Assembly (NCBI RefSeq): GCF_000316665.1
Contig: NC_019678.1
Location: 1,302,001 to 1,366,000, forward strand
DNA length: 64,000 bases
From: Rivularia sp. PCC 7116
GTDB taxonomy: Bacteria; Cyanobacteriota; Cyanobacteriia; Cyanobacteriales; Nostocaceae
Direction: 5' to 3'
How positions within the stretch are numbered: the first letter of the stretch is position 1; the number at the start of each line of letters is the position of its first letter. Made by a program: the position numbers and the translations under genes. This document shows positions 1-64,000 of this stretch, in pieces. The notes under the pieces were generated by a model. It saw nothing but the letters and a program-made list of their open reading frames with translations. It was not told the DNA's origin and made no database searches.

Positions 1-215
1 CCGTCAAGTTGCACGGTGTGAGGTACTAATGCTTGAGCATTTACCCTTTTAGGAGATACGCTCAAAAAGCTACATAAAAATAGAACAGAAATTAATCCAA
101 CTCGTTTAGGCACATTACCACCCATTCTTAGCCACAAATTAAGGAATCTTTCAGATAGCTTAAACCATCTGGGCTGTTGATGACAGCTAAATTTTTCAAT
201 CATTTGTCTTTCCAT
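1..215 (-). CDS. N-terminal part of an exported protein, probably a TPR-repeat protein (runs off the window)
   Basis: An open frame on the minus strand runs off the left edge, so only about 71 N-terminal residues are visible. It has a basic start (MERQMIEKF), then a hydrophobic stretch near residues 39-52 and an AQA signal-peptidase-like site, followed by ALVPHTVQLD. That N-terminus resembles, from memory, cyanobacterial tetratricopeptide-repeat proteins; the repeats themselves lie outside the window. In-frame ATGs exist at 215, 203 and 125; I chose 215 because the frame is open from there, but 203 is nearly as good. It is divergent from the ABC-exporter operon, sharing the spacer 216-548. 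The reading frame is well supported, the family only moderately. Confidence 0.55.
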   Translation of the reverse strand, partial: MERQMIEKFSCHQQPRWFKLSERFLNLWLRMGGNVPKRVGLISVLFLCSFLSVSPKRVNAQALVPHTVQLD

Positions 216-548
216 AGGGGTGTAAATTCCATATCCAACATTTTTGTTTGGCACTCTTGTAAAAAACTAATTAATCGTGACTAAAGTCACCCTGCTTTTG
301 GAAGTCATATACAAGCCCAAAAGGCTACTATTAAAGAAGTTAAGCAAATACAATTAGTCGCTGTTTTTTATTTTTATCTTCTTTCTTTGATATGAAATGC
401 CTTGCGCGAAGGTAGATAGTTGAACATCGGTTTACTCCCTTAAAGCGAAATACTGTATTTGTAAGACTTTGCCGTTAATCTATCAGTTCCGTAAGGGCAT
501 ATCCTACTTTACATTACCTAAACTCCTTATATTTTTATCGCTGTTGTT
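216..548. other. Divergent intergenic spacer (333 bp)
   Basis: This AT-rich spacer lies between two divergent genes and must carry both promoters. I see no recognisable gene, strong inverted repeat or clear operator in it. Confidence 0.5.
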
Positions 549-2015
549 ATGGCTACACCCATAGAAATTCCCGTAATCGGCAAAGTTAAACGAGTACCTC
601 GCTGGCTGATAGCTGTTTTTGCAACAGGAATTGTAGTTGCTGGTGCAACGACTACTTATATTGTTGTCAACAGAACCAACAACAAACAAGACATAACAAA
701 ACTTACTGTTCCCGTACAAGAAAAAAATGTCACTTTACTTCTGAATGCTAGCGGAAAAGTTGTGCCAGTTCAAAGTGTTAATATCAGCCCTAAAAATCCC
801 GGCACAGTAACCCAATTGTATGTGGAACAAGGGGATAAAGTAAGGCAGGGGCAAGTTCTCGCCAGAATGGATAGTGCAGATATTCAGGCGAGAATTTTAC
901 AAGCTCGTGCTAACTTAGCACAACAGCAAGCAAGATTAGACCAACAAAAAGCCGGTTCTCGTCCGCAAGAAATTAGTCAAGCTAAAGCGCGCTTATCACA
1001 AGCTCAAGCACAATTAGCCGCAGCTCGTTCGGGAAATCGTCCCCAAGAAATTGCTCAAGCACAAGCACAAGTAAATGCCGCCTCCTCAAGAGTTGATTTA
1101 ACTAACGAACAGGTGAGGCGTTACCGTAATTTATACAATCAAGGGGCTGTAGAAAAAGAAAGATTAGATCAATTTGTTAGCGAAGACAAAACGGCTCAAG
1201 CAAATTTAGTGGAAGCGCAAAAAAGATTAGCTTTATTAAAAAGCGGCAGTCGTTCTGAAGAAATCGCTCGGCTCGAAGCAGCAGTCGCAGAAGCACGCGC
1301 TCAATTACAGTTATTAGAAAGTGGTTCTCGTCCAGAAGAAATTGCTCAAGCAAAAGCGGCAGTGAGTGGTGCACAAGCACAACTTAAGACGGAGCAGGTA
1401 AATTTAAACAACACAATTATCCGCGCTCCATTTAGCGGTATTATTACTCAGAAGTTCGCTAATATTGGTGCATTTGTAACGCCTACGACATCAGCATCTA
1501 CTAGTGCATCAGCCACATCAAGTTCTATAGTCGCCCTTGCGAGGGGACTAGAAGTGTTAGCCAACGTACCCGAAGCCGATATCGGAAAAATCAAGGTAGG
1601 GCAAGAAGTAGAAATTGTTGCAGATGCTTATCCAGAGCAAGTATTTAAAGGAAATGTACGTTTAATTGCTCCTGAAGCCGTCAACGAACAAGGAGTTACA
1701 TTATTTCAAGTCAGAGTCGCAATTACTACAGGTAGAGACAAACTGCGTTCCGGCTTAAACGTAAATCTGACTTTTTTAGGTGATGATGTTAATGCATTAT
1801 GGCTACCAACAGTTGCTATTGTCACAGAAAAAGGTCAAACAGGTGTACTGATACCAGATGAAAATAACAAAGCAAAATTTAACGAAGTCACAATTGGCTC
1901 GCAAGTAGGAAACGAAACTCAAATATTGGAAGGATTACAACTCGGCGATCGCATTTTTACCAGCCCGCCAGATGATTACAAAATCAAGAAAAAGTTAGAG
2001 AAACGCAGTCAGTAA
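549..2015 (+). CDS. HlyD/MacA-family periplasmic adaptor (membrane fusion protein) of an ABC exporter
   Basis: This should be an inner-membrane-anchored adaptor linking an ABC exporter to the outer membrane. A single N-terminal membrane segment (about residues 19-40) is followed by a lipoyl-like half (about 65-110, with GTVTQLYVEQGDKV), a long Ala/Gln-rich coiled-coil hairpin (about 110-285), the second lipoyl half (IIRAPFSGIIT, about 290-300) and a beta-barrel C-terminus. The hairpin carries four copies of a G-[SN]-R-[PS]-[QE]-E-I motif near residues 136, 161, 232 and 258. It is followed by the permease and ATPase genes, the MacAB/DevBCA order. At 488 aa it has normal length for DevB-like adaptors. 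The stop codon at 2013-2015 is already the first unit of an STRR array. Confidence 0.88.
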   Translation: MATPIEIPVIGKVKRVPRWLIAVFATGIVVAGATTTYIVVNRTNNKQDITKLTVPVQEKNVTLLLNASGKVVPVQSVNISPKNPGTVTQLYVEQGDKVRQGQVLARMDSADIQARILQARANLAQQQARLDQQKAGSRPQEISQAKARLSQAQAQLAAARSGNRPQEIAQAQAQVNAASSRVDLTNEQVRRYRNLYNQGAVEKERLDQFVSEDKTAQANLVEAQKRLALLKSGSRSEEIARLEAAVAEARAQLQLLESGSRPEEIAQAKAAVSGAQAQLKTEQVNLNNTIIRAPFSGIITQKFANIGAFVTPTTSASTSASATSSSIVALARGLEVLANVPEADIGKIKVGQEVEIVADAYPEQVFKGNVRLIAPEAVNEQGVTLFQVRVAITTGRDKLRSGLNVNLTFLGDDVNALWLPTVAIVTEKGQTGVLIPDENNKAKFNEVTIGSQVGNETQILEGLQLGDRIFTSPPDDYKIKKKLEKRSQ

Positions 2016-2110
2016 TAGGTAATAGGTAATAGGTAATAGGTAATAGGTTTATAACTTCTTTCACCTAACTCCTAACCACTAACAACTAACAACTAACAAC
2101 CAACAACTAA
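2013..2110. repeat. STRR heptamer arrays (TAATAGG and CTAACAA units)
   Basis: About five tandem TAATAGG heptamers (2013-2048) are followed by a second array of CTAACAA/CTAACCA heptamers (about 2063-2110). They fill the spacer between adaptor and permease genes and include the adaptor stop codon. Such short tandemly repeated repetitive sequences are typical of Nostocales. Confidence 0.9.
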
Positions 2111-2113
2111 TAA

Positions 2114-3334
2114 ATGAATTTTGCAGAAAGCGTGCAAATGGCAGGAAAAACCCTGCTATCAAATAAATTACGTAGCGCTCTTACAATGTTAGGCATTGTT
2201 ATCGGTAACGCTTCGGTAATAGCCATGATTGGAATTGGTGAAGGAGGACAAAAATTTGTTAACAAACAGTTGGAATCTCTCGGTCCTAACGTACTATTTG
2301 TAATTCCGGGAAATCAAGAAACTCAACGAATTACCTTTGAGATTCCGAAAACTTTAGTGTTGGCAGATGCCCAAGCAATTGCTACTCAAGTCCCAACTGT
2401 GGCGGGAGTTGCGCCGGAGTTAAACAGAAGGTATGTAGTTACTTACGGCAATCGAAACACCGATGTGAATATAATCGGTACAACTCCAGGCTTTCCACTA
2501 GTGCGGGATTTTGAAGTTGATAAAGGGCGTTTTTTTAACGAAATAGATATAAAACGCAGCAATCAAGTAGCTGTATTAGGTGCCGACTTAACAGAAAAAC
2601 TTTTTGGCAGCGTTAACCCTTTAGGAAAACAAATAAGGATTAAAAATACCAGCTTTCAAATTATTGGAACTTTAGTTGGTAAAGGTTCGGGATTAGGAGG
2701 TGCTAATTACGATGAAGCCGCATTAATACCTGTCACAACTTCGGCAAATCGACTTGTAGGAAAAAATTCTCCCTATGGAATTGCCTTAGATTATCTTGTA
2801 GTTTCTGCAACTAATGGTAATACCGTTGACGCAGCAGAGTTTCAAATTAGAAATTTATTGCGTTTGCGCCATAAAATAACTGGTGAAGATGACTTTACCG
2901 TTCGTTCTCAAAAAGATGCTCAGCAGACAGTTGGTCAAATTACCGGTGCGTTAACAATTATGTTGGCTGCAATTGCCAGCATTTCTTTGTTTGTCGGCGG
3001 CATCGGGATCATGAATATTATGCTTGTTTCCGTTACCGAAAGAACCCAAGAAATTGGACTCAGAAAAGCAATTGGCGCAACTCAACAAGATATCTTATTA
3101 CAGTTCATGATTGAAGCAGTAATTGTTTCAGCCGCAGGAGGTTTAATTGGTACTGCTGTTGGCGTTAGCGGCATTATGCTAGTTGCAGCCCTCAGCCCGT
3201 TAGAAGCCGGAATCTCAACTGTAGCAATCGTTTCCGCCGTCGGAGTTTCTGGAGCGATTGGTTTATTTTTTGGTGTTGTTCCCGCACGTCGCGCTGCCAA
3301 ATTAGACCCAATTGTTGCCTTGAGAAGCGCTTAA
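2114..3334 (+). CDS. MacB/FtsX-type ABC transporter permease
   Basis: This is the membrane subunit of the exporter encoded with the flanking adaptor and ATPase. It has an N-terminal transmembrane helix (about 15-40, with KLRSALTMLGIVIGNASVIAM, the MacB_PCD start), a large periplasmic domain (about 60-270) and a C-terminal FtsX block of three helices with the family signature IGIMNIMLVSVTERTQEIGL near residue 298. At 406 aa it lacks the fused nucleotide-binding domain of E. coli MacB, so the ATPase comes from the separate downstream gene. It starts right after an STRR array. Substrates of related cyanobacterial systems include lipids (heterocyst glycolipid exporter DevBCA); the substrate here cannot be read from the sequence. 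Confidence 0.88.
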   Translation: MNFAESVQMAGKTLLSNKLRSALTMLGIVIGNASVIAMIGIGEGGQKFVNKQLESLGPNVLFVIPGNQETQRITFEIPKTLVLADAQAIATQVPTVAGVAPELNRRYVVTYGNRNTDVNIIGTTPGFPLVRDFEVDKGRFFNEIDIKRSNQVAVLGADLTEKLFGSVNPLGKQIRIKNTSFQIIGTLVGKGSGLGGANYDEAALIPVTTSANRLVGKNSPYGIALDYLVVSATNGNTVDAAEFQIRNLLRLRHKITGEDDFTVRSQKDAQQTVGQITGALTIMLAAIASISLFVGGIGIMNIMLVSVTERTQEIGLRKAIGATQQDILLQFMIEAVIVSAAGGLIGTAVGVSGIMLVAALSPLEAGISTVAIVSAVGVSGAIGLFFGVVPARRAAKLDPIVALRSA

Positions 3335-3512
3335 ACAGTGAGCAGTTATCAGTGAGCAGTTACCAATAATGCGGTATTGGGCATCGGGAATTGGTAATCA
3401 TATAGAAGTTTTAAATTCATAACTCCTCATTTCTAGTTTCTTTAATCCAAAATTTTACAAATCCTAATTCCTAACTACTAACTACTAACTACTAACTACT
3501 AACTACTAGCAG
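3333..3512. repeat. STRR arrays between permease and ATPase genes
   Basis: The spacer opens with AACAGTGAGCAGTTA-type heptamers (3333-3363) and ends with about six CTAACTA heptamers (about 3468-3508), directly before the ATPase start. The first 15-mer also occurs exactly inside the Fd-GOGAT coding sequence at about 59350. Confidence 0.85.
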
Positions 3513-4229
3513 ATGACTAATACAATAATTCGTTTGGAAGATATTTTTAAAATTTACGGTAGCGGAATAACTGAGGTTAAAGCCCTTAATAATGTCAATT
3601 TGGTTGTAGAAGAAGGCGAATATTGCTCAATAATGGGACCTAGCGGTTCTGGTAAGTCTACAGCAATGAATATTATCGGCTGTTTAGATCGTCCCACATC
3701 AGGAAATTATTATTTAGATAATGTAGATGTGGCACAGATGGATGATACCCAATTAGCGCATATTCGCAATAAAAAATTAGGTTTCGTTTTCCAGCAGTTC
3801 CATTTATTACAGCAACTGACAGCCCTTGAAAATGTTATGCTACCAATGCTTTACGCTAGCGTACCTACTAATGAAAGAAGGGATAGGGGAATCGAAGCTT
3901 TAAAAAGAGTCGGTTTAGAAAATCGTTTGAATAACAAACCAAATCAGCTATCGGGAGGGCAACAACAACGTGTAGCGATCGCCCGCGCAATTGTTAATCG
4001 TCCAGTAGTACTTTTAGCCGATGAACCAACAGGGGCACTTGATTCGCGTACAACTCAAGAAGTTTTAGATATTTTTAGCGAACTAAATTCCACTGGAATC
4101 ACCGTAGTTATGGTGACTCACGAACCAGAAGTAGCCAGCCAAACACAGCGTATTGTTTGGTTTCGCGACGGTGAAGTTATACACTCACATTTAACTCCAG
4201 ATGATTTAAGTACCGTCGCTGTATCTTGA
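3513..4229 (+). CDS. ABC transporter ATP-binding protein (MacB/LolD/DevA type)
   Basis: This is the motor ATPase of the exporter operon. Walker [10 protein letters not shown] lies at residues 43-51, the Q-loop at VFQQF (about 92-96), the ABC signature LSGGQQQR at 146-153, Walker B VVLLADE at 165-171, followed by the D-loop (GALD) and the switch histidine in VTHE. The spacing and the sequence around [12 protein letters not shown] are typical of the LolD/MacB/DevA exporter subfamily. At 238 aa it has full length. It is the third gene after adaptor and permease. Nothing is odd apart from the STRR array at its 5' side. Confidence 0.93.
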
Positions 4230-4254
4230 TAAGGTTAAAGATTAGGAGTTGAAA

Positions 4255-4312
4255 TTTTTCCCAATGCCCCATGCCCAATTACCAATTACCAATTCCCAAT
4301 CCCCATTTCCTA
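4255..4312. repeat. STRR-like array (ACCAATT / CCCAATG heptamers)
   Basis: Heptameric C/A-rich units fill the convergent spacer between the ABC ATPase gene and the HAD gene and reach its stop codon. Confidence 0.65.
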
Positions 4313-4948
4313 ATCACAATTTTTCGTAACTTCCACTAACTCTTGGGGATGATGAATTAAAAAATCCGGACTCTCTTTACTCAATGCTTGTTGTGAATTA
4401 AAACCCCAAGTGACACTACAGACTTTAACATGAGCTTTTTTTGAGGCTTCTATATCTCTAGTTTCATCCCCTACATACAAAACTTCTTCTGTTTTTATCT
4501 GTTTTTGCCTCAAGACATTATTAATTATCGTAGTTTTCCCAAAAATTGTGACTCCAGCATGGACAAACTCAAAAAGGTGATCTAAATTATTTACTCTCAA
4601 AAACTCTTCGACGTTACTTTTAGAATTAGAAGTTATAATACCTAACCTATTTCCATTGTCTTTAAGCTCAACCAGAGCCTCACCTATTCCTGAAATTGGT
4701 TGTAATTCGGGAATTTTATTTTTCAATTCTTTTTTAACTTTTTTCAGCAAAAAAGGTATTTTAAATAAAGGAATCCCAGAGTACTTAAATATTTCTCTAG
4801 AAGTTAAATTTTTCAGTATTACAAATTCTTCTGGAGTAATTTGTGCGTAACCAAACTCTACAGCTAAACTATTGGCAATACTCACTAATGCATCTACTGT
4901 ATCGGCGATTGTGCCATCAAAATCAAAAATAATTACTTTCTGAGTCAT
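4310..4948 (-). CDS. HAD-family hydrolase, phosphoglycolate-phosphatase-like
   Basis: This is a haloacid-dehalogenase-superfamily phosphatase. Motif I is DFDGT near residue 9 (nucleophile Asp9, acid Asp11), motif II is the IITSN block, and motif IV is VGDETRDIEAS. The cap region fits the Gph/PpaX type; the substrate is not deducible. The frame is open upstream to 4990, but that would overlap queG; the ATG at 4948 (MTQKVIIFDFDGT) lies 10 bases after the queG stop and gives the normal family N-terminus, so I chose it. It is probably cotranscribed with queG. Confidence 0.82.
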   Translation of the reverse strand: MTQKVIIFDFDGTIADTVDALVSIANSLAVEFGYAQITPEEFVILKNLTSREIFKYSGIPLFKIPFLLKKVKKELKNKIPELQPISGIGEALVELKDNGNRLGIITSNSKSNVEEFLRVNNLDHLFEFVHAGVTIFGKTTIINNVLRQKQIKTEEVLYVGDETRDIEASKKAHVKVCSVTWGFNSQQALSKESPDFLIHHPQELVEVTKNCD

Positions 4949-4958
4949 TCTTTCGCTG

Positions 4959-5900
<942 letters not shown>

Positions 5901-6117
5901 TTATCTTATTTTAAGATTTGCCCGAAAACGGCACCCCTATCATATACCGCGATTGCGATCCCCAGTTTTATATTTCCTAATTCACCTATTTGTAAATTTT
6001 ATTTGCAATTTATTAAGTTTGTATGCAAAATGGCAATTGGAAGGTAAAGCAACATACACACAGCCTTCCAAGCATGGACAATCTCGCTACGAAGTTTATA
6101 AAAAAATGGTGCCTGAT

Positions 6118-6636
6118 ATGACTTTCTCTACAGATTCAATCAAGAACAATTTCTCCAACGCTTTTGACTACGATACTCAGTTAATTGATGCAGTAAATTC
6201 TACTGTCAACGTGTTCAAAAGCCTTTCAGTAGACGATCAGTTAGCTGTGCTTTGGTTTGCTTATACTGAAATGGGGCGTTCCATTACTCCTGCTGCTACA
6301 GGTGCAGCACGATTGCAGCTAGCGGAGGGTTTGCTCAATCAAATCAAGCAAATGTCTCATTCCGAACAACTACAGGCAATGCGCGATTTAGCAGCTAAGA
6401 ATAACACCCAAATTTCTCGCTCCTACGGCATTCTCAGTGCGAATACAAAGTTGGCTTTTTGGTATGAATTATCAGAATTGATGGTTAAAGGCTTTGTTGT
6501 ACCAATGCCATCGAATTATCAATTGTCTCGTGATGGTTCACAAGTATTAGAAGCAGTTAAGGGGCTTGATTTTGGTCAACAAATCACTGTTCTTCGCAAG
6601 GTTGTTACCGATATGGGAGTTGACGCTTTAGCGTAA
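6118..6636 (+). CDS. Helical carotenoid protein (OCP N-terminal-domain homolog)
   Basis: This is an all-helical carotenoid-binding protein homologous to the N-terminal domain of the orange carotenoid protein, involved in photoprotection (singlet-oxygen quenching, and in some clades phycobilisome quenching). Seen in sequence: LAVLWFAYTEMG, the AARLQLAE block, LAFWYELSELMVKGFVVPMP with NYQLS, and QQITVLRKVV, all in the OCP order. The C-terminal domain is absent and is encoded separately just downstream. The frame is open from 5953, but the first 55 codons do not resemble the family; MTFSTDS at 6118 matches the usual N-terminus, with 6106 as alternative. Length is 172 aa. The HCP clade cannot be assigned by eye. 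Confidence 0.88.
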   Translation: MTFSTDSIKNNFSNAFDYDTQLIDAVNSTVNVFKSLSVDDQLAVLWFAYTEMGRSITPAATGAARLQLAEGLLNQIKQMSHSEQLQAMRDLAAKNNTQISRSYGILSANTKLAFWYELSELMVKGFVVPMPSNYQLSRDGSQVLEAVKGLDFGQQITVLRKVVTDMGVDALA

Positions 6637-6938
6637 GAACTGAATATCGTTACATTTTCAACTTGACGAAAACAGGCAGATTTCTATAGTGTTACTGCCT
6701 TTGTATAAGATTTATTTGTCCTAGTTCAATACAACCGTAGATTGTGGGGTGGGGGTTATTTACCCACCTTGCATTTGTTTTACATAAATCCCTAATTAAC
6801 TAATTGTATTTATGCTTAATTACGATTTATACCCAAAGGAGTAGTTTACTTACAGTAGATTATTTCTCAAGCAGCTTTTGAGTTCGTTGAATTTTATATT
6901 CAAATAATTAATATAAGTTATTTATAAGGATGATTAAG
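6637..6938. other. HCP-CTDH spacer with a short G/C hairpin
   Basis: About 300 bp separates the two carotenoid protein genes. A GGTGGG...CCCACC inverted repeat (about 6750-6774) could act as a weak terminator or processing site. AAGGA at 6926-6930 is a Shine-Dalgarno sequence for the downstream ATG at 6939. Confidence 0.4.
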
Positions 6939-7349
6939 ATGAGTACAGTGCAATTCAAAGAATCGATCCTAACTGAAGTTATCAACGAACCAACCATACA
7001 GCAATATTTTAAAAGTCTAAATGCAGGTGATTACGATAAAACCGCTTCCTTATTTGCAGAAAACGGTGTTATGAATCCCCCTTTTGAATCTGGGATTACT
7101 GGAAGGAATGCGATTTTAAGTTATTTAAACAAGGAAGCAGTTGATATTAAAGCTTATCCTGAAACTGAAGCCCAGAGCAAAGTTTTAGAAGCCAACCAAA
7201 GCCAAATTTTAGTTATGGGTAGAGTCGAAACTCCTTGGTTTGCTATAAACGCATCTTGGCAGTTTGTTCTAAATGAAAATCTTCAAATTTCAGATGTGAA
7301 AATCAAACTTTTAGCTTCCATGCAAGAACTATTCAGCTTAAAGCCATAG
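6939..7349 (+). CDS. CTDH: OCP C-terminal-domain homolog (NTF2-like carotenoid carrier)
   Basis: This NTF2-fold protein is homologous to the sensor domain of OCP. Known CTDHs bind a keto-carotenoid as dimers and hand it to helical carotenoid proteins. Visible are NEPTIQQYFKSLNAGDYD (with the Tyr corresponding to the OCP carotenoid-contacting tyrosine), the VMGRVETPWF block, the SWQF tryptophan and LLASMQELF. The frame opens at 6930, but AAGGA at 6926-6930 is ideally spaced (8 nt) for ATG 6939, so I use that start (136 aa). The protein contains no cysteine, unlike CTDHs that form disulfide dimers. It sits directly behind the HCP gene, so the two form a split-OCP pair. Confidence 0.87.
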   Translation: MSTVQFKESILTEVINEPTIQQYFKSLNAGDYDKTASLFAENGVMNPPFESGITGRNAILSYLNKEAVDIKAYPETEAQSKVLEANQSQILVMGRVETPWFAINASWQFVLNENLQISDVKIKLLASMQELFSLKP

Positions 7350-7411
7350 TATTTAAAATGTGGTAAATGTTGAAAGTACTTGAACAAGTAGCAGCTCAAA
7401 ATTATTTATGC

Positions 7412-7858
7412 CTAACTTTTACTTGCTGTAGCCTGTTCTAAGGAGCGTAGTAATAATTTTCGTCCTAACTCAATACCAGAAGGAGCGCATTGCCAATCAG
7501 GATGAGCGCTCATTAGTAAACTATCCAAAGTTTCTCTATCGAATAAATGCCATACTGGAGCGTTATCCGCTTCTATTTCGATAGCGTAACAGTTGGAGCT
7601 AATGCAATAAATTGTACAGCTACTAGCAATTCTTTCTAAAGCCATTTGTTCGCCAGGTTGAAGCGAGCGAAACTTTTTCATAGCCAGCTTCATCTCATCC
7701 ATAGATGAAACTATTAGTCCTGGAATCGCAACCACAAGGGTATTCTCACTATTGACCTTAATCCAGTAGTGACGAGTGGGGTCTATTCCTTCTAGCCAAG
7801 GCAATTCATCATCTAAACGGTAACGCGGCGATAAACAAAACGAGGCTTTCATATGCAT
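7412..7858 (-). CDS. Conserved hypothetical protein (cyanobacterial)
   Basis: I do not recognise a named family. From ATG 7858 (MHMKASFCLSPRYRLDDELP) it encodes about 148 aa of mixed alpha/beta character with no signal peptide or membrane segment; the open frame continues upstream to 7921, but those residues look non-coding. Notable stretches are PWLEGIDPTRHYWIKV, LVVAIPGLIV and a C-terminal HPDWQCAPSGIELGRKLL. It is convergent with the CTDH gene. Confidence 0.6.
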   Translation of the reverse strand: MHMKASFCLSPRYRLDDELPWLEGIDPTRHYWIKVNSENTLVVAIPGLIVSSMDEMKLAMKKFRSLQPGEQMALERIASSCTIYCISSNCYAIEIEADNAPVWHLFDRETLDSLLMSAHPDWQCAPSGIELGRKLLLRSLEQATASKS

Positions 7859-7921
7859 CGTTAACAATTTTATTATTATGGTATTCAAATCAATTTGAGC
7901 TAATCGATACTTGGTAAACAA

Positions 7922-8671
7922 CGGCAGCTAATTTATTATTTTGTAGTCAGCCTCTACCTACCAGCACATAGATAATTAGCTCAAGATGTAGTCACCATTA
8001 TTCAATAATTGCCAGGTGTAAATCAAACAATCTTAGTAAAAGTTATCATATGGATTAAATATTATTAACTTCTAGATTTTGTCAAAATAATTGCAATATA
8101 CATCCATATGCTTGTAGGGTAGGCAAAATTTTTTGTAGATTAACTTCGCGCATTATTAAGGCGGTTAGGCGGCGTGGATGTTTTTGCTTTATTATCGCCG
8201 TGTCGTTGTGTAGTTTAGAGAAAATCTGAACGTAGTAATAAGGCTTATAGCGTCACGCTCCGAAGTCCTGAAGCTCTGATAGGATTGATCCGCAAAAATA
8301 CAAGACATAAGAAGCAAAAGCCTATATGGTAGGCAAAGCCTAATAAAGCCGTACCTTTGCATAAAAAAATACCCCTCTTCTTATCAAAGAGAGAGGAAAG
8401 TAATTGGAAACATTTAAGTCTATGCCTACCCAAACAAAGCTCACCCACCAGGGTTTTGATTGTTTAGCCGCATCGTTATAAAGCGTCAGAACAAATATTT
8501 TTTATTTTTTAAACAGGGATACTCCTAGATGATTAAATAGGAATTTATAATCTCTAAAGAGATAGCAAAACAGCCGAAAAAATTGTCAAAACTTATTTAT
8601 CTAACATTTACGTTTTCTAAAGAGATTTTTAAAATTAAGGTCTGAGAGCTAAATTTTGCCTAAATGAATAA
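7922..8671. other. Long intergenic region (about 750 bp)
   Basis: This AT-rich spacer lies behind the RsbW-like gene. The only structure I see is a degenerate copy of a palindromic repeat at about 8366-8397 (CCTCTTCTTATC... AGAGAGG), related to the repeat at 19543-19603. A 67-codon minus-strand frame at 8245-8448 has no support as a gene. Confidence 0.45.
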
Positions 8672-9121
8672 TTAATGATTGATTTTTTCTTGAACTTTGT
8701 CTGCTGTTTCAGGCAAACTAGCTTCTAATTTAAGACAATTAGCGCCATTAACTTGCAATTCGTACTCTACCTTATCCATCAAACGGTTCATAATCAGCCA
8801 GCCATAACCACCTTCTTGCTTTTCTATCGGACTCGGAGGAAAGTAAGTAGACATATCATAACCTTCGCCTTTGTCCCAAACTTCTAAAGCCAAATCTCTT
8901 TGCTCTAGTTCCAAGCGAATCAAAATAGGGACTTGTGGTTGTTCCTTATGAGCATGGCGGACTACATTTGAGTAAGCTTCTACTAAAACTAAACGTAAAC
9001 GATTGGATTGTCGCGTCCAATCAACCGATTCTCCTAATTCTGTTTGTAAGCATCCAAGCAGCCAGGTTTCTACGACATTTAAATACTTCAAGTCACTCGG
9101 TACGTGAAGTTCGCTTTTCAT
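8672..9121 (-). CDS. RsbW-like anti-sigma factor / serine kinase (HATPase_c)
   Basis: This is a small GHKL-type ATPase of the RsbW/SpoIIAB type, which in known systems phosphorylates a STAS antagonist and binds a sigma factor or other target. The N-box is EAYSNVVRHAH (about residues 48-58), the G1 box DKGEGYD, and a GGYGW G2-like motif follows. Length 149 aa is typical. Its ATG lies 3 bases after the stop of the upstream phosphatase gene, so the two are translationally linked and form the kinase and phosphatase arms of a partner-switching module. No sigma factor or STAS gene is adjacent; a STAS protein is encoded at 37617-37943. Confidence 0.88.
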   Translation of the reverse strand: MKSELHVPSDLKYLNVVETWLLGCLQTELGESVDWTRQSNRLRLVLVEAYSNVVRHAHKEQPQVPILIRLELEQRDLALEVWDKGEGYDMSTYFPPSPIEKQEGGYGWLIMNRLMDKVEYELQVNGANCLKLEASLPETADKVQEKINH

Positions 9122-9124
9122 TGT

Positions 9125-10828
9125 TTATAAAACCTCTAATGAAAGTATAGTTTGGTCATCTTCTTGAACTTCGGTATCAACATGGATACGACTTAGTAAT
9201 TTATTGAGACTAAGGGGTGTTTCTTGTTCGAGCAATAGTTTCCATAACCCTTCTTGGTTGAGCATGGAACGTGTCGGCGATTCAACACCATGCGATAAAC
9301 AATTACTGAAGCTTTCTTTCATTGAAACTTGAGCTTCAGTAATACCATCACTTGCAAGCAGCAAAGTTTCATTAGAAGCAAGAATCAATTCTCCAGCATT
9401 TGCTTTCCAATCTGGTAGTATTCCCAAAGGAATTCCACGTACCTTGAGAAAATTAGGTCTGTCTGGGTGTGAATTTTTGTGCGAACAGACTATTGGGTAA
9501 ATGTGACCGGCATTAGCATATACTAATTGCTTAGTATTGGGAGAATATCGAGCTAATACCAAAGTAATAAAGCAATTGTTGCTTACGAGATCGTCGCCTA
9601 AAGCTTCATTTAAATTCTTCATTACTATATTTGGCATTGCAGGGGTTTCTTGAGATAATTCCCGACGCAATACCGATATTGCACTAGCCATAAACAGTGC
9701 AGCAGGAACACCTTTACCGGAAACATCTCCTACAGCCAACCACAAATCACCTTTGGGATGAACAAAAACTTCAAAAAAATCTCCCCCAACTTCTCTGGCT
9801 GGATAGCAACTAGCCTGTACCTTTACCCCTTCAATTTCAGGTAAACTCTGGCGTAGCAAATTATGCTGAATTTGACGTGCGACTTCCAATTCGGCATGAA
9901 TTTGTTCTTGCTTTCGCTGGAGGCTTTGGTAAAGTTTTGCTTGAGAAAGAGCTAAAGCAGCTTGCTCGGCAACACCCGAAATTAGTTCTATATCTTCATG
10001 CTGCCAATTGCGATACTCGCCACAATTCGCTCCTTCCCCATCGCTACATTGCTGTTGAAGAACAAGTACCGCTTGTAGGTGCTGTTGATAAATTAAGGGT
10101 ACGGCTAACTGCTGATAGCTTTCGCCACTATCTGAAGTAAATTTAGCTACTTCGCTATCACGACTGATAAGAACTTTTTCCATTAAAGAAGTAGGATTAA
10201 AGCAACAATTTTCAGAGTTGCTATCATCACTGCTATAGAAAAATTCATCAGGAGCTAATTTATCTCCTTCAACTGGTCTAAGTATGCAGCAAGCCGCTTC
10301 AAAAGTTTTGCCAATTGTTGCCACAATTTTTTGCAGCATACTTTGGTAATCTAAAGATTCCCTAATTGCTGTTGTGACTGCATTAACTAAGGATTCTCGT
10401 CGTAGAGAACGTCTTAAATCAAAAGTTCTTTTTTTAACTAAACGATAAGTTTGGGTAGCTTGCTCGACAAGTCCCCGCAGTTGATCTGGCTTCCAAGGTT
10501 TGGTAATGTACCTGAAAACCTGACCTGAGTTAATAGCTTCGACTAAATCTTCTACATCGGTAAAACCCGTAAGCAGAATCCGGATTGTATCGGGAAAACG
10601 CTCTACGGTTAGACCGAAAAATTCAGTGCCGTTCATCTCTGGCATTCTTTGGTCAGAGATGATTACAGCCATTTCCCCTTGTTTGTCTAATATTTCTAGA
10701 GCAGAACGGGCATTAGAGGCCTTGAATACTTTAAAATCCCGCCTAAAAGTACGGTAAAGTAAATCTAAGTTGTCTAGCTCGTCATCTACTACCATCAATT
10801 TGAGTTTGCCTGCCTCAATCTCAGTCAT
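9125..10828 (-). CDS. Response-regulator-coupled PP2C (RsbU/SpoIIE-type) phosphatase with GAF domain
   Basis: This is a signal-controlled serine phosphatase of a partner switch. An N-terminal receiver domain (about 10-125) has acidic pocket Asp15/Asp16, phosphoacceptor Asp59 in SDQRMPEMNG and Lys110 in ITKPW. A GAF-like sensor follows (about 145-300), then a short coiled coil (QRKQEQIHAELEVARQIQ) and a PP2C domain with REVGGDFFE, GDVSGKGVPAALFMA and SDGITEA metal-binding motifs. At 567 aa all three domains look complete. The RsbW-like kinase gene starts 3 bases downstream. The domain order implies that a histidine kinase, not seen here, controls dephosphorylation of a STAS protein. Confidence 0.92.
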   Translation of the reverse strand: MTEIEAGKLKLMVVDDELDNLDLLYRTFRRDFKVFKASNARSALEILDKQGEMAVIISDQRMPEMNGTEFFGLTVERFPDTIRILLTGFTDVEDLVEAINSGQVFRYITKPWKPDQLRGLVEQATQTYRLVKKRTFDLRRSLRRESLVNAVTTAIRESLDYQSMLQKIVATIGKTFEAACCILRPVEGDKLAPDEFFYSSDDSNSENCCFNPTSLMEKVLISRDSEVAKFTSDSGESYQQLAVPLIYQQHLQAVLVLQQQCSDGEGANCGEYRNWQHEDIELISGVAEQAALALSQAKLYQSLQRKQEQIHAELEVARQIQHNLLRQSLPEIEGVKVQASCYPAREVGGDFFEVFVHPKGDLWLAVGDVSGKGVPAALFMASAISVLRRELSQETPAMPNIVMKNLNEALGDDLVSNNCFITLVLARYSPNTKQLVYANAGHIYPIVCSHKNSHPDRPNFLKVRGIPLGILPDWKANAGELILASNETLLLASDGITEAQVSMKESFSNCLSHGVESPTRSMLNQEGLWKLLLEQETPLSLNKLLSRIHVDTEVQEDDQTILSLEVL

Positions 10829-11011
10829 AGTTGACTTTCATTTTCATATATTTTTCAGAGGCAAGAAAGTATAAATTTTATCTTGCCTTTAAATTCAGTT
10901 GGAACAAAAAGGTAGTTATTAACATCCCCCCACATTCCTAACACAGAATTGACTGAATGTCGTAAATTTATCTCTAATCACCTTAAAAAATACCCAGATT
11001 CGCCGAACAAG

Positions 11012-11728
11012 CTATCCTACTAGTCCAGAACGCAAAGCACGGACAGCTGCTTGAGTACGGTCATCAGCACATAATTTGTTCAAAATATTGCGGACATGGG
11101 TTTTTACAGTGCCCACTGTAATGTAGAGTCTTTCGGCAATAACGGCGTTGCTACAACCTTCTACGATTAACTGCAATACTTCTAATTCTCTTTCAGTAAG
11201 AGTATAGGGGTCAATAATATCGTCATTATCTAGCGTATTGCTAAACTCGGATTTCTCAGCAAATTGATTCGTTTGCGATGTCGCTTTAGTTGTTGGTGGG
11301 TTTTCTTGTGCTTGCTGCAATACAATACGGGCGATTGCCGGATCGATCCAAGCATTACCATTGTGAGTGTGTTTGACTGCTTCAAGCAAATTGTCATATT
11401 TATCCTTCATGCAGTAAGAATCTGCACCAGCAGCAAAAGCAGCAAGCACGGCTTCTTTACTATCGCGTAAGGTTAAAATCAGAATTTTAGTCAACAATCC
11501 AGGTGCGGCAGATTTGGCTTCTCGGGTTAATTCAATCCCATCTTTGTCGGGTAAACCAATATCTACAATTGCCACATCTGGTTGTAGAGTTTTTAATATT
11601 TTGAGTCCATCGTTTGCATTCGCAGCTTCTCCTACTATTTCAAAATCAACATTTCGCTGCAATGCTGTCCGAATACCCAAACGGGTAAGATCGTGATCTT
11701 CAATTAAAGCAACGCGAATTTTAGTCAT
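11012..11728 (-). CDS. NarL/FixJ-family response regulator (REC plus LuxR HTH)
   Basis: This is a DNA-binding response regulator. The receiver (about 1-125) has an acidic pocket in LIEDHD, the phosphoacceptor in VDIGLPDKDG (about Asp56) and a conserved Lys in CMKDKY. A linker of about 45 residues leads to a LuxR-type helix-turn-helix (LTERELEVLQLIVEGCSNAVIA and VGTVKTHVRNILNKL). At 238 aa it has normal length. It lies upstream of the partner-switching genes on the same strand, 183 bp away, so it may be coregulated, but I see no kinase gene beside it. Confidence 0.92.
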   Translation of the reverse strand: MTKIRVALIEDHDLTRLGIRTALQRNVDFEIVGEAANANDGLKILKTLQPDVAIVDIGLPDKDGIELTREAKSAAPGLLTKILILTLRDSKEAVLAAFAAGADSYCMKDKYDNLLEAVKHTHNGNAWIDPAIARIVLQQAQENPPTTKATSQTNQFAEKSEFSNTLDNDDIIDPYTLTERELEVLQLIVEGCSNAVIAERLYITVGTVKTHVRNILNKLCADDRTQAAVRALRSGLVG

Positions 11729-12448
11729 GGTAAATTTTTGCCCGTTAAACTATTAACTGTAAAATTGAGTTTACTAAAAAGTCTATTAAGATACAGTTTC
11801 ATTCACATCTGTACTGTTAATGCCGTTAATGCCATAAAACTCACCTTGATTGTGGTTGAGATATTATCAGTCTTGGCGATCGCTACCCTTATAGCAAAAG
11901 CTATAAATATACAATTTGAGTTAATTACAGCCTATTTAACAGTATTCAATACAAGAAGAAGATTAGAATATAGTTTCTTCTGTAAGAGTTAATTAGCGAT
12001 AATACCCCTGAGTGGTTAATATTACCATTACAATCGTAATTTATGTCTGAAAAGCTTTACGCTTGTGGGTGAAAGACAGCATATGTCTATTAGTTGTTTC
12101 AACCTCCTTTGTTAAAAGTATACTGGCGTTTTGAAAGATGCCGTCAGTTGATCGGCAATTATTTGTTTAACAATGTATATCAAAATGCTACTTAGAATAA
12201 AAAGTGACAAAATAATAAGTTGCGCCTTTTTTTTAGGTATTTTTAATTATTCATCAGTGAAATAATATTTAGTAATCTTTGTTACAAATTGCGGTGAAAA
12301 AGTCTACTTTCATTTATTAATATTAGTATTTTGATAATTACAGAAATAATAAAGCTGTAGCTAAAATTGCAACACAAACAATAAAGGAACAAATTTGATA
12401 AACTAGCTTCGTATTTGACGAAGGTGTGAGGCAAATTTAGAATCAAGT
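11729..12448. other. Divergent intergenic region (720 bp)
   Basis: This spacer separates the response regulator and the glycosyltransferase gene. It contains one HIP1 octamer (about 11877). An 84-codon plus-strand frame (11738-11992) is hydrophobic but has no recognisable start signal, and I do not count it as a gene. Confidence 0.45.
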
Positions 12449-13198
12449 ATGATTAAAGGCTATAAAGAATTCTCGGTTCTAGGACTACCGATACATGTAG
12501 CGACTAACTACTCGGGCTACCTGTTAGAGCGTTTGCAGCAGAGGATAGGAACTCATGTAGTAACGCTAAATGCAGAAATGACTATGCAAGCGGAAAGAGA
12601 TGAAAATCTGGCAAATATAATTAAAGCTGCTGACTTGGTAATTCCAGATGGGGCTGGCGTGGTTTTATATTTACGACTGCTTTTAAAGCAAGACGTGCGT
12701 CGAATTCCGGGAATCGAACTAGCAGAAGCACTATTATGGGAAGTTGGGCAAAATTCTCCTGATTCGACGGTATTTTTCTATGGAGGAAAGCCAGGAACAG
12801 CAGCAATCGCGGCACAGTTCTGGCAAAAGCAAATTCCTAGTTTGAATATAGCGGGAACTCATTCTGGCTATCATTCTCCAGAGGAAGAAGAAGAATTACG
12901 CTCTACTCTCTCTAAAATGCAGCCGCAAGTTATTTATGTCGGTTTGGGAGTACCCCGTCAAGAGTTATGGATAAAACAGAATCGTCACTTATGTCCGCAA
13001 GCTACTTGGGTTGGTGTAGGCGGTAGTTTTGATATTTGGTCGGGAGCTAAAACTCGCGCTCCTGCTTGGCTGGGGGATAATAATTTGGAATGGCTATATC
13101 GTCTTTATCAAGAACCGTGGCGATGGAAACGAATGTTAGCTTTACCTAAATTTGCTTTTAAAGCCTTAATTTACGGCGTAAAAACTAAAGGGGCTTGA
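12449..13198 (+). CDS. WecG/TagA/CpsF-family (GT26) glycosyltransferase
   Basis: This enzyme should add a sugar to a polyprenyl-linked intermediate in extracellular polysaccharide or cell-wall glycopolymer synthesis. The GT26 hallmarks are visible: VTLNAEMTMQAERD, ADLVIPDGAGVVL, RIPGIELAEAL, VIYVGLGVPRQELW and a C-terminal WLYRLYQEPWRWKRM. Length 249 aa is full. It stands alone, followed by a hairpin at 13260-13284; the sugar and acceptor cannot be told from the sequence. Confidence 0.92.
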   Translation: MIKGYKEFSVLGLPIHVATNYSGYLLERLQQRIGTHVVTLNAEMTMQAERDENLANIIKAADLVIPDGAGVVLYLRLLLKQDVRRIPGIELAEALLWEVGQNSPDSTVFFYGGKPGTAAIAAQFWQKQIPSLNIAGTHSGYHSPEEEEELRSTLSKMQPQVIYVGLGVPRQELWIKQNRHLCPQATWVGVGGSFDIWSGAKTRAPAWLGDNNLEWLYRLYQEPWRWKRMLALPKFAFKALIYGVKTKGA

Positions 13199-13259
13199 GC
13201 TTTAGTATTCGTAGATTTGTAGTACAAAATTTTTTTAAGTGTAATAAATAAAGATTTGA

Positions 13260-13290
13260 TATTCCTAGGGTAAGCCTGGGAATACTTATT
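13260..13290 (+). terminator. Candidate rho-independent terminator after the GT26 gene
   Basis: TATTCCTAGG and CCTGGGAATA form a 10-bp stem with one G-T pair and a five-base loop, followed by CTTATTTTG. Confidence 0.6.
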
Positions 13291-13327
13291 TTGTATGCCA
13301 TTTTTTATTTAATTTTCATAAAGAGCC

Positions 13328-14071
13328 ATGCCAGTAATTACACCCAATAACACTATTGGTAAATCTACCGATTTTCACAATCAAAAAAATGATTTAGACA
13401 ACGGTAGTAAGCTAATGGTAAAGCTGCGTTCTGTTCAAAAAACTTATGCTAATGGGGTCAATGCTTTATTGGATGCCAACTTAAGCATCAAAAAAGGAGA
13501 ATTTTTATTTATTACAGGACCAAGTGGTTCCGGTAAATCAACACTATTGAAGTTGCTGTATGGTGAAGAATTAGCAACGCAAGGAGAAGTGATTGTTGAT
13601 GAATGCGATTTATCATCGTTACGTGGCGATAGCTTATCGTTATTGCGAAGACGTATTGGTATTGTTTTTCAAGACTATAAATTAATTTCACAAAGAACGG
13701 TAACGGAAAATATCGCTGTTGTACTTCAAGCCCAAGGTTACACCCGTAAGGAAATTCAAAGACGTTTAGAGCCGACATTAAAGTTAGTAGGTTTACTGAG
13801 TAAGGCTAATTATTTTCCAGATCAACTTTCTGGAGGAGAGCAACAACGAGTAAGCATGGCAAGAGCAATTGTTGCAACCCCGCCCTTACTGTTAGCAGAT
13901 GAGCCAACGGGAAATTTAGATCCAGATAATTCTTGGCAAATAATACAAATATTACGTAAGTTAAATTCTTTTGGGGCCACAGTTATTGTTACTACTCACG
14001 ACGAGCATTTAGTAAGACGCTGTAACCAAAGAGTAATACAAGTACGAGATGGAAAAGTTTACGAACAGTGA
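13328..14071 (+). CDS. ftsE: Cell-division ATP-binding protein FtsE
   Basis: This is the ATPase half of FtsEX, which couples cytokinesis to peptidoglycan hydrolysis. After an N-terminal extension of about 30 residues come Walker [18 protein letters not shown] signature, Walker B LLLADE with [13 protein letters not shown], and [11 protein letters not shown], a typical FtsE end. The extension is not in enterobacterial FtsE but, from memory, occurs in cyanobacterial homologs. No ftsX permease gene is adjacent in the window, so the partner is encoded elsewhere. Length is 247 aa. Confidence 0.9.
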
Positions 14072-14139
14072 AAAATTATACTTTTCTCTACTTTTAACTC
14101 CCCATGTCATGCCCTATTGGCAATAATAAGTGCGTATGC

Positions 14140-14338
14140 AAAATTATTTGTGTCATTGCGAGCGACAGCGTTAGCGGAGCGTGTCCGTCAGGACATAGCA
14201 ATCCCAGAGTCTTGCGATGATCCACACCTTACTCTTCGAGAACCCCTCCGGGGAACAGGTGAATGCTTGGTTTCACTATGTTCCCTTCGGGGACAAGCTT
14301 CGCTAACGTTCAACTCGCAATCACAAATGCACAATTAA
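14140..14338. repeat. Interspersed palindromic repeat block
   Basis: The segment holds several short G/C hairpins typical of cyanobacterial interspersed repeats: TGTCCGTCAGGACA, CCCCTCCGGGG and CCCTTCGGGG, embedded in TGTCATTGCGAGCGACAGCG and GCTTCGCTAACG text. A relative of its left part is at 21562-21600 in the opposite orientation. Codons can be read through it (14117-14338), but this is repeat DNA, not a gene. Confidence 0.75.
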
Positions 14339-14355
14339 ATTTGCCTAAGTACTTA

Positions 14356-15126
14356 TCAACACGAAACCCGGTTTTTTGCTTTAACTGAAAACGGTATGAG
14401 AGCAGCGTCCATACTTTTTTGTTCTAGTTTTTTGTTTGGTGCTAATGTTTGTAAACTATCGAAAGCTGCATCTTGGATTGTTGCTTCTGTTTCATTGGTG
14501 AGCAACATTTGTAAGCATTGGATAATATACGTTTTCGTTTCAGGCTCAAGTTGTTGAGAAGTCGCCAATTTTGTCAATTGGCGCACTGCAATTAGACGTT
14601 TAAGGGGATCTGCATCTGTCAAATTTTCTAAGAATTGCTCTAACTTATCTTGTTCTTGATTTCCGTGTAAGTTGATCGACAACCGAGCTAACAATATTAA
14701 AACTGTTACAGTTGCCAAACCTTGGGCAATTGCACCAGCAGCAATCCAAGCATTAGGAGCGTCAACCCAAATCGTTGCAGCTGTATAGGTTCCTAAGCAA
14801 GTAATAACACCACTTGCAACTGCTAGCAATAAACGTCCGTTTGTGGTTTGCAGAAAATTACGTACTTTAAATAAGAATTTAGACCAATCCCAATGCGGCA
14901 TTGAGTAGACTAATAACATCACAAAAATACCCGAGCCGCTAGCAATTAATAATTTTGGGTTCCACAAAAGCATGGCAACGACAATCGTCAGAAACCAAAG
15001 AAAATTTGAAGGGTTCTTCGGAAGCGATATTTTTCCTTTCCTGGCTCCTGTCTTTGATTGCGGAAGCTCCCTTAAGGGGATATTTTTCATGAATTGCTGC
15101 CAATAAGACGAAGCCATTTTTGCCAC
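14356..15126 (-). CDS. Conserved cyanobacterial membrane protein with armadillo-type C-terminus
   Basis: I recognise only the general family (armadillo-fold-containing membrane proteins of cyanobacteria). Residues about 40-165 contain four hydrophobic segments (LWFLTIVVAMLLW, LLIASGSGIFVMLLVY, LLLAVASGVITCLGTYTAA, IAQGLATVTVLILLARL). The soluble C-terminus (about 175-245) is helical, with DADPLKRLIAVRQLTKLA and IIQCLQMLL, like two HEAT/ARM repeats. The last codons (KNRVSC) and the stop lie in an AAACCGGGTTTC-type repeat also seen at 28848-28882. A start at Met4 is equally likely. Function unknown. Confidence 0.65.
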   Translation of the reverse strand: MAKMASSYWQQFMKNIPLRELPQSKTGARKGKISLPKNPSNFLWFLTIVVAMLLWNPKLLIASGSGIFVMLLVYSMPHWDWSKFLFKVRNFLQTTNGRLLLAVASGVITCLGTYTAATIWVDAPNAWIAAGAIAQGLATVTVLILLARLSINLHGNQEQDKLEQFLENLTDADPLKRLIAVRQLTKLATSQQLEPETKTYIIQCLQMLLTNETEATIQDAAFDSLQTLAPNKKLEQKSMDAALIPFSVKAKNRVSC

Positions 15127-15279
15127 GTTGCTTACCTACTACTATTTAAGATTTACTGTTGGGTATAGTTATCTATCAAGACTAAGAATATATAATATAT
15201 CTACCAGAAAATCTATCACTAAAAGGCACTGATTCAAAATTGCCAGGAATTATAAAAGTAATATTTGCTGTTTGCAATA

Positions 15280-15861
15280 TTAATAAGAAAAACTTAGGTC
15301 GTCAACGGTGAATTGAGCCTCGAAAGCATGAAAGCAAATAGAATGGATGTTTTGGGCTGTTACCGACAATAAAGTATTCGGAGCTAATGAAGAGTCTGAG
15401 TTAGCAAGGTTACCTGATGGTAATATCGCACGATCTAGGAGTTGGCGAGATTCATCGTAAGCAGACAGCATTAATCGCTGAGAACTGGTAACAAAAGCAC
15501 TAACTGAATGAACGGGATTTACAAAAGTAGCTTCTAGTAATCCGCTTTTAGGCGAACTCATTAATACGATTAATCCTGAATGGGGTGGAAATGCTGGATT
15601 TGAAGGTTCTATAGCTATACAATTACTAAATAATACTCCTTTACTTTCGTACTGACGATCCACTACTTCAAAGCATTGCAGATTGTCAAGTTGTAAGAAA
15701 GTACATTCAGCTACAGGGGTATTAGTCGTATGATTTTGCGAACATTGCAAATTCGCATATTTTGATGTAAAACTTTGAGAATAACTATTAAGGTTGTCAA
15801 GCTTAAAGAAAGGCTCCTCAACCGTTGTTACACCTGATTGAAAACTAGCCTGCTTTACCAT
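15280..15861 (-). CDS. Hypothetical beta-rich protein
   Basis: The product has 193 residues, no signal peptide and no membrane segment. It is predicted beta-rich from sequence: FVNPVHSVSAFVTSSQRLMLSAY and a terminal FEAQFTVDDLSFSY pattern resemble the jelly-roll region of PEP-CTERM-type cyanobacterial exported proteins, but no sorting motif is present. I do not recognise a named family. It is a stand-alone gene. Confidence 0.6.
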   Translation of the reverse strand: MVKQASFQSGVTTVEEPFFKLDNLNSYSQSFTSKYANLQCSQNHTTNTPVAECTFLQLDNLQCFEVVDRQYESKGVLFSNCIAIEPSNPAFPPHSGLIVLMSSPKSGLLEATFVNPVHSVSAFVTSSQRLMLSAYDESRQLLDRAILPSGNLANSDSSLAPNTLLSVTAQNIHSICFHAFEAQFTVDDLSFSY

Positions 15862-16333
15862 TGCTTAGATAAAAATAAAAATTACTAAATAGGGAAGAAC
15901 TGTCTGTTTCCGACTGCTTTAGATTTAAGAGCGTACAAATATTTCAATTAATAAGGAGTGCCCAGAACAATTACAGTAAAAAGTCAGTAAAGAAGGTTCT
16001 GAGCTTTCTTAACGCTCCCATAACATCTATAACGTCGGTGATTAATAGGAATAGAGTACCATAAAAGTCCGGCTGCAAAATTTAGGTCTGAGTTATTGTA
16101 GATACCAGTACTATTGTTGAAACTATAGTAATTTCAAGCTAAAATTTTTTATATACTGAAAAAATAAACACTGAATCTTTACAACTTAGGCAGTAATTTC
16201 ACATCTACTTAATCTCTCCAAAGTTAGAAGTAATTATGTGAAGATTTAGCTGATAATTAAAGTGGTTGCAATCTTTATGGAAGCGTAACTTTTGCTTGTC
16301 ATAAAATAATCACAACAATTAACAAAAATATCT
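15862..16333. other. Divergent intergenic region (472 bp)
   Basis: AT-rich spacer between two divergent genes. I see no gene or strong structural element in it. Confidence 0.45.
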
Positions 16334-17233
16334 ATGTTTCAGCCATTGGGGTTTGAGCGCTGCTCGGTAAATACATCATTAGGCAGGATGATTTACTATA
16401 CCAATACAGGCTCTCCTTGGCAGGATGAAATAACTGCCATTACGGATAAAGAAACCTTGGTATTCTTACATGGGTTCGGTGGTGGTTCTTCTGCTTACGA
16501 ATGGTCAAAGGTTTACTCAGCCTTTGCAGCAGAATATCGCATCATTGCACCGGATTTAATCGGTTGGGGTGAATCGGAACATCCAGTAAGAAACTACCAA
16601 GTTGAAGATTATTTAACTACGATTAAGGAATTTTTACAGCAAGTCTGTGACGGTGGCGTAAAAGTCATTGCTTCTTCCCTAACAGCAGCGTTTACCATTC
16701 GAGTCGCTATAACCAATCCGGAACTATTTAAGTCTTTGATTCTAACTACCCCATCAGGACTTTCGGATTTTGGCGAAAACTATTCCCGCAGCTTTTTTGC
16801 ACAGCTAGTTAGTACGCCGATTCTGGATAAATTGATTTACAGTACGGGGGTTGCAACTAGCGGTGGTATTCGTAGTTTTCTAGAGCAACGGCAATTTGCT
16901 AATTCCAATCGGGTTTACGAAGAAATAGTAGAAGCTTATTTAGAATCTGCGAAACAAGAAAATGCAGAATATGCAGCTTTATCTTTTGTTAGGGGAGATT
17001 TATGCTTCGATTTATCGCAGTATATTGAACAGTTGACAATACCTACAGCGATTATTTGGGGACAAAAATCACAATTTACCGGGCCAGAAATTGGACAGCG
17101 TCTCGCGCAAATGAATCCTCAAGTCATTAAAATTTTTCAAAAGTTAGAAAATGTTGGTTTAACACCTCAATTGGAATTACCAGGGGTAACAATTGGTTTA
17201 ATCAAAAAGTTTATACCTTTGCTAAATCAATAA
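16334..17233 (+). CDS. Alpha/beta-hydrolase-fold protein with a degenerate catalytic triad
   Basis: The fold is clear: FLHGFGGGSSAYEW (oxyanion HG, residues 46-47), APDLIGWGESEHP and a TIPTAIIWG strand near the C-terminus. The usual G-x-S-x-G nucleophile elbow is replaced by A-S-S115-L-T. The acid position of the WGxxD motif reads WGQKSQF (Ser for Asp). The usual GHxPQLE histidine motif reads VGLTPQLELP (Leu for His). So only the serine remains and normal hydrolase activity is doubtful. Length 299 aa is full and the frame is intact; from memory, close homologs with the same replacements exist in other Nostocales, suggesting a conserved non-catalytic role. Confidence 0.85.
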   Translation: MFQPLGFERCSVNTSLGRMIYYTNTGSPWQDEITAITDKETLVFLHGFGGGSSAYEWSKVYSAFAAEYRIIAPDLIGWGESEHPVRNYQVEDYLTTIKEFLQQVCDGGVKVIASSLTAAFTIRVAITNPELFKSLILTTPSGLSDFGENYSRSFFAQLVSTPILDKLIYSTGVATSGGIRSFLEQRQFANSNRVYEEIVEAYLESAKQENAEYAALSFVRGDLCFDLSQYIEQLTIPTAIIWGQKSQFTGPEIGQRLAQMNPQVIKIFQKLENVGLTPQLELPGVTIGLIKKFIPLLNQ

Positions 17234-17248
17234 AAATAATAAATAGTA

Positions 17249-17287
17249 ATAAGTCATCAGCCGCATCGATAGTGACTGATGACTTAT
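17249..17287. terminator. Inverted repeat between convergent genes
   Basis: A perfect 12-bp inverted repeat (ATAAGTCATCAG and CTGATGACTTAT) with a 15-base loop lies between convergent genes. On the minus strand it is followed by a T-rich run, so it can terminate the 17446-17757 gene; on the plus strand the T tract is weak. Confidence 0.6.
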
Positions 17288-17445
17288 GTAGTTATATACA
17301 TGGGAAACTCCCTATCAATAACCTGACAAATATCGAAGAGAAGCACAAATAAAGCTAAGGTTTACAAAAGCTTATACTTTATTATTTTTGAATTGTGCCA
17401 AGTGGTTTGAGTAGAAAACAGAAATTATTTTTCCTACTTCAAAAC

Positions 17446-17757
17446 TTAACTAGCTTTTCTACGCGAATTCGTAACAACTAGTTCAAACTCCCAGCCTGGA
17501 AGCTGCTGCACTGACTTGCTAATGCGACGTAAATCTTCAGAACCATTACAGCTAAGATTTTGTCTTGTTCTAACTTTCGCAGCAACAACCTTGTTATCAT
17601 TTACAGCTATCAAATCAAGCGAACAATCTGCTAAAACTTTAGGTAGTTTTTCGGAAGACGGATTAATAGTTACTGAATAACCTTGTTCTCGGTATTCTTT
17701 GGCAAGCTTTAAGAGTCGCCGATATTCTAAGGGGTTTTGATTGTCCTGATAGCTCAT
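17446..17757 (-). CDS. Small REase_AHJR-like (PD-(D/E)XK-fold) protein, active site degenerate
   Basis: This 103-aa protein resembles the REase_AHJR-like family: an N-terminal helix (LLKLAKEYREQGYSVTINPS), then SLDLIAVNDNKVVAAKVRTR, then QQLPGWEFELVVTN. In the nuclease fold the core is D-(x)n-(E/Q)-x-K; here Asp48 and Lys61 fit but the acidic position is Ala59, so cleavage activity is questionable. It lies 260 bp downstream of a RusA-type resolvase gene on the same strand. The fold assignment is from pattern memory, without a profile search. Confidence 0.55.
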   Translation of the reverse strand: MSYQDNQNPLEYRRLLKLAKEYREQGYSVTINPSSEKLPKVLADCSLDLIAVNDNKVVAAKVRTRQNLSCNGSEDLRRISKSVQQLPGWEFELVVTNSRRKAS

Positions 17758-18017
17758 ATCTAATTACACAGAGTTGCTAGGAGTAAAATATTAATCACTT
17801 TACTTATTATAGAGCAAACCTATAAAGATATTCCTGTTAAATGGATTGCAATATTGATAATTATTTTTATTACTTAAACGAAGCTTAATTAATAAGACTT
17901 TTAATAACAATTATATTAGAATAGGCGCTTATTATATAATTTAATAAGCGCTTAATCGCAGTCAATTGATAGTTAAATATACTCGGATATTGGGGTAGAT
18001 GCAGCATCAGATTATTT

Positions 18018-18440
18018 TTATAAAGACAAATCTCCAGGGTCTGGTGCAGCCTCAACTTTGATGTGCAAAAATTCTTCACCTTGAGAAAATCCTTCCGCTA
18101 ATGCTGGAGAAATACCTTTGATTCTAAAAGAACCATTTAGATTGCGACGACGACTGATAAAATCAGTAATCTGATAGTCATCAACATAAATCAAACCATT
18201 CAGAGCATCTCTAATTGGTTTTACTATATTGTCACTATCCGGAACGGCTGATTCATCACCCGGATCGGCATCATAATAATGAGTAATAATAACTTGGACA
18301 TCATCTCCTAAAGGAGAGTCTTGTTCCCAATAAGATTCGGCAGTTTCACGAACTTGTTTCTTCCAATCACTGACGCGCTTGCGTACTTTATTTTGGTGAG
18401 AAACCGGTTTACCAATTACTACAAATTCAAATGGCAGCAT
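18018..18440 (-). CDS. RusA-family Holliday-junction endonuclease
   Basis: RusA is a small dimeric Mg-dependent resolvase, often of phage origin in E. coli but found as a chromosomal gene in many cyanobacteria. The hallmark is visible: PDSDNIVKPIRDALNGLIYVDD, giving Asp68, Asp70, Lys74 and Asp87/Asp88 in the positions of the known acidic residues and the essential lysine. The protein is 140 aa with an N-terminal VIGKPVSHQNK strand typical of the family and an extra acidic tail. The downstream REase-like gene may be cotranscribed. No phage genes are nearby. Confidence 0.85.
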   Translation of the reverse strand: MLPFEFVVIGKPVSHQNKVRKRVSDWKKQVRETAESYWEQDSPLGDDVQVIITHYYDADPGDESAVPDSDNIVKPIRDALNGLIYVDDYQITDFISRRRNLNGSFRIKGISPALAEGFSQGEEFLHIKVEAAPDPGDLSL

Positions 18441-19194
18441 TGAGAAAATCTCTTAGTTAGGTGTAAGCGTCAAGGGTTTTCTTAAAATTTAAAAAATAAC
18501 TTTTAAGGGTGCCCGTCAATTAGCTCGCATTCGATTATCTCGCAGCGGTCGTAGATTTAGTCTAGACTTCAAGTCTTGCGGTTGCTATTAACTAAAATGT
18601 AGTTTTCACCTTTAACTTGAAATACATTTTAGAATTAATTTGAGGGATTTAAGTAACAATTATTGAGTTGACTTTTGAGCAAGCGAACTCTATGATTATT
18701 CTGTGCAATTTAAGGGTGCAAAGATTAATAACTAGTAAAAATACTTTATCGCTTCTGGAGTCATTTACTTTTATGTATCTGTATTAACACCCTGAAAAAT
18801 AGTTTTAAATACTACCCTTAAATGACTTTTTCACACTTACACGCTAACATATGAAAATATTAAACATCAACAATTTTTGGTTACCACATAGTTAAATTTA
18901 GCTATAATGTTTGACTTTTGTACTTAGCAGAACAATAATTTTTATCAGATATAATTTAGATAACAAAGTTATTTGAACAACAATGTGTTTTTGATTGATA
19001 AATATTTGAGTAAATAGACTTTTTACTATCAATAAAAATAAGGATTTTGAATTTTTGTATAGCAGCAGCGATTAAAAAAGCGGTTTTACATAAAATTGCA
19101 GTAAGTATAAATCCGGAAACCGTAAAATTGAAGCGGAAGACAAAATACTAGTAATTTACAATTAGTGTAAAGCAAACGGAGTCAATTTACGGTT
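18441..19194. other. Divergent intergenic region (about 750 bp)
   Basis: AT-rich spacer. One loose inverted repeat (AAAATGTA...TACATTTT, about 18593-18630) is visible; no gene is recognised. Confidence 0.45.
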
Positions 19195-19413
19195 ATGGCT
19201 GAACCCGCTACTTTAACTGCTACTGCGATCGCAACTTTAGCTTTTGGTAAGTTTATTGAAGGTGGAGCCGGTAAATTCGCGGAGAAGTTTACCGAAGCTG
19301 CTTTGCAAAAGATGGATGAACTCCGCAAGAAGATTTGGAATAAGTTGCGGGGTAAGAAGAATGCTGAAGCTGCAATACAAGGGTGTGTTGTCGCGAAGCG
19401 CAACGCACGATGA
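19195..19413 (+). pseudogene. Truncated gene: N-terminal domain interrupted by a MITE-like element
   Basis: The frame starts MAEPATLTATAIATLAFGKF and continues IEGGAGKFAEKFTEAALQKM DELRKKIWNKLRGKK. From memory this is the N-terminal domain of a recurrent family of longer Nostocales proteins of unknown function. After AEAAIQ (codon ending 19380) the reading enters a 75-bp inverted-repeat element and stops within it. Removing the element and one direct repeat does not restore the family sequence (frame would end after about 15 more codons), so the rest of the gene appears deleted too. I call it a remnant; expression is unknown. Confidence 0.6.
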
Positions 19414-19455
19414 TGTAAGGGTTTCGGTGCGTTAGACTAGCGTCGTAACACACCC
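19381..19455. mobile_element. 75-bp MITE-like inverted-repeat element with 5-bp target duplication
   Basis: Termini GGGTGTGTT (19381-19389) and AACACACCC (19447-19455) are perfect inverted repeats. Exactly adjacent on both sides is TACAA (19376-19380 and 19456-19460), as expected for a target-site duplication. The interior pairs again (CGCAACGCAC with GTGCGTTAG). It encodes nothing. A related copy lies at 21640-21704. Confidence 0.7.
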
Positions 19456-19542
19456 TACAAATACCTAGATTTTTCAATATTCAAAACGGATTCCTATAGG
19501 TAAAGTCGGTATTGAAAAAGGAAATAGCTATTGTTCAACATA

Positions 19543-19603
19543 AACCTCTCCCCTTCCCCTCTTCTTGTCAAGGAGAGGGGTGCCCGGAGGGCGGGGTGAG
19601 GTT
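19543..19603. repeat. Palindromic repeat covering the 3' end of the next gene
   Basis: AACCTCTCCCCTTCCCCTC and GAGAGGGG...GGCGGGGTGAGGTT form a strong imperfect hairpin around TTCTTGTCAA. It supplies the last codons (LTPPSGHPSP) and the stop of the minus-strand gene, and is a typical interspersed cyanobacterial repeat. Confidence 0.75.
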
Positions 19604-21472
19604 AAATTTGTAACTACCCGCTTCAATTCTCAATTCACCTTGTTTCCAACCTTGATAAATAGGTGTTTTTTCCCCTTCAGAATTTTGGTAAACAGCAAAG
19701 TTATTTTTCCAATCATGTAAATTACCATTTCGCCAAACTTTAGGTAAGTCTAAAGCTTGATGCTGTAATTTTACTTTTCCTGCAACACCTTGATATTCAA
19801 CTACACCGTTATTAATTTGATTTATATCTAAGCGAGATTTTGTAAGTATCGAATTTTGAAACTGCTGAAAATTTCCGTGAGTTTGCTTTTCACCTATTTC
19901 TAATGCAAATCCGCTGTAGGTATTTCCAGTGCCGGTAGCAGTTAAAATTTGCTCTTGAGGATATCTTTTACTTAGTTTAGAAGTTTTATCGGCATTAATT
20001 CCTTCAATATCAAGATTGATTGGTGTTAAAGCCAACCATGTTTTTTCGTAGCGAATAAAGGTGATGTTGTTTTTGGTTTCTATCTTGGCTGATTTAGGTA
20101 AAAAGAATTGAAAAGGTGCTTCTAGTTTGTCGTTGAGAAAGATTACTAAGTTGCGGTATTGGGCAATATTGTCACCACCAACGCTAGATGTCGATATTTT
20201 ATTGGGGTTATTACCCGTCGCTGCAATAAAATAATCTACACCACGTTTGGAATTAAAAGCCATCATCTTAAAACCATTCCAGTCACCACCGGAGCCTTTA
20301 GCCAAAGTACCTAGTTGAAAACTATTACCAAAATACAAGGTTTCATGAAACTGCGGCGCAGTATCGTTACCTGGTTTCCAATTTTCATAAGTAGGCTTTG
20401 AATTCAGCAATTCTACTGGTTTAGCAAACTGCTTTTTTGCTAAAGCAACAATTGCTGGATGGGGACGATAGCTACTGGTAATTACATGAACTGAATCTGG
20501 AGAAGGTTTGGGATCTTCAATTGGTGAATCGTTAAAATACAGTCCTAATTCATGGGTAGATAAAGCACACCAAACACAATTTCCTTTTCCGTAGTCGCGC
20601 TTAGTTGCGCCACCAAATCCACCCCGCCAATATTTCAAAGCACCGGAAGCTAAAAGCCAATCTAATCCAGCTTTAGCAATAGATTTCACTTCTTTATCCT
20701 TAGCAAAATCATAAAGATTCAGATAAGCGGTAATGGTATGCCCGAGGTAGTTTTCCGAATCCCATTCACCTTGTCCAATTTGATACAAAGTGCTGATATT
20801 TCTTTGAATGCGTTTTTTATATGCTTGCCTTGTTGCTTCGTTTCCCGTTTCTTCAGCAAATAAATATACCGCACTATTCCGCATTGCTTTTAAATTGTCA
20901 GTGTTACGACAATCCACCCAACTATCACAATTATCCGTCGATCTAGCCCAGAATTTTCGGCGCTCGGGAAAACGACGCTTTAAGGGATCTTCTGCTGTCA
21001 GAAGCTGCATGGCTTGTTTCATTCGCTGACGATATTCCGGGCTAAGATATTTACCAAAATAAAAATATTTACGAACTTGCCCTTTAAGAGTAAAGCTGGA
21101 ATAAAAATCAATTCCCAAAGTATGTGGATGACTTTTAGCATCTGCATCTTCAGCTTGAAGAAAAGCAATAGCTTTGTCGCGATTTCCCGCAAGAAAATCA
21201 ATCATCGCTTTGGGATAAGAACGTTTTTCGCTTTCAAAAGATGTAGTTCCGTAGTTCTTACCAGCGAGTTTTGTAATTACTTGTTTTGCACGCTGCTGGA
21301 ATTCTGCTTCCATCTGCGGTGTCCATTGATTCTTCGTTGATTCTTGTAAAAGTGGCTGTTGAAATTTAGTTTCTAATTGCAGTGTTGATTCGTTTTTTGC
21401 ATTAGTGCGATTGCAGCTTGCAGAAAGGAAAAGCAAGCTGAAGGTGATAGTTTTCAGGATAAAATGTTTCAT
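19568..21472 (-). CDS. Large exported protein, possible polysaccharide-active (alpha/alpha-toroid-like)
   Basis: I do not firmly recognise this protein. From ATG 21472 it begins MKHFILKTITFSLLFLSASC, a signal peptide with a lipobox-like SASC, so it is exported and perhaps a lipoprotein; 48 upstream in-frame bases to 21520 look non-coding. The N-terminal half is helical with Trp/Tyr-rich motifs (WDSENYLGHTITAYLNLYDF, WLLASGALKYWRGGFGG) and the C-terminal half is beta-rich (FHETLYFGNSFQLGTL, GDWNGFKMMAF), a plan reminiscent of heparinase or polysaccharide-lyase-like proteins. The function is inference only. The last residues (LTPPSGHPSP) come from an interspersed repeat, so the original C-terminus may have been replaced. 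Confidence 0.6.
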   Translation of the reverse strand: MKHFILKTITFSLLFLSASCNRTNAKNESTLQLETKFQQPLLQESTKNQWTPQMEAEFQQRAKQVITKLAGKNYGTTSFESEKRSYPKAMIDFLAGNRDKAIAFLQAEDADAKSHPHTLGIDFYSSFTLKGQVRKYFYFGKYLSPEYRQRMKQAMQLLTAEDPLKRRFPERRKFWARSTDNCDSWVDCRNTDNLKAMRNSAVYLFAEETGNEATRQAYKKRIQRNISTLYQIGQGEWDSENYLGHTITAYLNLYDFAKDKEVKSIAKAGLDWLLASGALKYWRGGFGGATKRDYGKGNCVWCALSTHELGLYFNDSPIEDPKPSPDSVHVITSSYRPHPAIVALAKKQFAKPVELLNSKPTYENWKPGNDTAPQFHETLYFGNSFQLGTLAKGSGGDWNGFKMMAFNSKRGVDYFIAATGNNPNKISTSSVGGDNIAQYRNLVIFLNDKLEAPFQFFLPKSAKIETKNNITFIRYEKTWLALTPINLDIEGINADKTSKLSKRYPQEQILTATGTGNTYSGFALEIGEKQTHGNFQQFQNSILTKSRLDINQINNGVVEYQGVAGKVKLQHQALDLPKVWRNGNLHDWKNNFAVYQNSEGEKTPIYQGWKQGELRIEAGSYKFNLTPPSGHPSP

Positions 21473-21520
21473 GTTAAAGGTTTTAACATAATTATTTCTC
21501 TGATTTAAGTAAGTGAACAA

Positions 21521-21864
21521 AATTATTTACTCTTATTAAAAGCTAAAAAATTAGCCCTAAATCTTGCGATTGTTTCGTTTCACTCGCAATGACATTGTGT
21601 AATTAATTATGTTTAACTACTTATTTATTAGACTCGGATGGTGCGTTAGAGCATCATATAAATTATCGTTTAATTTGATATACAATCATGGGTCTAACAC
21701 ACCCTAAAATTGGATTATGTTTGATTAATTAATGTGCTATCAAAAAAATATAAAAAATAGTCCCCTCGCTGCTAACGGGAGACTAATAATAACTCGTAAT
21801 TTAATTGAATTTAATGCATAAATAAAGGATTAAAATCAAAGTATTTAGTATTTAGTATTTACCT
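21521..21864. other. Intergenic region with two interspersed repeats
   Basis: It holds an inverted relative of the 14140 repeat (21562-21600, TTGCGATTGTTTCGTTTCAC) and a MITE-like copy (21640-21704). Otherwise AT-rich and without a gene. Confidence 0.6.
21640..21704. repeat. Second MITE-like copy (65 bp)
   Basis: GGTGCGTTA at 21640 and TAACACACCC at 21695-21704 form an imperfect terminal inverted repeat matching the ends of the 19381-19455 element; the interior differs and is AT-rich. No clear direct repeat flanks it. Confidence 0.55.
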
Positions 21865-22410
21865 TTAACTTTCAACCTCATCACCAACCCTGACATCAAT
21901 CACGCTGCCTCTGAAGTTATAATTAAACCCTTCTAATTCAAAAGGCATTCCAATTTTTACTTTACTATTACCCAAAACAGGACCGCTATCGGTAATTGTT
22001 GCTTTACCTGCTAATGTCAAAAGCATATCTGTGCTAAAGACATTTTCTCTGGGATCTGGGACTAATTTAACGGTACCATCGGGTTGAGTTACAATAATTT
22101 TTCTAGGTAGTACTTGAATGGATTTAATGGGAATTTGACCGTAGGGCTGGTTGCGGATAATAACGTTGGTTTTTTCTCCTTTTTTTAACCCTCCTCCCTC
22201 AGATAATCTATCTACATCGCGTACTTTTAATCCCCGAACAACTAAATCAACTTCGATGGGTTTTGTTGTGGTACCTACTTGAGCTACCGAGCCAGTGGTT
22301 CCAGGGAATAAAAAAATACCTCCTATTACTAGTAATATTACTAGTAAAGCTCCGATATCTAGAATATTGAATTTACCGAATAAGCGACCTTTAGAATCTA
22401 TTATAGACAC
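21865..22410 (-). CDS. DUF4330 family protein, membrane-anchored
   Basis: The protein is 181 aa with a cytoplasmic N-terminus (SIIDSKGRLFGKFNILDIGA), one membrane helix (LLVILLVIGGIFLFP, about 22-37) and a beta-rich extracytoplasmic domain, the plan of DUF4330 proteins widespread in cyanobacteria. The motif KGRLFGKFNILD is diagnostic. Function unknown. It is divergent from the M48 protease gene. Confidence 0.85.
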   Translation of the reverse strand: MSIIDSKGRLFGKFNILDIGALLVILLVIGGIFLFPGTTGSVAQVGTTTKPIEVDLVVRGLKVRDVDRLSEGGGLKKGEKTNVIIRNQPYGQIPIKSIQVLPRKIIVTQPDGTVKLVPDPRENVFSTDMLLTLAGKATITDSGPVLGNSKVKIGMPFELEGFNYNFRGSVIDVRVGDEVES

Positions 22411-22595
22411 AATGAATTTTTCCTATTTACAGATGGGATATGAGGATTGATATAAGCGAAGATGAAATTACTAGAAGTAGAAGTTAATAGATATCTGATA
22501 TGCAAAAAAAGCATAAAGGATGAAAGAGCAAATTTTACTACTATTTTCTTCCTTCGCGTTATAGGACAATTTATTAATAACACTACTTTTCATGG

Positions 22596-22688
22596 CTTTC
22601 ATGAAAGAATGCACAATTAGTTGCCATGTTTAACAGCAAAGCTATTGTTAAGTCAAGCAGACTAGATAACCGATTGTGGCTTGACTTA
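22596..22688. promoter_or_regulatory. Palindromes in the divergent spacer upstream of the M48 protease gene
   Basis: A perfect palindrome CTTTCATGAAAG (22596-22607) and a perfect 10-bp inverted repeat TAAGTCAAGC...GCTTGACTTA (22649-22688, 20-base loop) lie 76-168 bp upstream of the protease start. Either could be an operator or an mRNA leader hairpin; no known site is matched. Confidence 0.4.
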
Positions 22689-22763
22689 GTAATAACTAAG
22701 ACCTGCAACTTATAAGGCTATTTATCGTCTTATAACTTACGTTCTTCTAAAACCTCCTCGAAC

Positions 22764-23630
22764 TTGATGATGATTGAAAAAACAAAATTTTATTTAAATT
22801 TCCGTTCCTTACGAAAAAGATTCTTTTATCCGTTAATTTCTGTAGTTTTAGCATTTAGCCTGTGCTTGACTACACCATCTTCGGCTCTAGGTATTTCTAT
22901 CTGGGATATACTTTTTCAAGGTGCCCAAATAATTCAACTTTCTAATATATCAGACAAGCAAGAAGTTCGGCTTGGCAGACAAATAAATCAGCAACTGGTC
23001 AAAAGCGATATTAAACTTTACCGCAATTCTCAAATCAACAACTACATACAAAGAATTGGTAAGCGTTTAGAAGCCCAAAATACTCGGAAGAAAATCCCGT
23101 ATAAATTCCAGGTAGTCAAAGATGACAGCATTAATGCTTTTGCTACTGCTGGTGGGTATGTCTATATTAATACTGGTCTAATTAAGGCTGCCGACAATGA
23201 AGCCGAATTAGCAAGTGTAGTTGCTCACGAAATTGCTCATATTGAAGGTAGACATGTAGTAGAGCAGATGAAGAAAACTGCGATCGCTAGAGGTTTAGCT
23301 ACAGCAGCAGGTGTCGAAAATAGCAGGTTGGTTCAGCTGGGAGTTGAGTTAGGTTATCGTCGTCCTAACAGTCGTGGAGCCGAACGCGATGCCGATAGAC
23401 GTGGATTAAGAATGCTTACAGATGCAGGTTACGCTCCTCAAGCAATGGTTTCCTTCATGAAGAAGTTAAAAAGCAAAAGCAGGAGTGGAGTTCCGACATT
23501 TTTAAGTACTCACCCTTCACCTAGTAATCGGGTGCAATATCTTCAAAGTTGGGTTAACGCAAAACCCAGTAAAGGTAAAGATGGTTTAAGCACAACTGCA
23601 TACCGGAGAAATATCCGACAATTATTATAA
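22764..23630 (+). CDS. M48-family metalloprotease, secreted or periplasmic
   Basis: This is a zinc peptidase of the M48C (BepA/LoiP/Oma1-like) type, which in other bacteria works in envelope quality control. A signal peptide covers about residues 20-42. The zinc motif HEIAH is at 155-159 (His155, Glu156, His159), and the third ligand fits Glu207 in GAERDADRRG. A STHPSPSNR motif near the C-terminus is also typical. At 288 aa it lacks the TPR domain of BepA. Start is uncertain among the first three Met codons. Confidence 0.9.
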   Translation: MMMIEKTKFYLNFRSLRKRFFYPLISVVLAFSLCLTTPSSALGISIWDILFQGAQIIQLSNISDKQEVRLGRQINQQLVKSDIKLYRNSQINNYIQRIGKRLEAQNTRKKIPYKFQVVKDDSINAFATAGGYVYINTGLIKAADNEAELASVVAHEIAHIEGRHVVEQMKKTAIARGLATAAGVENSRLVQLGVELGYRRPNSRGAERDADRRGLRMLTDAGYAPQAMVSFMKKLKSKSRSGVPTFLSTHPSPSNRVQYLQSWVNAKPSKGKDGLSTTAYRRNIRQLL

Positions 23631-23687
23631 AGATTTAGAAGTTAGGGGTTAGGAGTTTCTAACCTTTAACCTTTAACCTTGAATCCC

Positions 23688-24467
23688 TCAAGCCCATAAC
23701 CTGCTGCTATTACGATTGACTTTTAGTGAAGTCACATTTACTTTTGCTGATGCTTCTTCTACAGGTAAGGTACGGACTTGCTTTTTAAACATGTTGGCTT
23801 GGTACACCTGACGATTTGTAACATCGAATGCCGTCAGCCAACCGCTACGGGGATGATAAGCACCTGTATCTAAATCCAGCCAACCGGCACCTCTGGCAAT
23901 TTTTCCAGGTGCAATTCCAGGAAACGTAAAAGTAATAGTGTGACCGACGATAATTACTTTATCTGAAAAATAAGGTTTTTGAATGCTGTGAAATTTGTCT
24001 CTAATCCAGCAAAATTGTTCTGCTTTTTGTTCTTCTATGGTTTTTGAAGGATCAATACCTGCGTGGACTAAAAAGATGTCTCCTAAATCTATATATAAAG
24101 GTAAACTCTCAAACCATTCGAGATGTTCTTGAGGTACTTTACCGTTTTTATAGCTTGCTAAAGTTGCTTGCCCACCACTGTAAAGCCATCCTTGTACGCT
24201 GGGAGTGGAAGCATTTTTATCTCTAAGAATTTTGATTAGCATATGCTCGTGATTTCCGAGCAAGCAAGGATAAGAATTATCCTTAACAAAATCTACCACT
24301 TGGGAACTCTGGGGACCTCTATCTATTAAATCCCCCAGAAAAAAAATTTTATCTTCTGCCGTTGGGGCGATCGCCTCTAACAATTGCATCAAGCCTTGAT
24401 AGTGACCATGCACATCCCCTATAACTATACGACGGTGGCTAGTTGCACTCATGGGTGTGGACTTCAA
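23688..24467 (-). CDS. Calcineurin-like metallophosphoesterase (PrpA/ApaH-like)
   Basis: This is a two-metal phosphoesterase of the bacterial serine/threonine-phosphatase or ApaH-like group. All core motifs are visible: GDVHGHY (about 17-23), GDLIDRGPQS (about 45-54), GNHEHML (about 74-80), LVHAGI and VGHT. Length 259 aa is normal. The substrate (phosphoprotein or dinucleotide polyphosphate) cannot be told. A start at Met6 is as plausible as Met1. It is convergent with the M48 gene. Confidence 0.88.
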   Translation of the reverse strand: MKSTPMSATSHRRIVIGDVHGHYQGLMQLLEAIAPTAEDKIFFLGDLIDRGPQSSQVVDFVKDNSYPCLLGNHEHMLIKILRDKNASTPSVQGWLYSGGQATLASYKNGKVPQEHLEWFESLPLYIDLGDIFLVHAGIDPSKTIEEQKAEQFCWIRDKFHSIQKPYFSDKVIIVGHTITFTFPGIAPGKIARGAGWLDLDTGAYHPRSGWLTAFDVTNRQVYQANMFKKQVRTLPVEEASAKVNVTSLKVNRNSSRLWA

Positions 24468-24861
24468 TAAATTTGTTTTATATTCCTGATTCAGTAGAAA
24501 TCACTATTAATCAGTAAGAAAATGTAAAAAATTTTCTATGCATCAGTTTAATAAAATCAATTTCATTAATAAAGAATGAAATGTTACAAACCTTACTAAT
24601 TAATCACTAAGAGTCTTTTTCTTTTGCTTAAATATCGTATCCGTATAATTACTTTTTTTTTAAATAAATGTCTTTTAAAATACATATTGTCTTGAGTGAG
24701 AATACGATATTTTAGCTTGAATATTGGTTAAGGCACTTACAGATAATAAATTTTTTGAAATTTCTTGGATCTTGCTCATAGAAGTTTTGCGGCAAAGTAG
24801 CTGCATAAAGCAATTAAGTTTTAAAATTCAGATTGAGAAAGTTGATTTATCGGAGTACGTA
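24468..24861. other. Divergent intergenic region (394 bp)
   Basis: AT-rich spacer, no recognisable element. The DUF2470 frame is open leftwards to 24724, but that part does not look coding. Confidence 0.4.
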
Positions 24862-25137
24862 ATGTCAGAAGAATTTTCTACCCAAGTTAGCGATCGCATT
24901 TGTAAGCACATGAACGACGACCATGCGGAGGCTGTGGCACTTTACGCTAAGGCTTATGGCGATTTAAAGGATGCGACAGCAGCGACAATGCTTTCTATTG
25001 ATGCTGAAGGGATGAATTTACAAGCTCAGGCAAATGGCGAAGAAGTGCCCCTCAGAATTAAATTTGACCATACTTTGAAAAATGCCGAAGATGCTCACCA
25101 TACATTAATTGATATGTTGAAGCAGGTAAGGAAATAA
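24862..25137 (+). CDS. DUF2470 domain protein (HugZ-like C-terminal domain)
   Basis: The product is a stand-alone 91-aa DUF2470 domain, related to the C-terminal part of heme-iron-utilization proteins. The hallmark ICKHMNDDHAEAVALYAKAY is near the N-terminus, with DAEGMNL and a terminal DAHHTLIDMLKQ. The frame is open from 24724, but MSEEFSTQVSDRICKHMN at 24862 matches family starts and the upstream 46 codons do not. Function is unproven; heme or redox binding is suggested by the family. Confidence 0.85.
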   Translation: MSEEFSTQVSDRICKHMNDDHAEAVALYAKAYGDLKDATAATMLSIDAEGMNLQAQANGEEVPLRIKFDHTLKNAEDAHHTLIDMLKQVRK

Positions 25138-25261
25138 ATTTTGAGTTAGGGGTGAGGAGTTAGGAATCATTAATTCTTCCCTCTGATTTGAAAGAGCATT
25201 CTTGAGCAGGGGAGGCGTGGGAAGCAGGGGGAGAAAACTTTTATGGTAATGATTTTTTATC

Positions 25262-25312
25262 GGGACTGTTACTTATTACCCATTACCCATTACCCATTAC
25301 CTATTACCTTCG
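25262..25312. repeat. STRR array (CATTACC heptamers)
   Basis: Five to six heptamers of CATTACC/TATTACC run into the stop region of the MFS transporter gene. Confidence 0.85.
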
Positions 25313-26547
25313 CATTTAAATTCAGGTTTAAGTGTATAAGCAAAGCAGGCTGTGAGAATAGTAAGTACGCCTGTAATCCAGAAAGGACTTTTGTAACCAA
25401 GACTGACGAGCATACCTGAAATCGGCGGTCCAATAGCGTTGGAAATGCTTAGATAAGATGCATTAATTCCCAGAATTTCTCCTTGTTCCCGTTCGGTACT
25501 ATTTAAGGATAAAATTGAGTCTATTAACGGCATTGGAAAAGAATTTACAAACCCAAAAACTGCAATAATTATAAAAAATGCAGTTAGATAGGGAAAAGTA
25601 GGAATCAATAAGAAGGTGATTCCACGCGCAAATAATGCCAAAGATAGAATATCAATTAAATTAAATTTTTTCCTCAGTGGGTCAAGCGCCACAACTTGAG
25701 AGATAAACCCCAACATGCCAACGACAGCAAAAGTAATTGCTAATGTTTTCGCATCTTGGTTAAGAACTTTGAGTACAAATGGTTGAAATGCAAAAGTAAA
25801 AATTGTAAAAGTAGAGCCGCTTAAAAAAGTTAGAACAAAAAGCTTTCCTAGTTTTGGACGAACTGCGGACTGAAAAATTTTGATAAAGCCAAAGTCGCTC
25901 CAACTTAAATGAAATGGCTGTTTATTAGTAGGTGGCAAAGTTTCTGGTAAGAAGAAAATAGTCAAAATGCTTGCGAGCAAAGCTATAGCCGCACCTACGA
26001 TGAAACTCATTCCCAATGAAGTTACACCTCTAACTGTAGGTAACTGCTGCGCTACATAGCTTAATGCTGGGCCAGCGACAAAACCCAAACGAAAAACAGC
26101 ACCAAAAATGCCAAAAGCTTTAGCACGTTGATCGACAGTTGTAATATCGCTAACTACAGCCCTAGCAATAGAAGTATTTCCACCAGTTAAACCATCAAAT
26201 ATACGCGCTAGATACAACAACCAAGCTACAGGAGTTACGGCAGCAACAATACCAGATAAAACCGTTCCCAGCAGACTTATTACTAGTAAAGGTTTTCTTC
26301 CCAAACGGTCTGAAAGCCTTCCTAAAATAGGAGTACCAACAAATTGAGGTAATGCATAAGCGGTACTCAGCAAACTTGCTTGAAAATCATTCAATCCAAA
26401 CTGCTTCGCGTAGGGATACAGTAGTGGAATAATTATCGTAAAGCTAACCGAATTTATAAAGGCAACCAGGGTAACAATCCAAAACTGGAGGGGTAATTTA
26501 GACTGTTCCCTTGAATTTTTCAAGTTCATGTACTGAATTAGAGTCAA
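25297..26547 (-). CDS. Major facilitator superfamily transporter (TetA/YfcJ-like drug antiporter group)
   Basis: The product is a 12-helix permease of 416 aa. The MFS motif A GRLSDRLGRKPLL lies in the loop between helices 2 and 3, and a TGGNTSIARAVVSDITT segment after helix 4 matches the DHA1 drug:H+ antiporter group. Helices are evident throughout and the frame is intact. The substrate is unknown. Its stop region is overlapped by an STRR array. A start at Met7 is possible. Confidence 0.87.
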   Translation of the reverse strand: MTLIQYMNLKNSREQSKLPLQFWIVTLVAFINSVSFTIIIPLLYPYAKQFGLNDFQASLLSTAYALPQFVGTPILGRLSDRLGRKPLLVISLLGTVLSGIVAAVTPVAWLLYLARIFDGLTGGNTSIARAVVSDITTVDQRAKAFGIFGAVFRLGFVAGPALSYVAQQLPTVRGVTSLGMSFIVGAAIALLASILTIFFLPETLPPTNKQPFHLSWSDFGFIKIFQSAVRPKLGKLFVLTFLSGSTFTIFTFAFQPFVLKVLNQDAKTLAITFAVVGMLGFISQVVALDPLRKKFNLIDILSLALFARGITFLLIPTFPYLTAFFIIIAVFGFVNSFPMPLIDSILSLNSTEREQGEILGINASYLSISNAIGPPISGMLVSLGYKSPFWITGVLTILTACFAYTLKPEFKCEGNR

Positions 26548-26740
26548 TATTGCCAGAATTCGGTCTATTCTTTACAGAAAATTCTAACTGGCGGTTTCTC
26601 CTGTAGCTTAGCTGATTGATATTTCTTTAAACTTCCTCAATTAGTAGAGATGTATTTTAATTAAGCAATCTATCTTAAGATAGTTGACAAAATCATTTTT
26701 AATCTTTGAATTGAATTTACGAAATTAAAACTAACAATCA

Positions 26741-27529
26741 TCAAACTTCCTGCAACAACCAAAAGCCGGTATAAGTCATTCCAGAGTCATCTGGCTGTAC
26801 TAACAAGAAATGTAATCCTTGGCTTTGTTGCTTGCGTTGTTGATATAGCGCGGCAGCTTGTGAAACTTCCTCATCTTCAAATGTTGCCACAATCCATCTG
26901 TCTACTAAACCCGCTTCTAATACCAAACCGTCTGGGGCACCAGCAATGTAATTTAGAGCTACAGGGCGATTTTCTTTTAACCATCTCGCTAAAAGCATAG
27001 ATTTGCGTCCACCATAAATTACTACACCCGGAACAGGTACTGTTGAAGCCAAACCCATATTAATCGGCAATAACAAATCGGGTGTTTCTAAAATCGGAAT
27101 TGGGCGTTCCGAAAAAAAATCACCGATATCGCCAGCCCGTAGAGTCGCAAAACTCCATTTATCTCCCCAAATATTTTCAGATAAAGGTACCGGCGGTGGC
27201 TTATCTAAAGCTGTAAATTGCTGCTTTTGTTTCAACCATGTTTTTAAAGCAATAGTTCTGCGAGTTGCTTCGACTTTAATTCCTAAAATCTTTCCAGCTT
27301 GTTCAATTAAACTTAAAGACTGGGGACGAAAAACTTGCATAACATCTGGTAGGCTATCCGATGCTGCTTGTTGAATTTGAGAAACTACCCAGCTAGAATT
27401 AGCTTCTGACTGGGGACAAGTTGCCTCATATTTCAATTCAAGAGTTGAATCGCAAATCGATAAATCCCATAAAACCTGTCCCGATTTCTCCGGTTGCGAA
27501 CGACGATAAAAATCAATTTGCCAAAACAT
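26741..27529 (-). CDS. Tab2/Atab2-family RNA-binding protein
   Basis: The plastid homologs Tab2 and Atab2 bind the psaB leader and are needed for photosystem I translation; cyanobacterial members are thought to support photosystem synthesis. MFWQIDFYRRSQPEKSGQVL WDL matches the family N-terminus, followed by SSWVVSQIQQA and QVFRPQSLSLIEQAG, and the C-terminal LDRWIVATF-like block (VDRWIVATFEDEEVSQA). The frame is open to 27619, but the extra 30 codons are translated STRR DNA; I use ATG 27529. Length 262 aa is normal. Confidence 0.85.
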   Translation of the reverse strand: MFWQIDFYRRSQPEKSGQVLWDLSICDSTLELKYEATCPQSEANSSWVVSQIQQAASDSLPDVMQVFRPQSLSLIEQAGKILGIKVEATRRTIALKTWLKQKQQFTALDKPPPVPLSENIWGDKWSFATLRAGDIGDFFSERPIPILETPDLLLPINMGLASTVPVPGVVIYGGRKSMLLARWLKENRPVALNYIAGAPDGLVLEAGLVDRWIVATFEDEEVSQAAALYQQRKQQSQGLHFLLVQPDDSGMTYTGFWLLQEV

Positions 27530-27537
27530 AATACAGT

Positions 27538-27602
27538 TATCAGTGAACAGGGAACAGGGAATAGTGAACAGTGAACAGTGAACAGTGAACAGTGAACGGT
27601 GA
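27538..27602. repeat. STRR array (GAACAGT heptamers)
   Basis: About eight heptamers of GAACAGT/GAACAGG sit immediately upstream of the Tab2 start and would be read as a false N-terminal extension. Confidence 0.9.
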
Positions 27603-27794
27603 TTGTTAATTAATTTCAATCATAATTTGATACTTCATTTATTACTTTGACTAAAAGAAAATTATATTCAGACAGTTAATATTGTTACTATACTTTCTAT
27701 TAATTTTATGTGTATATATAAATAAAAAACCGAAGTATAACAAAAATATTGTCATTCAAAAGAGCAAGCAAACTTCATTACTTATCATTGCTCG

Positions 27795-27840
27795 CTGTTA
27801 ACTGCTAACTGTTAACTGTTAACTTATTAACTGTTCACTG
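27795..27840. repeat. STRR array (CTGTTAA heptamers)
   Basis: About six heptamers (CTGTTAA, CTGCTAA) end in the stop codon of the S-formylglutathione hydrolase gene (27835-27837). Confidence 0.8.
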
Positions 27841-28677
27841 CAAAGCTTTTGCATGATGAATAATATGGTCTTCCACAAAAGTAGAAATAAAATAATAACT
27901 GTGGTCGTAGCCTTGTTGATATCGTATATTCAAAGGTTGATTGACTTCTTTGCAGGCTTTTTCAAAAATATCAGGCAGCAGTTGTTGCTGCTGAAGAAAT
28001 TGATCGTCTGTACCTTGGTCAATTAAAATTTCACCATCAAAACCAAATTGTTTGACTAATTCACTAGCATCATAATCGCGCCAGCTTTGTTTACTTTTGC
28101 CTAAGTAATTGCTAAAACATTTTTCTCCCCAAGCACATTGAATGGGCGCAGCAATAGGTGCAAAAGCTGAAACTGATTTGTATTTTTGGGGGTTTCGTAT
28201 AGCACAAATTAAAGCGCCGTGTCCGCCCATAGAATGACCAAATATGCTTTGCTTCTCTTTTTGTACGGGAAAATTAGCGGCTATTAATTCGGGTAATTCT
28301 TTAACCACATAGCTGTACATTTTATAATGACTCGACCAGGGTTCTTCGGCTGCGTCAACATAAAAACCCGCACCCGTACCGAAGTCGTAGTCATCATCTT
28401 CACCTTTGATACCGGTATTACGGGGGCTGGTATCTGGTGCCACTAAGATTAAACCATGCTCTGCTGCATATTTCTGCGCTCCTGCTTTGACCATAAAGTT
28501 TTCTTCAGTACAAGTTAAACCGGAGAGAAAATACAGAATTGGCAAGGATTGGGATTTAGCTTGGGGAGGTTGGTAAACGCTGAAGCGCATTTTTCCATTA
28601 CACGTAGCTGAAGGGTGAGAGTAAAAGCCAAGTTTTCCACCGAAGCTTGTATATTCGGAATCGAGTGTCAAAGACAT
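27835..28677 (-). CDS. fghA: S-formylglutathione hydrolase
   Basis: This esterase D-type enzyme hydrolyses S-formylglutathione to formate and glutathione in formaldehyde detoxification. Nucleophile motif [11 protein letters not shown], acid in DQGTDDQFL and catalytic histidine in GYDHSYYF are all present, as is [14 protein letters not shown]. The frame is open to 28725, but [19 protein letters not shown] at 28677 matches the family start. Length is 280 aa. The partner glutathione-dependent alcohol dehydrogenase is not in the window. The stop codon lies in an STRR array. Confidence 0.93.
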
Positions 28678-28847
28678 GAAAAATTTAATAGTTGTAGTTA
28701 GTATATGATTTTTGCTGCCATTCATTATCCTACCGGCTTATTTGTGCAAAAACCTATTTGCAAAAATCCGGTTTGGTTAATTAAGCAATTTGTTGAGAAA
28801 TTGTTCAAAAATAGATTATGAGTTTGACACAAAAATCTTAAACGCCA

Positions 28848-28882
28848 AGAAACCCAGTTTGTAGGAAAAAACCGGGCTTCTC
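28848..28882. repeat. Hairpin repeat (AGAAACCCAGTTT...AAACCGGGCTTCT)
   Basis: This imperfect palindrome of the common cyanobacterial AGAAACCCGGTTT type lies between the HD-domain gene and the S-formylglutathione hydrolase gene. A half copy ends the armadillo-type gene at about 14360. It could terminate transcription of the upstream minus-strand gene. Confidence 0.65.
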
Positions 28883-28973
28883 GATTCTAAGTAATTTTAT
28901 CAATAGTTATTAACAAGTGCTGTTAAATTGCAAAAAGTAAAAGATTTAACAACTTACAACACCCCATCTGTAG

Positions 28974-29915
28974 CTAACTAACTCTTGTTCTTGCTTTCAC
29001 TGTGTTGCTTTTTTTTTCAGAGAATTCTTTCATCCCCACTTCTCTCATTTCTAAATTGTCTAGGTATACGTGTTTTTCTTGCGGTTTTTCATGCTCTACA
29101 ACAAACACGTTTGAGTACAAATTAGCAATTATCTGTTTTCCCTGTTGAGTTAAAGACAAGTAACGCAGTCCATCCTTGATATAAGGATAAACACCATTCC
29201 AATAAAACTTAGGATAATTGTTACGTAAATCCGCAGGATTTTTATAACCTAAAATTTTATTCATGCCAGTTTCTTCAAACTCATAGAATAGAGAAGTAAT
29301 TTTTTTCAGATAACGTGGATCGCTTAATTGTCCAATTAAATCGGCAGAACGCACTAAACCTGCATAATTCTTCGTTTCTTGATGGTCTTCTGCTGCGGGT
29401 ACTGGGAAGCGAGTTAATTCTATATTAGATTTTATAACTTCAGAATCAATTAATTTATGACCGCCAAAACGTTCGTCAATAAAAAGTTTTGCTCTGTCAA
29501 CATGATAAGGTGTCAGACTAGCATCTGAAGCCCCTGGCTGTAAAGAAATCATTGCCTCATTTTTACCGGTAGCATAAAGACCTTCTTCTTCTCTATCTTG
29601 CCGACAAACTCCTTTTACATAGCCAATATCATGACATAGCAAAGAGATAATAAAATGCAGCCAATCTTCACTAGAAACACCACCCTCTCGTATATGTTTA
29701 CCGCGTAAAACTTCTTGCCCCACCAGGGTTACTAAGATTGAATGTTCTACGTTGTGGTACAAAGCATCGCTGTTAGCAATATTCTCTAAAGCCATACTTC
29801 CGACCCAAGCAATAATATCCTGGTAGTCGGTTTTTAAGCTTCCGTAAGTACGATGGTAGCCTTCTCTAACTCTATTTACAAAAGCATCTATTAGGACTTC
29901 AGTTGCGTTAAACAT
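28974..29915 (-). CDS. HD-domain metal-dependent phosphohydrolase
   Basis: The HD superfamily signature is clear: Y-H54-N-V-E-H58 and C-H95-D96-IGY give the metal-binding histidines and aspartate. A helical middle region and a C-terminal domain (YLSLTQQGKQIIANLYSNVF) follow. Total length is 313 aa. Families with this layout in cyanobacteria are annotated only as metal-dependent phosphohydrolases; substrate unknown. It has no close partner gene. Confidence 0.82.
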   Translation of the reverse strand: MFNATEVLIDAFVNRVREGYHRTYGSLKTDYQDIIAWVGSMALENIANSDALYHNVEHSILVTLVGQEVLRGKHIREGGVSSEDWLHFIISLLCHDIGYVKGVCRQDREEEGLYATGKNEAMISLQPGASDASLTPYHVDRAKLFIDERFGGHKLIDSEVIKSNIELTRFPVPAAEDHQETKNYAGLVRSADLIGQLSDPRYLKKITSLFYEFEETGMNKILGYKNPADLRNNYPKFYWNGVYPYIKDGLRYLSLTQQGKQIIANLYSNVFVVEHEKPQEKHVYLDNLEMREVGMKEFSEKKSNTVKARTRVS

Positions 29916-30770
29916 ATTTTGACCCTGTTAATAATTTATTGTTTTATCCTATTTGCCTCAAAGCAATTTTTCAGCTATTAATTATCAGTTCGGCTTTGAG
30001 TCTAAAATCTGGTGATGCAATTTTTAATATTACTTTGATATATTTATCATACAAATAATTAATTTGTATATTTTCTGGTAGCATTGCAATCAAAGTATTG
30101 ATAAAAGACTAAGCTAATTTCTTTTAGATAATAATAAATTAGCTTATTTTATAAATTAATTTATTCTAAAGCATATAGTAAGTGATTGTTTCAAATGTTT
30201 TCTATATTAAAATATTTTTAACGATGTTGAAAAAAACATGTAAACATCTACATTCTAAAAGAATTTAGTCCGCAATCCTCAAATCAGTTTTTATATCAAT
30301 CTCTATATAATTTTCTATATTGAATGATTTTTGTTTGCAGAAAGGAATAAATCATAGCTGAGACTACATAAATAGAGCTTACCCAAAATTTGCAAAATAT
30401 ATACACCGACTTCATAAGAAAATTAGCATCCATTCATAGAGACATAAAATCGATTATTAATTATTTTTCATATCAAAACAATCTGGGGCAGCGATCTCAA
30501 GACTATGAGTGATGTGACGCCGTTCGCCCTCAAATAATTGTTGTAAACTGATCGAAAACCTCTCTACAAAAGCTTTTCATCATATATAAGAAGAGAAATA
30601 AAACAAGAGAAAATAGCTTGAGATCGCAAAGATGTGACTTTTGTCATGGTTAAATTCAGCCAAAACTACAGCCAATGCACCAAAAAATGGGTAATAGTTA
30701 ATATATAGTAATAAATTTCAACTTTTCTTAAGTAATGCCGTATTTTCGCGGTAGGGTAGGAGGTGGAGCA
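29916..30770. promoter_or_regulatory. Divergent region upstream of the RND efflux operon, with paired repeats
   Basis: The 855-bp spacer is AT-rich. Near its right end it carries a perfect 11-bp inverted repeat GCGATCTCAAG (30491-30501) and CTTGAGATCGC (30617-30627), and next to each arm a direct repeat GATGTGAC (30511-30518 and 30631-30638). The arrangement lies 140-280 bp upstream of the adaptor start. It may be a regulator site or a long-range leader fold. No regulator gene is adjacent. Confidence 0.45.
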
Positions 30771-32279
30771 ATGACAGCAGGGGACTCGAATTTTTCCGAT
30801 ATTCCAGCAGAAGAAGAAACAGTAATCGAAGAAACTACGTTCAAAGATTATCCCAAAACCAGCAAGCAGCGTCCTTGGTGGACAATAATGCTTATGGGTA
30901 TGGCTCTAGGTATTGGAATAGCTATGGGAGGAATGCGTCTGCTAGGCAATCGTCCCAAAAGCGAACCAAAGGTAGCAAATCCATCTACTCAAGCGCTTGC
31001 TCCAGCAATGACTGTTAATCTTGCTTTAGTCGAATTTACTAAAGTTGCTCGTAATCTTAATGTTACTGGTACTGTTGCAGCTAGTGAATTGACTCCGGTA
31101 TTACCTCAATCTAATGGTTTGCAAGTCAAGCAAATTCTGGTTAAACAGGGAGATTCCGTTAAAGAAAATCAAGTAATGGCAGTTTTAGACGATTCGCTTC
31201 TACAAGACCAAATCCGTCAAGCAAAAGCAGAAGTCGAATCTCAACAAGCCGAAGTCGCTTCTAGAGAAGCAGATTTGTCTTCCAGACAGGCAGCTTTAGA
31301 ATCAAGTAGAGCAAATGTAATATCAAATCAAGCAACAGTCGAGCAGAGACAAGCCGATTTAGCACAAGCCAAAGCAAAACTTAGAGAAGCTCAAAGAAAT
31401 TACCAGCGCAATTTAAAGCTTTCCAATCAAGGTGCTATCAGTAAGCAATTATTTGAAACTGCTGAAACTAATTTTGAAACTGCAAAAGAAGCAGTACGCA
31501 TTGCACAAGCAAATATTCGTAGCGCTCAAGCTAATGTAAATAGCGCTCAAGCTAATGTAAATAGCGCTCAAGCAAGCATCAGCAGCGCTAAAGCGAAGGT
31601 TAACAGCGCTCAAGCAGGTGTTCGTAGCGCTACAGCTAGAGTGCAACAGTTAAAAACTCAATTGGGACAAACTGTAGTCCGCGCTCCCGTTTCCGGAATA
31701 GTTGCCGAAAAATTAGCCAGAGTCGGAGATATTACTGGTGTACCACCGCAAACCCAAGTAGGAACAGTAGTTGGTGGAACCCAAAAGTTATTTTCAATAA
31801 TTCGTCAAGGAAATTTAGAATTACAAGCCAAAGTCCCCACAGTTCAATTATCTCAGATAGAAATTGGCGCACCAGCCCAAATTACAACTGATGCAAACAA
31901 TCGGGTTAAATTGCGAGGAAAAGTTACAGAAATAGAGCCAGTAGTCAATCAACAACGACGCGAAGCCACAGTAAAAATTGACTTACCGCCTACAGAATTA
32001 CTCAAACCGGGAATGTTTGCTCGCGCTGCAATTGTGACTGACACAAATATGGCTCTAGCAATACCCCAAAAAGCAGTACTCCCTCAACCCGACGGAAGCG
32101 CAATAGTATTCACAATCAATGAAGACAAAATCGCCAGCAGTAGAAAAGTAGAAACCGGAGAAATCCTCAAAGACGGAAAAATAGAAATTAAAAGTGGCTT
32201 ACAAACCGGAAAAAGCGTTGTCGTGAACGGTGCTGGGTATTTAAAAGATGGCGACAAAGTACGGGTGGCGAAACAATAA
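30771..32279 (+). CDS. RND efflux periplasmic adaptor (HlyD/AcrA type)
   Basis: This is the membrane fusion protein of a tripartite efflux system, paired with the pump downstream. The start is ATG 30771 because a perfect AGGAGGT (30758-30764) sits six bases upstream; the open frame from 30735 would put that signal inside the gene. After a cytoplasmic N-terminus a membrane helix lies at about residues 38-58, then lipoyl halves (VKQILVKQGDSVKENQ and VVRAPVSGIVAEKLARVGD), a long coiled coil, and a beta-barrel. The coiled coil contains tandem 7-residue units (SAQANVN) encoded by near-identical 21-bp DNA repeats at about 31517-31630. Length is 502 aa. No TolC-like gene is in the window. Confidence 0.9.
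   Translation: MTAGDSNFSDIPAEEETVIEETTFKDYPKTSKQRPWWTIMLMGMALGIGIAMGGMRLLGNRPKSEPKVANPSTQALAPAMTVNLALVEFTKVARNLNVTGTVAASELTPVLPQSNGLQVKQILVKQGDSVKENQVMAVLDDSLLQDQIRQAKAEVESQQAEVASREADLSSRQAALESSRANVISNQATVEQRQADLAQAKAKLREAQRNYQRNLKLSNQGAISKQLFETAETNFETAKEAVRIAQANIRSAQANVNSAQANVNSAQASISSAKAKVNSAQAGVRSATARVQQLKTQLGQTVVRAPVSGIVAEKLARVGDITGVPPQTQVGTVVGGTQKLFSIIRQGNLELQAKVPTVQLSQIEIGAPAQITTDANNRVKLRGKVTEIEPVVNQQRREATVKIDLPPTELLKPGMFARAAIVTDTNMALAIPQKAVLPQPDGSAIVFTINEDKIASSRKVETGEILKDGKIEIKSGLQTGKSVVVNGAGYLKDGDKVRVAKQ
31517..31630 (+). repeat. 21-bp tandem repeats inside the adaptor coiled coil
   Basis: Units of AGCGCTCAAGCTAATGTAAA-type 21 bp encode successive seven-residue steps (SAQANVN, SAQASIS, SAKAKVN, SAQAGVR). 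The first two are nearly identical at DNA level, a sign of recent slippage; changes in copy number would alter hairpin length by whole heptads. Confidence 0.8.
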
Positions 32280-32449
32280 GGTCAAAGGTTAAAGGTCAAA
32301 GGTTAAAGGTCAAAGGTTAAAGGTCAAAGGTTAAAGGTTAAAGGTTAAAGGTTAAAGGTTAAAGGTCAAAGGTCAAAGGTTAAAGGTCAAAGGTTGAATT
32401 TTTCAAATTATTTTTTACTAACAACTATTAACTACTAACTACTAACTAA
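32279..32449. repeat. Long STRR array (AAAGGTC/AAAGGTT heptamers)
   Basis: About 16 tandem heptamers AAAGGTC/AAAGGTT (32281-32396), then a short ACTAACT array (about 32419-32449), fill the spacer between adaptor and pump genes. It is the largest STRR array in the window. Confidence 0.93.
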
Positions 32450-32450
32450 G

Positions 32451-35400
32451 ATGAATGTCTCCGCTTGGTCGATCAAAAAACCAATTCCTACAATAGTTTT
32501 ATTTTTAATTCTTACTATAGTTGGCTGGTTTTGTTTCAATACTTTGGGTATTGATACCAACCCCAATATTGATATTCCTGCGGTTCAAGTTACGGTAACT
32601 CAACCTGGTGCAGGTCCTACAGAACTTGAATCTCAAGTAACTAAGAAAATTGAAGACGCTGTTGCTGGCTTGGGCAACATTGATGAATTGCGGTCGGTTG
32701 TTACCGATGGCGTTTCTACTACTACTATTAACTTTGACTTAGGAATCGATAGCGATCGCGCGACTAATGATGTGCGTAATGCTATAGCCCAAATTCGTCA
32801 GAGTCTTCCTCAAGATATTAATGACCCAATCGTGCAGCGTCTGGAGTTTTCCGGTAGCGCTGTGATGACTTATGTGGTCAGTTCGGATAAACGCTCTGTA
32901 GAAGAGTTAAGTAATCTGGTTGATGAAACTATTAGCCGTGCTTTGCTATCTGTAAAAGGTGTAGCCCAAATCCGCCGTGTAGGGGGAGTTGACCGAGAAA
33001 TTCGCGTTAATCTCGATCCAGAACGCTTGCAATCGTTAGGTATCACCGCTACTCAGGTAAACGACCAATTACGAGCTTTTAATATTAATTTACCAGGTGG
33101 TCGCGCTGAAATTGGAGGAAGCGAGCAAAGTATCCGTACTTTAGGTAGTGCCCAAAGTGTAGACATTTTAAGAAATTATGAAATTATTCTTCCTAATGGT
33201 GGTTCGGTTGCTTTGTCTACTTTAGGAAATGTAGAAGACAGCTTTGGTGAAGTACGTCAAACAGCACGCTTGAATAACAAACCAGTAGTTGCTTTTCAGG
33301 TATTGCGTAGTACTGGTAGTGTCATGGTAGCAGTGGAAGAAGGAGCAAAAGCTGAGGTTGAAAAGCTGAAAAAAACTCTTCCTCAAGACGTAAAAATGGA
33401 ATTGATTTTTACTAGAGCTACTTTTGTTCGTAATTCTTACGAAAGTACGATGAATGAACTATTAATAGCATCTGTATTAGCTGTGATAGTGATTTTGTTG
33501 TTTTTACGCAACTGGCGAGCAACTTTAATTACAGCAGTAACTTTACCTTTATCAATTATTCCTACCTTTGGGGTAATGTTTGCTTTAGGCTACACTCTCA
33601 ACAATATGACACTGTTGGGTTTGGGTTTAGCGGTAGGTAACTTAGTAGATGATGCCGTTGTAGAAATTGAAAACATGGAACGGCACTTGGGTATGGGTAA
33701 AGAACCCAAGCAAGCGGCTTTTGACTCTTCAGCAGAAATGGGTTTAGCAGTAATTGCGACTTCGGCGACAATTGTAGCCGTATTTCTACCCGTTGCATTC
33801 ATGGGCGGAATTCCCGGTCAATTTTTTCAACCCTTCGCCATGACAGTTACTGCCGCGACTGTATTCTCCACAGCAGTAGCGCGGATGGTAACGCCGATGA
33901 TGGGAGCCTATTTGTTACAGTCAAAGAATGTTGAAAATCAAAGGTTCAAGGTTAAAAAAAATAATCCCAAATCTTTTCGTCGTTTCCAACCCTACGCTTC
34001 CACGCTCAGGTGGGCTTTGCGTCATCGCATCACTACTTTACTGCTGGCTTTAGCTTTCTTTATTGGTAGCTTAATGTTGGTACCGATGATTCCTAAGGGT
34101 TTGGTTGATGGAGCCGATGTTGGTATTTCTGGGGTATCTATAGAACTAGCACCAGGTTCAACTTTGGAGGACACCAAGCAAGTGGTGACGCAAGCGACAA
34201 ATTTAATTACGCAAAGCCCTGCGGTTGAAAGCGTTTTATCCACAGAAAACGTTGGTTCGGCGAACCTTACCATTAGATTGAAGCCTAAAGAAGAACGAGA
34301 TTCTCAAAGCGAGTTTGAAGAACAAGTACGTCCGCAGTTTGCCCAAATTCCAGGAGCAAGAATTAGTTTTCAAAGTACTGGTGCAGTGGGTGGTGGAAAA
34401 GATTTAACTATAGTTTTGCAAAGTGAAAATCCCCAAGCCTTGAAAAAAGCTGCTGATGATTTAGAAAAGCAGATGCGAAGCATACCGGGATTGGTGGAAG
34501 CAACTTCTACAGCTAGTTTGGTGAAACCAGAAATTTTGGTAGTACCCGATCCACAAAGAGCCGCAGATTTAGGTGTTACCGTACAGTCAATTGCACGTAC
34601 TGCAAGTCTGGCGACTATCGGCGATGGCGATGCTAATTTAGCAAAATATAATCTTCCCGACCGTCAAATTCCCATTCGAGTACAAATCAACTCCCAAGCC
34701 CGCGAAGACATCATTAATATAAAAAATCTCCAAGTCCCCTCTCAAAATGGCGGTCTGGTGCCTTTATTAGCGGTTGCAGATATCCGTTTTGGTAGTGGTG
34801 CGGCGACTATCAATCGCTTTGATAGAATGCGTCAAGTTTCTGTGGAAGCTAATTTACAAGGTATTTCCTTGGGAGACGGATTGCAGGCTGTGAATCAGCT
34901 AAGTGCGATGCAAAATTTACCCGCAGAAGTAATGCGACGTTCGGCTGGAGATGCTGAAATTATGGAAGACATTTTCGGACGTTTCGGTGCTGCATTGGGT
35001 TTAGCAGTAATGATGATTTACGCTATTCTGGTTATTTTATATAATAATTTCCTGCACCCAATCACTATTATGGTGGCGCTACCTTTATGTCTAGGGGGTA
35101 CTTTACTCGCATTGTTGATAGCTCAAAAAGCCTTAGGACTATATGCTTTGATTGGTATCGTATTACTACTAGGAATTGTCACCAAAAACTCCATTCTTTT
35201 AGTAGATTATGCAATTATTGGTTTAGAGCAAGGTAAACGCCAGCGGCAAGCAGTTTTAGATGCTGGGGTATCTCGCTTGCGACCGATTTTGATGACTTCT
35301 CTTTCTACAATTGCAGGTACTTTCCCCTTAGCATTAGGACTTGGCGCTGGTGCAGAAGTCCGGCAATCAATGGGTGTTGCAGTCATCGGCGGTTTCACAA

Positions 35401-35561
35401 CTTCTACATTATTAACCTTGGTTGTAGTACCAGTGTTGTTTACCTACATTGATAACTTTCAGCATTGGATTATCGATATGGTGAAATACGGTTTTAAGAA
35501 GAAAACAGCACGTCGAGTTATCGAAGCAGATAAAACAGTTAAGTTACCACCAGCAAGCTAG
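32451..35561 (+). CDS. RND efflux pump, HAE1/AcrB family
   Basis: This proton-driven inner-membrane pump exports hydrophobic or amphipathic compounds together with the adaptor upstream. It has the AcrB plan: a helix at about 10-30, a large periplasmic domain, helices 2-6, a second periplasmic domain and helices 8-12. The proton-relay aspartates of helix 4 are in AVGNLVDDAVVEIENMERH, and the C-terminal half has GIVTKNSILLVDYA and GVSRLRPILMTSLSTIAGTFP. At 1036 aa it is full length. Codons near residues 496-503 (NQRFKVKK) are an STRR fragment inside the loop before the second half. Substrate unknown. Confidence 0.93.
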   Translation: MNVSAWSIKKPIPTIVLFLILTIVGWFCFNTLGIDTNPNIDIPAVQVTVTQPGAGPTELESQVTKKIEDAVAGLGNIDELRSVVTDGVSTTTINFDLGIDSDRATNDVRNAIAQIRQSLPQDINDPIVQRLEFSGSAVMTYVVSSDKRSVEELSNLVDETISRALLSVKGVAQIRRVGGVDREIRVNLDPERLQSLGITATQVNDQLRAFNINLPGGRAEIGGSEQSIRTLGSAQSVDILRNYEIILPNGGSVALSTLGNVEDSFGEVRQTARLNNKPVVAFQVLRSTGSVMVAVEEGAKAEVEKLKKTLPQDVKMELIFTRATFVRNSYESTMNELLIASVLAVIVILLFLRNWRATLITAVTLPLSIIPTFGVMFALGYTLNNMTLLGLGLAVGNLVDDAVVEIENMERHLGMGKEPKQAAFDSSAEMGLAVIATSATIVAVFLPVAFMGGIPGQFFQPFAMTVTAATVFSTAVARMVTPMMGAYLLQSKNVENQRFKVKKNNPKSFRRFQPYASTLRWALRHRITTLLLALAFFIGSLMLVPMIPKGLVDGADVGISGVSIELAPGSTLEDTKQVVTQATNLITQSPAVESVLSTENVGSANLTIRLKPKEERDSQSEFEEQVRPQFAQIPGARISFQSTGAVGGGKDLTIVLQSENPQALKKAADDLEKQMRSIPGLVEATSTASLVKPEILVVPDPQRAADLGVTVQSIARTASLATIGDGDANLAKYNLPDRQIPIRVQINSQAREDIINIKNLQVPSQNGGLVPLLAVADIRFGSGAATINRFDRMRQVSVEANLQGISLGDGLQAVNQLSAMQNLPAEVMRRSAGDAEIMEDIFGRFGAALGLAVMMIYAILVILYNNFLHPITIMVALPLCLGGTLLALLIAQKALGLYALIGIVLLLGIVTKNSILLVDYAIIGLEQGKRQRQAVLDAGVSRLRPILMTSLSTIAGTFPLALGLGAGAEVRQSMGVAVIGGFTTSTLLTLVVVPVLFTYIDNFQHWIIDMVKYGFKKKTARRVIEADKTVKLPPAS
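33938..33957 (+). repeat. STRR fragment inside the RND pump gene
   Basis: ATCAAAGGTTCAAGGTTAAA carries the same AAAGGTT-type heptamers as the spacer array upstream, read in frame as NQRFKVK in the cytoplasmic loop between the two halves of the pump. Confidence 0.55.
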
Positions 35562-35644
35562 GAGTTAGGATTTAAAATTTTTCCTTGTCTCCCCCTCTTG
35601 CTCCTCTGCCGCTAATACCCCATATCCAACTCCCACTCTATAGT

Positions 35645-35977
35645 TCACAATTTCTCAGCGAGTTCCTTACCAACGTACCAAGAAACTACTCTATCTTTTC
35701 GCCATTGATAACCAAACCATGCTTGATGCTTTGTCAACGTCGTTTTGCAGAAGCATCTTGCTTTGTTACACTCATATTTCTCTAAGGTGTAAGCTTCATT
35801 TCCCATACGTCGAATTTCTATAACTTCACGCCCTGGCTTTTTTGGAATCTCGAATTTTTCCTCTAATTCCCGTTTCGCTATGTGAGAACCAAGCCAAGAA
35901 AACAAAAATTTTTGTTCGCTCAAAGGTAACTCTGAAACACGTCTTTGAATATCGAAATTTCTAGAAATATGATTCAT
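35645..35977 (-). CDS. Small cysteine-containing protein, DUF6788-like
   Basis: The protein is 110 aa. A helical, charged N-terminus is followed by YECNKARCFCKTTLTKHQAW and WRKDRVVSWYVGKEL. This Cys-x4-Cys-x-Cys then HxxW then KxxSxYxGK pattern recalls small DUF6788-type proteins of cyanobacteria and archaea. No signal peptide; function unknown. The family assignment is by pattern only. Confidence 0.55.
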   Translation of the reverse strand: MNHISRNFDIQRRVSELPLSEQKFLFSWLGSHIAKRELEEKFEIPKKPGREVIEIRRMGNEAYTLEKYECNKARCFCKTTLTKHQAWFGYQWRKDRVVSWYVGKELAEKL

Positions 35978-36231
35978 AAATTAAATTATTGCAATCCTTG
36001 AATCAAGTTTTATGGTATCAATAATTGAAGATTTTTTTTAAATATTATTGTTTATGTATATTAAGATAATATTGAGCAATTAAAAAAAAATACAAAAAAG
36101 TATAAAAGAACTTATCAAACTATGTATAGCAAATCAATTAAATTCCCGTAACTGCCTATATTTGACCTTTTACAGGGAATTATACAGGTATGTGCATCTA
36201 TTCTTCGTCTAATTGTTAAGCGCAAAAAACT

Positions 36232-36723
36232 ATGTCACAGCTTTCCAATATTATAAAGATGGGAGAGAAAGCCCCATCTTTTAGCGCAGTCGATCAACAT
36301 GGAAACTTGGTCAGGCTTGAAGATTTTAAATCGAGTTGGCTTGTTCTCTACTTTTATCCTAAAGATAATACCCCAGGTTGTACTGTGGAAGCGAAAGATT
36401 TTAGTGAATACAAGTCTAAGTTTGATGAGATAGGAGCGAAGATTGTAGGAGTTAGCCCCGATTCAGAAAAGTCTCACTGCAAATTCATCAACAAATACAA
36501 TTTATCCATTCAGCTTTTAAGCGATCCAGAGCAAGAAGTGTGCGAAGCTTATGGGGTGTGGCAATTAAAAAAGTTTATGGGCAAGGAATATATGGGAGTT
36601 GTACGTTCAACTTTTTTGATTACACCCGATGCTCGCTTAGCTTATATATGGTCTAATGTAAGAACTAAAGGTCATGTTGAAAAAGTGTTTAGCAAGTTGC
36701 AGGAATTGCTTGCTATAACTTGA
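36232..36723 (+). CDS. Peroxiredoxin Q / BCP
   Basis: This thiol peroxidase reduces hydroperoxides with thioredoxin. The peroxidatic Cys50 is in FYPKDNTPGCTVEAKDF with Thr47 in the active site. The usual BCP resolving cysteine five residues later is absent (Lys55). Two other cysteines, Cys83 (KSHCKFINKY) and Cys104, are present; Cys83 is at the spacing of the alternative (helix alpha-3) resolving cysteine known in some PrxQ enzymes. Length is 163 aa. Single gene. Confidence 0.92.
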   Translation: MSQLSNIIKMGEKAPSFSAVDQHGNLVRLEDFKSSWLVLYFYPKDNTPGCTVEAKDFSEYKSKFDEIGAKIVGVSPDSEKSHCKFINKYNLSIQLLSDPEQEVCEAYGVWQLKKFMGKEYMGVVRSTFLITPDARLAYIWSNVRTKGHVEKVFSKLQELLAIT

Positions 36724-36950
36724 TGCGATTAAATTTTTCGACCTTATAGGTGTTCAATGCAATATTAAATTGAAGAGTGCCGCTTGCATTACCATTCGCA
36801 ACAAAAAATTCAGCGATGGCAAATCATGAAGTTACCCGCGCCGTCACTACTGCTTATTTATAATTAATTTTGATTAAAACAGAAAAAATCGTTGCTCTTT
36901 CTAACTTGTTGTCAAATTTTAGAAAAAATTAGCTTCAAACCCTTTATACA

Positions 36951-37145
36951 TTAAAGGCTGGGAACTAACTTAATTCTACCGGCATCCATTTCTGCCATCA
37001 AAAGTTCTAACGCCTCGTAATCAACGTCAGAAATGTAACCCATCTGAGTCAGTTCGGAATTTATTTCATTTTCTATCTCAGGAGTTAATTTCTTAATAAC
37101 CAAAGCCCTTTCAACTAATTTACGGATAGCGAACTTAGTTCTCAT
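36951..37145 (-). CDS. Small conserved cyanobacterial protein
   Basis: This 64-aa acidic helical protein (MRTKFAIRKLVERALVIKKL TPEIENEIN... DVDYEALELLMAEMDAGRI KL) looks like a small protein I recall from many cyanobacterial genomes, of unknown function. Codon pattern and the clean start support it as a real gene despite its size. It stands alone. Confidence 0.7.
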   Translation of the reverse strand: MRTKFAIRKLVERALVIKKLTPEIENEINSELTQMGYISDVDYEALELLMAEMDAGRIKLVPSL

Positions 37146-37616
37146 AGTAAGTAACTGTTATGTATTTAATACCAATTATCTCAGATATTTTTAAGTATAA
37201 AGCGTGATCCAAATATTACTCAAGAGTGATCTGGATCGCAGGCATAGCAGACAAGTCACTTGTCATCTTCAAAAGATACAAGCTAATGATTAAGGAAAAA
37301 TAAGGATACTTTATATTAAATTAGCGATTAGTGATAAATAAGACAATAATAGTTGGTAGCTAATAATTCACAGATATCTTTTTCCATATGCCAGCAGGGG
37401 TTCATACTGGTTATATAGATTATTTTTGAACTTGAATTATAAAAAAGTATATTTGGCTACGATTTCCTGAAGTATTATGGCAATCTTTAAACAGAAGTAG
37501 TCCGGTAGTGAAGATTCAACAAAGACAGCTAATACGAATGGTCGATGCGATAAAAAAAAGATTATGGTCGAATACATCTATCCTTCAAGTCAAGAATATT
37601 TTAAGTTTTTATTGCC
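37146..37616. promoter_or_regulatory. Divergent region upstream of the STAS gene with a palindrome
   Basis: The 471-bp spacer carries a perfect palindrome with one central base, GACAAGTCACTTGTC (37250-37264), and a looser GATCCA...TGGATC pair just left of it. It might be an operator for either flanking gene. Nothing else is recognised. Confidence 0.4.
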
Positions 37617-37943
37617 ATGCAAACCATACTTGATAATCCTAAAATTACTATCATCTGTCCCAATGGATCTTTGGATGCCGCAAACAGCCGAAACTTTGAA
37701 CAAGAATTGAATCTAGCACTTAATCGCGTCAACAGTACTCTTGTACTGATTAATTTAGAAAAAGTTGATTTTCTCGATAATACAGGCTTGATGGTTTTAG
37801 TCTCTGGAGTACGAAAAGCAAAACAATTAGGACAAAGAGTTTGCTTCAGCTCCGTTTCTCCGGCTCACAAAATTATTTTTGAATTGGCTCAATTAGATAA
37901 AGTGTTTGAAATATTTGATGCAGGAAAGATTTGTAATCGATAA
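37617..37943 (+). CDS. STAS-domain anti-sigma factor antagonist (RsbV/SpoIIAA-like)
   Basis: This 108-aa STAS protein is the switch component of partner-switching systems: phosphorylated by an RsbW kinase and reactivated by a PP2C phosphatase. The core phospho-site motif D-S-S/T-G-L reads LDNTGLMVL, so threonine takes the place of the usual serine. VSGVRKAKQLGQRVCFSSV and the KIIFELAQLDKVFEIF end are typical of the family. The kinase and phosphatase at 8672-10828 are candidates to act on it, but they are 27 kb away and the link is only inference. Confidence 0.88.
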   Translation: MQTILDNPKITIICPNGSLDAANSRNFEQELNLALNRVNSTLVLINLEKVDFLDNTGLMVLVSGVRKAKQLGQRVCFSSVSPAHKIIFELAQLDKVFEIFDAGKICNR

Positions 37944-38109
37944 TATCTCGCTGAGCATTGTTCCAATAAATTTCCTGTTTTAACTTGGAAAAAATGAGTA
38001 AGGAGTAACAACGGCAAATTACAGCAACAAACTAATACAGTATGTCAAATCAATGCTAATGTTAGAAATGAGTAACTGTAATTACTAGAAGTAGCTAGAA
38101 AATAGCATA

Positions 38110-40713
38110 GTGTCTATTGCAGTAGATAAATTAATCACGTCGGATATTTTAAAACCATCCCGTTACCTGGGTAATGAGCTTTTAGCAAAGCATAAACCTT
38201 GGGATACGGCGACGATACGCTGGGTATTAACTTATCCAGAAGTATATGAAGTTGGTGCTTCCAATTTAGGGCATATCATTCTTTATAATATATTGAATGT
38301 TCAGCCCCGTCAGTTATGCGATCGCGCTTACCTACCGGGTGCGGATTTAACAGCAAAGTTAAAAGCAACTCAAACACCTCTGTTTGCGGTAGAGTCAAAG
38401 CGAAGTTTGATTGATTTCGATATTCTGGGTTTTAGTCTGAGCTACGAATTAGGCGCTACTAATATATTAGAGATGCTTGATTTGGCTGGCATTCCTTTAA
38501 CCACAGAAGAAAGGCTGAGTGGAGATTATCCCTTGATTTTCGCCGGGGGACAAACCGCTACGTCTAATCCCGAGCCTTATGTTGACTTCTTCGATTTTAT
38601 TGCTCTTGGAGATGGTGAGGAGCTATTACCAGAAATTGGCTTAGTTTTAGAAGAAGGTAAGAAGAATTCGCTAAGCCGTCAAGAATTATTATTGGATTTG
38701 GCGCAGGTACCTGGTGTATACGTACCGCAGTTTTACGATATGGCCGCTGATGGTTCGGTTCGTTCAAATCGTCCAGATGTGCCAGAACGTATTATTAGAA
38801 GAGTTTCTAATCCAATACCAGCTTATTCTATCGGTTTAGTGCCCTATGCCGAAACAGTACACGACCGTTTGACAATTGAAATTCGGCGTGGATGCACCAG
38901 AGGATGCAGGTTTTGTCAACCGGGTATGTTGACTCGCCCAGCACGGGACGTAGAACCATCGAAAGTTGTGGAAACAATTACCGAGGGAATGCGCCAGACT
39001 GGTTACAATGAATTTTCCTTGTTATCTCTTTCCTGTTCCGATTATCTGGCTTTGAGCTCGGTAGGAATGGAGATCAAAAATCGTCTTAAAAATGAAAATA
39101 TTTCTCTTTCTTTACCTAGCCAGCGAGTAGACAGGTTTGACGAAAATATCGCTAATATCCTTGGTGGAACCCGGAAAGGTGGTTTAACTTTTGCCCCAGA
39201 AGCCGGAACTCAAAGAATGCGCGATATTGTTAATAAGGGCTTGACCAATGAAGAATTATTAAGGGGGGTGAAAACAGCTTGGAAGAAAGGCTGGGATAAG
39301 GTAAAGCTTTATTTTATGATTGGTTTACCTGGTGAAACCGATGTTGATGTATTAGGTATCGCTCAAACTGTGAGTTGGCTAAAGCGTGAATGCTGGGCAA
39401 CGGGTAGAAGACTCATGAACTTTAACATTACAGTTTCCAACTTCACGCCCAAACCTCATACGCCATTCCAGTGGCACTCAGTCTCTACTGCCGAATTTAA
39501 ACGCAAGCAAGAATTGTTACGTTCTGAATTCCGCAAGATTCGTGGAGTTAAAGTTAACTTTACCGATGTGCGAATTTCGGCAATGGAAGATTTCGTTGGT
39601 AGAGGAGACAGAACTCTGGCGAGTGTAATACGTCGTGCTTGGGAATTAGGTGCGGGTATGGATTCGTGGTTCGACAATTTAGATAAAGCTTTTGCAGCTT
39701 GGGAAAATGCGATCGCTGAAGCCGGATTAGACTGGAAGTATCGCCAGGTTTTATGTGGTGAATGGAATGTCATGGAAGGCAGCAATTTTGACGATCGCCT
39801 TGATGACATATTACCTTGGGACCATATAGATACGGGTATTGAGAAAAAGTGGCTCAAAGAAGATTTGCAACGTGCAATGGAAGCAGCTACCGTTCCCGAT
39901 TGCTCTTTTGAAGGTTGCTCGCATTGCGGCATTTGCGGTACCGATTTTGGTCATAATATAGTGGTTGAACCACCACCGATTCCAGAATTCAAGGGAGATT
40001 TCGTTCCCGATACTACAAAGGCTAAAAGATTGCGACTACAGTTCGGAAAAAAAGATGACATGGCACTGGTGGGTCATTTGGATTTAATGAGAGTGTTTGA
40101 TCGAGCCGTAAGACGAGCAGGTTTACCAGTATCTTTTAGTGGTGGGTACAATCCACAACCTAGAATATCAGTAGCCAATGCTTTACCATTGGGTGCTACT
40201 AGCAGTTCGGAGATTGTAGATTTTGAATTAACAACCTGCGATATTGATAATCATACTTTCCTGAGCAAATTAAGTTCTTCACTACCGAATGGCATACCAC
40301 TATATGATGTATGTCAACTTGACTTGAAAGCTAAAAGTGCATCTCAAGTACTCGAAGCTGCTGAGTATCTGATTACTGTAAACTGTAACCGAGAAATAAC
40401 TTTATCCCAATGGCAAACTGCGATTAATGCAATCAAAGTTAAAGACGAAATTTGGATACAGCATAAAACGAAAAAAGGTAAAATTAAAGATGTAAATCTG
40501 CGCGAACGTTTGTTTGAATTAGAGTTGGTTGAACCAGCTAAGGTCGAGATGAATCAAAGTAATCCAGTCCAATTGCGTTATGTGGGAGCTTGTCGCAATG
40601 ATGGTACGGTATTGCGCCCGGAACAAATTCCATTTATGCTTGAATCTGTAACAACAGTAGAATTTGAACTCCTGCACATACATCGGAACAAGCTGATTTT
40701 GGCAGTTGAATAA
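38110..40713 (+). CDS. B12-binding-type radical SAM protein (TIGR03960) fused to a TIGR03936/DUF2344 domain
   Basis: This is a two-part protein of unknown role common in cyanobacteria. The N-terminal part (about 1-600) is a radical SAM enzyme with a B12-binding-like Rossmann region first; the cluster motif is RRGCTRGCRFCQPG (C-x3-C-x2-C), followed by LSCSDYLALS and GLTFAPEAGTQRMRDIVNKG. Near residue 600 is CSFEGCSHCGICG. The last 230 residues form a DUF2344 domain (LRLQFGKKDDMALVGHLDL MRVF). It starts with GTG at 38110. Total 867 aa. A 14-bp terminator overlaps its stop. Confidence 0.92.
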   Translation: MSIAVDKLITSDILKPSRYLGNELLAKHKPWDTATIRWVLTYPEVYEVGASNLGHIILYNILNVQPRQLCDRAYLPGADLTAKLKATQTPLFAVESKRSLIDFDILGFSLSYELGATNILEMLDLAGIPLTTEERLSGDYPLIFAGGQTATSNPEPYVDFFDFIALGDGEELLPEIGLVLEEGKKNSLSRQELLLDLAQVPGVYVPQFYDMAADGSVRSNRPDVPERIIRRVSNPIPAYSIGLVPYAETVHDRLTIEIRRGCTRGCRFCQPGMLTRPARDVEPSKVVETITEGMRQTGYNEFSLLSLSCSDYLALSSVGMEIKNRLKNENISLSLPSQRVDRFDENIANILGGTRKGGLTFAPEAGTQRMRDIVNKGLTNEELLRGVKTAWKKGWDKVKLYFMIGLPGETDVDVLGIAQTVSWLKRECWATGRRLMNFNITVSNFTPKPHTPFQWHSVSTAEFKRKQELLRSEFRKIRGVKVNFTDVRISAMEDFVGRGDRTLASVIRRAWELGAGMDSWFDNLDKAFAAWENAIAEAGLDWKYRQVLCGEWNVMEGSNFDDRLDDILPWDHIDTGIEKKWLKEDLQRAMEAATVPDCSFEGCSHCGICGTDFGHNIVVEPPPIPEFKGDFVPDTTKAKRLRLQFGKKDDMALVGHLDLMRVFDRAVRRAGLPVSFSGGYNPQPRISVANALPLGATSSSEIVDFELTTCDIDNHTFLSKLSSSLPNGIPLYDVCQLDLKAKSASQVLEAAEYLITVNCNREITLSQWQTAINAIKVKDEIWIQHKTKKGKIKDVNLRERLFELELVEPAKVEMNQSNPVQLRYVGACRNDGTVLRPEQIPFMLESVTTVEFELLHIHRNKLILAVE

Positions 40714-40752
40714 TTAGAGGGCAATTGTAGTTGTGAAATTGCCCTCTAATTT
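40713..40752 (+). terminator. Strong terminator of the radical SAM gene
   Basis: ATTAGAGGGCAATT (40713-40726) and AATTGCCCTCTAAT (40737-40750) form a perfect 14-bp stem with a 10-base loop overlapping the stop codon; the following T run is short (TT). Confidence 0.75.
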
Positions 40753-41146
40753 GGCATAAATGAAGCAATTGATTTTTTACGGCCTTGCGTTAGAATTATA
40801 TGAAGAGAAATTTTCTGGCGCTGCAACGGAACGAGCTGATTTACTACCCTTTATGTATGGGGCGAATACAGCAATAATATTTTTAGAGTGCAACTCAACT
40901 GGGATATTATCCTAGACAAAGCATAGGCAGATTAAAGAAGGCTCTCTCTGAATTGTTTATGGCTACGAATGTGAATCAGCACCGACTCGTAACAGTTTTG
41001 TCCAATTGCTTCTCCCACATTTTATGATTTATCAATAGTCGCTTTGTTTGCAACTCCTAGCAAATCGCGAGGATGAACCAGAGCAAAGAGTCACTTTCAA
41101 TTACCACTCATAGGTAAACTTTAAAAGTCAGTACAAGACTGTAAAA
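40753..41146. other. Gap downstream of the radical SAM gene
   Basis: About 400 bp without a supported gene. A 51-codon frame (40760-40915) exists but has no ribosome-binding site. It leads into the structured segment upstream of rne. Confidence 0.45.
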
Positions 41147-41330
41147 CATACTCCGGGATGGACAAGAAAGTATGCGTCCCTTTCCGCAATTCTCCCGTGT
41201 AGTAGCCAGCGGCGAGCCTTAAGAGAACTCGCGTGCTGCGTTTAATGTACTAAACGGGTGATGTCCTTATAGGATGAGTGAGTGCGATCTCACGAGCTTA
41301 AAGGAGAATTACGGGAGCCTTCATCGGCTT
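41147..41330 (+). ncRNA. Candidate structured RNA (pseudoknot plus multibranch domain) upstream of rne
   Basis: Pairings read from the sequence. CATACT (41147-41152) pairs AGTATG (41169-41174), while GGGAT in its loop (41155-41159) can pair GTCCC (41176-41180), an H-type pseudoknot. Then AATTCTCC (41188-41195) pairs GGAGAATT (41303-41310) and encloses hairpins CAGC-GCGAG/CTCGC-GCTG (41207-41238), CGTTTA/TAAACG (41239-41256), TCCT/AGGA (41264-41274) and GTGAG/CTCAC (41278-41293). CTCCCGT (41192-41198) can instead pair ACGGGAG (41311-41317), and AGCC/GGCT follows at 41316-41328. The two closing stems exclude each other. It is about 410 nt before the rne start, so it could be its leader or a separate RNA; no known family matches by eye. 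Confidence 0.5.
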
Positions 41331-41474
41331 TCATGAGTCAAGTCCTCGCATTTAGCAGTCAAACCATATTTGCTCGTCGTAGTTTTATACTCGCGACAAA
41401 ATTTTGGGTAATACTGCCTAATCTTTAGAATCATGGGGCTGCATAAACTGCGTCTCTACTGTCATAGCGTAAAT

Positions 41475-41503
41475 AATTAATCACCTTCACCCGAAGATTA
41501 ATT
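41475..41503 (+). promoter_or_regulatory. Additional hairpin in the rne upstream region
   Basis: AATTAATC and GATTAATT form an 8-bp stem with a 13-base loop (ACCTTCACCCGAA), 236 nt before the rne start. Confidence 0.4.
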
Positions 41504-41738
41504 GACGAGGGAAAGGTATCCAAAATAACTAGGAATGGGCTATTTTATTCATATAAAAATGCAATCGTTCTGAAGTTTATGGTTTGTGCAAACGCAATCG
41601 CAATTTAAATAGCTCGTGTTTATTTGAGCGAAATTTTGTGCAATTTTATTACAGCAGCGCCTTAGAAGCGGGAGACAGAGTAAATTGATTAAAACTCCTT
41701 CCCTACGGATTTGAGCTGCCAATTTTTGAGGAAATTGA

Positions 41739-43778
41739 ATGCCGAAACAAATTATCATCGCCGAACAGCATCAAATTGCTGCGGTGTTCTCTGAAGATCA
41801 GATACAAGAACTTGTCGTCGCTACTGGTCATCACCAAATTGGTGATATTTACCTAGGAGTAGTAGAAAATGTTTTGCCTGGGATAGATGCAGCATTTGTA
41901 AACATTGGCGATCCAGAGCGCAATGGTTTTATTCATGTAACTGACCTCGGACCTTTGAGGTTAAGACGTGCATCAGCAGCAATCACGGAATTATTAGCAC
42001 CACAGCAAAAAGTGTTGGTGCAAGTGATGAAAGAGCCGACGGGTACTAAAGGACCAAGGCTCACCGGTAATATTACCTTGCCGGGACGTTACGTAGTACT
42101 AATGCCTTATGGACGAGGCGTAAATCTATCCCGCAGAATCAGGAACGAAAACGAACGCAACCGTTTGAGAGCTTTAGCAATTTTAATTAAACCAGCTGGA
42201 ATGGGTTTGTTAATCCGTACTGAAGCCGAAGGTAAACCTGAAGAAGCTATTATCGAAGATTTAGAATTTCTACAAAAGCAGTGGGAGTCAATCGGCGAAC
42301 AAGCTCAAACCAGCCGTGCGCCAGCTTTACTTAACCGTGATGATGACTTTATCCAGCGCGTTTTACGGGATATGTACGGTGCCGATGTGAATCGGATTGT
42401 AGTTGATTCCAGTACTGGTTTAAAGCGAGTCAAGCAGTATTTACAAAATTGGAGCGGCGGACAGGTACCTCAAGGTTTATTAATTGACCACCATCGCGAT
42501 CGCACGGCGATTTTAGAATATTTCCGAATCAATGCCGCAGTTAAGGAAGCTCTGAAACCAAGAGTAGATTTACCTTCAGGCGGTTACATTATTATTCAGC
42601 CGACAGAAGCATTAACGGTAATAGATGTCAACTCAGGTTCCTTTACTCGTTCGGCTACTGCTAGAGAAACCGTATTATGGACAAATTGTGAAGCTGCCAC
42701 AGAAATAGCACGTCAGTTACGCTTGCGTAATATTGCTGGAGTAATTGTAGTTGATTTCATTGATATGGAATCGCGGCGAGACCAATTACAGGTACTAGAA
42801 CACTTTAATAAGGCTTTGAAAGCTGATAAGGCTCGTCCTCAAATTGCTCAATTAACTGAATTGGGTTTGGTAGAGCTTACCCGTAAGCGTCAAGGTCAAA
42901 ATATTTACGAACTATTTGGAGAAAGTTGTCCAACTTGTGGCGGCTTAGGACATATTGTACATTTACCTGGGGAGAACGAATCCCGAGCAGTGTCGCCACC
43001 AGCAGAAATAGCCGAGCGTGTGGTACCTTTGCCTCAAAGAGAACCGCGTTTTTCTGCTCCTCGCTTGAACTCCCAACCGGAAGTCGTTGACGGGTTCGCA
43101 GATGCAGATGAAGGAGAAACAGATTTTGCAAACTTAAATCTTATAAATCATCCAAGCTATCAAGAATTAGGCGATACTAATAAACGTCGTCGCCGCCGCC
43201 GGATTAATACGGGGAATGGCAAAGATGAGCCGAGAATTAATGGGAGTCCGTTGACACTAGTCAATGATGACTTGGAAATTGATTCAGAAGCAGAGCCAGA
43301 ACTAAGAAGGTCTGCTGATAATTCTTTATCAGCTTTGAGTAAAGGATGGAGCGAAAGACCGGAACGCAATAGAACTAGAGTCGAATCGGTTAAAGGGGTA
43401 CTCGAACCACCAGAAATTGTTTCTGTGGAAATGACAGATGAAGAACAAGATGTTTACGCTTTAATGGGGGTTACACCTTTAAAGAAATTAGAGAAAGATT
43501 TCAAAAACGAGAAATCCGTAATAATTAATGTGGTTCCACCAGGCGAAGATGAAGTAAGCATTTCAGAACCGGAACCCTACTCGCTGACTCCGACTCCGAA
43601 GAAGGCGAAAATAAACGATATAGACGATGTAGAAGATGAAATTTCAGTCGAAGAGGAAACAGAAGAAGTAGAGCAAGAAGAATCCGTACAAACTATAGAT
43701 AAAACTGAAACAGCAACTGCTACAGCAGACAGACGTCGCCGTCGCCGTCGTTCTTCTTTGGAAACACCATCTAGCTAG
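41739..43778 (+). CDS. rne: Ribonuclease E/G family endoribonuclease
   Basis: This is the main endoribonuclease for mRNA decay and RNA maturation. An S1 domain (about 35-125) with GDIYLGVVENVLPGIDAAFV precedes the DNase-I-like catalytic domain with metal ligands Asp296 (VIDVNSGSFTR) and Asp339 (VDFIDMESRRD). The Zn-link is C397-P-T-C400. The acidic, disordered tail has basic clusters NKRRRRRRI (about 478) and a terminal DRRRRRRRSS; the latter matches the arginine-rich nonapeptide that binds polynucleotide phosphorylase in cyanobacterial RNase E. Start ATG 41739 has GAGG seven bases upstream. rnhB follows after 18 bp. Confidence 0.95.
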   Translation: MPKQIIIAEQHQIAAVFSEDQIQELVVATGHHQIGDIYLGVVENVLPGIDAAFVNIGDPERNGFIHVTDLGPLRLRRASAAITELLAPQQKVLVQVMKEPTGTKGPRLTGNITLPGRYVVLMPYGRGVNLSRRIRNENERNRLRALAILIKPAGMGLLIRTEAEGKPEEAIIEDLEFLQKQWESIGEQAQTSRAPALLNRDDDFIQRVLRDMYGADVNRIVVDSSTGLKRVKQYLQNWSGGQVPQGLLIDHHRDRTAILEYFRINAAVKEALKPRVDLPSGGYIIIQPTEALTVIDVNSGSFTRSATARETVLWTNCEAATEIARQLRLRNIAGVIVVDFIDMESRRDQLQVLEHFNKALKADKARPQIAQLTELGLVELTRKRQGQNIYELFGESCPTCGGLGHIVHLPGENESRAVSPPAEIAERVVPLPQREPRFSAPRLNSQPEVVDGFADADEGETDFANLNLINHPSYQELGDTNKRRRRRRINTGNGKDEPRINGSPLTLVNDDLEIDSEAEPELRRSADNSLSALSKGWSERPERNRTRVESVKGVLEPPEIVSVEMTDEEQDVYALMGVTPLKKLEKDFKNEKSVIINVVPPGEDEVSISEPEPYSLTPTPKKAKINDIDDVEDEISVEEETEEVEQEESVQTIDKTETATATADRRRRRRRSSLETPSS

Positions 43779-43796
43779 AATCAAATTGACTGTTTT

Positions 43797-44471
43797 ATGG
43801 TAGAAATTGGGCAAGCTATAGCTGCAACCGACGCGCCAAAACTCCCCATTAACCAGAATTGGCTAGAATTTTCTACCTATGCCAATACAGAAGGCTTAAT
43901 TGCAGGTGTAGATGAAGTGGGGAGAGGCGCTTTGTTTGGTCCTGTGGTCGCAGCAGCGGTGATTCTACCAGATGTTAATAGTTTGCCCCAACTCCTCACA
44001 AGCAACATTAAAGACAGTAAAAAGCTGTCGGCTTCTCGAAGAACTCAGTTAGCCAAGCAGATTTTTGATATTGCAATAGACTGGAAAATTGGTTTTGCAA
44101 CTACGGCTGAAATAGACTCTTTTAATATTTTGCAAGCCTCACTAATCGCAATGAAGCGGGCTGTTCTGAAATTAAAGGTACAGCCTGCAATTTGTTTAAT
44201 TGATGGTTCGCAGCCAATAAAAAATTTTTCAATTCCACAACAAACAATAGTTAAAGGAGATTCGCTTTCGCTGACGATAGCTGCCGCTAGTATTGTTGCT
44301 AAAGTTTGGCGCGACGATCTTATAATTCGTCTTGCTAATAAATATTCAATCTACGACTTAGAACGAAACAAAGGTTACGGCAGTAAGAAACATATATTAG
44401 CAATACAAAATAATGGCATCACGCGCTTACATCGGAAATCTTTCCGTCCCTGCCAAATAGAGCAAAAGTAA
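43797..44471 (+). CDS. rnhB: Ribonuclease HII
   Basis: This enzyme removes ribonucleotides and RNA primers from DNA. The signature GVDEVGRGALFGPVVAAAV gives the first acidic residues (Asp-Glu); SNIKDSKKLSASRR, LIDGSQPI and AAASIVAKVWRDDLI with the downstream acidic site complete the family pattern. Length is 224 aa, with about 35 extra N-terminal residues. It begins 18 bp after rne, so the two RNA-processing genes form an operon, an arrangement common in cyanobacteria. Confidence 0.95.
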   Translation: MVEIGQAIAATDAPKLPINQNWLEFSTYANTEGLIAGVDEVGRGALFGPVVAAAVILPDVNSLPQLLTSNIKDSKKLSASRRTQLAKQIFDIAIDWKIGFATTAEIDSFNILQASLIAMKRAVLKLKVQPAICLIDGSQPIKNFSIPQQTIVKGDSLSLTIAAASIVAKVWRDDLIIRLANKYSIYDLERNKGYGSKKHILAIQNNGITRLHRKSFRPCQIEQK

Positions 44472-44500
44472 AATTATTGTTTTATTCTTGCTTTAAGATG

Positions 44501-45088
44501 CTATTCGGGTCTAAAAACTTTAAAATTATTGCTATCCGATTCAAAGCTGTTATCTTTAGTTTGCAATTCAACCCAACGTTGATAATCAACCAGCAGTTGA
44601 CGTAGCAATCTTTGCTTTATTGTTAACAATACGCTTTTTAGCAAGCCGTTACCAGTAGTTTCAAGTATTGGTTTGGGAGTGAAAGAAAAAGGTGGAGGTA
44701 ATTCCACAAGTACTTCTAGATTTGCTATACCTTTAAGACGAGTATTCCCATCTTTTTTATAACTTGATAAGTTACCTTTTAAATCTAGTTGAAAACGTCG
44801 ATCAATATAATCAATGCCACGAATTTCAGTTTTTACTGATTCTAAATTGATTGTTCCACCTTCCAAAGCCCATACTCTCATGTCTACAATTGGTTGAATA
44901 CTTAGTGACATGAAAGCTAAAGGACGCATTCTTAAACGAAAAATTTCTGCACTTAGCTGTTCAATCCGGCTGGAATCAGCTAAAGCATTAACTAAACGCT
45001 GGGGTTGTCGTAAATAATGCTTAATTGGAATAGGCTGATATGGAACGGGAATTTCTACTGATTGGCAGGCTTGAAATTTAGTAGCCAT
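44501..45088 (-). CDS. DUF1997 family protein
   Basis: DUF1997 proteins occur in cyanobacteria and plastids; no biochemical function is established. The motif pattern LRQPQRLVNALADSSRIEQL, RLRMRPLAFMSLSIQPIVDM RVW and the C-terminal LLRQLLVDYQRW are characteristic. The frame is open to 45169, but MATKFQACQSVEIPVPYQP at 45088 matches the usual start. Length is 195 aa. It is convergent with rnhB and divergent from pheA. Confidence 0.85.
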   Translation of the reverse strand: MATKFQACQSVEIPVPYQPIPIKHYLRQPQRLVNALADSSRIEQLSAEIFRLRMRPLAFMSLSIQPIVDMRVWALEGGTINLESVKTEIRGIDYIDRRFQLDLKGNLSSYKKDGNTRLKGIANLEVLVELPPPFSFTPKPILETTGNGLLKSVLLTIKQRLLRQLLVDYQRWVELQTKDNSFESDSNNFKVFRPE

Positions 45089-45287
45089 AGTTAAACGATA
45101 ATATATTATCGATCGTTGTATTTTGGGTTGATAAATATAGGTTTGGACAATTATACAAAACCCATACATTTATTAATTATAAAAATTATTGGTACTTTAT
45201 AATATCTATTTTTAGTCAGAAAGTAAGTATTATGTTTGCTATCTTAAGTCGTAAGAAGTCAAAAATCATCTAAGTTCAGGTTTTTCA

Positions 45288-46160
45288 ATGATATCTATTG
45301 CACATTTAGGGCCATCAGGCACTTATGCTGAACAAGCAGCCTTATATTATGTTAGTTGGTTTACTAAAACTACTAAAATGGAAGCTTCATTGTGCCCTTA
45401 TCCAAGTATTTTTCAAACGCTTCACTCTGTAGCAAAAGGTAAATCGGATTTAGCAGTAGTACCTGTAGAAAACTCTATTCAGGGAGGGGTTACTGTTACT
45501 TTAGATACACTTTGGGAGCTAGATAATTTGCAAATTCAGCTAGCTTTAGTTGTACCTATTACTCATGCATTAATCTCTTGTTCTAAAAACATAGATAATA
45601 TCGAAATTGTTTATTCTCATCCACAAGCATTAGCTCAATGTCAAAAATGGCTGGAGAAATATCTTCCTAAAGTACAGTTAATTCCCACTAACTCTACAAC
45701 AGAAGCATTGCAAAAATTAGAAAATATGCAAACTGCGGCAGCTATTTCATCCCTTAGAGCAGCACAACTATATAACTTACCCGTATTAGCAAACGCTATT
45801 AATGATTATCCGGAAAATTGCACTCGCTTTTGGGTTATAAGTAAGCGCGGCGATAGTCCTAAAGACAACACATTCGCTAATACCCTTTGTTATACTTCCT
45901 TAGCATTTAGCGTGCCTGCAAATCTACCGGGTGTATTAGTTAAACCCTTACAAGTGTTTGCCAATCAAAATATTAATCTCAGCAAGATTGAATCGCGTCC
46001 CACAAAACGTTCGTTAGGAGAATATTTATTTTTTATGGATTTAGAAGCAGATGTCTCCTCGAATGAAATGCAATCAGCTTTGAATGAGCTGTCTAATCAC
46101 ACGGAAATTTTGAAAATTTTCGGCAGCTACAATGTTTTACCAACAGATTTTATATCTTGA
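45288..46160 (+). CDS. pheA: Prephenate dehydratase
   Basis: This enzyme converts prephenate to phenylpyruvate in phenylalanine synthesis. The substrate-binding domain starts with HLGPSGTYAEQAAL and has VPVENSIQGGVTVTLD and SHPQALAQCQKWL; the TRFWVIS motif (threonine important for catalysis) is in CTRFWVISK. A C-terminal ACT domain (about 205-285, ESRPTKRSLGEYLFFMDLEA) provides phenylalanine feedback. No chorismate mutase domain is fused. Length 290 aa is standard for cyanobacteria. Confidence 0.94.
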   Translation: MISIAHLGPSGTYAEQAALYYVSWFTKTTKMEASLCPYPSIFQTLHSVAKGKSDLAVVPVENSIQGGVTVTLDTLWELDNLQIQLALVVPITHALISCSKNIDNIEIVYSHPQALAQCQKWLEKYLPKVQLIPTNSTTEALQKLENMQTAAAISSLRAAQLYNLPVLANAINDYPENCTRFWVISKRGDSPKDNTFANTLCYTSLAFSVPANLPGVLVKPLQVFANQNINLSKIESRPTKRSLGEYLFFMDLEADVSSNEMQSALNELSNHTEILKIFGSYNVLPTDFIS

Positions 46161-46213
46161 ATCAAAGGAAAAGTGAGTATTCTTAATATCGCCTCCCGTG
46201 AAGTAATCTACGT

Positions 46214-46320
46214 AATTAATTCCCCATAAATAAATTTATGACCTTCATGCCGTCATCTAGTTCACAGATAAATCTGGGGGTTTTAAACCTTAATAATTTA
46301 TTCGGGAATTAATTTTTTTT
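46214..46320 (+). terminator. Long-range inverted repeat after pheA
   Basis: AATTAATTCCC (46214-46224) and GGGAATTAATT (46304-46314) are a perfect 11-bp inverted repeat with a 79-base loop, followed by a run of Ts. It may terminate pheA transcription. Confidence 0.4.
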
Positions 46321-46582
46321 GGAAAGACTGAGAATTGTTAATTACATATATGACTTCATAAAAAGTTAAAAAATTATCACTGCCAAGCTAGGAATACAAT
46401 TGAAGCCATTGAGTTATGATATCTTTGATAAATTATCGAGTTAATTTAGCTTTCTTGATACATAAAACTATTAAAAATTGCTTTACAAAAAAACGCAACT
46501 TTTATAGAAATAGAATATTACTTCCAAGTTCAATAAAGCTTATCTAAATTAATAGCAAAAACTACTAATAATTAATTATCGT
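46321..46582. other. Spacer between convergent pheA and LON-domain genes
   Basis: AT-rich, no gene or strong structure recognised. Confidence 0.4.
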
Positions 46583-47233
46583 TCAAGACTTTTGATTTAA
46601 TGTATCTTTAAGAACTGTACGAGCCGCTAGATGATTCCGAGTTGAAGTTAAAATTTCTGATTCTCGTTCTAAACGTAGGGCGGTATCTTGCATTTCTAAT
46701 AAGGACTGTTGTTCGGGAGCAACACGATAAAGGTTGCTTGCTACCCAGTAGGATAATTCTTTAGGCAAAGCTGGTAAATCTTGGGGTAGTTCTATATTTT
46801 GTTCGGTTAACTTAGCACTTAACCTTACAACATCACGTAATAGCTGTTCGACCTCAGAAGCTTCGTGTCGTAAATCTTTACTCGGTTCTTCATCATCAAT
46901 CCACTCAACTAATCCAACAAAATAAGGCTTCTCTCGCACGTATTCTAGTACGCGAAACCTCTGCTGTCCCAAAGTTAGCATTTTCATGCGGTCATCTTTT
47001 AAACGTTGATGATGAATAATTTCCGCACAGCAACCGACATTCGCAACAGTACCTTTTGCTGGGTCAACCATCAATACTCCGAACCTGCGATCGCTATCCA
47101 AAATCGTGTTCATCATAATTCGATAGCGAAATTCAAAAATATGCAGGGGTAAAGGTCTGGTGGGAAACAGAACCACATCCGGTAAAGGGAACAAAGGTAG
47201 CTCGCGAACTGCAATTCTAGAGGAGGATGTCAT
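46583..47233 (-). CDS. LON-substrate-binding-domain protein (stand-alone)
   Basis: This is the N-terminal (substrate-binding) domain of Lon protease without ATPase or protease domains. Motifs: ELPLFPLPDVVLFPTRPLPLHIFEFRYR, GVLMVDPAKGTVANVGCCAEI, GQQRFRVLEYVREKPYFVG LVEW. Length is 216 aa. It follows the str operon on the same strand, 209 bp after rpsJ and behind a terminator; cyanobacterial homologs often sit here. The role may be regulatory or chaperone-like; not proven. Confidence 0.88.
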   Translation of the reverse strand: MTSSSRIAVRELPLFPLPDVVLFPTRPLPLHIFEFRYRIMMNTILDSDRRFGVLMVDPAKGTVANVGCCAEIIHHQRLKDDRMKMLTLGQQRFRVLEYVREKPYFVGLVEWIDDEEPSKDLRHEASEVEQLLRDVVRLSAKLTEQNIELPQDLPALPKELSYWVASNLYRVAPEQQSLLEMQDTALRLERESEILTSTRNHLAARTVLKDTLNQKS

Positions 47234-47342
47234 ATTTACCGTGATATATAGTTTGTACTACTACTTGTACTACGCATAAAAGTATTTCTTTGTGGAAAAA
47301 CCCGTATTTTCTTTATATTTTATCTCAAAGTCGTTTTGCAGC

Positions 47343-47375
47343 GACTAAAAAGCCCTTAGAAAAATTTCCAAGGGC
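47343..47375 (-). terminator. Rho-independent terminator of the str operon (after rpsJ)
   Basis: On the minus strand GCCCTT and AAGGGC form a 6-bp GC-rich stem with a 12-base loop, followed by TTTTTAGTC. Confidence 0.8.
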
Positions 47376-47442
47376 AGTAAGTAACTATTATTGTTTTTCG
47401 ATGAACATTTATCAAAAAAGATAATCAATCTTGAATTAATAA

Positions 47443-47760
47443 TTACAGCTTGACTTCAATATCTACACCAGAAGGTAAATCAAGCTTCATCAAAGCATCA
47501 ATGGTTTTTGAAGAAGGCTGATAAATATCGATAATGCGTCGATGGGTACGGGTTTCAAAATGTTCTCGCGAATCTTTGTCTACGTGAGGAGAACGCAGTA
47601 CGCAGTAAATACGGCGCTTAGTAGGTAAAGGTATCGGGCCAATTGCTGTTGCGTTAGTGCGGTTGGCAGTATCAACTATTTTCTCGCAAGATGTATCGAG
47701 TAAGCGACGGTCAAAAGCTTTTAAGCGAATTCTAATTTTCTGCTGCTGTAAAGTAGCCAT
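47443..47760 (-). CDS. rpsJ: 30S ribosomal protein S10
   Basis: S10 is a small-subunit protein and part of the NusB-NusE antitermination complex. The 105-aa sequence is complete: [21 protein letters not shown], then [39 protein letters not shown]. It is the last gene of the str operon, as usual in cyanobacteria, where rpsJ is not in the S10 operon. It is separated from tuf by 209 bp that contain a terminator-like hairpin. Confidence 0.97.
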
Positions 47761-47910
47761 TTGTTCAGTTTTCCTGGTTCTGATTGTTTGTATGAGGGAG
47801 GATGGAAATTCTTCTTAATCGGTCAAAATCAAAAACGCATTTTTTTAAGGCACTTTGATAATCTGGCAGGATTCGGGAAGAACTGTTTATATTTCCAACC
47901 AAAGACAGTT

Positions 47911-47943
47911 AAAAAGCAGAGAGGTGTTTTACCATCTCTGCTC
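47911..47943 (-). terminator. Terminator or attenuator between tuf and rpsJ
   Basis: GCAGAGA and TCTCTGC form a 7-bp stem (with inner GGT/ACC pairs) followed on the minus strand by TTTTTAACTG. It lies 29 bases after the tuf stop, so rpsJ must rely on read-through or its own promoter. Confidence 0.7.
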
Positions 47944-47969
47944 GTATTTTAGTTAAAGTCCGCGCCGAA

Positions 47970-49199
47970 CTATTTAACGATTTTAGAAACTACGCCAGCA
48001 CCGATGGTACGACCACCTTCACGAATTGCAAAGCGCATTCCTTGTTCAATCGCAATTGCGTTGATTAGCTGTACGTTCATCTTAATGCGGTCTCCTGGCA
48101 TTACCATTTCCGCAGCACTACCATCATCAGCAGTAAAGGACTGAATTGTACCCGTTACATCGGTAGTACGCACGTAGAATTGAGGGCGATAGCCAGAAAA
48201 GAATGGCGTTTTACGACCGCCTTCTTTTTCAGTTAAAACGTATACTTCACCTTCAAATTCGGTATGAGGAGTAATGCTACCGGGCTTTGCAATTACCATG
48301 CCGCGCTCGATATCATCTTTCTGCATACCACGTAGTAGTATTCCGGCGTTATCTCCGGCCATACCCTCATCGAGACTCTTCTTAAACATCTCGATACCGG
48401 TTACGGTGGTGGGACGAGTATCTCTGATACCAACCAGTTCAACTTGGTCGCCAACTTTGACTTTTCCACGTTCGATTCTACCAGTTGCTACAGTACCACG
48501 ACCTGTAATGGAGAATACGTCTTCCACAGCCATTAAGAAAGGCTTATCTACAGCACGTTCGGGAGTAGGAATGAAAGCATCTACCTGTTCCATCAAATCG
48601 TAGATTTTATCTACCCACTCGTCTTCACCTTTCTTCATGGTGGGGTTAGCAATCATTTTTTCCAACGCTTGCAAACCAGAACCTGAAACTACGGGAATAT
48701 CGTCACCAGGGAAATCGTAGTCGCTAAGAAGTTCGCGGACTTCCAATTCCACCAACTCCAATAATTCTTCGTCATCCACCATGTCTTGCTTGTTCAAGAA
48801 GACTACGAGGCTAGGTACACCAACCTGCTTCGCTAAGAGGATGTGTTCGCGGGTTTGAGGCATGGGACCGTCAGCAGCAGACACCACGAGAATTGCACCG
48901 TCCATTTGGGCTGCACCAGTGATCATGTTTTTCACATAGTCAGCGTGTCCGGGACAGTCTACGTGAGCGTAGTGACGACCATCAGTTTCGTATTCCACGT
49001 GGGAAGTATTGATGGTAATACCCCGTGCTTTTTCTTCAGGAGCGTTGTCGATATCATCGTACTTCTTTTGTGCTGACTGACCCAAAGCGGATAAAGTCAT
49101 GGTGATGGCTGCTGTCAACGTGGTTTTACCGTGGTCAACGTGGCCAATAGTACCGATATTAACGTGTGGTTTATTTCTTTCAAATTTTTCGCGTGCCAT
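47970..49199 (-). CDS. tuf: Elongation factor Tu
   Basis: This GTPase delivers aminoacyl-tRNA to the ribosome. P-loop GHVDHGKT (about 19-26), switch [24 protein letters not shown] (G3) and NKQDMVDD (G4) are all present, as are domains 2 and 3. At 409 aa it has normal cyanobacterial length with the usual insertion around 180-200. It follows fusA after 18 bp. Confidence 0.98.
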
Positions 49200-49217
49200 T
49201 TATCCTCGTTTCCTTTT

Positions 49218-51299
49218 TTAACTATGCGTTCCCTTGTTTTTAGCGATAATTGCCTCAGCCACGTTGCGAGGCACTTCTTCGTAGTTACTAAACTGCATCG
49301 AGAAAATACCCCGACCTTGGGTTTTTGACCGAATGTCAGTTGCGTAACCAAACATTTCTGCCAATGGAACTTTAGAAGTTACTTTGGCTAAACCTTGTTC
49401 GGACCCCATGCCTTCAATTTGACCTCGACGAGAGTTGAGGTCGCCCATAACATCCCCAAGAAATTCTTCGGGTACTTCTACCTCAACTTTCATCAATGGC
49501 TCTAACAGCACTGGTGAAGCTTTCATTACTGCTTCTTTCATCGCCATTGAGCCGGCAATTTTGAAAGCCATTTCCGAAGAGTCTACATCATGATAAGACC
49601 CATCGACCAATGTTGCTTTAACATCAATTAGTGGATACCCAGCTATAATACCGGATTCACAGGTTTCTTTCATTCCTTGCTCGACGGGTCCAATATACTC
49701 TTTTGGTATCGTACCGCCGACAATCTTGGAAACGAATTCAAAACCACTTCCCTCGTCTGCGGGTTCTAAATTTACAACTACGTGACCGTATTGACCTTTA
49801 CCACCGCTCTGACGGATGAATTTACCTTCAATTCTGTTAACTTGCTTGCGGATTGTCTCGCGATAGGCAACCTGCGGGGCACCAACATTAGCTTCTACCT
49901 TAAATTCTCGTAGCATTCTATCTACTAGAATTTCTAAGTGCAGTTCGCCCATTCCTGCAATCACTGTTTGATTGGTTTCAGGGTTAACGCTAACTCGGAA
50001 GGTTGGATCTTCTTCCGAAAGTGACTGCAATGCTCTACCTAATTTCTCCATATCCACTTTTGTCTTGGGTTCAACCGCAACGGATATTACTGGCTCTGGA
50101 ATATAAAGCGATTCCAGAATTATGGGAGAATCCTGTTCGCAAAGCGTATCACCCGTTAAGGTGTCTTTCAGACCAACGGTAGCTCCTAAGTCTCCGGCAC
50201 ACAGTTGTTCGACATCTTGTCGTTCATCTGCTTTCATCACTACTAACCGGGAAATTCGTTCTTTTTTCCCTTTAGTAGAGTTGTAGACGTAACTGCCTTT
50301 CTTCAGCACGCCAGAATAAACCCGGACAAACGTCAAACGACCGTAGGGATCGGCCATCACTTTGAAAGCAAGAGCTGCTAAAGGTGCTTCATCGTCAGCA
50401 GGTCTTTCAACGGTTTCACCGCTTGGTAGAGTACCTTGGATTGCAGGTACTTCTAACGGAGATGGTAAATAATCAACCACCGCGTCGAGTAATAGCTGTA
50501 CGCCTTTATTTTTGAATGCCGAACCGCAAAGCGTCGGCACCATAGTTCCGGCTATTGTACCCTTACGTAAAGCAAGACTAACCTCTGCTTCGGTAAGTTC
50601 TTCCCCCTCGAAATACTTAGTCATTAAGTCGTCCGAGGTTTCTGCTACTGCTTCAACGAGTTTGGTCCGGTATTCAGTGGCAAGTTCGAGCATATCACCA
50701 GGAATATCCTGCTCTTGAATATCCGTGCCTTGGTCATTGTTGTAAATAAAGGCACGCATTTTTACTAAATCCACAATGCCACTGAATTCGCTTTCGCTAC
50801 CGATGGGCAATTGAATGGGAATAGCATTAGCTCGCAGACGGTCACGAACCTGTTCGTAAACCTTATAAAAGTTTGCGCCAGTACGATCCATCTTGTTAAC
50901 AAAGATGATTCTCGGTACCTTATAGCGGTCTGCTTGTCGCCAAACCGTCTCCGTCTGAGGCTGCACGCCGCCCACAGAACATAAAACCGTAATTACACCA
51001 TCCAATACCCGCATAGAACGTTCAACTTCAATAGTGAAGTCCACATGACCGGGGGTGTCGATAATGTTAATTTGATGGTCTTTCCAACTGGTACTAATTG
51101 CAGCAGCGGTAATAGTAATCCCCCGCTCCCGTTCTTGTGCCATCCAATCGGTAACAGCCGTTCCCTCGTGAACTTCACCTATTTTGTGAATGATGCCGGA
51201 GTAAAACAGTATTCTTTCTGTTGTTGTAGTTTTTCCCGCATCAATATGCGCCGCAATACCCATATTGCGAACTTTTTCTAGCGGGTTGGTACGTGCCAC
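49218..51299 (-). CDS. fusA: Elongation factor G
   Basis: This GTPase drives ribosomal translocation and, with ribosome recycling factor, subunit splitting. P-loop [21 protein letters not shown] and [10 protein letters not shown] are visible; domains II to V follow to residue 693, with the conserved [14 protein letters not shown] near the C-terminus. It lies between rpsG (148 bp upstream) and tuf (18 bp downstream) in the canonical str order. If there is a second fusA copy it is not in the window. Confidence 0.98.
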
Positions 51300-51447
51300 T
51301 ACTGCCTCCTATGGCTTTTGCCTCTTGATATCTTGTATATTACACGGATGTAAATCGAATAATACTTACGAACTTAAAACTGTCCGACTTAATAGTAATA
51401 AAGATGATATGGCACCTTTACCACAAACCAATATATCCGTCTTTAAC

Positions 51448-51918
51448 CTAATAACGATAATGTGCAAAGGCTTTATTTGCTTCTGCCATCCGGTGCGTTT
51501 CTTCTCGCTTGCGAATTGCGCTACCTGTCTCGTTAGAAGCATCCATCAACTCGTTTGCTAGCTTACTAGCCATTGTACGACCTGGACGCTGGCGAGAATA
51601 CTGCACCAACCAACGTAGTGCTAGGGTTGTACCTCTTTCCGAACGTACTTCCATTGGTACTTGATAAGTCGCACCACCAACTCTTCGAGCTTTCACCTCC
51701 ACTAATGGAGTTAGATTGCGTATTGCTCTTTCAAATACTTCTGTGGGATCGCCACCAGTTCTTTCTTCAATGATTTTCATTGCGTCATAAACTATCCGCG
51801 CAGCAAGAGATTTCTTGCCGTGACGCATTATGCGGCGAATTGTCATACTAATCAACCGACTGTTGTAAACTGAATCAGGCGGAACTGCGCGCCTTTGAAT
51901 TACACCACGACGAGACAT
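51448..51918 (-). CDS. rpsG: 30S ribosomal protein S7
   Basis: S7 nucleates assembly of the 30S head. The 156-aa sequence is complete: [46 protein letters not shown], and [24 protein letters not shown]. In E. coli it is the autoregulator of the str operon, acting in the rpsL-rpsG spacer; here that spacer is unusually long. Confidence 0.97.
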
Positions 51919-52552
51919 ACTTAACCTTTAATTCAATATAGCAACTACAGAGAAATGATATTGATACTTCCGGGCATTATATAGTATGAATCCCTATTTT
52001 TATGACCCGCGAACTTCCGTCTTACATTGCAACTCGGAAAGCGGATGCGTTCTGGAGAGTCATATTTTATTAAAAACGTTGCTCGCGAATTATTTTAAGC
52101 AAGCAAAATTCACCATAGGAATCCAAAAACCCGAACTAACCGCTCAAAAAACTTTAGTTGCTGTGGACTTTCTCAACTTTATCAGTATACAGATAACGCT
52201 CCGAATAGTTGAAAAACCGCTCCAACTATACATATCAAGCGTCATGATTTATACGTTGATATTTAAATGGAAATCCAAAACGTCTTATAATTCTAGTATT
52301 TTACATACCGAACCGTCGCGCTGTTTTTAATCCCAATCAACTGTAGCTATTTTCTTCGCTTACCGGGATTATTTTCGCTTCAGTCAGCCGACTTTTAAGC
52401 ATAGCCCGAGAAAACAACTACAGCTGACCCATAAGGATAGTTGTTAAACGCATTCAAGCGTTTTGGGTAGCTGTAGACTTTTAGAATTTGAATTATATAC
52501 AAACACTGTCGCAATTGATTCTAAAAAACAACGCGACAAACCACAGCCACAA
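51919..52552 (-). promoter_or_regulatory. Unusually long rpsL-rpsG spacer with hairpin
   Basis: About 630 bp separate rpsL and rpsG. On the minus strand AACAACTA and TAGTTGTT (52413-52445) form an 8-bp stem followed by TTCTCGGGC, about 108 nt after the rpsL stop. It may attenuate or process the transcript, and rpsG may have its own promoter. A 114-codon plus-strand frame (51986-52330) antisense to the operon has no support as a gene. Confidence 0.45.
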
Positions 52553-52930
52553 TTACGATTCCTTCGGACGTTTTGTTCCGTACTTGGAACGACCTTGCTT
52601 GCGGTCTTTGACTCCGGCAGTATCCAAAGTTCCACGAATAATGTGATATCTCACGCCCGGTAAGTCCTTAACCCTACCGCCACGAATCATCACAACTGAG
52701 TGTTCTTGCAAATTGTGACCAATTCCTGGAATGTAAGCTGTAACCTCAAATCCAGAAGTTAATCTTACCCTTGCTACTTTTCTCAGAGCCGAATTAGGTT
52801 TTTTAGGTGTTGTTGTATAAACCCTGGTACAAACGCCCCGTCTTTGAGGGCATTGTTTCAGAGCCGGGGACTTGGTTTTCTGACGCGCTTTAGAGCGCTC
52901 GTTACGAATTAATTGCTGTATTGTTGGCAT
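52553..52930 (-). CDS. rpsL: 30S ribosomal protein S12
   Basis: S12 sits in the decoding centre. The 125-aa sequence is complete and has the wild-type decoding loops [16 protein letters not shown] and [18 protein letters not shown]; the lysines whose mutation gives streptomycin resistance are unchanged. It is the first gene of the str operon. Confidence 0.98.
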
Positions 52931-53099
52931 GAGTTACAGCACGTGAAGCTGCTGATTGTCTAAGTTTTAACAAATCCTGATTATATCTCTTTTTTAAAAA
53001 GATTATGTCAATTTTTGATAAAAATTTTATTAATTTTTAATATTACGGCAAGTAGGAATTATAAATTTACAGATTTTAACCGGTAACGGGTAGCTGAAT

Positions 53100-53432
53100 T
53101 TAGTCGATGGAAAACGAATTTCCGCAACCGCAAACCTCAATCGCTTGGGGGTTGTAAAAGCGAAAGCCCCCACCCATGAGGTCTTCGGAGTATTCTATAG
53201 TTGACCCTTGAACCTGCTCTAGGGTTTGGGGATCTAGAACTATTTCGATATCCTTGGAAGTAAAAACGCGATCGCCTTGTGTTAATGTTTGCTCGTCGTT
53301 AAAAGACATATCGTAAAACCAGCCAGAACAACCACCAGGCTTGACGGTTAGTCTAAATAAAATATTGGGTGTTTTCTGCTTCGATTTTAACCGCTTGATC
53401 TCATCTGCTGCCGCTTGAGAAAGTTTAATCAT
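53100..53432 (-). CDS. A-type Fe-S carrier protein (IscA/SufA/ErpA-like)
   Basis: This small protein binds Fe-S clusters or iron and transfers them to target enzymes. The three conserved cysteines are visible: KPGGCSGW near residue 34 and VCGCGNSF near 101-103. Length is 110 aa. It lies upstream of rpsL on the same strand, 169 bp away, and need not be cotranscribed. The subtype (SufA, IscA or ErpA) is not resolved. Confidence 0.93.
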   Translation of the reverse strand: MIKLSQAAADEIKRLKSKQKTPNILFRLTVKPGGCSGWFYDMSFNDEQTLTQGDRVFTSKDIEIVLDPQTLEQVQGSTIEYSEDLMGGGFRFYNPQAIEVCGCGNSFSID

Positions 53433-53831
53433 TTGAGAATTTTATCTAAAATTTGAGATTTTAAATTCTAGATTAACAGTTAGAAGTTGCCAGGGAACAG
53501 AGGGAGGTAGCTTTTTTCATGTCGCCCTTCTTTGTCGAAGCTTAACTCCAGTTACTACTCAGTTAAGCAATTAAACTCATTTTTCAGATCCCCCAACCCC
53601 TGCTAATTTAGGGGCTTTTATTCCCTCCTTTTTAAGGAGGATCTCCCCTGAACCGAGCAGTATTTGCCTGACTCCTGTTCGACGTTACCTATAATTTTCT
53701 CAAAATCTCAAAATATATAAAAATAACGCACGGAAAGCATAAACCAAAAAGGTAGAATTCTCCGTGCGCCTGTCCAAAACACAATATATTTTTAAATGAA
53801 AGTTATGACCAAAGGTAAGATATCCCTAATT
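53433..53831. repeat. Intergenic region with hairpins
   Basis: It contains CCTCCTT/AAGGAGG (about 53624-53640) and CCCCT/AGGGG hairpins, and a perfect 8-bp inverted repeat CGCACGGA...TCCGTGCG (53727-53768, 26-base loop), a plausible terminator-like element next to the cupin gene stop. No gene. Confidence 0.55.
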
Positions 53832-54251
53832 TTATTTTTCAGCACGCGCATAATCATCTTGATAACGGACAATATCGTCTTCTCCTAGATATTCCCCATT
53901 TTGTACTTCAATCAATACCAAAGGAATGACTCCAGGATTTTCTAAACGATGCGCGGTGCATTGTGGTACGTAGGTAGACTGATTATTACTTAATACAATT
54001 TCTTCTTCGCCGCAAGTCACTTTAGCAGTTCCAGAAACTACAATCCAGTGTTCGCTACGGTGATGGTGCATTTGTAAGCTTAAGCGATGACCCGGTTTAA
54101 CTTCAATCCGCTTGATTTTATAGCCGCGTGCTTCTTCCAAAATCGTGAAAGAACCCCAAGGGCGTAATTCTGTTGCAGCAACGCCTTCAGGGGTCACTGC
54201 TGGGGGTAGGGTAAATGCGTTAGCTTCTGTTGTTTCTTGGAATTGAGCCAT
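53832..54251 (-). CDS. Cupin protein, mannose-6-phosphate isomerase type-II C-terminal-like
   Basis: The product is a single cupin domain of 139 aa like the C-terminal isomerase domain of bifunctional mannose-1-phosphate guanylyltransferase/phosphomannose isomerase. Metal-ligand pattern: PGHRLSLQMHHHRSEHWIVV SGTA then AHRLENPG. The RPWGSF motif is typical. The start is ATG 54251, because GAGG lies five bases before it; the open frame begins at 54272. It may act in GDP-mannose supply; activity without the guanylyltransferase domain is an inference. Confidence 0.83.
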   Translation of the reverse strand: MAQFQETTEANAFTLPPAVTPEGVAATELRPWGSFTILEEARGYKIKRIEVKPGHRLSLQMHHHRSEHWIVVSGTAKVTCGEEEIVLSNNQSTYVPQCTAHRLENPGVIPLVLIEVQNGEYLGEDDIVRYQDDYARAEK

Positions 54252-54584
54252 AGTTACCTCGTTTGAAGACATAAAAAACCGCTAGTACTCTACTATTGTT
54301 GGAAAAAAGTAGTGTGATATTGCAACCGTAATTGTCTGCAATTGAGTCCACCTTAGCCAAACATACCAAAGCTATTTGTTGCCGTGTAATCAACAGGTAG
54401 CGATAATCGTATGTTTACACCAACTCTTCATCAATCATAAAGGTAGCTTTTTACAAGCTTTAAAAACTCTTCACTTACTAGTAATTTATCCTTACAATAT
54501 ACTGAACATTAATAGTTGGTTAAGCTACAATTCATGAGTCAGTAATAGAATTAGGAATAGGGCTTCATTAAAGTTATCCCGGCA
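54252..54584. other. Spacer upstream of the cupin gene
   Basis: About 330 bp, AT-rich, containing the cupin promoter region; nothing else recognised. Confidence 0.4.
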
Positions 54585-54715
54585 TTGGTCAGACTTATCC
54601 AAAATCCACTTGTTAAACAAGTCAACTCGGATGCTTTTTGGCGGCTTAACCCAATATCTTGGGTGAAAATAAGATTATTTAAGCCGCCAAAAAGCGAAGT
54701 CTGACCAATTTTGGA
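54585..54715. repeat. Nested inverted-repeat element (about 130 bp)
   Basis: Outer arms TTGGTCAGACTT (54585-54596) and AAGTCTGACCAA (54697-54708); inner arms GCTTTTTGGCGGCTTAA (54633-54649) and TTAAGCCGCCAAAAAGC (54679-54695), perfect over 17 bp; central hairpin CCCAA/TTGGG (54650-54663); alternative pair TCCAAAAT (54598-54605) and ATTTTGGA (54708-54715). It encodes nothing. It looks like a non-autonomous palindromic element that could also end transcription. Confidence 0.8.
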
Positions 54716-54837
54716 CAGGTTTTTTCCAAGGGCATGGGGCATTCGTAATTGCTAATTAGGCATAGTTAAGAGTTAGGAGTTAAATATTCTTACCCCTCTA
54801 CCCCCTCTCCCTATCTCCTACTATCTATCCCCTTGAC

Positions 54838-56958
54838 TCACGGGCGCGGCAAGAAAATACCAATGCCATTATGAACGCTGGCAGCGGTATTCGGCGAACG
54901 GTCGAGTAGTTGTCCTCCTAAATAGAGACTTGTGGAACTACCACCGTCTAAGTTAAGAGCGTTGACGCACCCTAGCTGCTGCATTAATTGAGCATGTTCT
55001 GTTAAGCTGGGTCCCTTTCCACCAGCCCTATCGTGTACTGCAGCAACTATAAGTTTTCCGCTCTTAGTGGTACAAATGGCACTACGAATGGCTTTTTGGT
55101 CTGCAAAGGCTTTACTGAAATTTTCGGCTTGAGCATCGAGAACAATTTGATTGTCTTTCAACAATAGGGGTCCGGCTCCCAATACGTGGGGATAGCGATT
55201 AAATTCTGGGGAAACAGCAGAACTGACGAGACGTAAAGGAGTTCCAATTTGGAATTGGGCAGCATTATTTACAGCACCAGCCCGTAGAGCGAGTAGATAG
55301 CCATTTTTAGGGATGGGAGCAAAGCCAACTCCAGCTTTAGCGCCCGCATACTGTTGAATAACTTTATTGTTTTGGACTGCGACTATAATTTCGTTGTCAG
55401 TAAGTGGCGTATAGTTTTGTCCCCACAAATGCGTATATCTAGCTATTCCTTGCTTTACGTATCCACTGTTTAAGTGAGTAATTGGCAGTTTTTGATTGTC
55501 GGAAAAAATCAAATTTTCTTGTAAAGAAAGGCGGTTCATGTAAAATTGACCGGCATCGTTCCAAGCAATTGCTCCTCGATTCAGAATTGGGCCGGAGAAC
55601 CATTGACTATCCCGACGAATTGCACCCAGAGGTAAACGATTTTTTCGGTTGAAGAAACCGCCATTTATGGCGGCTGCTGCTAGGTATTTACGCGCTGTTT
55701 TAATTAGAGGTGCAGTACCTTCTTGTTTGTCTTGGTTAGTAGCAACAGGTCTTATTTTGACTTCGGAAGTACGGGGATTTACTTCTAACCATACTACTGG
55801 AAAGCGATCGCTGCCCAAGGAGACAAGTTGCTGTCTCCAACGCAAGCCTGGTGCCCAATCTATTGAGCGTCCGACTAAAGCATCCGGACGAATATCCACA
55901 ATTAAACGATGGGGTTTGGGCAAGCTGCTGATACGGGGAGTCAAACCGAAAGGAACTACCAATCGAATAACTGTTTGATTGTTAACTACTTCAACTTTTT
56001 TGATTAGCGGTTCGGAAGTAGATTTTTTTGATACTGGTAAAGTTCTATTATTGAAGGGGTTATCTAACTGTATTGGTTGCGGTATTGGTGGTGCAGGAGT
56101 GTAGCGGCTGACCAAATTAGGATCTGCAACTCCATCAATGGTGATTATCCATTCTCTTGCAGGGAGTTTTGGCTTTGGTGGTTTGGGAGCGGAAATATCG
56201 GTATTAATAACAACACTTCGAGGTGTGAATGGAAGTTGAGGTACCTTTGGTTTGGGCTTCGATTGAACTTGAGGCTTAGATTTTGGCTTTTTAATCAAGG
56301 AACCCGCAGTCAACTTCCAAGGTGTTGGACGATTTAAATCTATGACTAAGCGCTGCTGCTCAAATGAGGATTTATTTTGCTTAATGGTTTTTACTTTTGC
56401 TTTTGGTGTAAAAATTACTAAAGTATTGCCTTTTGCTTGTACTTTCCATTTTGCTTTTCTAGCAAATTTTGTAATATCTAAATAACGATATCCTTGCTCT
56501 AAAAAACCAGTTAGTACTTGTGGTTTAGATTGCGAAGAGAACCACTGTATTGGTTGCAGTTGTGGATTATTGCTACTCAATAAATCTACACCTATTAGCT
56601 GTCTGAGGGCAGCATCACTTATATAAGTCAGAACTGGAGACTTTTGACTTTTACCTTTTTGCTGTACCCAAGTTCCTGGCAAGGTGCGACCATTGATAGA
56701 TATTTGACTGCCTTGAAATAATGAGCTTTTGGAAGTCGATATAAGTAATGATTGATTTGACACTACATTTTCCCGAACTTCATAAGAACTAGGTTTAGCT
56801 CTAGTAACAGAAGTTGCAGTTAAATTTAATATGATTGCCAGGATTGGCAACGTCATTATCTTGACAAAAAGACCATTTTTACTATCCATAGTAATGCGGT
56901 TTTTCTTTTGACCCAAAGTTAGCTTTTTGACCATAATGTTCTTTAAGTATTGACTCAA
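54838..56958 (-). CDS. Exported phosphodiester glycosidase (NAGPA) family protein
   Basis: A signal peptide or anchor (about 30-53) is followed by a copper-amine-oxidase-N-like region (about 60-205, SLFQGSQISINGRTLPGTW, YISDAALRQLIGV), a Pro/Lys-rich linker, an AMIN-like part, and a C-terminal NAGPA domain (about 420-706). The domain's motifs are visible: AINGGFFNRKNRLPLGA, ALNLDGGSSTSLYLGG and HNGIGIFLP. In bacteria such proteins may act on extracellular polysaccharides. Length is 706 aa. In-frame Met codons at 1, 9 and 24 leave the start open; I kept the longest. Confidence 0.82.
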   Translation of the reverse strand: MSQYLKNIMVKKLTLGQKKNRITMDSKNGLFVKIMTLPILAIILNLTATSVTRAKPSSYEVRENVVSNQSLLISTSKSSLFQGSQISINGRTLPGTWVQQKGKSQKSPVLTYISDAALRQLIGVDLLSSNNPQLQPIQWFSSQSKPQVLTGFLEQGYRYLDITKFARKAKWKVQAKGNTLVIFTPKAKVKTIKQNKSSFEQQRLVIDLNRPTPWKLTAGSLIKKPKSKPQVQSKPKPKVPQLPFTPRSVVINTDISAPKPPKPKLPAREWIITIDGVADPNLVSRYTPAPPIPQPIQLDNPFNNRTLPVSKKSTSEPLIKKVEVVNNQTVIRLVVPFGLTPRISSLPKPHRLIVDIRPDALVGRSIDWAPGLRWRQQLVSLGSDRFPVVWLEVNPRTSEVKIRPVATNQDKQEGTAPLIKTARKYLAAAAINGGFFNRKNRLPLGAIRRDSQWFSGPILNRGAIAWNDAGQFYMNRLSLQENLIFSDNQKLPITHLNSGYVKQGIARYTHLWGQNYTPLTDNEIIVAVQNNKVIQQYAGAKAGVGFAPIPKNGYLLALRAGAVNNAAQFQIGTPLRLVSSAVSPEFNRYPHVLGAGPLLLKDNQIVLDAQAENFSKAFADQKAIRSAICTTKSGKLIVAAVHDRAGGKGPSLTEHAQLMQQLGCVNALNLDGGSSTSLYLGGQLLDRSPNTAASVHNGIGIFLPRP

Positions 56959-57548
56959 AAATAGCTGAATCTGACATCGGAATAATTATCGTCATGCTGC
57001 AAAAACTGTGACATGATAGGGTATAAATACCAATAGCTAGAAAGCAAAACAATAGAAATAGTTGATTCACGGAAGCAAATTGTAAATAATGCATCAACAA
57101 AGTCGGTTTATTTCGCCGCTATATTTCTAATATTTTTTGCTTTCAAAATATAAACCTAAATGTTCTATCGTTTTTTATACGACGCTACTTATGCGGGGTG
57201 TAGCAGGGATTAATCGAATTCGTAAGCGGTATTTGCCCCCTTGATTCGGGCTTTATACGACAAATTTGACACACACTCGGTAATCGGGAATTGCAAATGG
57301 ACAATTAGTGTAATACGCTGCTAAAAGATACCTAATTAGCGAAATTTTGGTATTTAAAATAGTGAACGATTAAGTAGAAGTTTTGTTTCAGGTCGGAGAT
57401 ATATAACCATATCTACAAGCAAAACTTGCACTTTAGACAAGCTGATTGAGAAAATATACAACCTCAATATATAAAGTCGGAAACTGCTAAGCCGCTATGT
57501 TGTGGTGAGTTAGTGTGGTATTGGGGGTTTTCCCCATCAACAACTAAC
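56959..57548. other. Divergent spacer, left part
   Basis: AT-rich stretch between the glycosidase start and the repeat block. Part of the leader of the Fd-GOGAT gene may lie here; I see no clear NtcA site (GTA-N8-TAC). Confidence 0.4.
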
Positions 57549-57757
57549 GAACCCGTTCGCCGAAGGTGTTCCCGAAAGGTAGGGAGGTTTCCTCCGTTGT
57601 AGTAAGTGAAGCAGCGCAGTCTTGGGGAGCCAGTCCGTTGCGGAGGTTCCCTCCGTTGTAGGAACTGGCGTGGTTTTCCCCATGTGAGCCGGAGGCTTTC
57701 TCGCAGAGTGCGACAGCTGTTAGCGCAGCGTGGGCGAAGCGCATACCCGAAGGGTGG
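57549..57757. repeat. Palindromic repeat block upstream of the Fd-GOGAT gene
   Basis: This G/C-rich block contains TCCCTCCGTTGTAG-type motifs twice. Positions 57612-57714 match positions 59501-59603, inside the Fd-GOGAT gene, at 101 of 103 bases in inverted orientation; weaker similarity continues to 57757 (ATACCCGAAGGGT). It lies 209 bp before the gene start. Confidence 0.92.
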
Positions 57758-57965
57758 CGCAAACCGCAGGGCGATACAAGGATTAACTAGCTCAATTCAG
57801 CATAAACACATAAAAAAATAACGGGATAAGTTTAGCACGGGTGTACAAAAAATCAACCCAGGAGTTAAAATCTTTCTCCCGGCATTTTGGTAACTCAGTT
57901 TTCGGGGGCGAGAAATTTGGCGAATAGTTTTTATCCAAAAAATTAGTGCTATCGGGGGACATTCT

Positions 57966-60900
57966 ATGAATAACAAGCAGATGAATCAAGGTAAAGACAT
58001 AGCATTTTCAGATACTTTTTTAGGGCAGAAGTGGTTAGTTGAAGAGAGAGACGCTTGCGGGGTGGGTTTCATTGCCCATCGCAAACAGCAAGAAAGTCAT
58101 GAAATCATGGCAAAAGGATTGGTTGCGTTAACCTGTTTGGAACACAGGGGTGGTTGTAGCGCAGATAAAGATTCTGGTGATGGTGCGGGAATATTAAGCG
58201 CCATTCCTTGGGAATTGTTGCAGCAAGATTGGAATGAAAGGGGTTTGGAAGCTGCGACGGATAAGAATATTGCTGTAGGGATGCTGTTTTTACCTCGTGA
58301 CGAACAAGCCGCTCATACTGCACGGGGTATTGTGGAACAGATTGCGCTTTCTGAGAATTTGAAGGTGTTGGGATGGCGCGTGGTTCCTGTAGATGAAAGC
58401 GTTTTAGGAGTGCAAGCTAAGGAAAATAAACCGCAAATCGAACAGATTTTTCTCCAGTCAGAAGATTTTAGTGGAGATGAGTTAGAAAGAAAACTTTATA
58501 TTACCCGTCGTCGGATTGTCAAAGCAATTCGTACTCATAATAGTGAGTGGATGGATGAATTTTACGTCTGCTCCCTATCAAGTCGGACAATTGTTTACAA
58601 GGGAATGGTTCGTTCGGCAGTTTTAGGAGATTTTTATCACGATTTAAACAATCCCGCTTATAAGAGCAGTTTTGTTGTTTACCATCGCCGTTTTAGTACC
58701 AATACAATGCCTAAATGGCCTTTAGCTCAACCGATGCGGCTGTTAGGTCACAATGGAGAAATTAACACGCTATTGGGCAATATCAACTGGATGAAAGCCA
58801 GACAAGCGAGTTTGAGTCATCCTGTTTGGAAACAACGTTTGGAAGAATTAAAGCCTTTTGTACGTATAGGAAACAGTGATTCTGCAACCTTAGATAACGT
58901 ATTTGAATTACAGGTGCGTTCGGGACGCAGTCCTTTGGAAGCATTAATGATAATGGTTCCGGAAGCTTATAGGAATCAACCGGCTTTAAGTAATTATCCC
59001 GAAATTGTAGACTTTTATGAATACTACAGCGGATTGCAAGAAGCTTGGGATGGTCCGGCGCTTTTAGTATTTAGCGATGGTAAGACAGTTGGTGCAACTT
59101 TAGACCGTAATGGATTGAGACCAGCCCGTTACTGCATAACATCGGATGACTACATTGTGGTTGCTTCTGAAGCTGGTGTGGTTGATTTCAGTGAAGAAAA
59201 TATCATTGAAAAAGGTCGGCTTGGTCCCGGAGAAATGATTGCCGTGGATTTACAAAACCACGAAATTCTCAAAAATTGGGAAATTAAGCAGCGAGCCGCT
59301 AAAGCCAATCCTTATGGGGAATGGCTACGACAACATCGGAAATCATTGAACAGTGAGCAGTTAACAGAAAATAATGGTAACGGTGCTAACGGTAACGGTG
59401 CTAATGGTAACGGTGCTAATGGTAACGGTGTAAACGGAAATGGACATTCAGCTACTAACAACCCTTCGGGTATCTCCTCCGGAGACGCTGCGCTAACGCA
59501 GTCGCACTCTGCGAGAAAGCCTCCGGCTCACATGGGGGAAACCACGCCAGTTCCTACAACGGAGGGAACCTCCGCAACGGACTGGCTCCCCAAGACCGCG
59601 CTGTCTCACCAACAACTAACAACTAACCCAATAGATAGAAAAGCTTTACTGCGGAATCAAATGGCTTTTGGTTACACCACAGAAGATGTGGAGATGATAA
59701 TTCAACCAATGGCAATTGATGCTAAAGAACCGACTTTTTGTATGGGTGATGATATCCCTCTAGCGGTACTTTCTGGAAAACCACATTTACTGTATGACTA
59801 TTTCAAACAGCGATTTGCCCAAGTAACAAATCCACCAATCGACCCCTTACGAGAAAAATTGGTGATGTCGTTGAAGGTGGAATTAGGTGCAAGAGGTAAT
59901 TTACTCGATCCCAAACCCGAATATGCTCGCCGTTTCAAGTTGGAATCGCCAGTATTAACTGAGGCTCAATTACAAGAGATACAAAAATCGGATTTTGGTA
60001 CGGTTGAATTATCAACAGTATTTCCCATTAGCAGCGGACGGGAAGGTTTAAAAGCTGCTGTGGAGTCTTTGCAAAAGCAAGCCGTGGAAGCAGTGCGTAA
60101 TGGTGCAAAGATTTTGGTATTGAGCGATAAAGTCTCTCAGAATTCCCAAGAGTGGCAAGAGTATGGGGCAATAGATGCAGAGAATACTTACATTCCGCCT
60201 TTATTGGCTGTGGGTGCAGTACATCACCATTTAATCGGTGAAGGATTGCGAATGAATGCTTCTTTGGTGGTTAATACTGCTCAATGTTGGAGCACCCATC
60301 ATTTCGCTTGTTTGATTGGTTTCGGTGCGGCTGCGGTTTGTCCCTATATGGCTTTGGAGACTTTGCGTAGCTGGTGGTCAGATCCCAAAACTCAGCAGTT
60401 TATGCAGCGCGGTAAAATCGCGGCTGTAAGTTTGGAGCAATCCCTAGCTAATTATGCCAAGGCTGTAGAAAATGGTTTGCTGAAAATCCTTTCTAAAATG
60501 GGAATTTCGCTGTTGACTAGTTACCAAGGAGCGCAAATTTTTGAAGCTATTGGTATTGGTAGAGATTTGTTAGATTTAGGATTTTACGGTACGACTTCTC
60601 GGATTGGTGGAATTAGCCTCGTAGAATTAGCCCAAGAAGTTTTATCCATACACTGCAAAGCCTTCCCCGAATTAAACGCCAAAAAGTTAGAAAATTTGGG
60701 TTTTGTTCAGTATCGTCGCGGTGGCGAATACCATATGAACAGCCCAGAAATGGCGAAAGCGCTGCACCAAGCTGTTGATGGTAAAAATTACGACCATTAC
60801 GAAGTTTATCAAAAGCATTTGCAAGGTAGACCAATTACCGCATTACGCGATTTACTTGACTTCCAAAGCGATAGAAAGCCGATTCCCATTCAAGAAGTAG

Positions 60901-62867
60901 AGCCAGTAAGCGAAATCGTCAAGCGCTTCTGTACGGGGGGAATGTCACTAGGAGCATTGTCACGAGAAGCACACGAAACCCTGGCGATTGCCATGAATAG
61001 GCTTGGCGGAAAGTCTAATTCAGGTGAAGGTGGTGAAGACCCCATACGTTTCAAAGCTTTAAATGATGTTAATGAAACGGGTCATTCAGCAACTTTACCT
61101 CATTTAAATGGTTTGCTTAACGGCGATACGGCTTCGAGTGCAATCAAGCAAGTTGCATCGGGACGCTTTGGTGTAACTCCACAGTACCTGATGAGCGCCA
61201 AGCAAATTGAAATTAAGATGGCTCAAGGTGCTAAACCCGGAGAAGGGGGACAGTTACCGGGTAAAAAAGTTAGCGAATATATTGCTAGCTTAAGACGTTC
61301 TAAGCCTGGAGTGACTTTAATTTCTCCACCACCACATCACGATATTTATTCGATTGAAGACTTGGCACAGTTAATTTTTGATTTACATCAAATTAACCCC
61401 AAAGCTCAAGTTTCGGTAAAACTGGTATCAGAAATTGGTATCGGAACTATTGCTGCGGGTGTAGCCAAAGCCAATGCCGATATTATCCAGATTTCCGGTC
61501 ATGATGGTGGTACGGGAGCATCACCTCTGAGTTCTATTAAACACGCCGGTTCTCCTTGGGAACTGGGTTTAAGCGAAGTACACCGAGTTTTGATGGAAAA
61601 TAGCCTGCGCGATCGAGTGATTCTGCGCGTAGATGGCGGTTTGAAGAGCGGCTGGGATGTTTTGATGGGAGCAATGATGGGAGCCGAAGAATTTGGTTTT
61701 GGCTCCATTGCCATGATTGCTGAAGGCTGTATTATGGCGCGGATATGTCATACAAATAACTGTCCCGTAGGTGTAGCTTCCCAGAAGGAAGAATTACGCA
61801 AGCGGTTCCCCGGAACTCCGGAAAAAGTGGTTAATTTCTTCTACTTTATTGCTGAAGAAGTACGCAGTTTGTTAGCAAAGTTTGGTTATCGAAGTCTCTC
61901 GGAAGTAATCGGACGTGCTGACTTAATGAAAATGCGCGAAGATGCACAATTAACCAAAACAAAAGCATTAAATCTTGATTGCTTGTTGAAATTACCCGAT
62001 ACCAGAGAAAATCGTAGCTGGTTGCAGCATGAAGTAGTTCACAGCAACGGTGCGGTTCTCGATGATGATTTATTAGCGGATGCTGAAATTCAAAATGCCA
62101 TTGACAGACATTCCCAAATAAATAAAACAGTAGCTGTGGTTAATACAGATAGAACCATAGGGGCACGCGTTGCTGGAGTTATTGCTTCTAAATATGGGGA
62201 TAACGGTTTCAAAGGACAAATTAACCTTACCTTTACTGGCAGTGTCGGACAAAGTTTTGGTGCTTTCAATCTCCCCCGAATGACTTTGACATTATTGGGA
62301 GAAGCCAACGATTACGTGGGTAAGGGAATGAACGGTGGAGAAATTGTCATTAAACCACCAAGCATTGCAACTTACGATCCATCTCAAAACGTGATAATTG
62401 GCAATACCTGCCTTTACGGTGCAACTGGTGGAATTTTATTTGCTACAGGTAAAGCTGGCGAGCGTTTTGCGGTACGTAACTCTAAAGGTACGGCTGTAAT
62501 TGAAGGAGCCGGGGATCATTGTTGCGAATACATGACTGGTGGTGTAATCGTAGTCTTGGGTGCAGTCGGACGTAACGTTGGTGCTGGAATGACTGGTGGA
62601 TTGGGATATTTTCTAGATGAAGATGGTAACTTCCCCGAACTAGTAAATCCAGAAATTGTAAATATTCAAAGAGTAGTTACAGACGCAGGAGAAAAGCAAC
62701 TCAAAGATTTGATAACCGCTCATTTGGAACGTACCCAATCGGCTAAAGCGAAAATGATTTTGGATAATTGGCAAGAGTTTTTAGCTAAATTCTGGCAGTT
62801 AGTACCTCCTTCTGAAGCTGCTTCTCCCCAAGCCGGTGCTCAACAAAAGCAATTGAGTAAGGTTTAG
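57966..62867 (+). CDS. glsF: Ferredoxin-dependent glutamate synthase (Fd-GOGAT) with repeat-derived linker
   Basis: This enzyme makes two glutamates from glutamine and 2-oxoglutarate with reduced ferredoxin, completing ammonia assimilation with glutamine synthetase. A 30-residue propeptide precedes the catalytic Cys31 (DACGVGF) of the glutaminase domain (about 31-430). Then come the central domain, the FMN-binding synthase domain (about 930-1330) with the 3Fe-4S cysteines in [15 protein letters not shown], and the C-terminal beta-helix. The [14 protein letters not shown] stretch matches the ferredoxin loop of Fd-type enzymes, and no gltD is adjacent. Residues about 462-558 are a linker translated from repeat DNA. 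Length 1633 aa, about 90 above usual. Confidence 0.93.
59349..59437 (+). repeat. In-frame STRR fragment and 15-bp tandem repeat inside Fd-GOGAT
   Basis: AACAGTGAGCAGTTA (about 59349-59363) equals an STRR 15-mer at 3333-3347. Then 15-bp units GGTAACGGTGCTAAY repeat from 59376 (59376-59390, 59391-59405, 59406-59420 and a variant to 59435), encoding GNGAN steps. Confidence 0.9.
59461..59628 (+). repeat. In-frame palindromic repeat and STRR inside Fd-GOGAT
   Basis: 59461-59603 is an inverted copy of the upstream repeat 57612-57757 (101/103 identical over the core). It is read in frame as the stretch from NPSGISS to PKTALS. It is followed directly by CAACAACTAACAACTAAC (59610-59627), an STRR array like that at 2063-2110. 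The conserved enzyme sequence resumes at [19 protein letters not shown]. Confidence 0.92.
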
Positions 62868-62920
62868 TAGTTAGTGGTTAGTTGTTAGTTAATAACTAAT
62901 GGCTAATTACTAATTAATAT
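62868..62920. repeat. STRR-like array after the Fd-GOGAT gene
   Basis: TTAGTAG/TTAGTGG/TTAGTTG heptamers start 1 base after the stop codon. Confidence 0.75.
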
Positions 62921-62994
62921 TAAAGTTTATGGCGCGGATTCATTCTATGAATTCGCGCATTCTTTTTATGATGACTTATGTGATTTTTATTAAT

Positions 62995-63027
62995 AAGGGT
63001 ACGGCGAATATTGCCGTACCCTTTTAT
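62995..63027 (+). terminator. Rho-independent terminator of the Fd-GOGAT gene
   Basis: AAGGGTACGGC (62995-63005) and GCCGTACCCTT (63013-63023) form a perfect 11-bp stem with a 7-base loop, followed by TTATTTA. It lies between convergent genes and may work both ways. Confidence 0.85.
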
Positions 63028-63177
63028 TTATTAGCCATAAGTAGTTTTAAAGTATGCACATCTTGCGTTACTTGGCTCTATACCCGATTTTTTGCTGAAT
63101 ATCTAGAAAATCAATTAATAGGGATTATTTAGTTAAGCGCTGTTAAAAACTAAGCACTAAATACTAACAACAAATAA

Positions 63178-64000
63178 CTATTTAGTATTTTGCGCTGTAA
63201 CAGTCTTTTTCTGCTTTTCTTGATGCTCTAGTAATTCTGGAATCGTCACAAAACGATAACCTTTCTTTCTCAACTTACTTATCATTGCTGGTAAAGCAGC
63301 AACAGTATTTTTACGGGGACCACCACCATCATGCAACAGTACAATACCACCAGGAGTAGCTTGTCTAACAACTCTACTTACAAGAGTGGGAGGGGAAGGA
63401 AGAGCATAATCAATGGAATCAGCCGACCACATGACCACGGTATAATCTTTACTTTTTGCATAAGCAGCCAAACCATTATGCAACATTCCACCAGGCGGAC
63501 GAAATAGAGTAGTTTTAGTACCTGTGGTTTTATAAATTAGGTCTGCGGTACGGTCAATTTCTACTGCTGCGGCTTGTTTGTTGAAAAAATGGTACCAATG
63601 ATTCCAAGTGTGATTGCCGATAATATGACCTTCGGTTACTATTCGCTTGCCTAGATCGGGATAGTTTTGTAGTACTTGTCCGACAACAAAAAATGTAGCT
63701 TTGATATTATTTTTTTTCAATATATCTAATATCTGGGCAGTATAACTCGGCCAAGGTCCATCATCAAAGGTTAAAGCTATCAATTTATCATTTGCAGCAA
63801 GCTTGGCTTCTTTTATCGTTACACCACGAAAGCTTTTTGGCACGGTATGGAAGACACCTTTAGATATCGCTTCTCGTTCCCAAGTAGCAAGCATTGCACC
63901 TTGAAAATCTTTTATACGAGATAGCGAGACAGATGTGGCTTTGATATTTTCACTTTTTACTTGCTGCCTGCTAGTTGCATTACTAGCATCGCGATTGATT
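63178..64000 (-). CDS. Polysaccharide deacetylase (NodB homology domain), N-terminus beyond the window
   Basis: This enzyme should remove acetyl groups from peptidoglycan or another polysaccharide outside the membrane. NodB motifs are visible: TFDDGPWPS (catalytic and metal Asp), H-T-W-N-H metal histidines, RPPGG, and LLHDGGG. An ATG at 63894 could serve as start, but the frame stays open with plausible coding sequence (FQGAMLATWEREAISKG) to the right edge at 64000, so the gene is cut by the window and the signal peptide is not visible. The last codons and the stop lie in STRR-like DNA (63148-63180). Confidence 0.9.
   Translation of the reverse strand, partial: INRDASNATSRQQVKSENIKATSVSLSRIKDFQGAMLATWEREAISKGVFHTVPKSFRGVTIKEAKLAANDKLIALTFDDGPWPSYTAQILDILKKNNIKATFFVVGQVLQNYPDLGKRIVTEGHIIGNHTWNHWYHFFNKQAAAVEIDRTADLIYKTTGTKTTLFRPPGGMLHNGLAAYAKSKDYTVVMWSADSIDYALPSPPTLVSRVVRQATPGGIVLLHDGGGPRKNTVAALPAMISKLRKKGYRFVTIPELLEHQEKQKKTVTAQNTK

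Follow-up and report, generated by a model that had tools for sequence, protein, structure and literature searches.

The linker between the glutaminase and central domains of ferredoxin-dependent glutamate synthase (Fd-GOGAT) appears, on comparison of sequences, to be a site at which repeats of several types have again and again come to lie in frame. In the cyanobacterium Rivularia sp. PCC 7116, a dispersed palindromic repeat is present in the linker, its site is empty in relatives, other inserts recur at other points of the same linker across the family, and the reading frame remains open in the linkers recovered. The explanation that we favor, and that is probably correct, is that a tolerant linker retains repeats that are translated as part of the enzyme.

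The gene (gltS/glsF) lies on the forward strand at positions 57966-62867 of the window, that is, the whole 64-kb stretch of DNA analyzed here, and its assignment as a 1633-residue Fd-GOGAT rests on the open reading frame, the Pfam matches and the best solved structure for this protein, that of Synechocystis (PDB 1llw). In the open reading frame list, the frame is uninterrupted and intact, all four glutamate synthase domains are present in the correct order (GATase_2, residues 31-453; central domain, 564-864; Glu_synthase, 923-1308; GXGXG, 1390-1575), and CGVGF represents the mature N-terminus. A first-pass annotation had described a segment without a stop or frameshift, flanked by intact enzyme sequence and inserted between the glutaminase and central domains; the single 1633-residue frame with its four domains bears this out, and the placement agrees with the Pfam boundaries at 453 and 564. 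A protein search of the same genome with GltS returned one glutamate-synthase match and two repeat fragments, and since there is a single GOGAT match in the genome, the enzyme is presumably functional. Among named sequences, the region downstream is matched best by Rivularia sp. MS3 (100%) and Calothrix parasitica (91%), in keeping with a Rivularia. The draft gltS of one genus-mate, G004 (G004:C146:41133-45832; L037, L047, L063), contains one in-frame TGA and breaks into two near residue 1415-1421, owing either to a frameshift or to an error in the draft.

When the linker was counted from after PYGEWL to before FGYT and compared with 1llw and with the closest relative, G006, it covered residues 455-567 (59328-59666, forward strand). 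The comparison with related enzymes and a GltS structure that the first-pass annotation had proposed thus revealed a linker of 113 residues here, against 30 in the Synechocystis alignment and 55 in G006. The Synechocystis protein (1llw, 1ofd) is the same enzyme with the same domain order, and its 30-residue linker is without repeats. An AlphaFold model of GltS residues 1-918, built with 46 aligned sequences, gave a mean pLDDT of 54 and a pTM of 0.48, with values of 23-31 for the linker blocks; these low linker values say little because the model was poor throughout.

Four elements follow one another on the forward strand within this linker. The first is a degenerate heptamer (STRR-like) remnant at 59349-59367, where the genus-mates G002, G004, G005 and G007 have fuller in-frame arrays; the second is a 15-bp tandem array at 59372-59430, in which Tandem Repeats Finder detected 3.9 copies with 95% matches between units, each unit encoding GNGAN; the third is a palindromic composite; and the fourth, recognized from its sequence, is a second STRR remnant at 59611-59627 with two-plus copies of AACAACT. 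Both heptamer remnants fall under the Tandem Repeats Finder threshold, and the best period-7 score of the linker, 15 of 21, was reached by 5 of 500 control segments taken from this gene, each of them 150 bp and so shorter than the linker. The weak remnants are nevertheless credible because complete heptamer arrays occupy this linker in relatives. The GNGAN-unit motif has no further match in the 64-kb window except one with 2 mismatches, and the units, judged from the sequence, seem to have arisen by local expansion of an Asn/Gly-rich linker core that was already present. The earlier description of a linker assembled from at least three genomic repeats therefore has to be revised to a single dispersed repeat, accompanied by a local tandem array and a pair of degenerate heptamer remnants: the four GNGAN units form a real array, but one that within the window is essentially confined to this place, and both STRR pieces, though strong in the linkers of relatives, are weak in this one. 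Elsewhere in the window, 21-bp tandem arrays, possibly coding, are present at 31225-31631, along with further heptamer arrays.

The palindromic composite occupies 59461-59609 on the forward strand, where blastn delimited 149 bp of palindromic modules that are dispersed in the genome and open in the frame of the gene. An inverted copy with 91% identity was found by blastn upstream of gltS, at 57606-57755 on the reverse strand. The palindromic repeat claimed at first reading is thus real and dispersed, while its length is 149 bp rather than 143 bp. When the best 40 of 237 candidates in the genome were scored, the composite had at least 43 matches, full or partial. Of its six frames, two are open, and its predicted RNA fold has an energy of -59.6 kcal/mol (z -3.5). 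A search of a plasmid collection gave no match. Within the composite, positions 59546-59586 (forward strand) form a 41-nt bulged double-hairpin module, with the outer stem GCCAGT/ACTGGC and the inner stem GGAGG/CCTCC, which folds like elements in TrpD and AlaS. The upstream copy at 57606-57755 may bear on expression. We also thought of a switch by inversion between the two inverted copies and found no evidence for inversion.

Comparison with the genus-mates revealed empty sites. The GltS of G006 is 97% identical to that of the window genome over residues 553-1633, and the palindrome is missing from the linker in G001-G006, that is, in every one of the six genus-mates whose linker is complete. 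The upstream region 57493-57759 matches about 40 bp in G006, where the upstream copy is missing, as it is in G001. Because both the linker copy and the upstream copy are missing in G006, both insertions are probably young, and this comparison suggests that the composite probably entered the linker of the window genome after its split from G006. The linkers of the six genus-mates are variable, in frame and 42-65 residues long, giving a range of 42-113 within the genus. In-frame heptamer arrays, for example TCAGTTA repeats, are present before and after the NG codons in the linkers of G002, G004 and G005. The contig of G007 stops within the linker, which there shows about six heptamers before the NG core.

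The linker was collected from 102 sources (the window genome, 6 genus-mates, 80 named loci and 15 further loci) and parsed in 99 of them, yielding 89 distinct sequences. Extraction required both anchors in one frame, so that a frameshifted linker would land among the three unparsed sources; two of these have open linkers and the third has an open match. The distinct linkers are 28-113 residues long (median 50), with that of the window genome the longest, and none of the 89 contains a stop. An NGNG-type Asn/Gly core is present in 77 of them. A family search found matches in 214 of 217 genomes, stop-free among the matches listed. The inserts differ in kind and in place: the palindrome of the window genome sits after the NG core, a hairpin element precedes the core in L087, L091, L101 and L105 (L106 has the site empty), another hairpin element precedes it in L238 with an empty site in the sister L112, and heptamer arrays span more than half of the linker of L246, as estimated by eye. 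For three types (the window genome, the L105 type and G030/L238), the insert DNA was confirmed as a dispersed repeat in its own whole genome. The L105-type insert had at least 39, 42, 42, 9 and 41 matches in five genomes, with up to 40 of the best candidates scored in each, and the G030/L238 insert had 32 in its own genome. The insert of L088 matches repeats in loci of other genomes, and the short insert of L113 was labelled solely by its likeness to L088. The inserts of L134 and L098 had no match among the repeats in the fetched loci.

A tree of 89 rows was built without the linker; L065-L067 were dropped as genus-mate duplicates and G007 as incomplete. The insert label, carried by 12 rows and set by hand before the heptamer scan, so that many linkers with milder heptamer periodicity were left out of it, required 9 changes on the tree, 6 of them forced by starred branches, compared with an average of 11.4 changes for shuffled labels by a quick method. 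Adding L134 and L098, which were kept out of the main count because their inserts matched no repeat among the fetched loci, gave 11 changes. Parsimony changes do not distinguish gain from loss; that the repeats differ in type and in place speaks for gains. The permissive insertion hot spot proposed at first reading is supported by this survey, in which differing repeat types occupy differing linker positions in relatives and 9 changes fall on the tree. Insertion at differing points also fits tolerance better than it fits a single target site.

The heptamer arrays bear on a second explanation, namely that the linker DNA itself is a favored target for insertion or a template for slippage, which is compatible with tolerance and which we hold to be possible, if tentative. 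At period 7, 19 of the 89 linkers (the linker of the window genome is outside these 19) had a self-similarity of 16 of 21 or higher, whereas none of 890 segments of equal length from the flanking gene reached it; at the same threshold, period 4 was found in 1 linker and periods 5, 8, 10, 11 and 13 in none. This strong periodicity, absent from the flanking gene, favors a bias at the level of DNA, as does the tandem NG array in the linker, and small repeats are reportedly often embedded in heptamer arrays. However, the insertion points vary within the linker, and the empty AlaS and TrpD sites, inspected by eye, are without a heptamer array. A DNA-level bias is therefore likely for heptamer growth and less so for hairpins. 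A heptamer is not a whole number of codons, so that the successive units of a coded array pass through all three frames. Slippage of the heptamers as an on/off switch was considered; a change of one unit would break the frame of what is apparently the only GOGAT.

Related in-frame repeats are not confined to the linker. At about residue 722 of GltS, CCCCCCTT/AAGGGGGG hairpins encode PPTPLEKGG in L127 and L094, with related forms in L113 and L143; in L127 the hairpins at this place, CCCCCCTTGAAAAGGGGGG, which encode PPTPLEKGG, form three repeats with changes. This is a second permissive site in the same protein. In the window genome, the core of the module GGAGGGAACCTCCGCAACG occurs in 29 places with at most 3 mismatches, against 1 for the reversed control, and it is in frame in GltS, a TrpD, NurA and a long open reading frame that has no Pfam match and looks adhesin-like. 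A related module is in frame in AlaS of the same genome (L024/L220, C1:5907779-5910415), which is the single AlaS match there and carries its hairpin insert between YIS and GDG. A 19-residue form of this insert is present in G001, that of the window genome is 9 residues longer, internally, and the site is empty in five genus-mates. To check the hot spot in GltS, the AlaS region was run as a control over the same family, in which 214 of 217 genomes matched, and five suspicious genomes were fetched. In G089 a hairpin occupies the same AlaS site, in G127 a short insert lies three residues further along, and in G091 the next loop holds a hairpin; G154 and G195 (2 of the five) had no insert at the place inspected. 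AlaS is thus a second recurrent target, and its count is a lower bound.

In the TrpD copy L010/L204 of the window genome, a 45-bp hairpin directly follows the CGTGGDG motif. This insert is missing from three orthologues and from the paralogue in the same genome; the G006 orthologue (L207) has a different insert near its C-terminus, and the second TrpD of the window genome and G006 (L212, L213) lacks the insert at the CGTGGDG site. Among 26 genus-mate loci, the module lies in a long open frame at 5, encoding an NRPS, SfsA, an FtsK-like protein, a BshC-like protein and a DUF429 protein. In four further locus sets, repeats were found inside genes in 4 of 30, 8 of 29, 4 of 29 and 2 of 30 cases; these counts cover copies whose frame is open for 60 codons to each side, so that gene-breaking copies look intergenic, and they come from searches seeded by GltS inserts or the module, with GltS itself making up 5 of the 8 cases of the second set. 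Repeat modules were also seen in long open frames in L300, L302, L307, L315, L324, L160, L149 and L167, with Pfam matches to NRPS, FtsK, SfsA, BshC/PIG-L, DUF429, AMP-binding, aminotransferase and UvrB/TRCF-type families. A candidate in TruB (L280) was rejected as probably natural TruB sequence. Related in-frame hairpins in AlaS, TrpD, NurA and an NRPS indicate that the phenomenon is wider than Fd-GOGAT. One and the same module is read in at least 4 frames as different peptides in GltS, TrpD, NurA (RVRRFPPLSE) and an NRPS, and the acceptance of these differing peptides argues against a required sequence.

These data also bear on a third explanation, in which longer or repeat-coded linkers were selected because they alter the coupling between glutaminase and synthase, stability or partner binding. 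The recurrence of inserts on the tree speaks for such selection, as does the NG type itself, found in 77 of 89 linkers, compared with linkers of 28-30 residues without NG in L139, L142, L144 and Synechocystis. Nevertheless, unrelated peptides from different reading frames are tolerated, the length varies from 42 to 113 residues inside one genus, and comparable inserts exist in unrelated proteins, which makes selection for the inserts unlikely. The suggestion at first reading that the enzyme might make use of new linker length gained no support. The conserved NG core could still mark a linker with a job. A bolder reading of that kind, which we consider more doubtful again, is that the NG-rich linker provides a protease-accessible or Asn-Gly-labile hinge for the cutting or removal of Fd-GOGAT in differentiating heterocysts. 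Heterocysts are reported to lack GOGAT, and the reading combines this physiology with the NG-rich linkers of Nostocales (77 of 89); the 51-residue linker without NG in L131 (Chroococcidiopsidaceae, outside Nostocales in the tree) counts against it. If it were true, the repeats would keep renewing a sequence that need only stay long and unfolded.

It is highly improbable that the segment is removed at the RNA or protein level, or that the gene represents two proteins split at the linker: the strong RNA fold of the insert is an indirect point in its favor, whereas the frame is kept and stops occur in 0 of 89 linkers, neither of which RNA removal would require, and Pfam gave the four enzyme domains alone. 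An assembly artefact in the window genome can practically be dismissed, since, although inverted copies 1.7 kb apart could mislead an assembler, the 8.7-Mb genome is in 3 contigs with a completeness of 100, the open reading frame continues across the junctions, and comparable in-frame inserts are found in other species.

The hairpin modules appear to share a fold. Seven elements from GltS, TrpD and AlaS of six genomes, chosen by eye and trimmed by hand, had a mean column identity of 68%, and three of them have a nearly identical inner hairpin; the G030 and L127 elements, which fold otherwise, were left out. In six of the seven, an outer stem with a one-base bulge encloses an inner stem that is closed by a loop of three bases (z -4.0 to -5.3), and the seventh, the second hairpin of L105, fits this common fold poorly (z -1.84). 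In the alignment, 82% of cells pair, compared with 66% in shuffles, and the covariation score was 0.42, a value reached in 0 of 500 shuffles, vs. 0.14, with slid controls at or below 0.19. Because the structure was derived from one member and the set was picked by eye, the common fold is a lead rather than proof.

Several known repeat families resemble these elements. The Rickettsia palindromic elements (RPEs) are the classic in-frame palindromes, of about 150 bp and found in unrelated genes (PMC10969869, PMC3733652), and they are described as encoding a conserved peptide (review PMC10969869). The likeness is that a palindromic repeat is in frame in unrelated genes here (GltS, TrpD, AlaS, NurA, NRPS); the differences are that one module is read in at least 4 frames as differing peptides and that the phylum is another, the two being compared by description. 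GTAG/CGTC REPs are stem-loops of 20-40 bp that occur within ORFs of several species, tRNA synthetases included (PMC3733652, 2013); families are reported in cyanobacteria, and neutral placement in flexible linkers or loops is considered by the authors, in a main text that makes no mention of 'glutamate synthase' (PMC3733652). The 41-nt multi-copy stem-loop module is similar to these, but it has no terminal GTAG: in the hand-trimmed elements, GTAG is internal in two G000 modules and absent from AlaS_G091. STRR repeats are present in rnpB. STRR heptamer arrays have been described between genes in Nostoc (PMC2670836), and repeats in the trnL intron (PMC4476775). The linker arrays resemble these in their seven-base tandem repeats, strong in 19 of 89 linkers and weak in the linker of the window genome (15 of 21), and differ in that they sit in a protein-coding frame, with all three unit frames read. 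The SDR elements are said to be very small mobile repeats of Nostocales, 21-27 nt in length, some with a common secondary structure. Compared by size, the modules here, at 40-43 nt, are larger than that reported range. The SDR work of Elhai (2008) is cited in PMC4390886. Within the titles and abstract openings searched, with most subscription papers and supplements outside this scope, we found no report of repeats in the Fd-GOGAT linker and none of coded STRRs in cyanobacterial enzymes, which does not establish absence from print.

We therefore return to the tolerant linker. Under this explanation, the Fd-GOGAT linker of Nostocales would be long, probably disordered and Asn/Gly-rich, with the reading frame as nearly its sole constraint. 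Repeat-rich genomes would keep generating short hairpin elements and heptamer tandem arrays, and those that land or grow in the linker without a stop or frameshift would be translated as extra linker and survive as nearly neutral additions, while insertions into folded domains would mostly be lost. In the window genome, the palindromic composite would have been added to an NG array and heptamer remnants that were older than itself. The linker may differ from AlaS and the residue-722 loop in degree, not in kind.

If this explanation holds, dispersed hairpins and heptamer arrays, which are usually deemed non-coding, would be a recurring raw material within housekeeping reading frames. One linker sampled repeatedly across the family would then amount to a natural insertion-tolerance experiment, and the series of linkers makes it a testable question whether translated repeats are neutral or useful.
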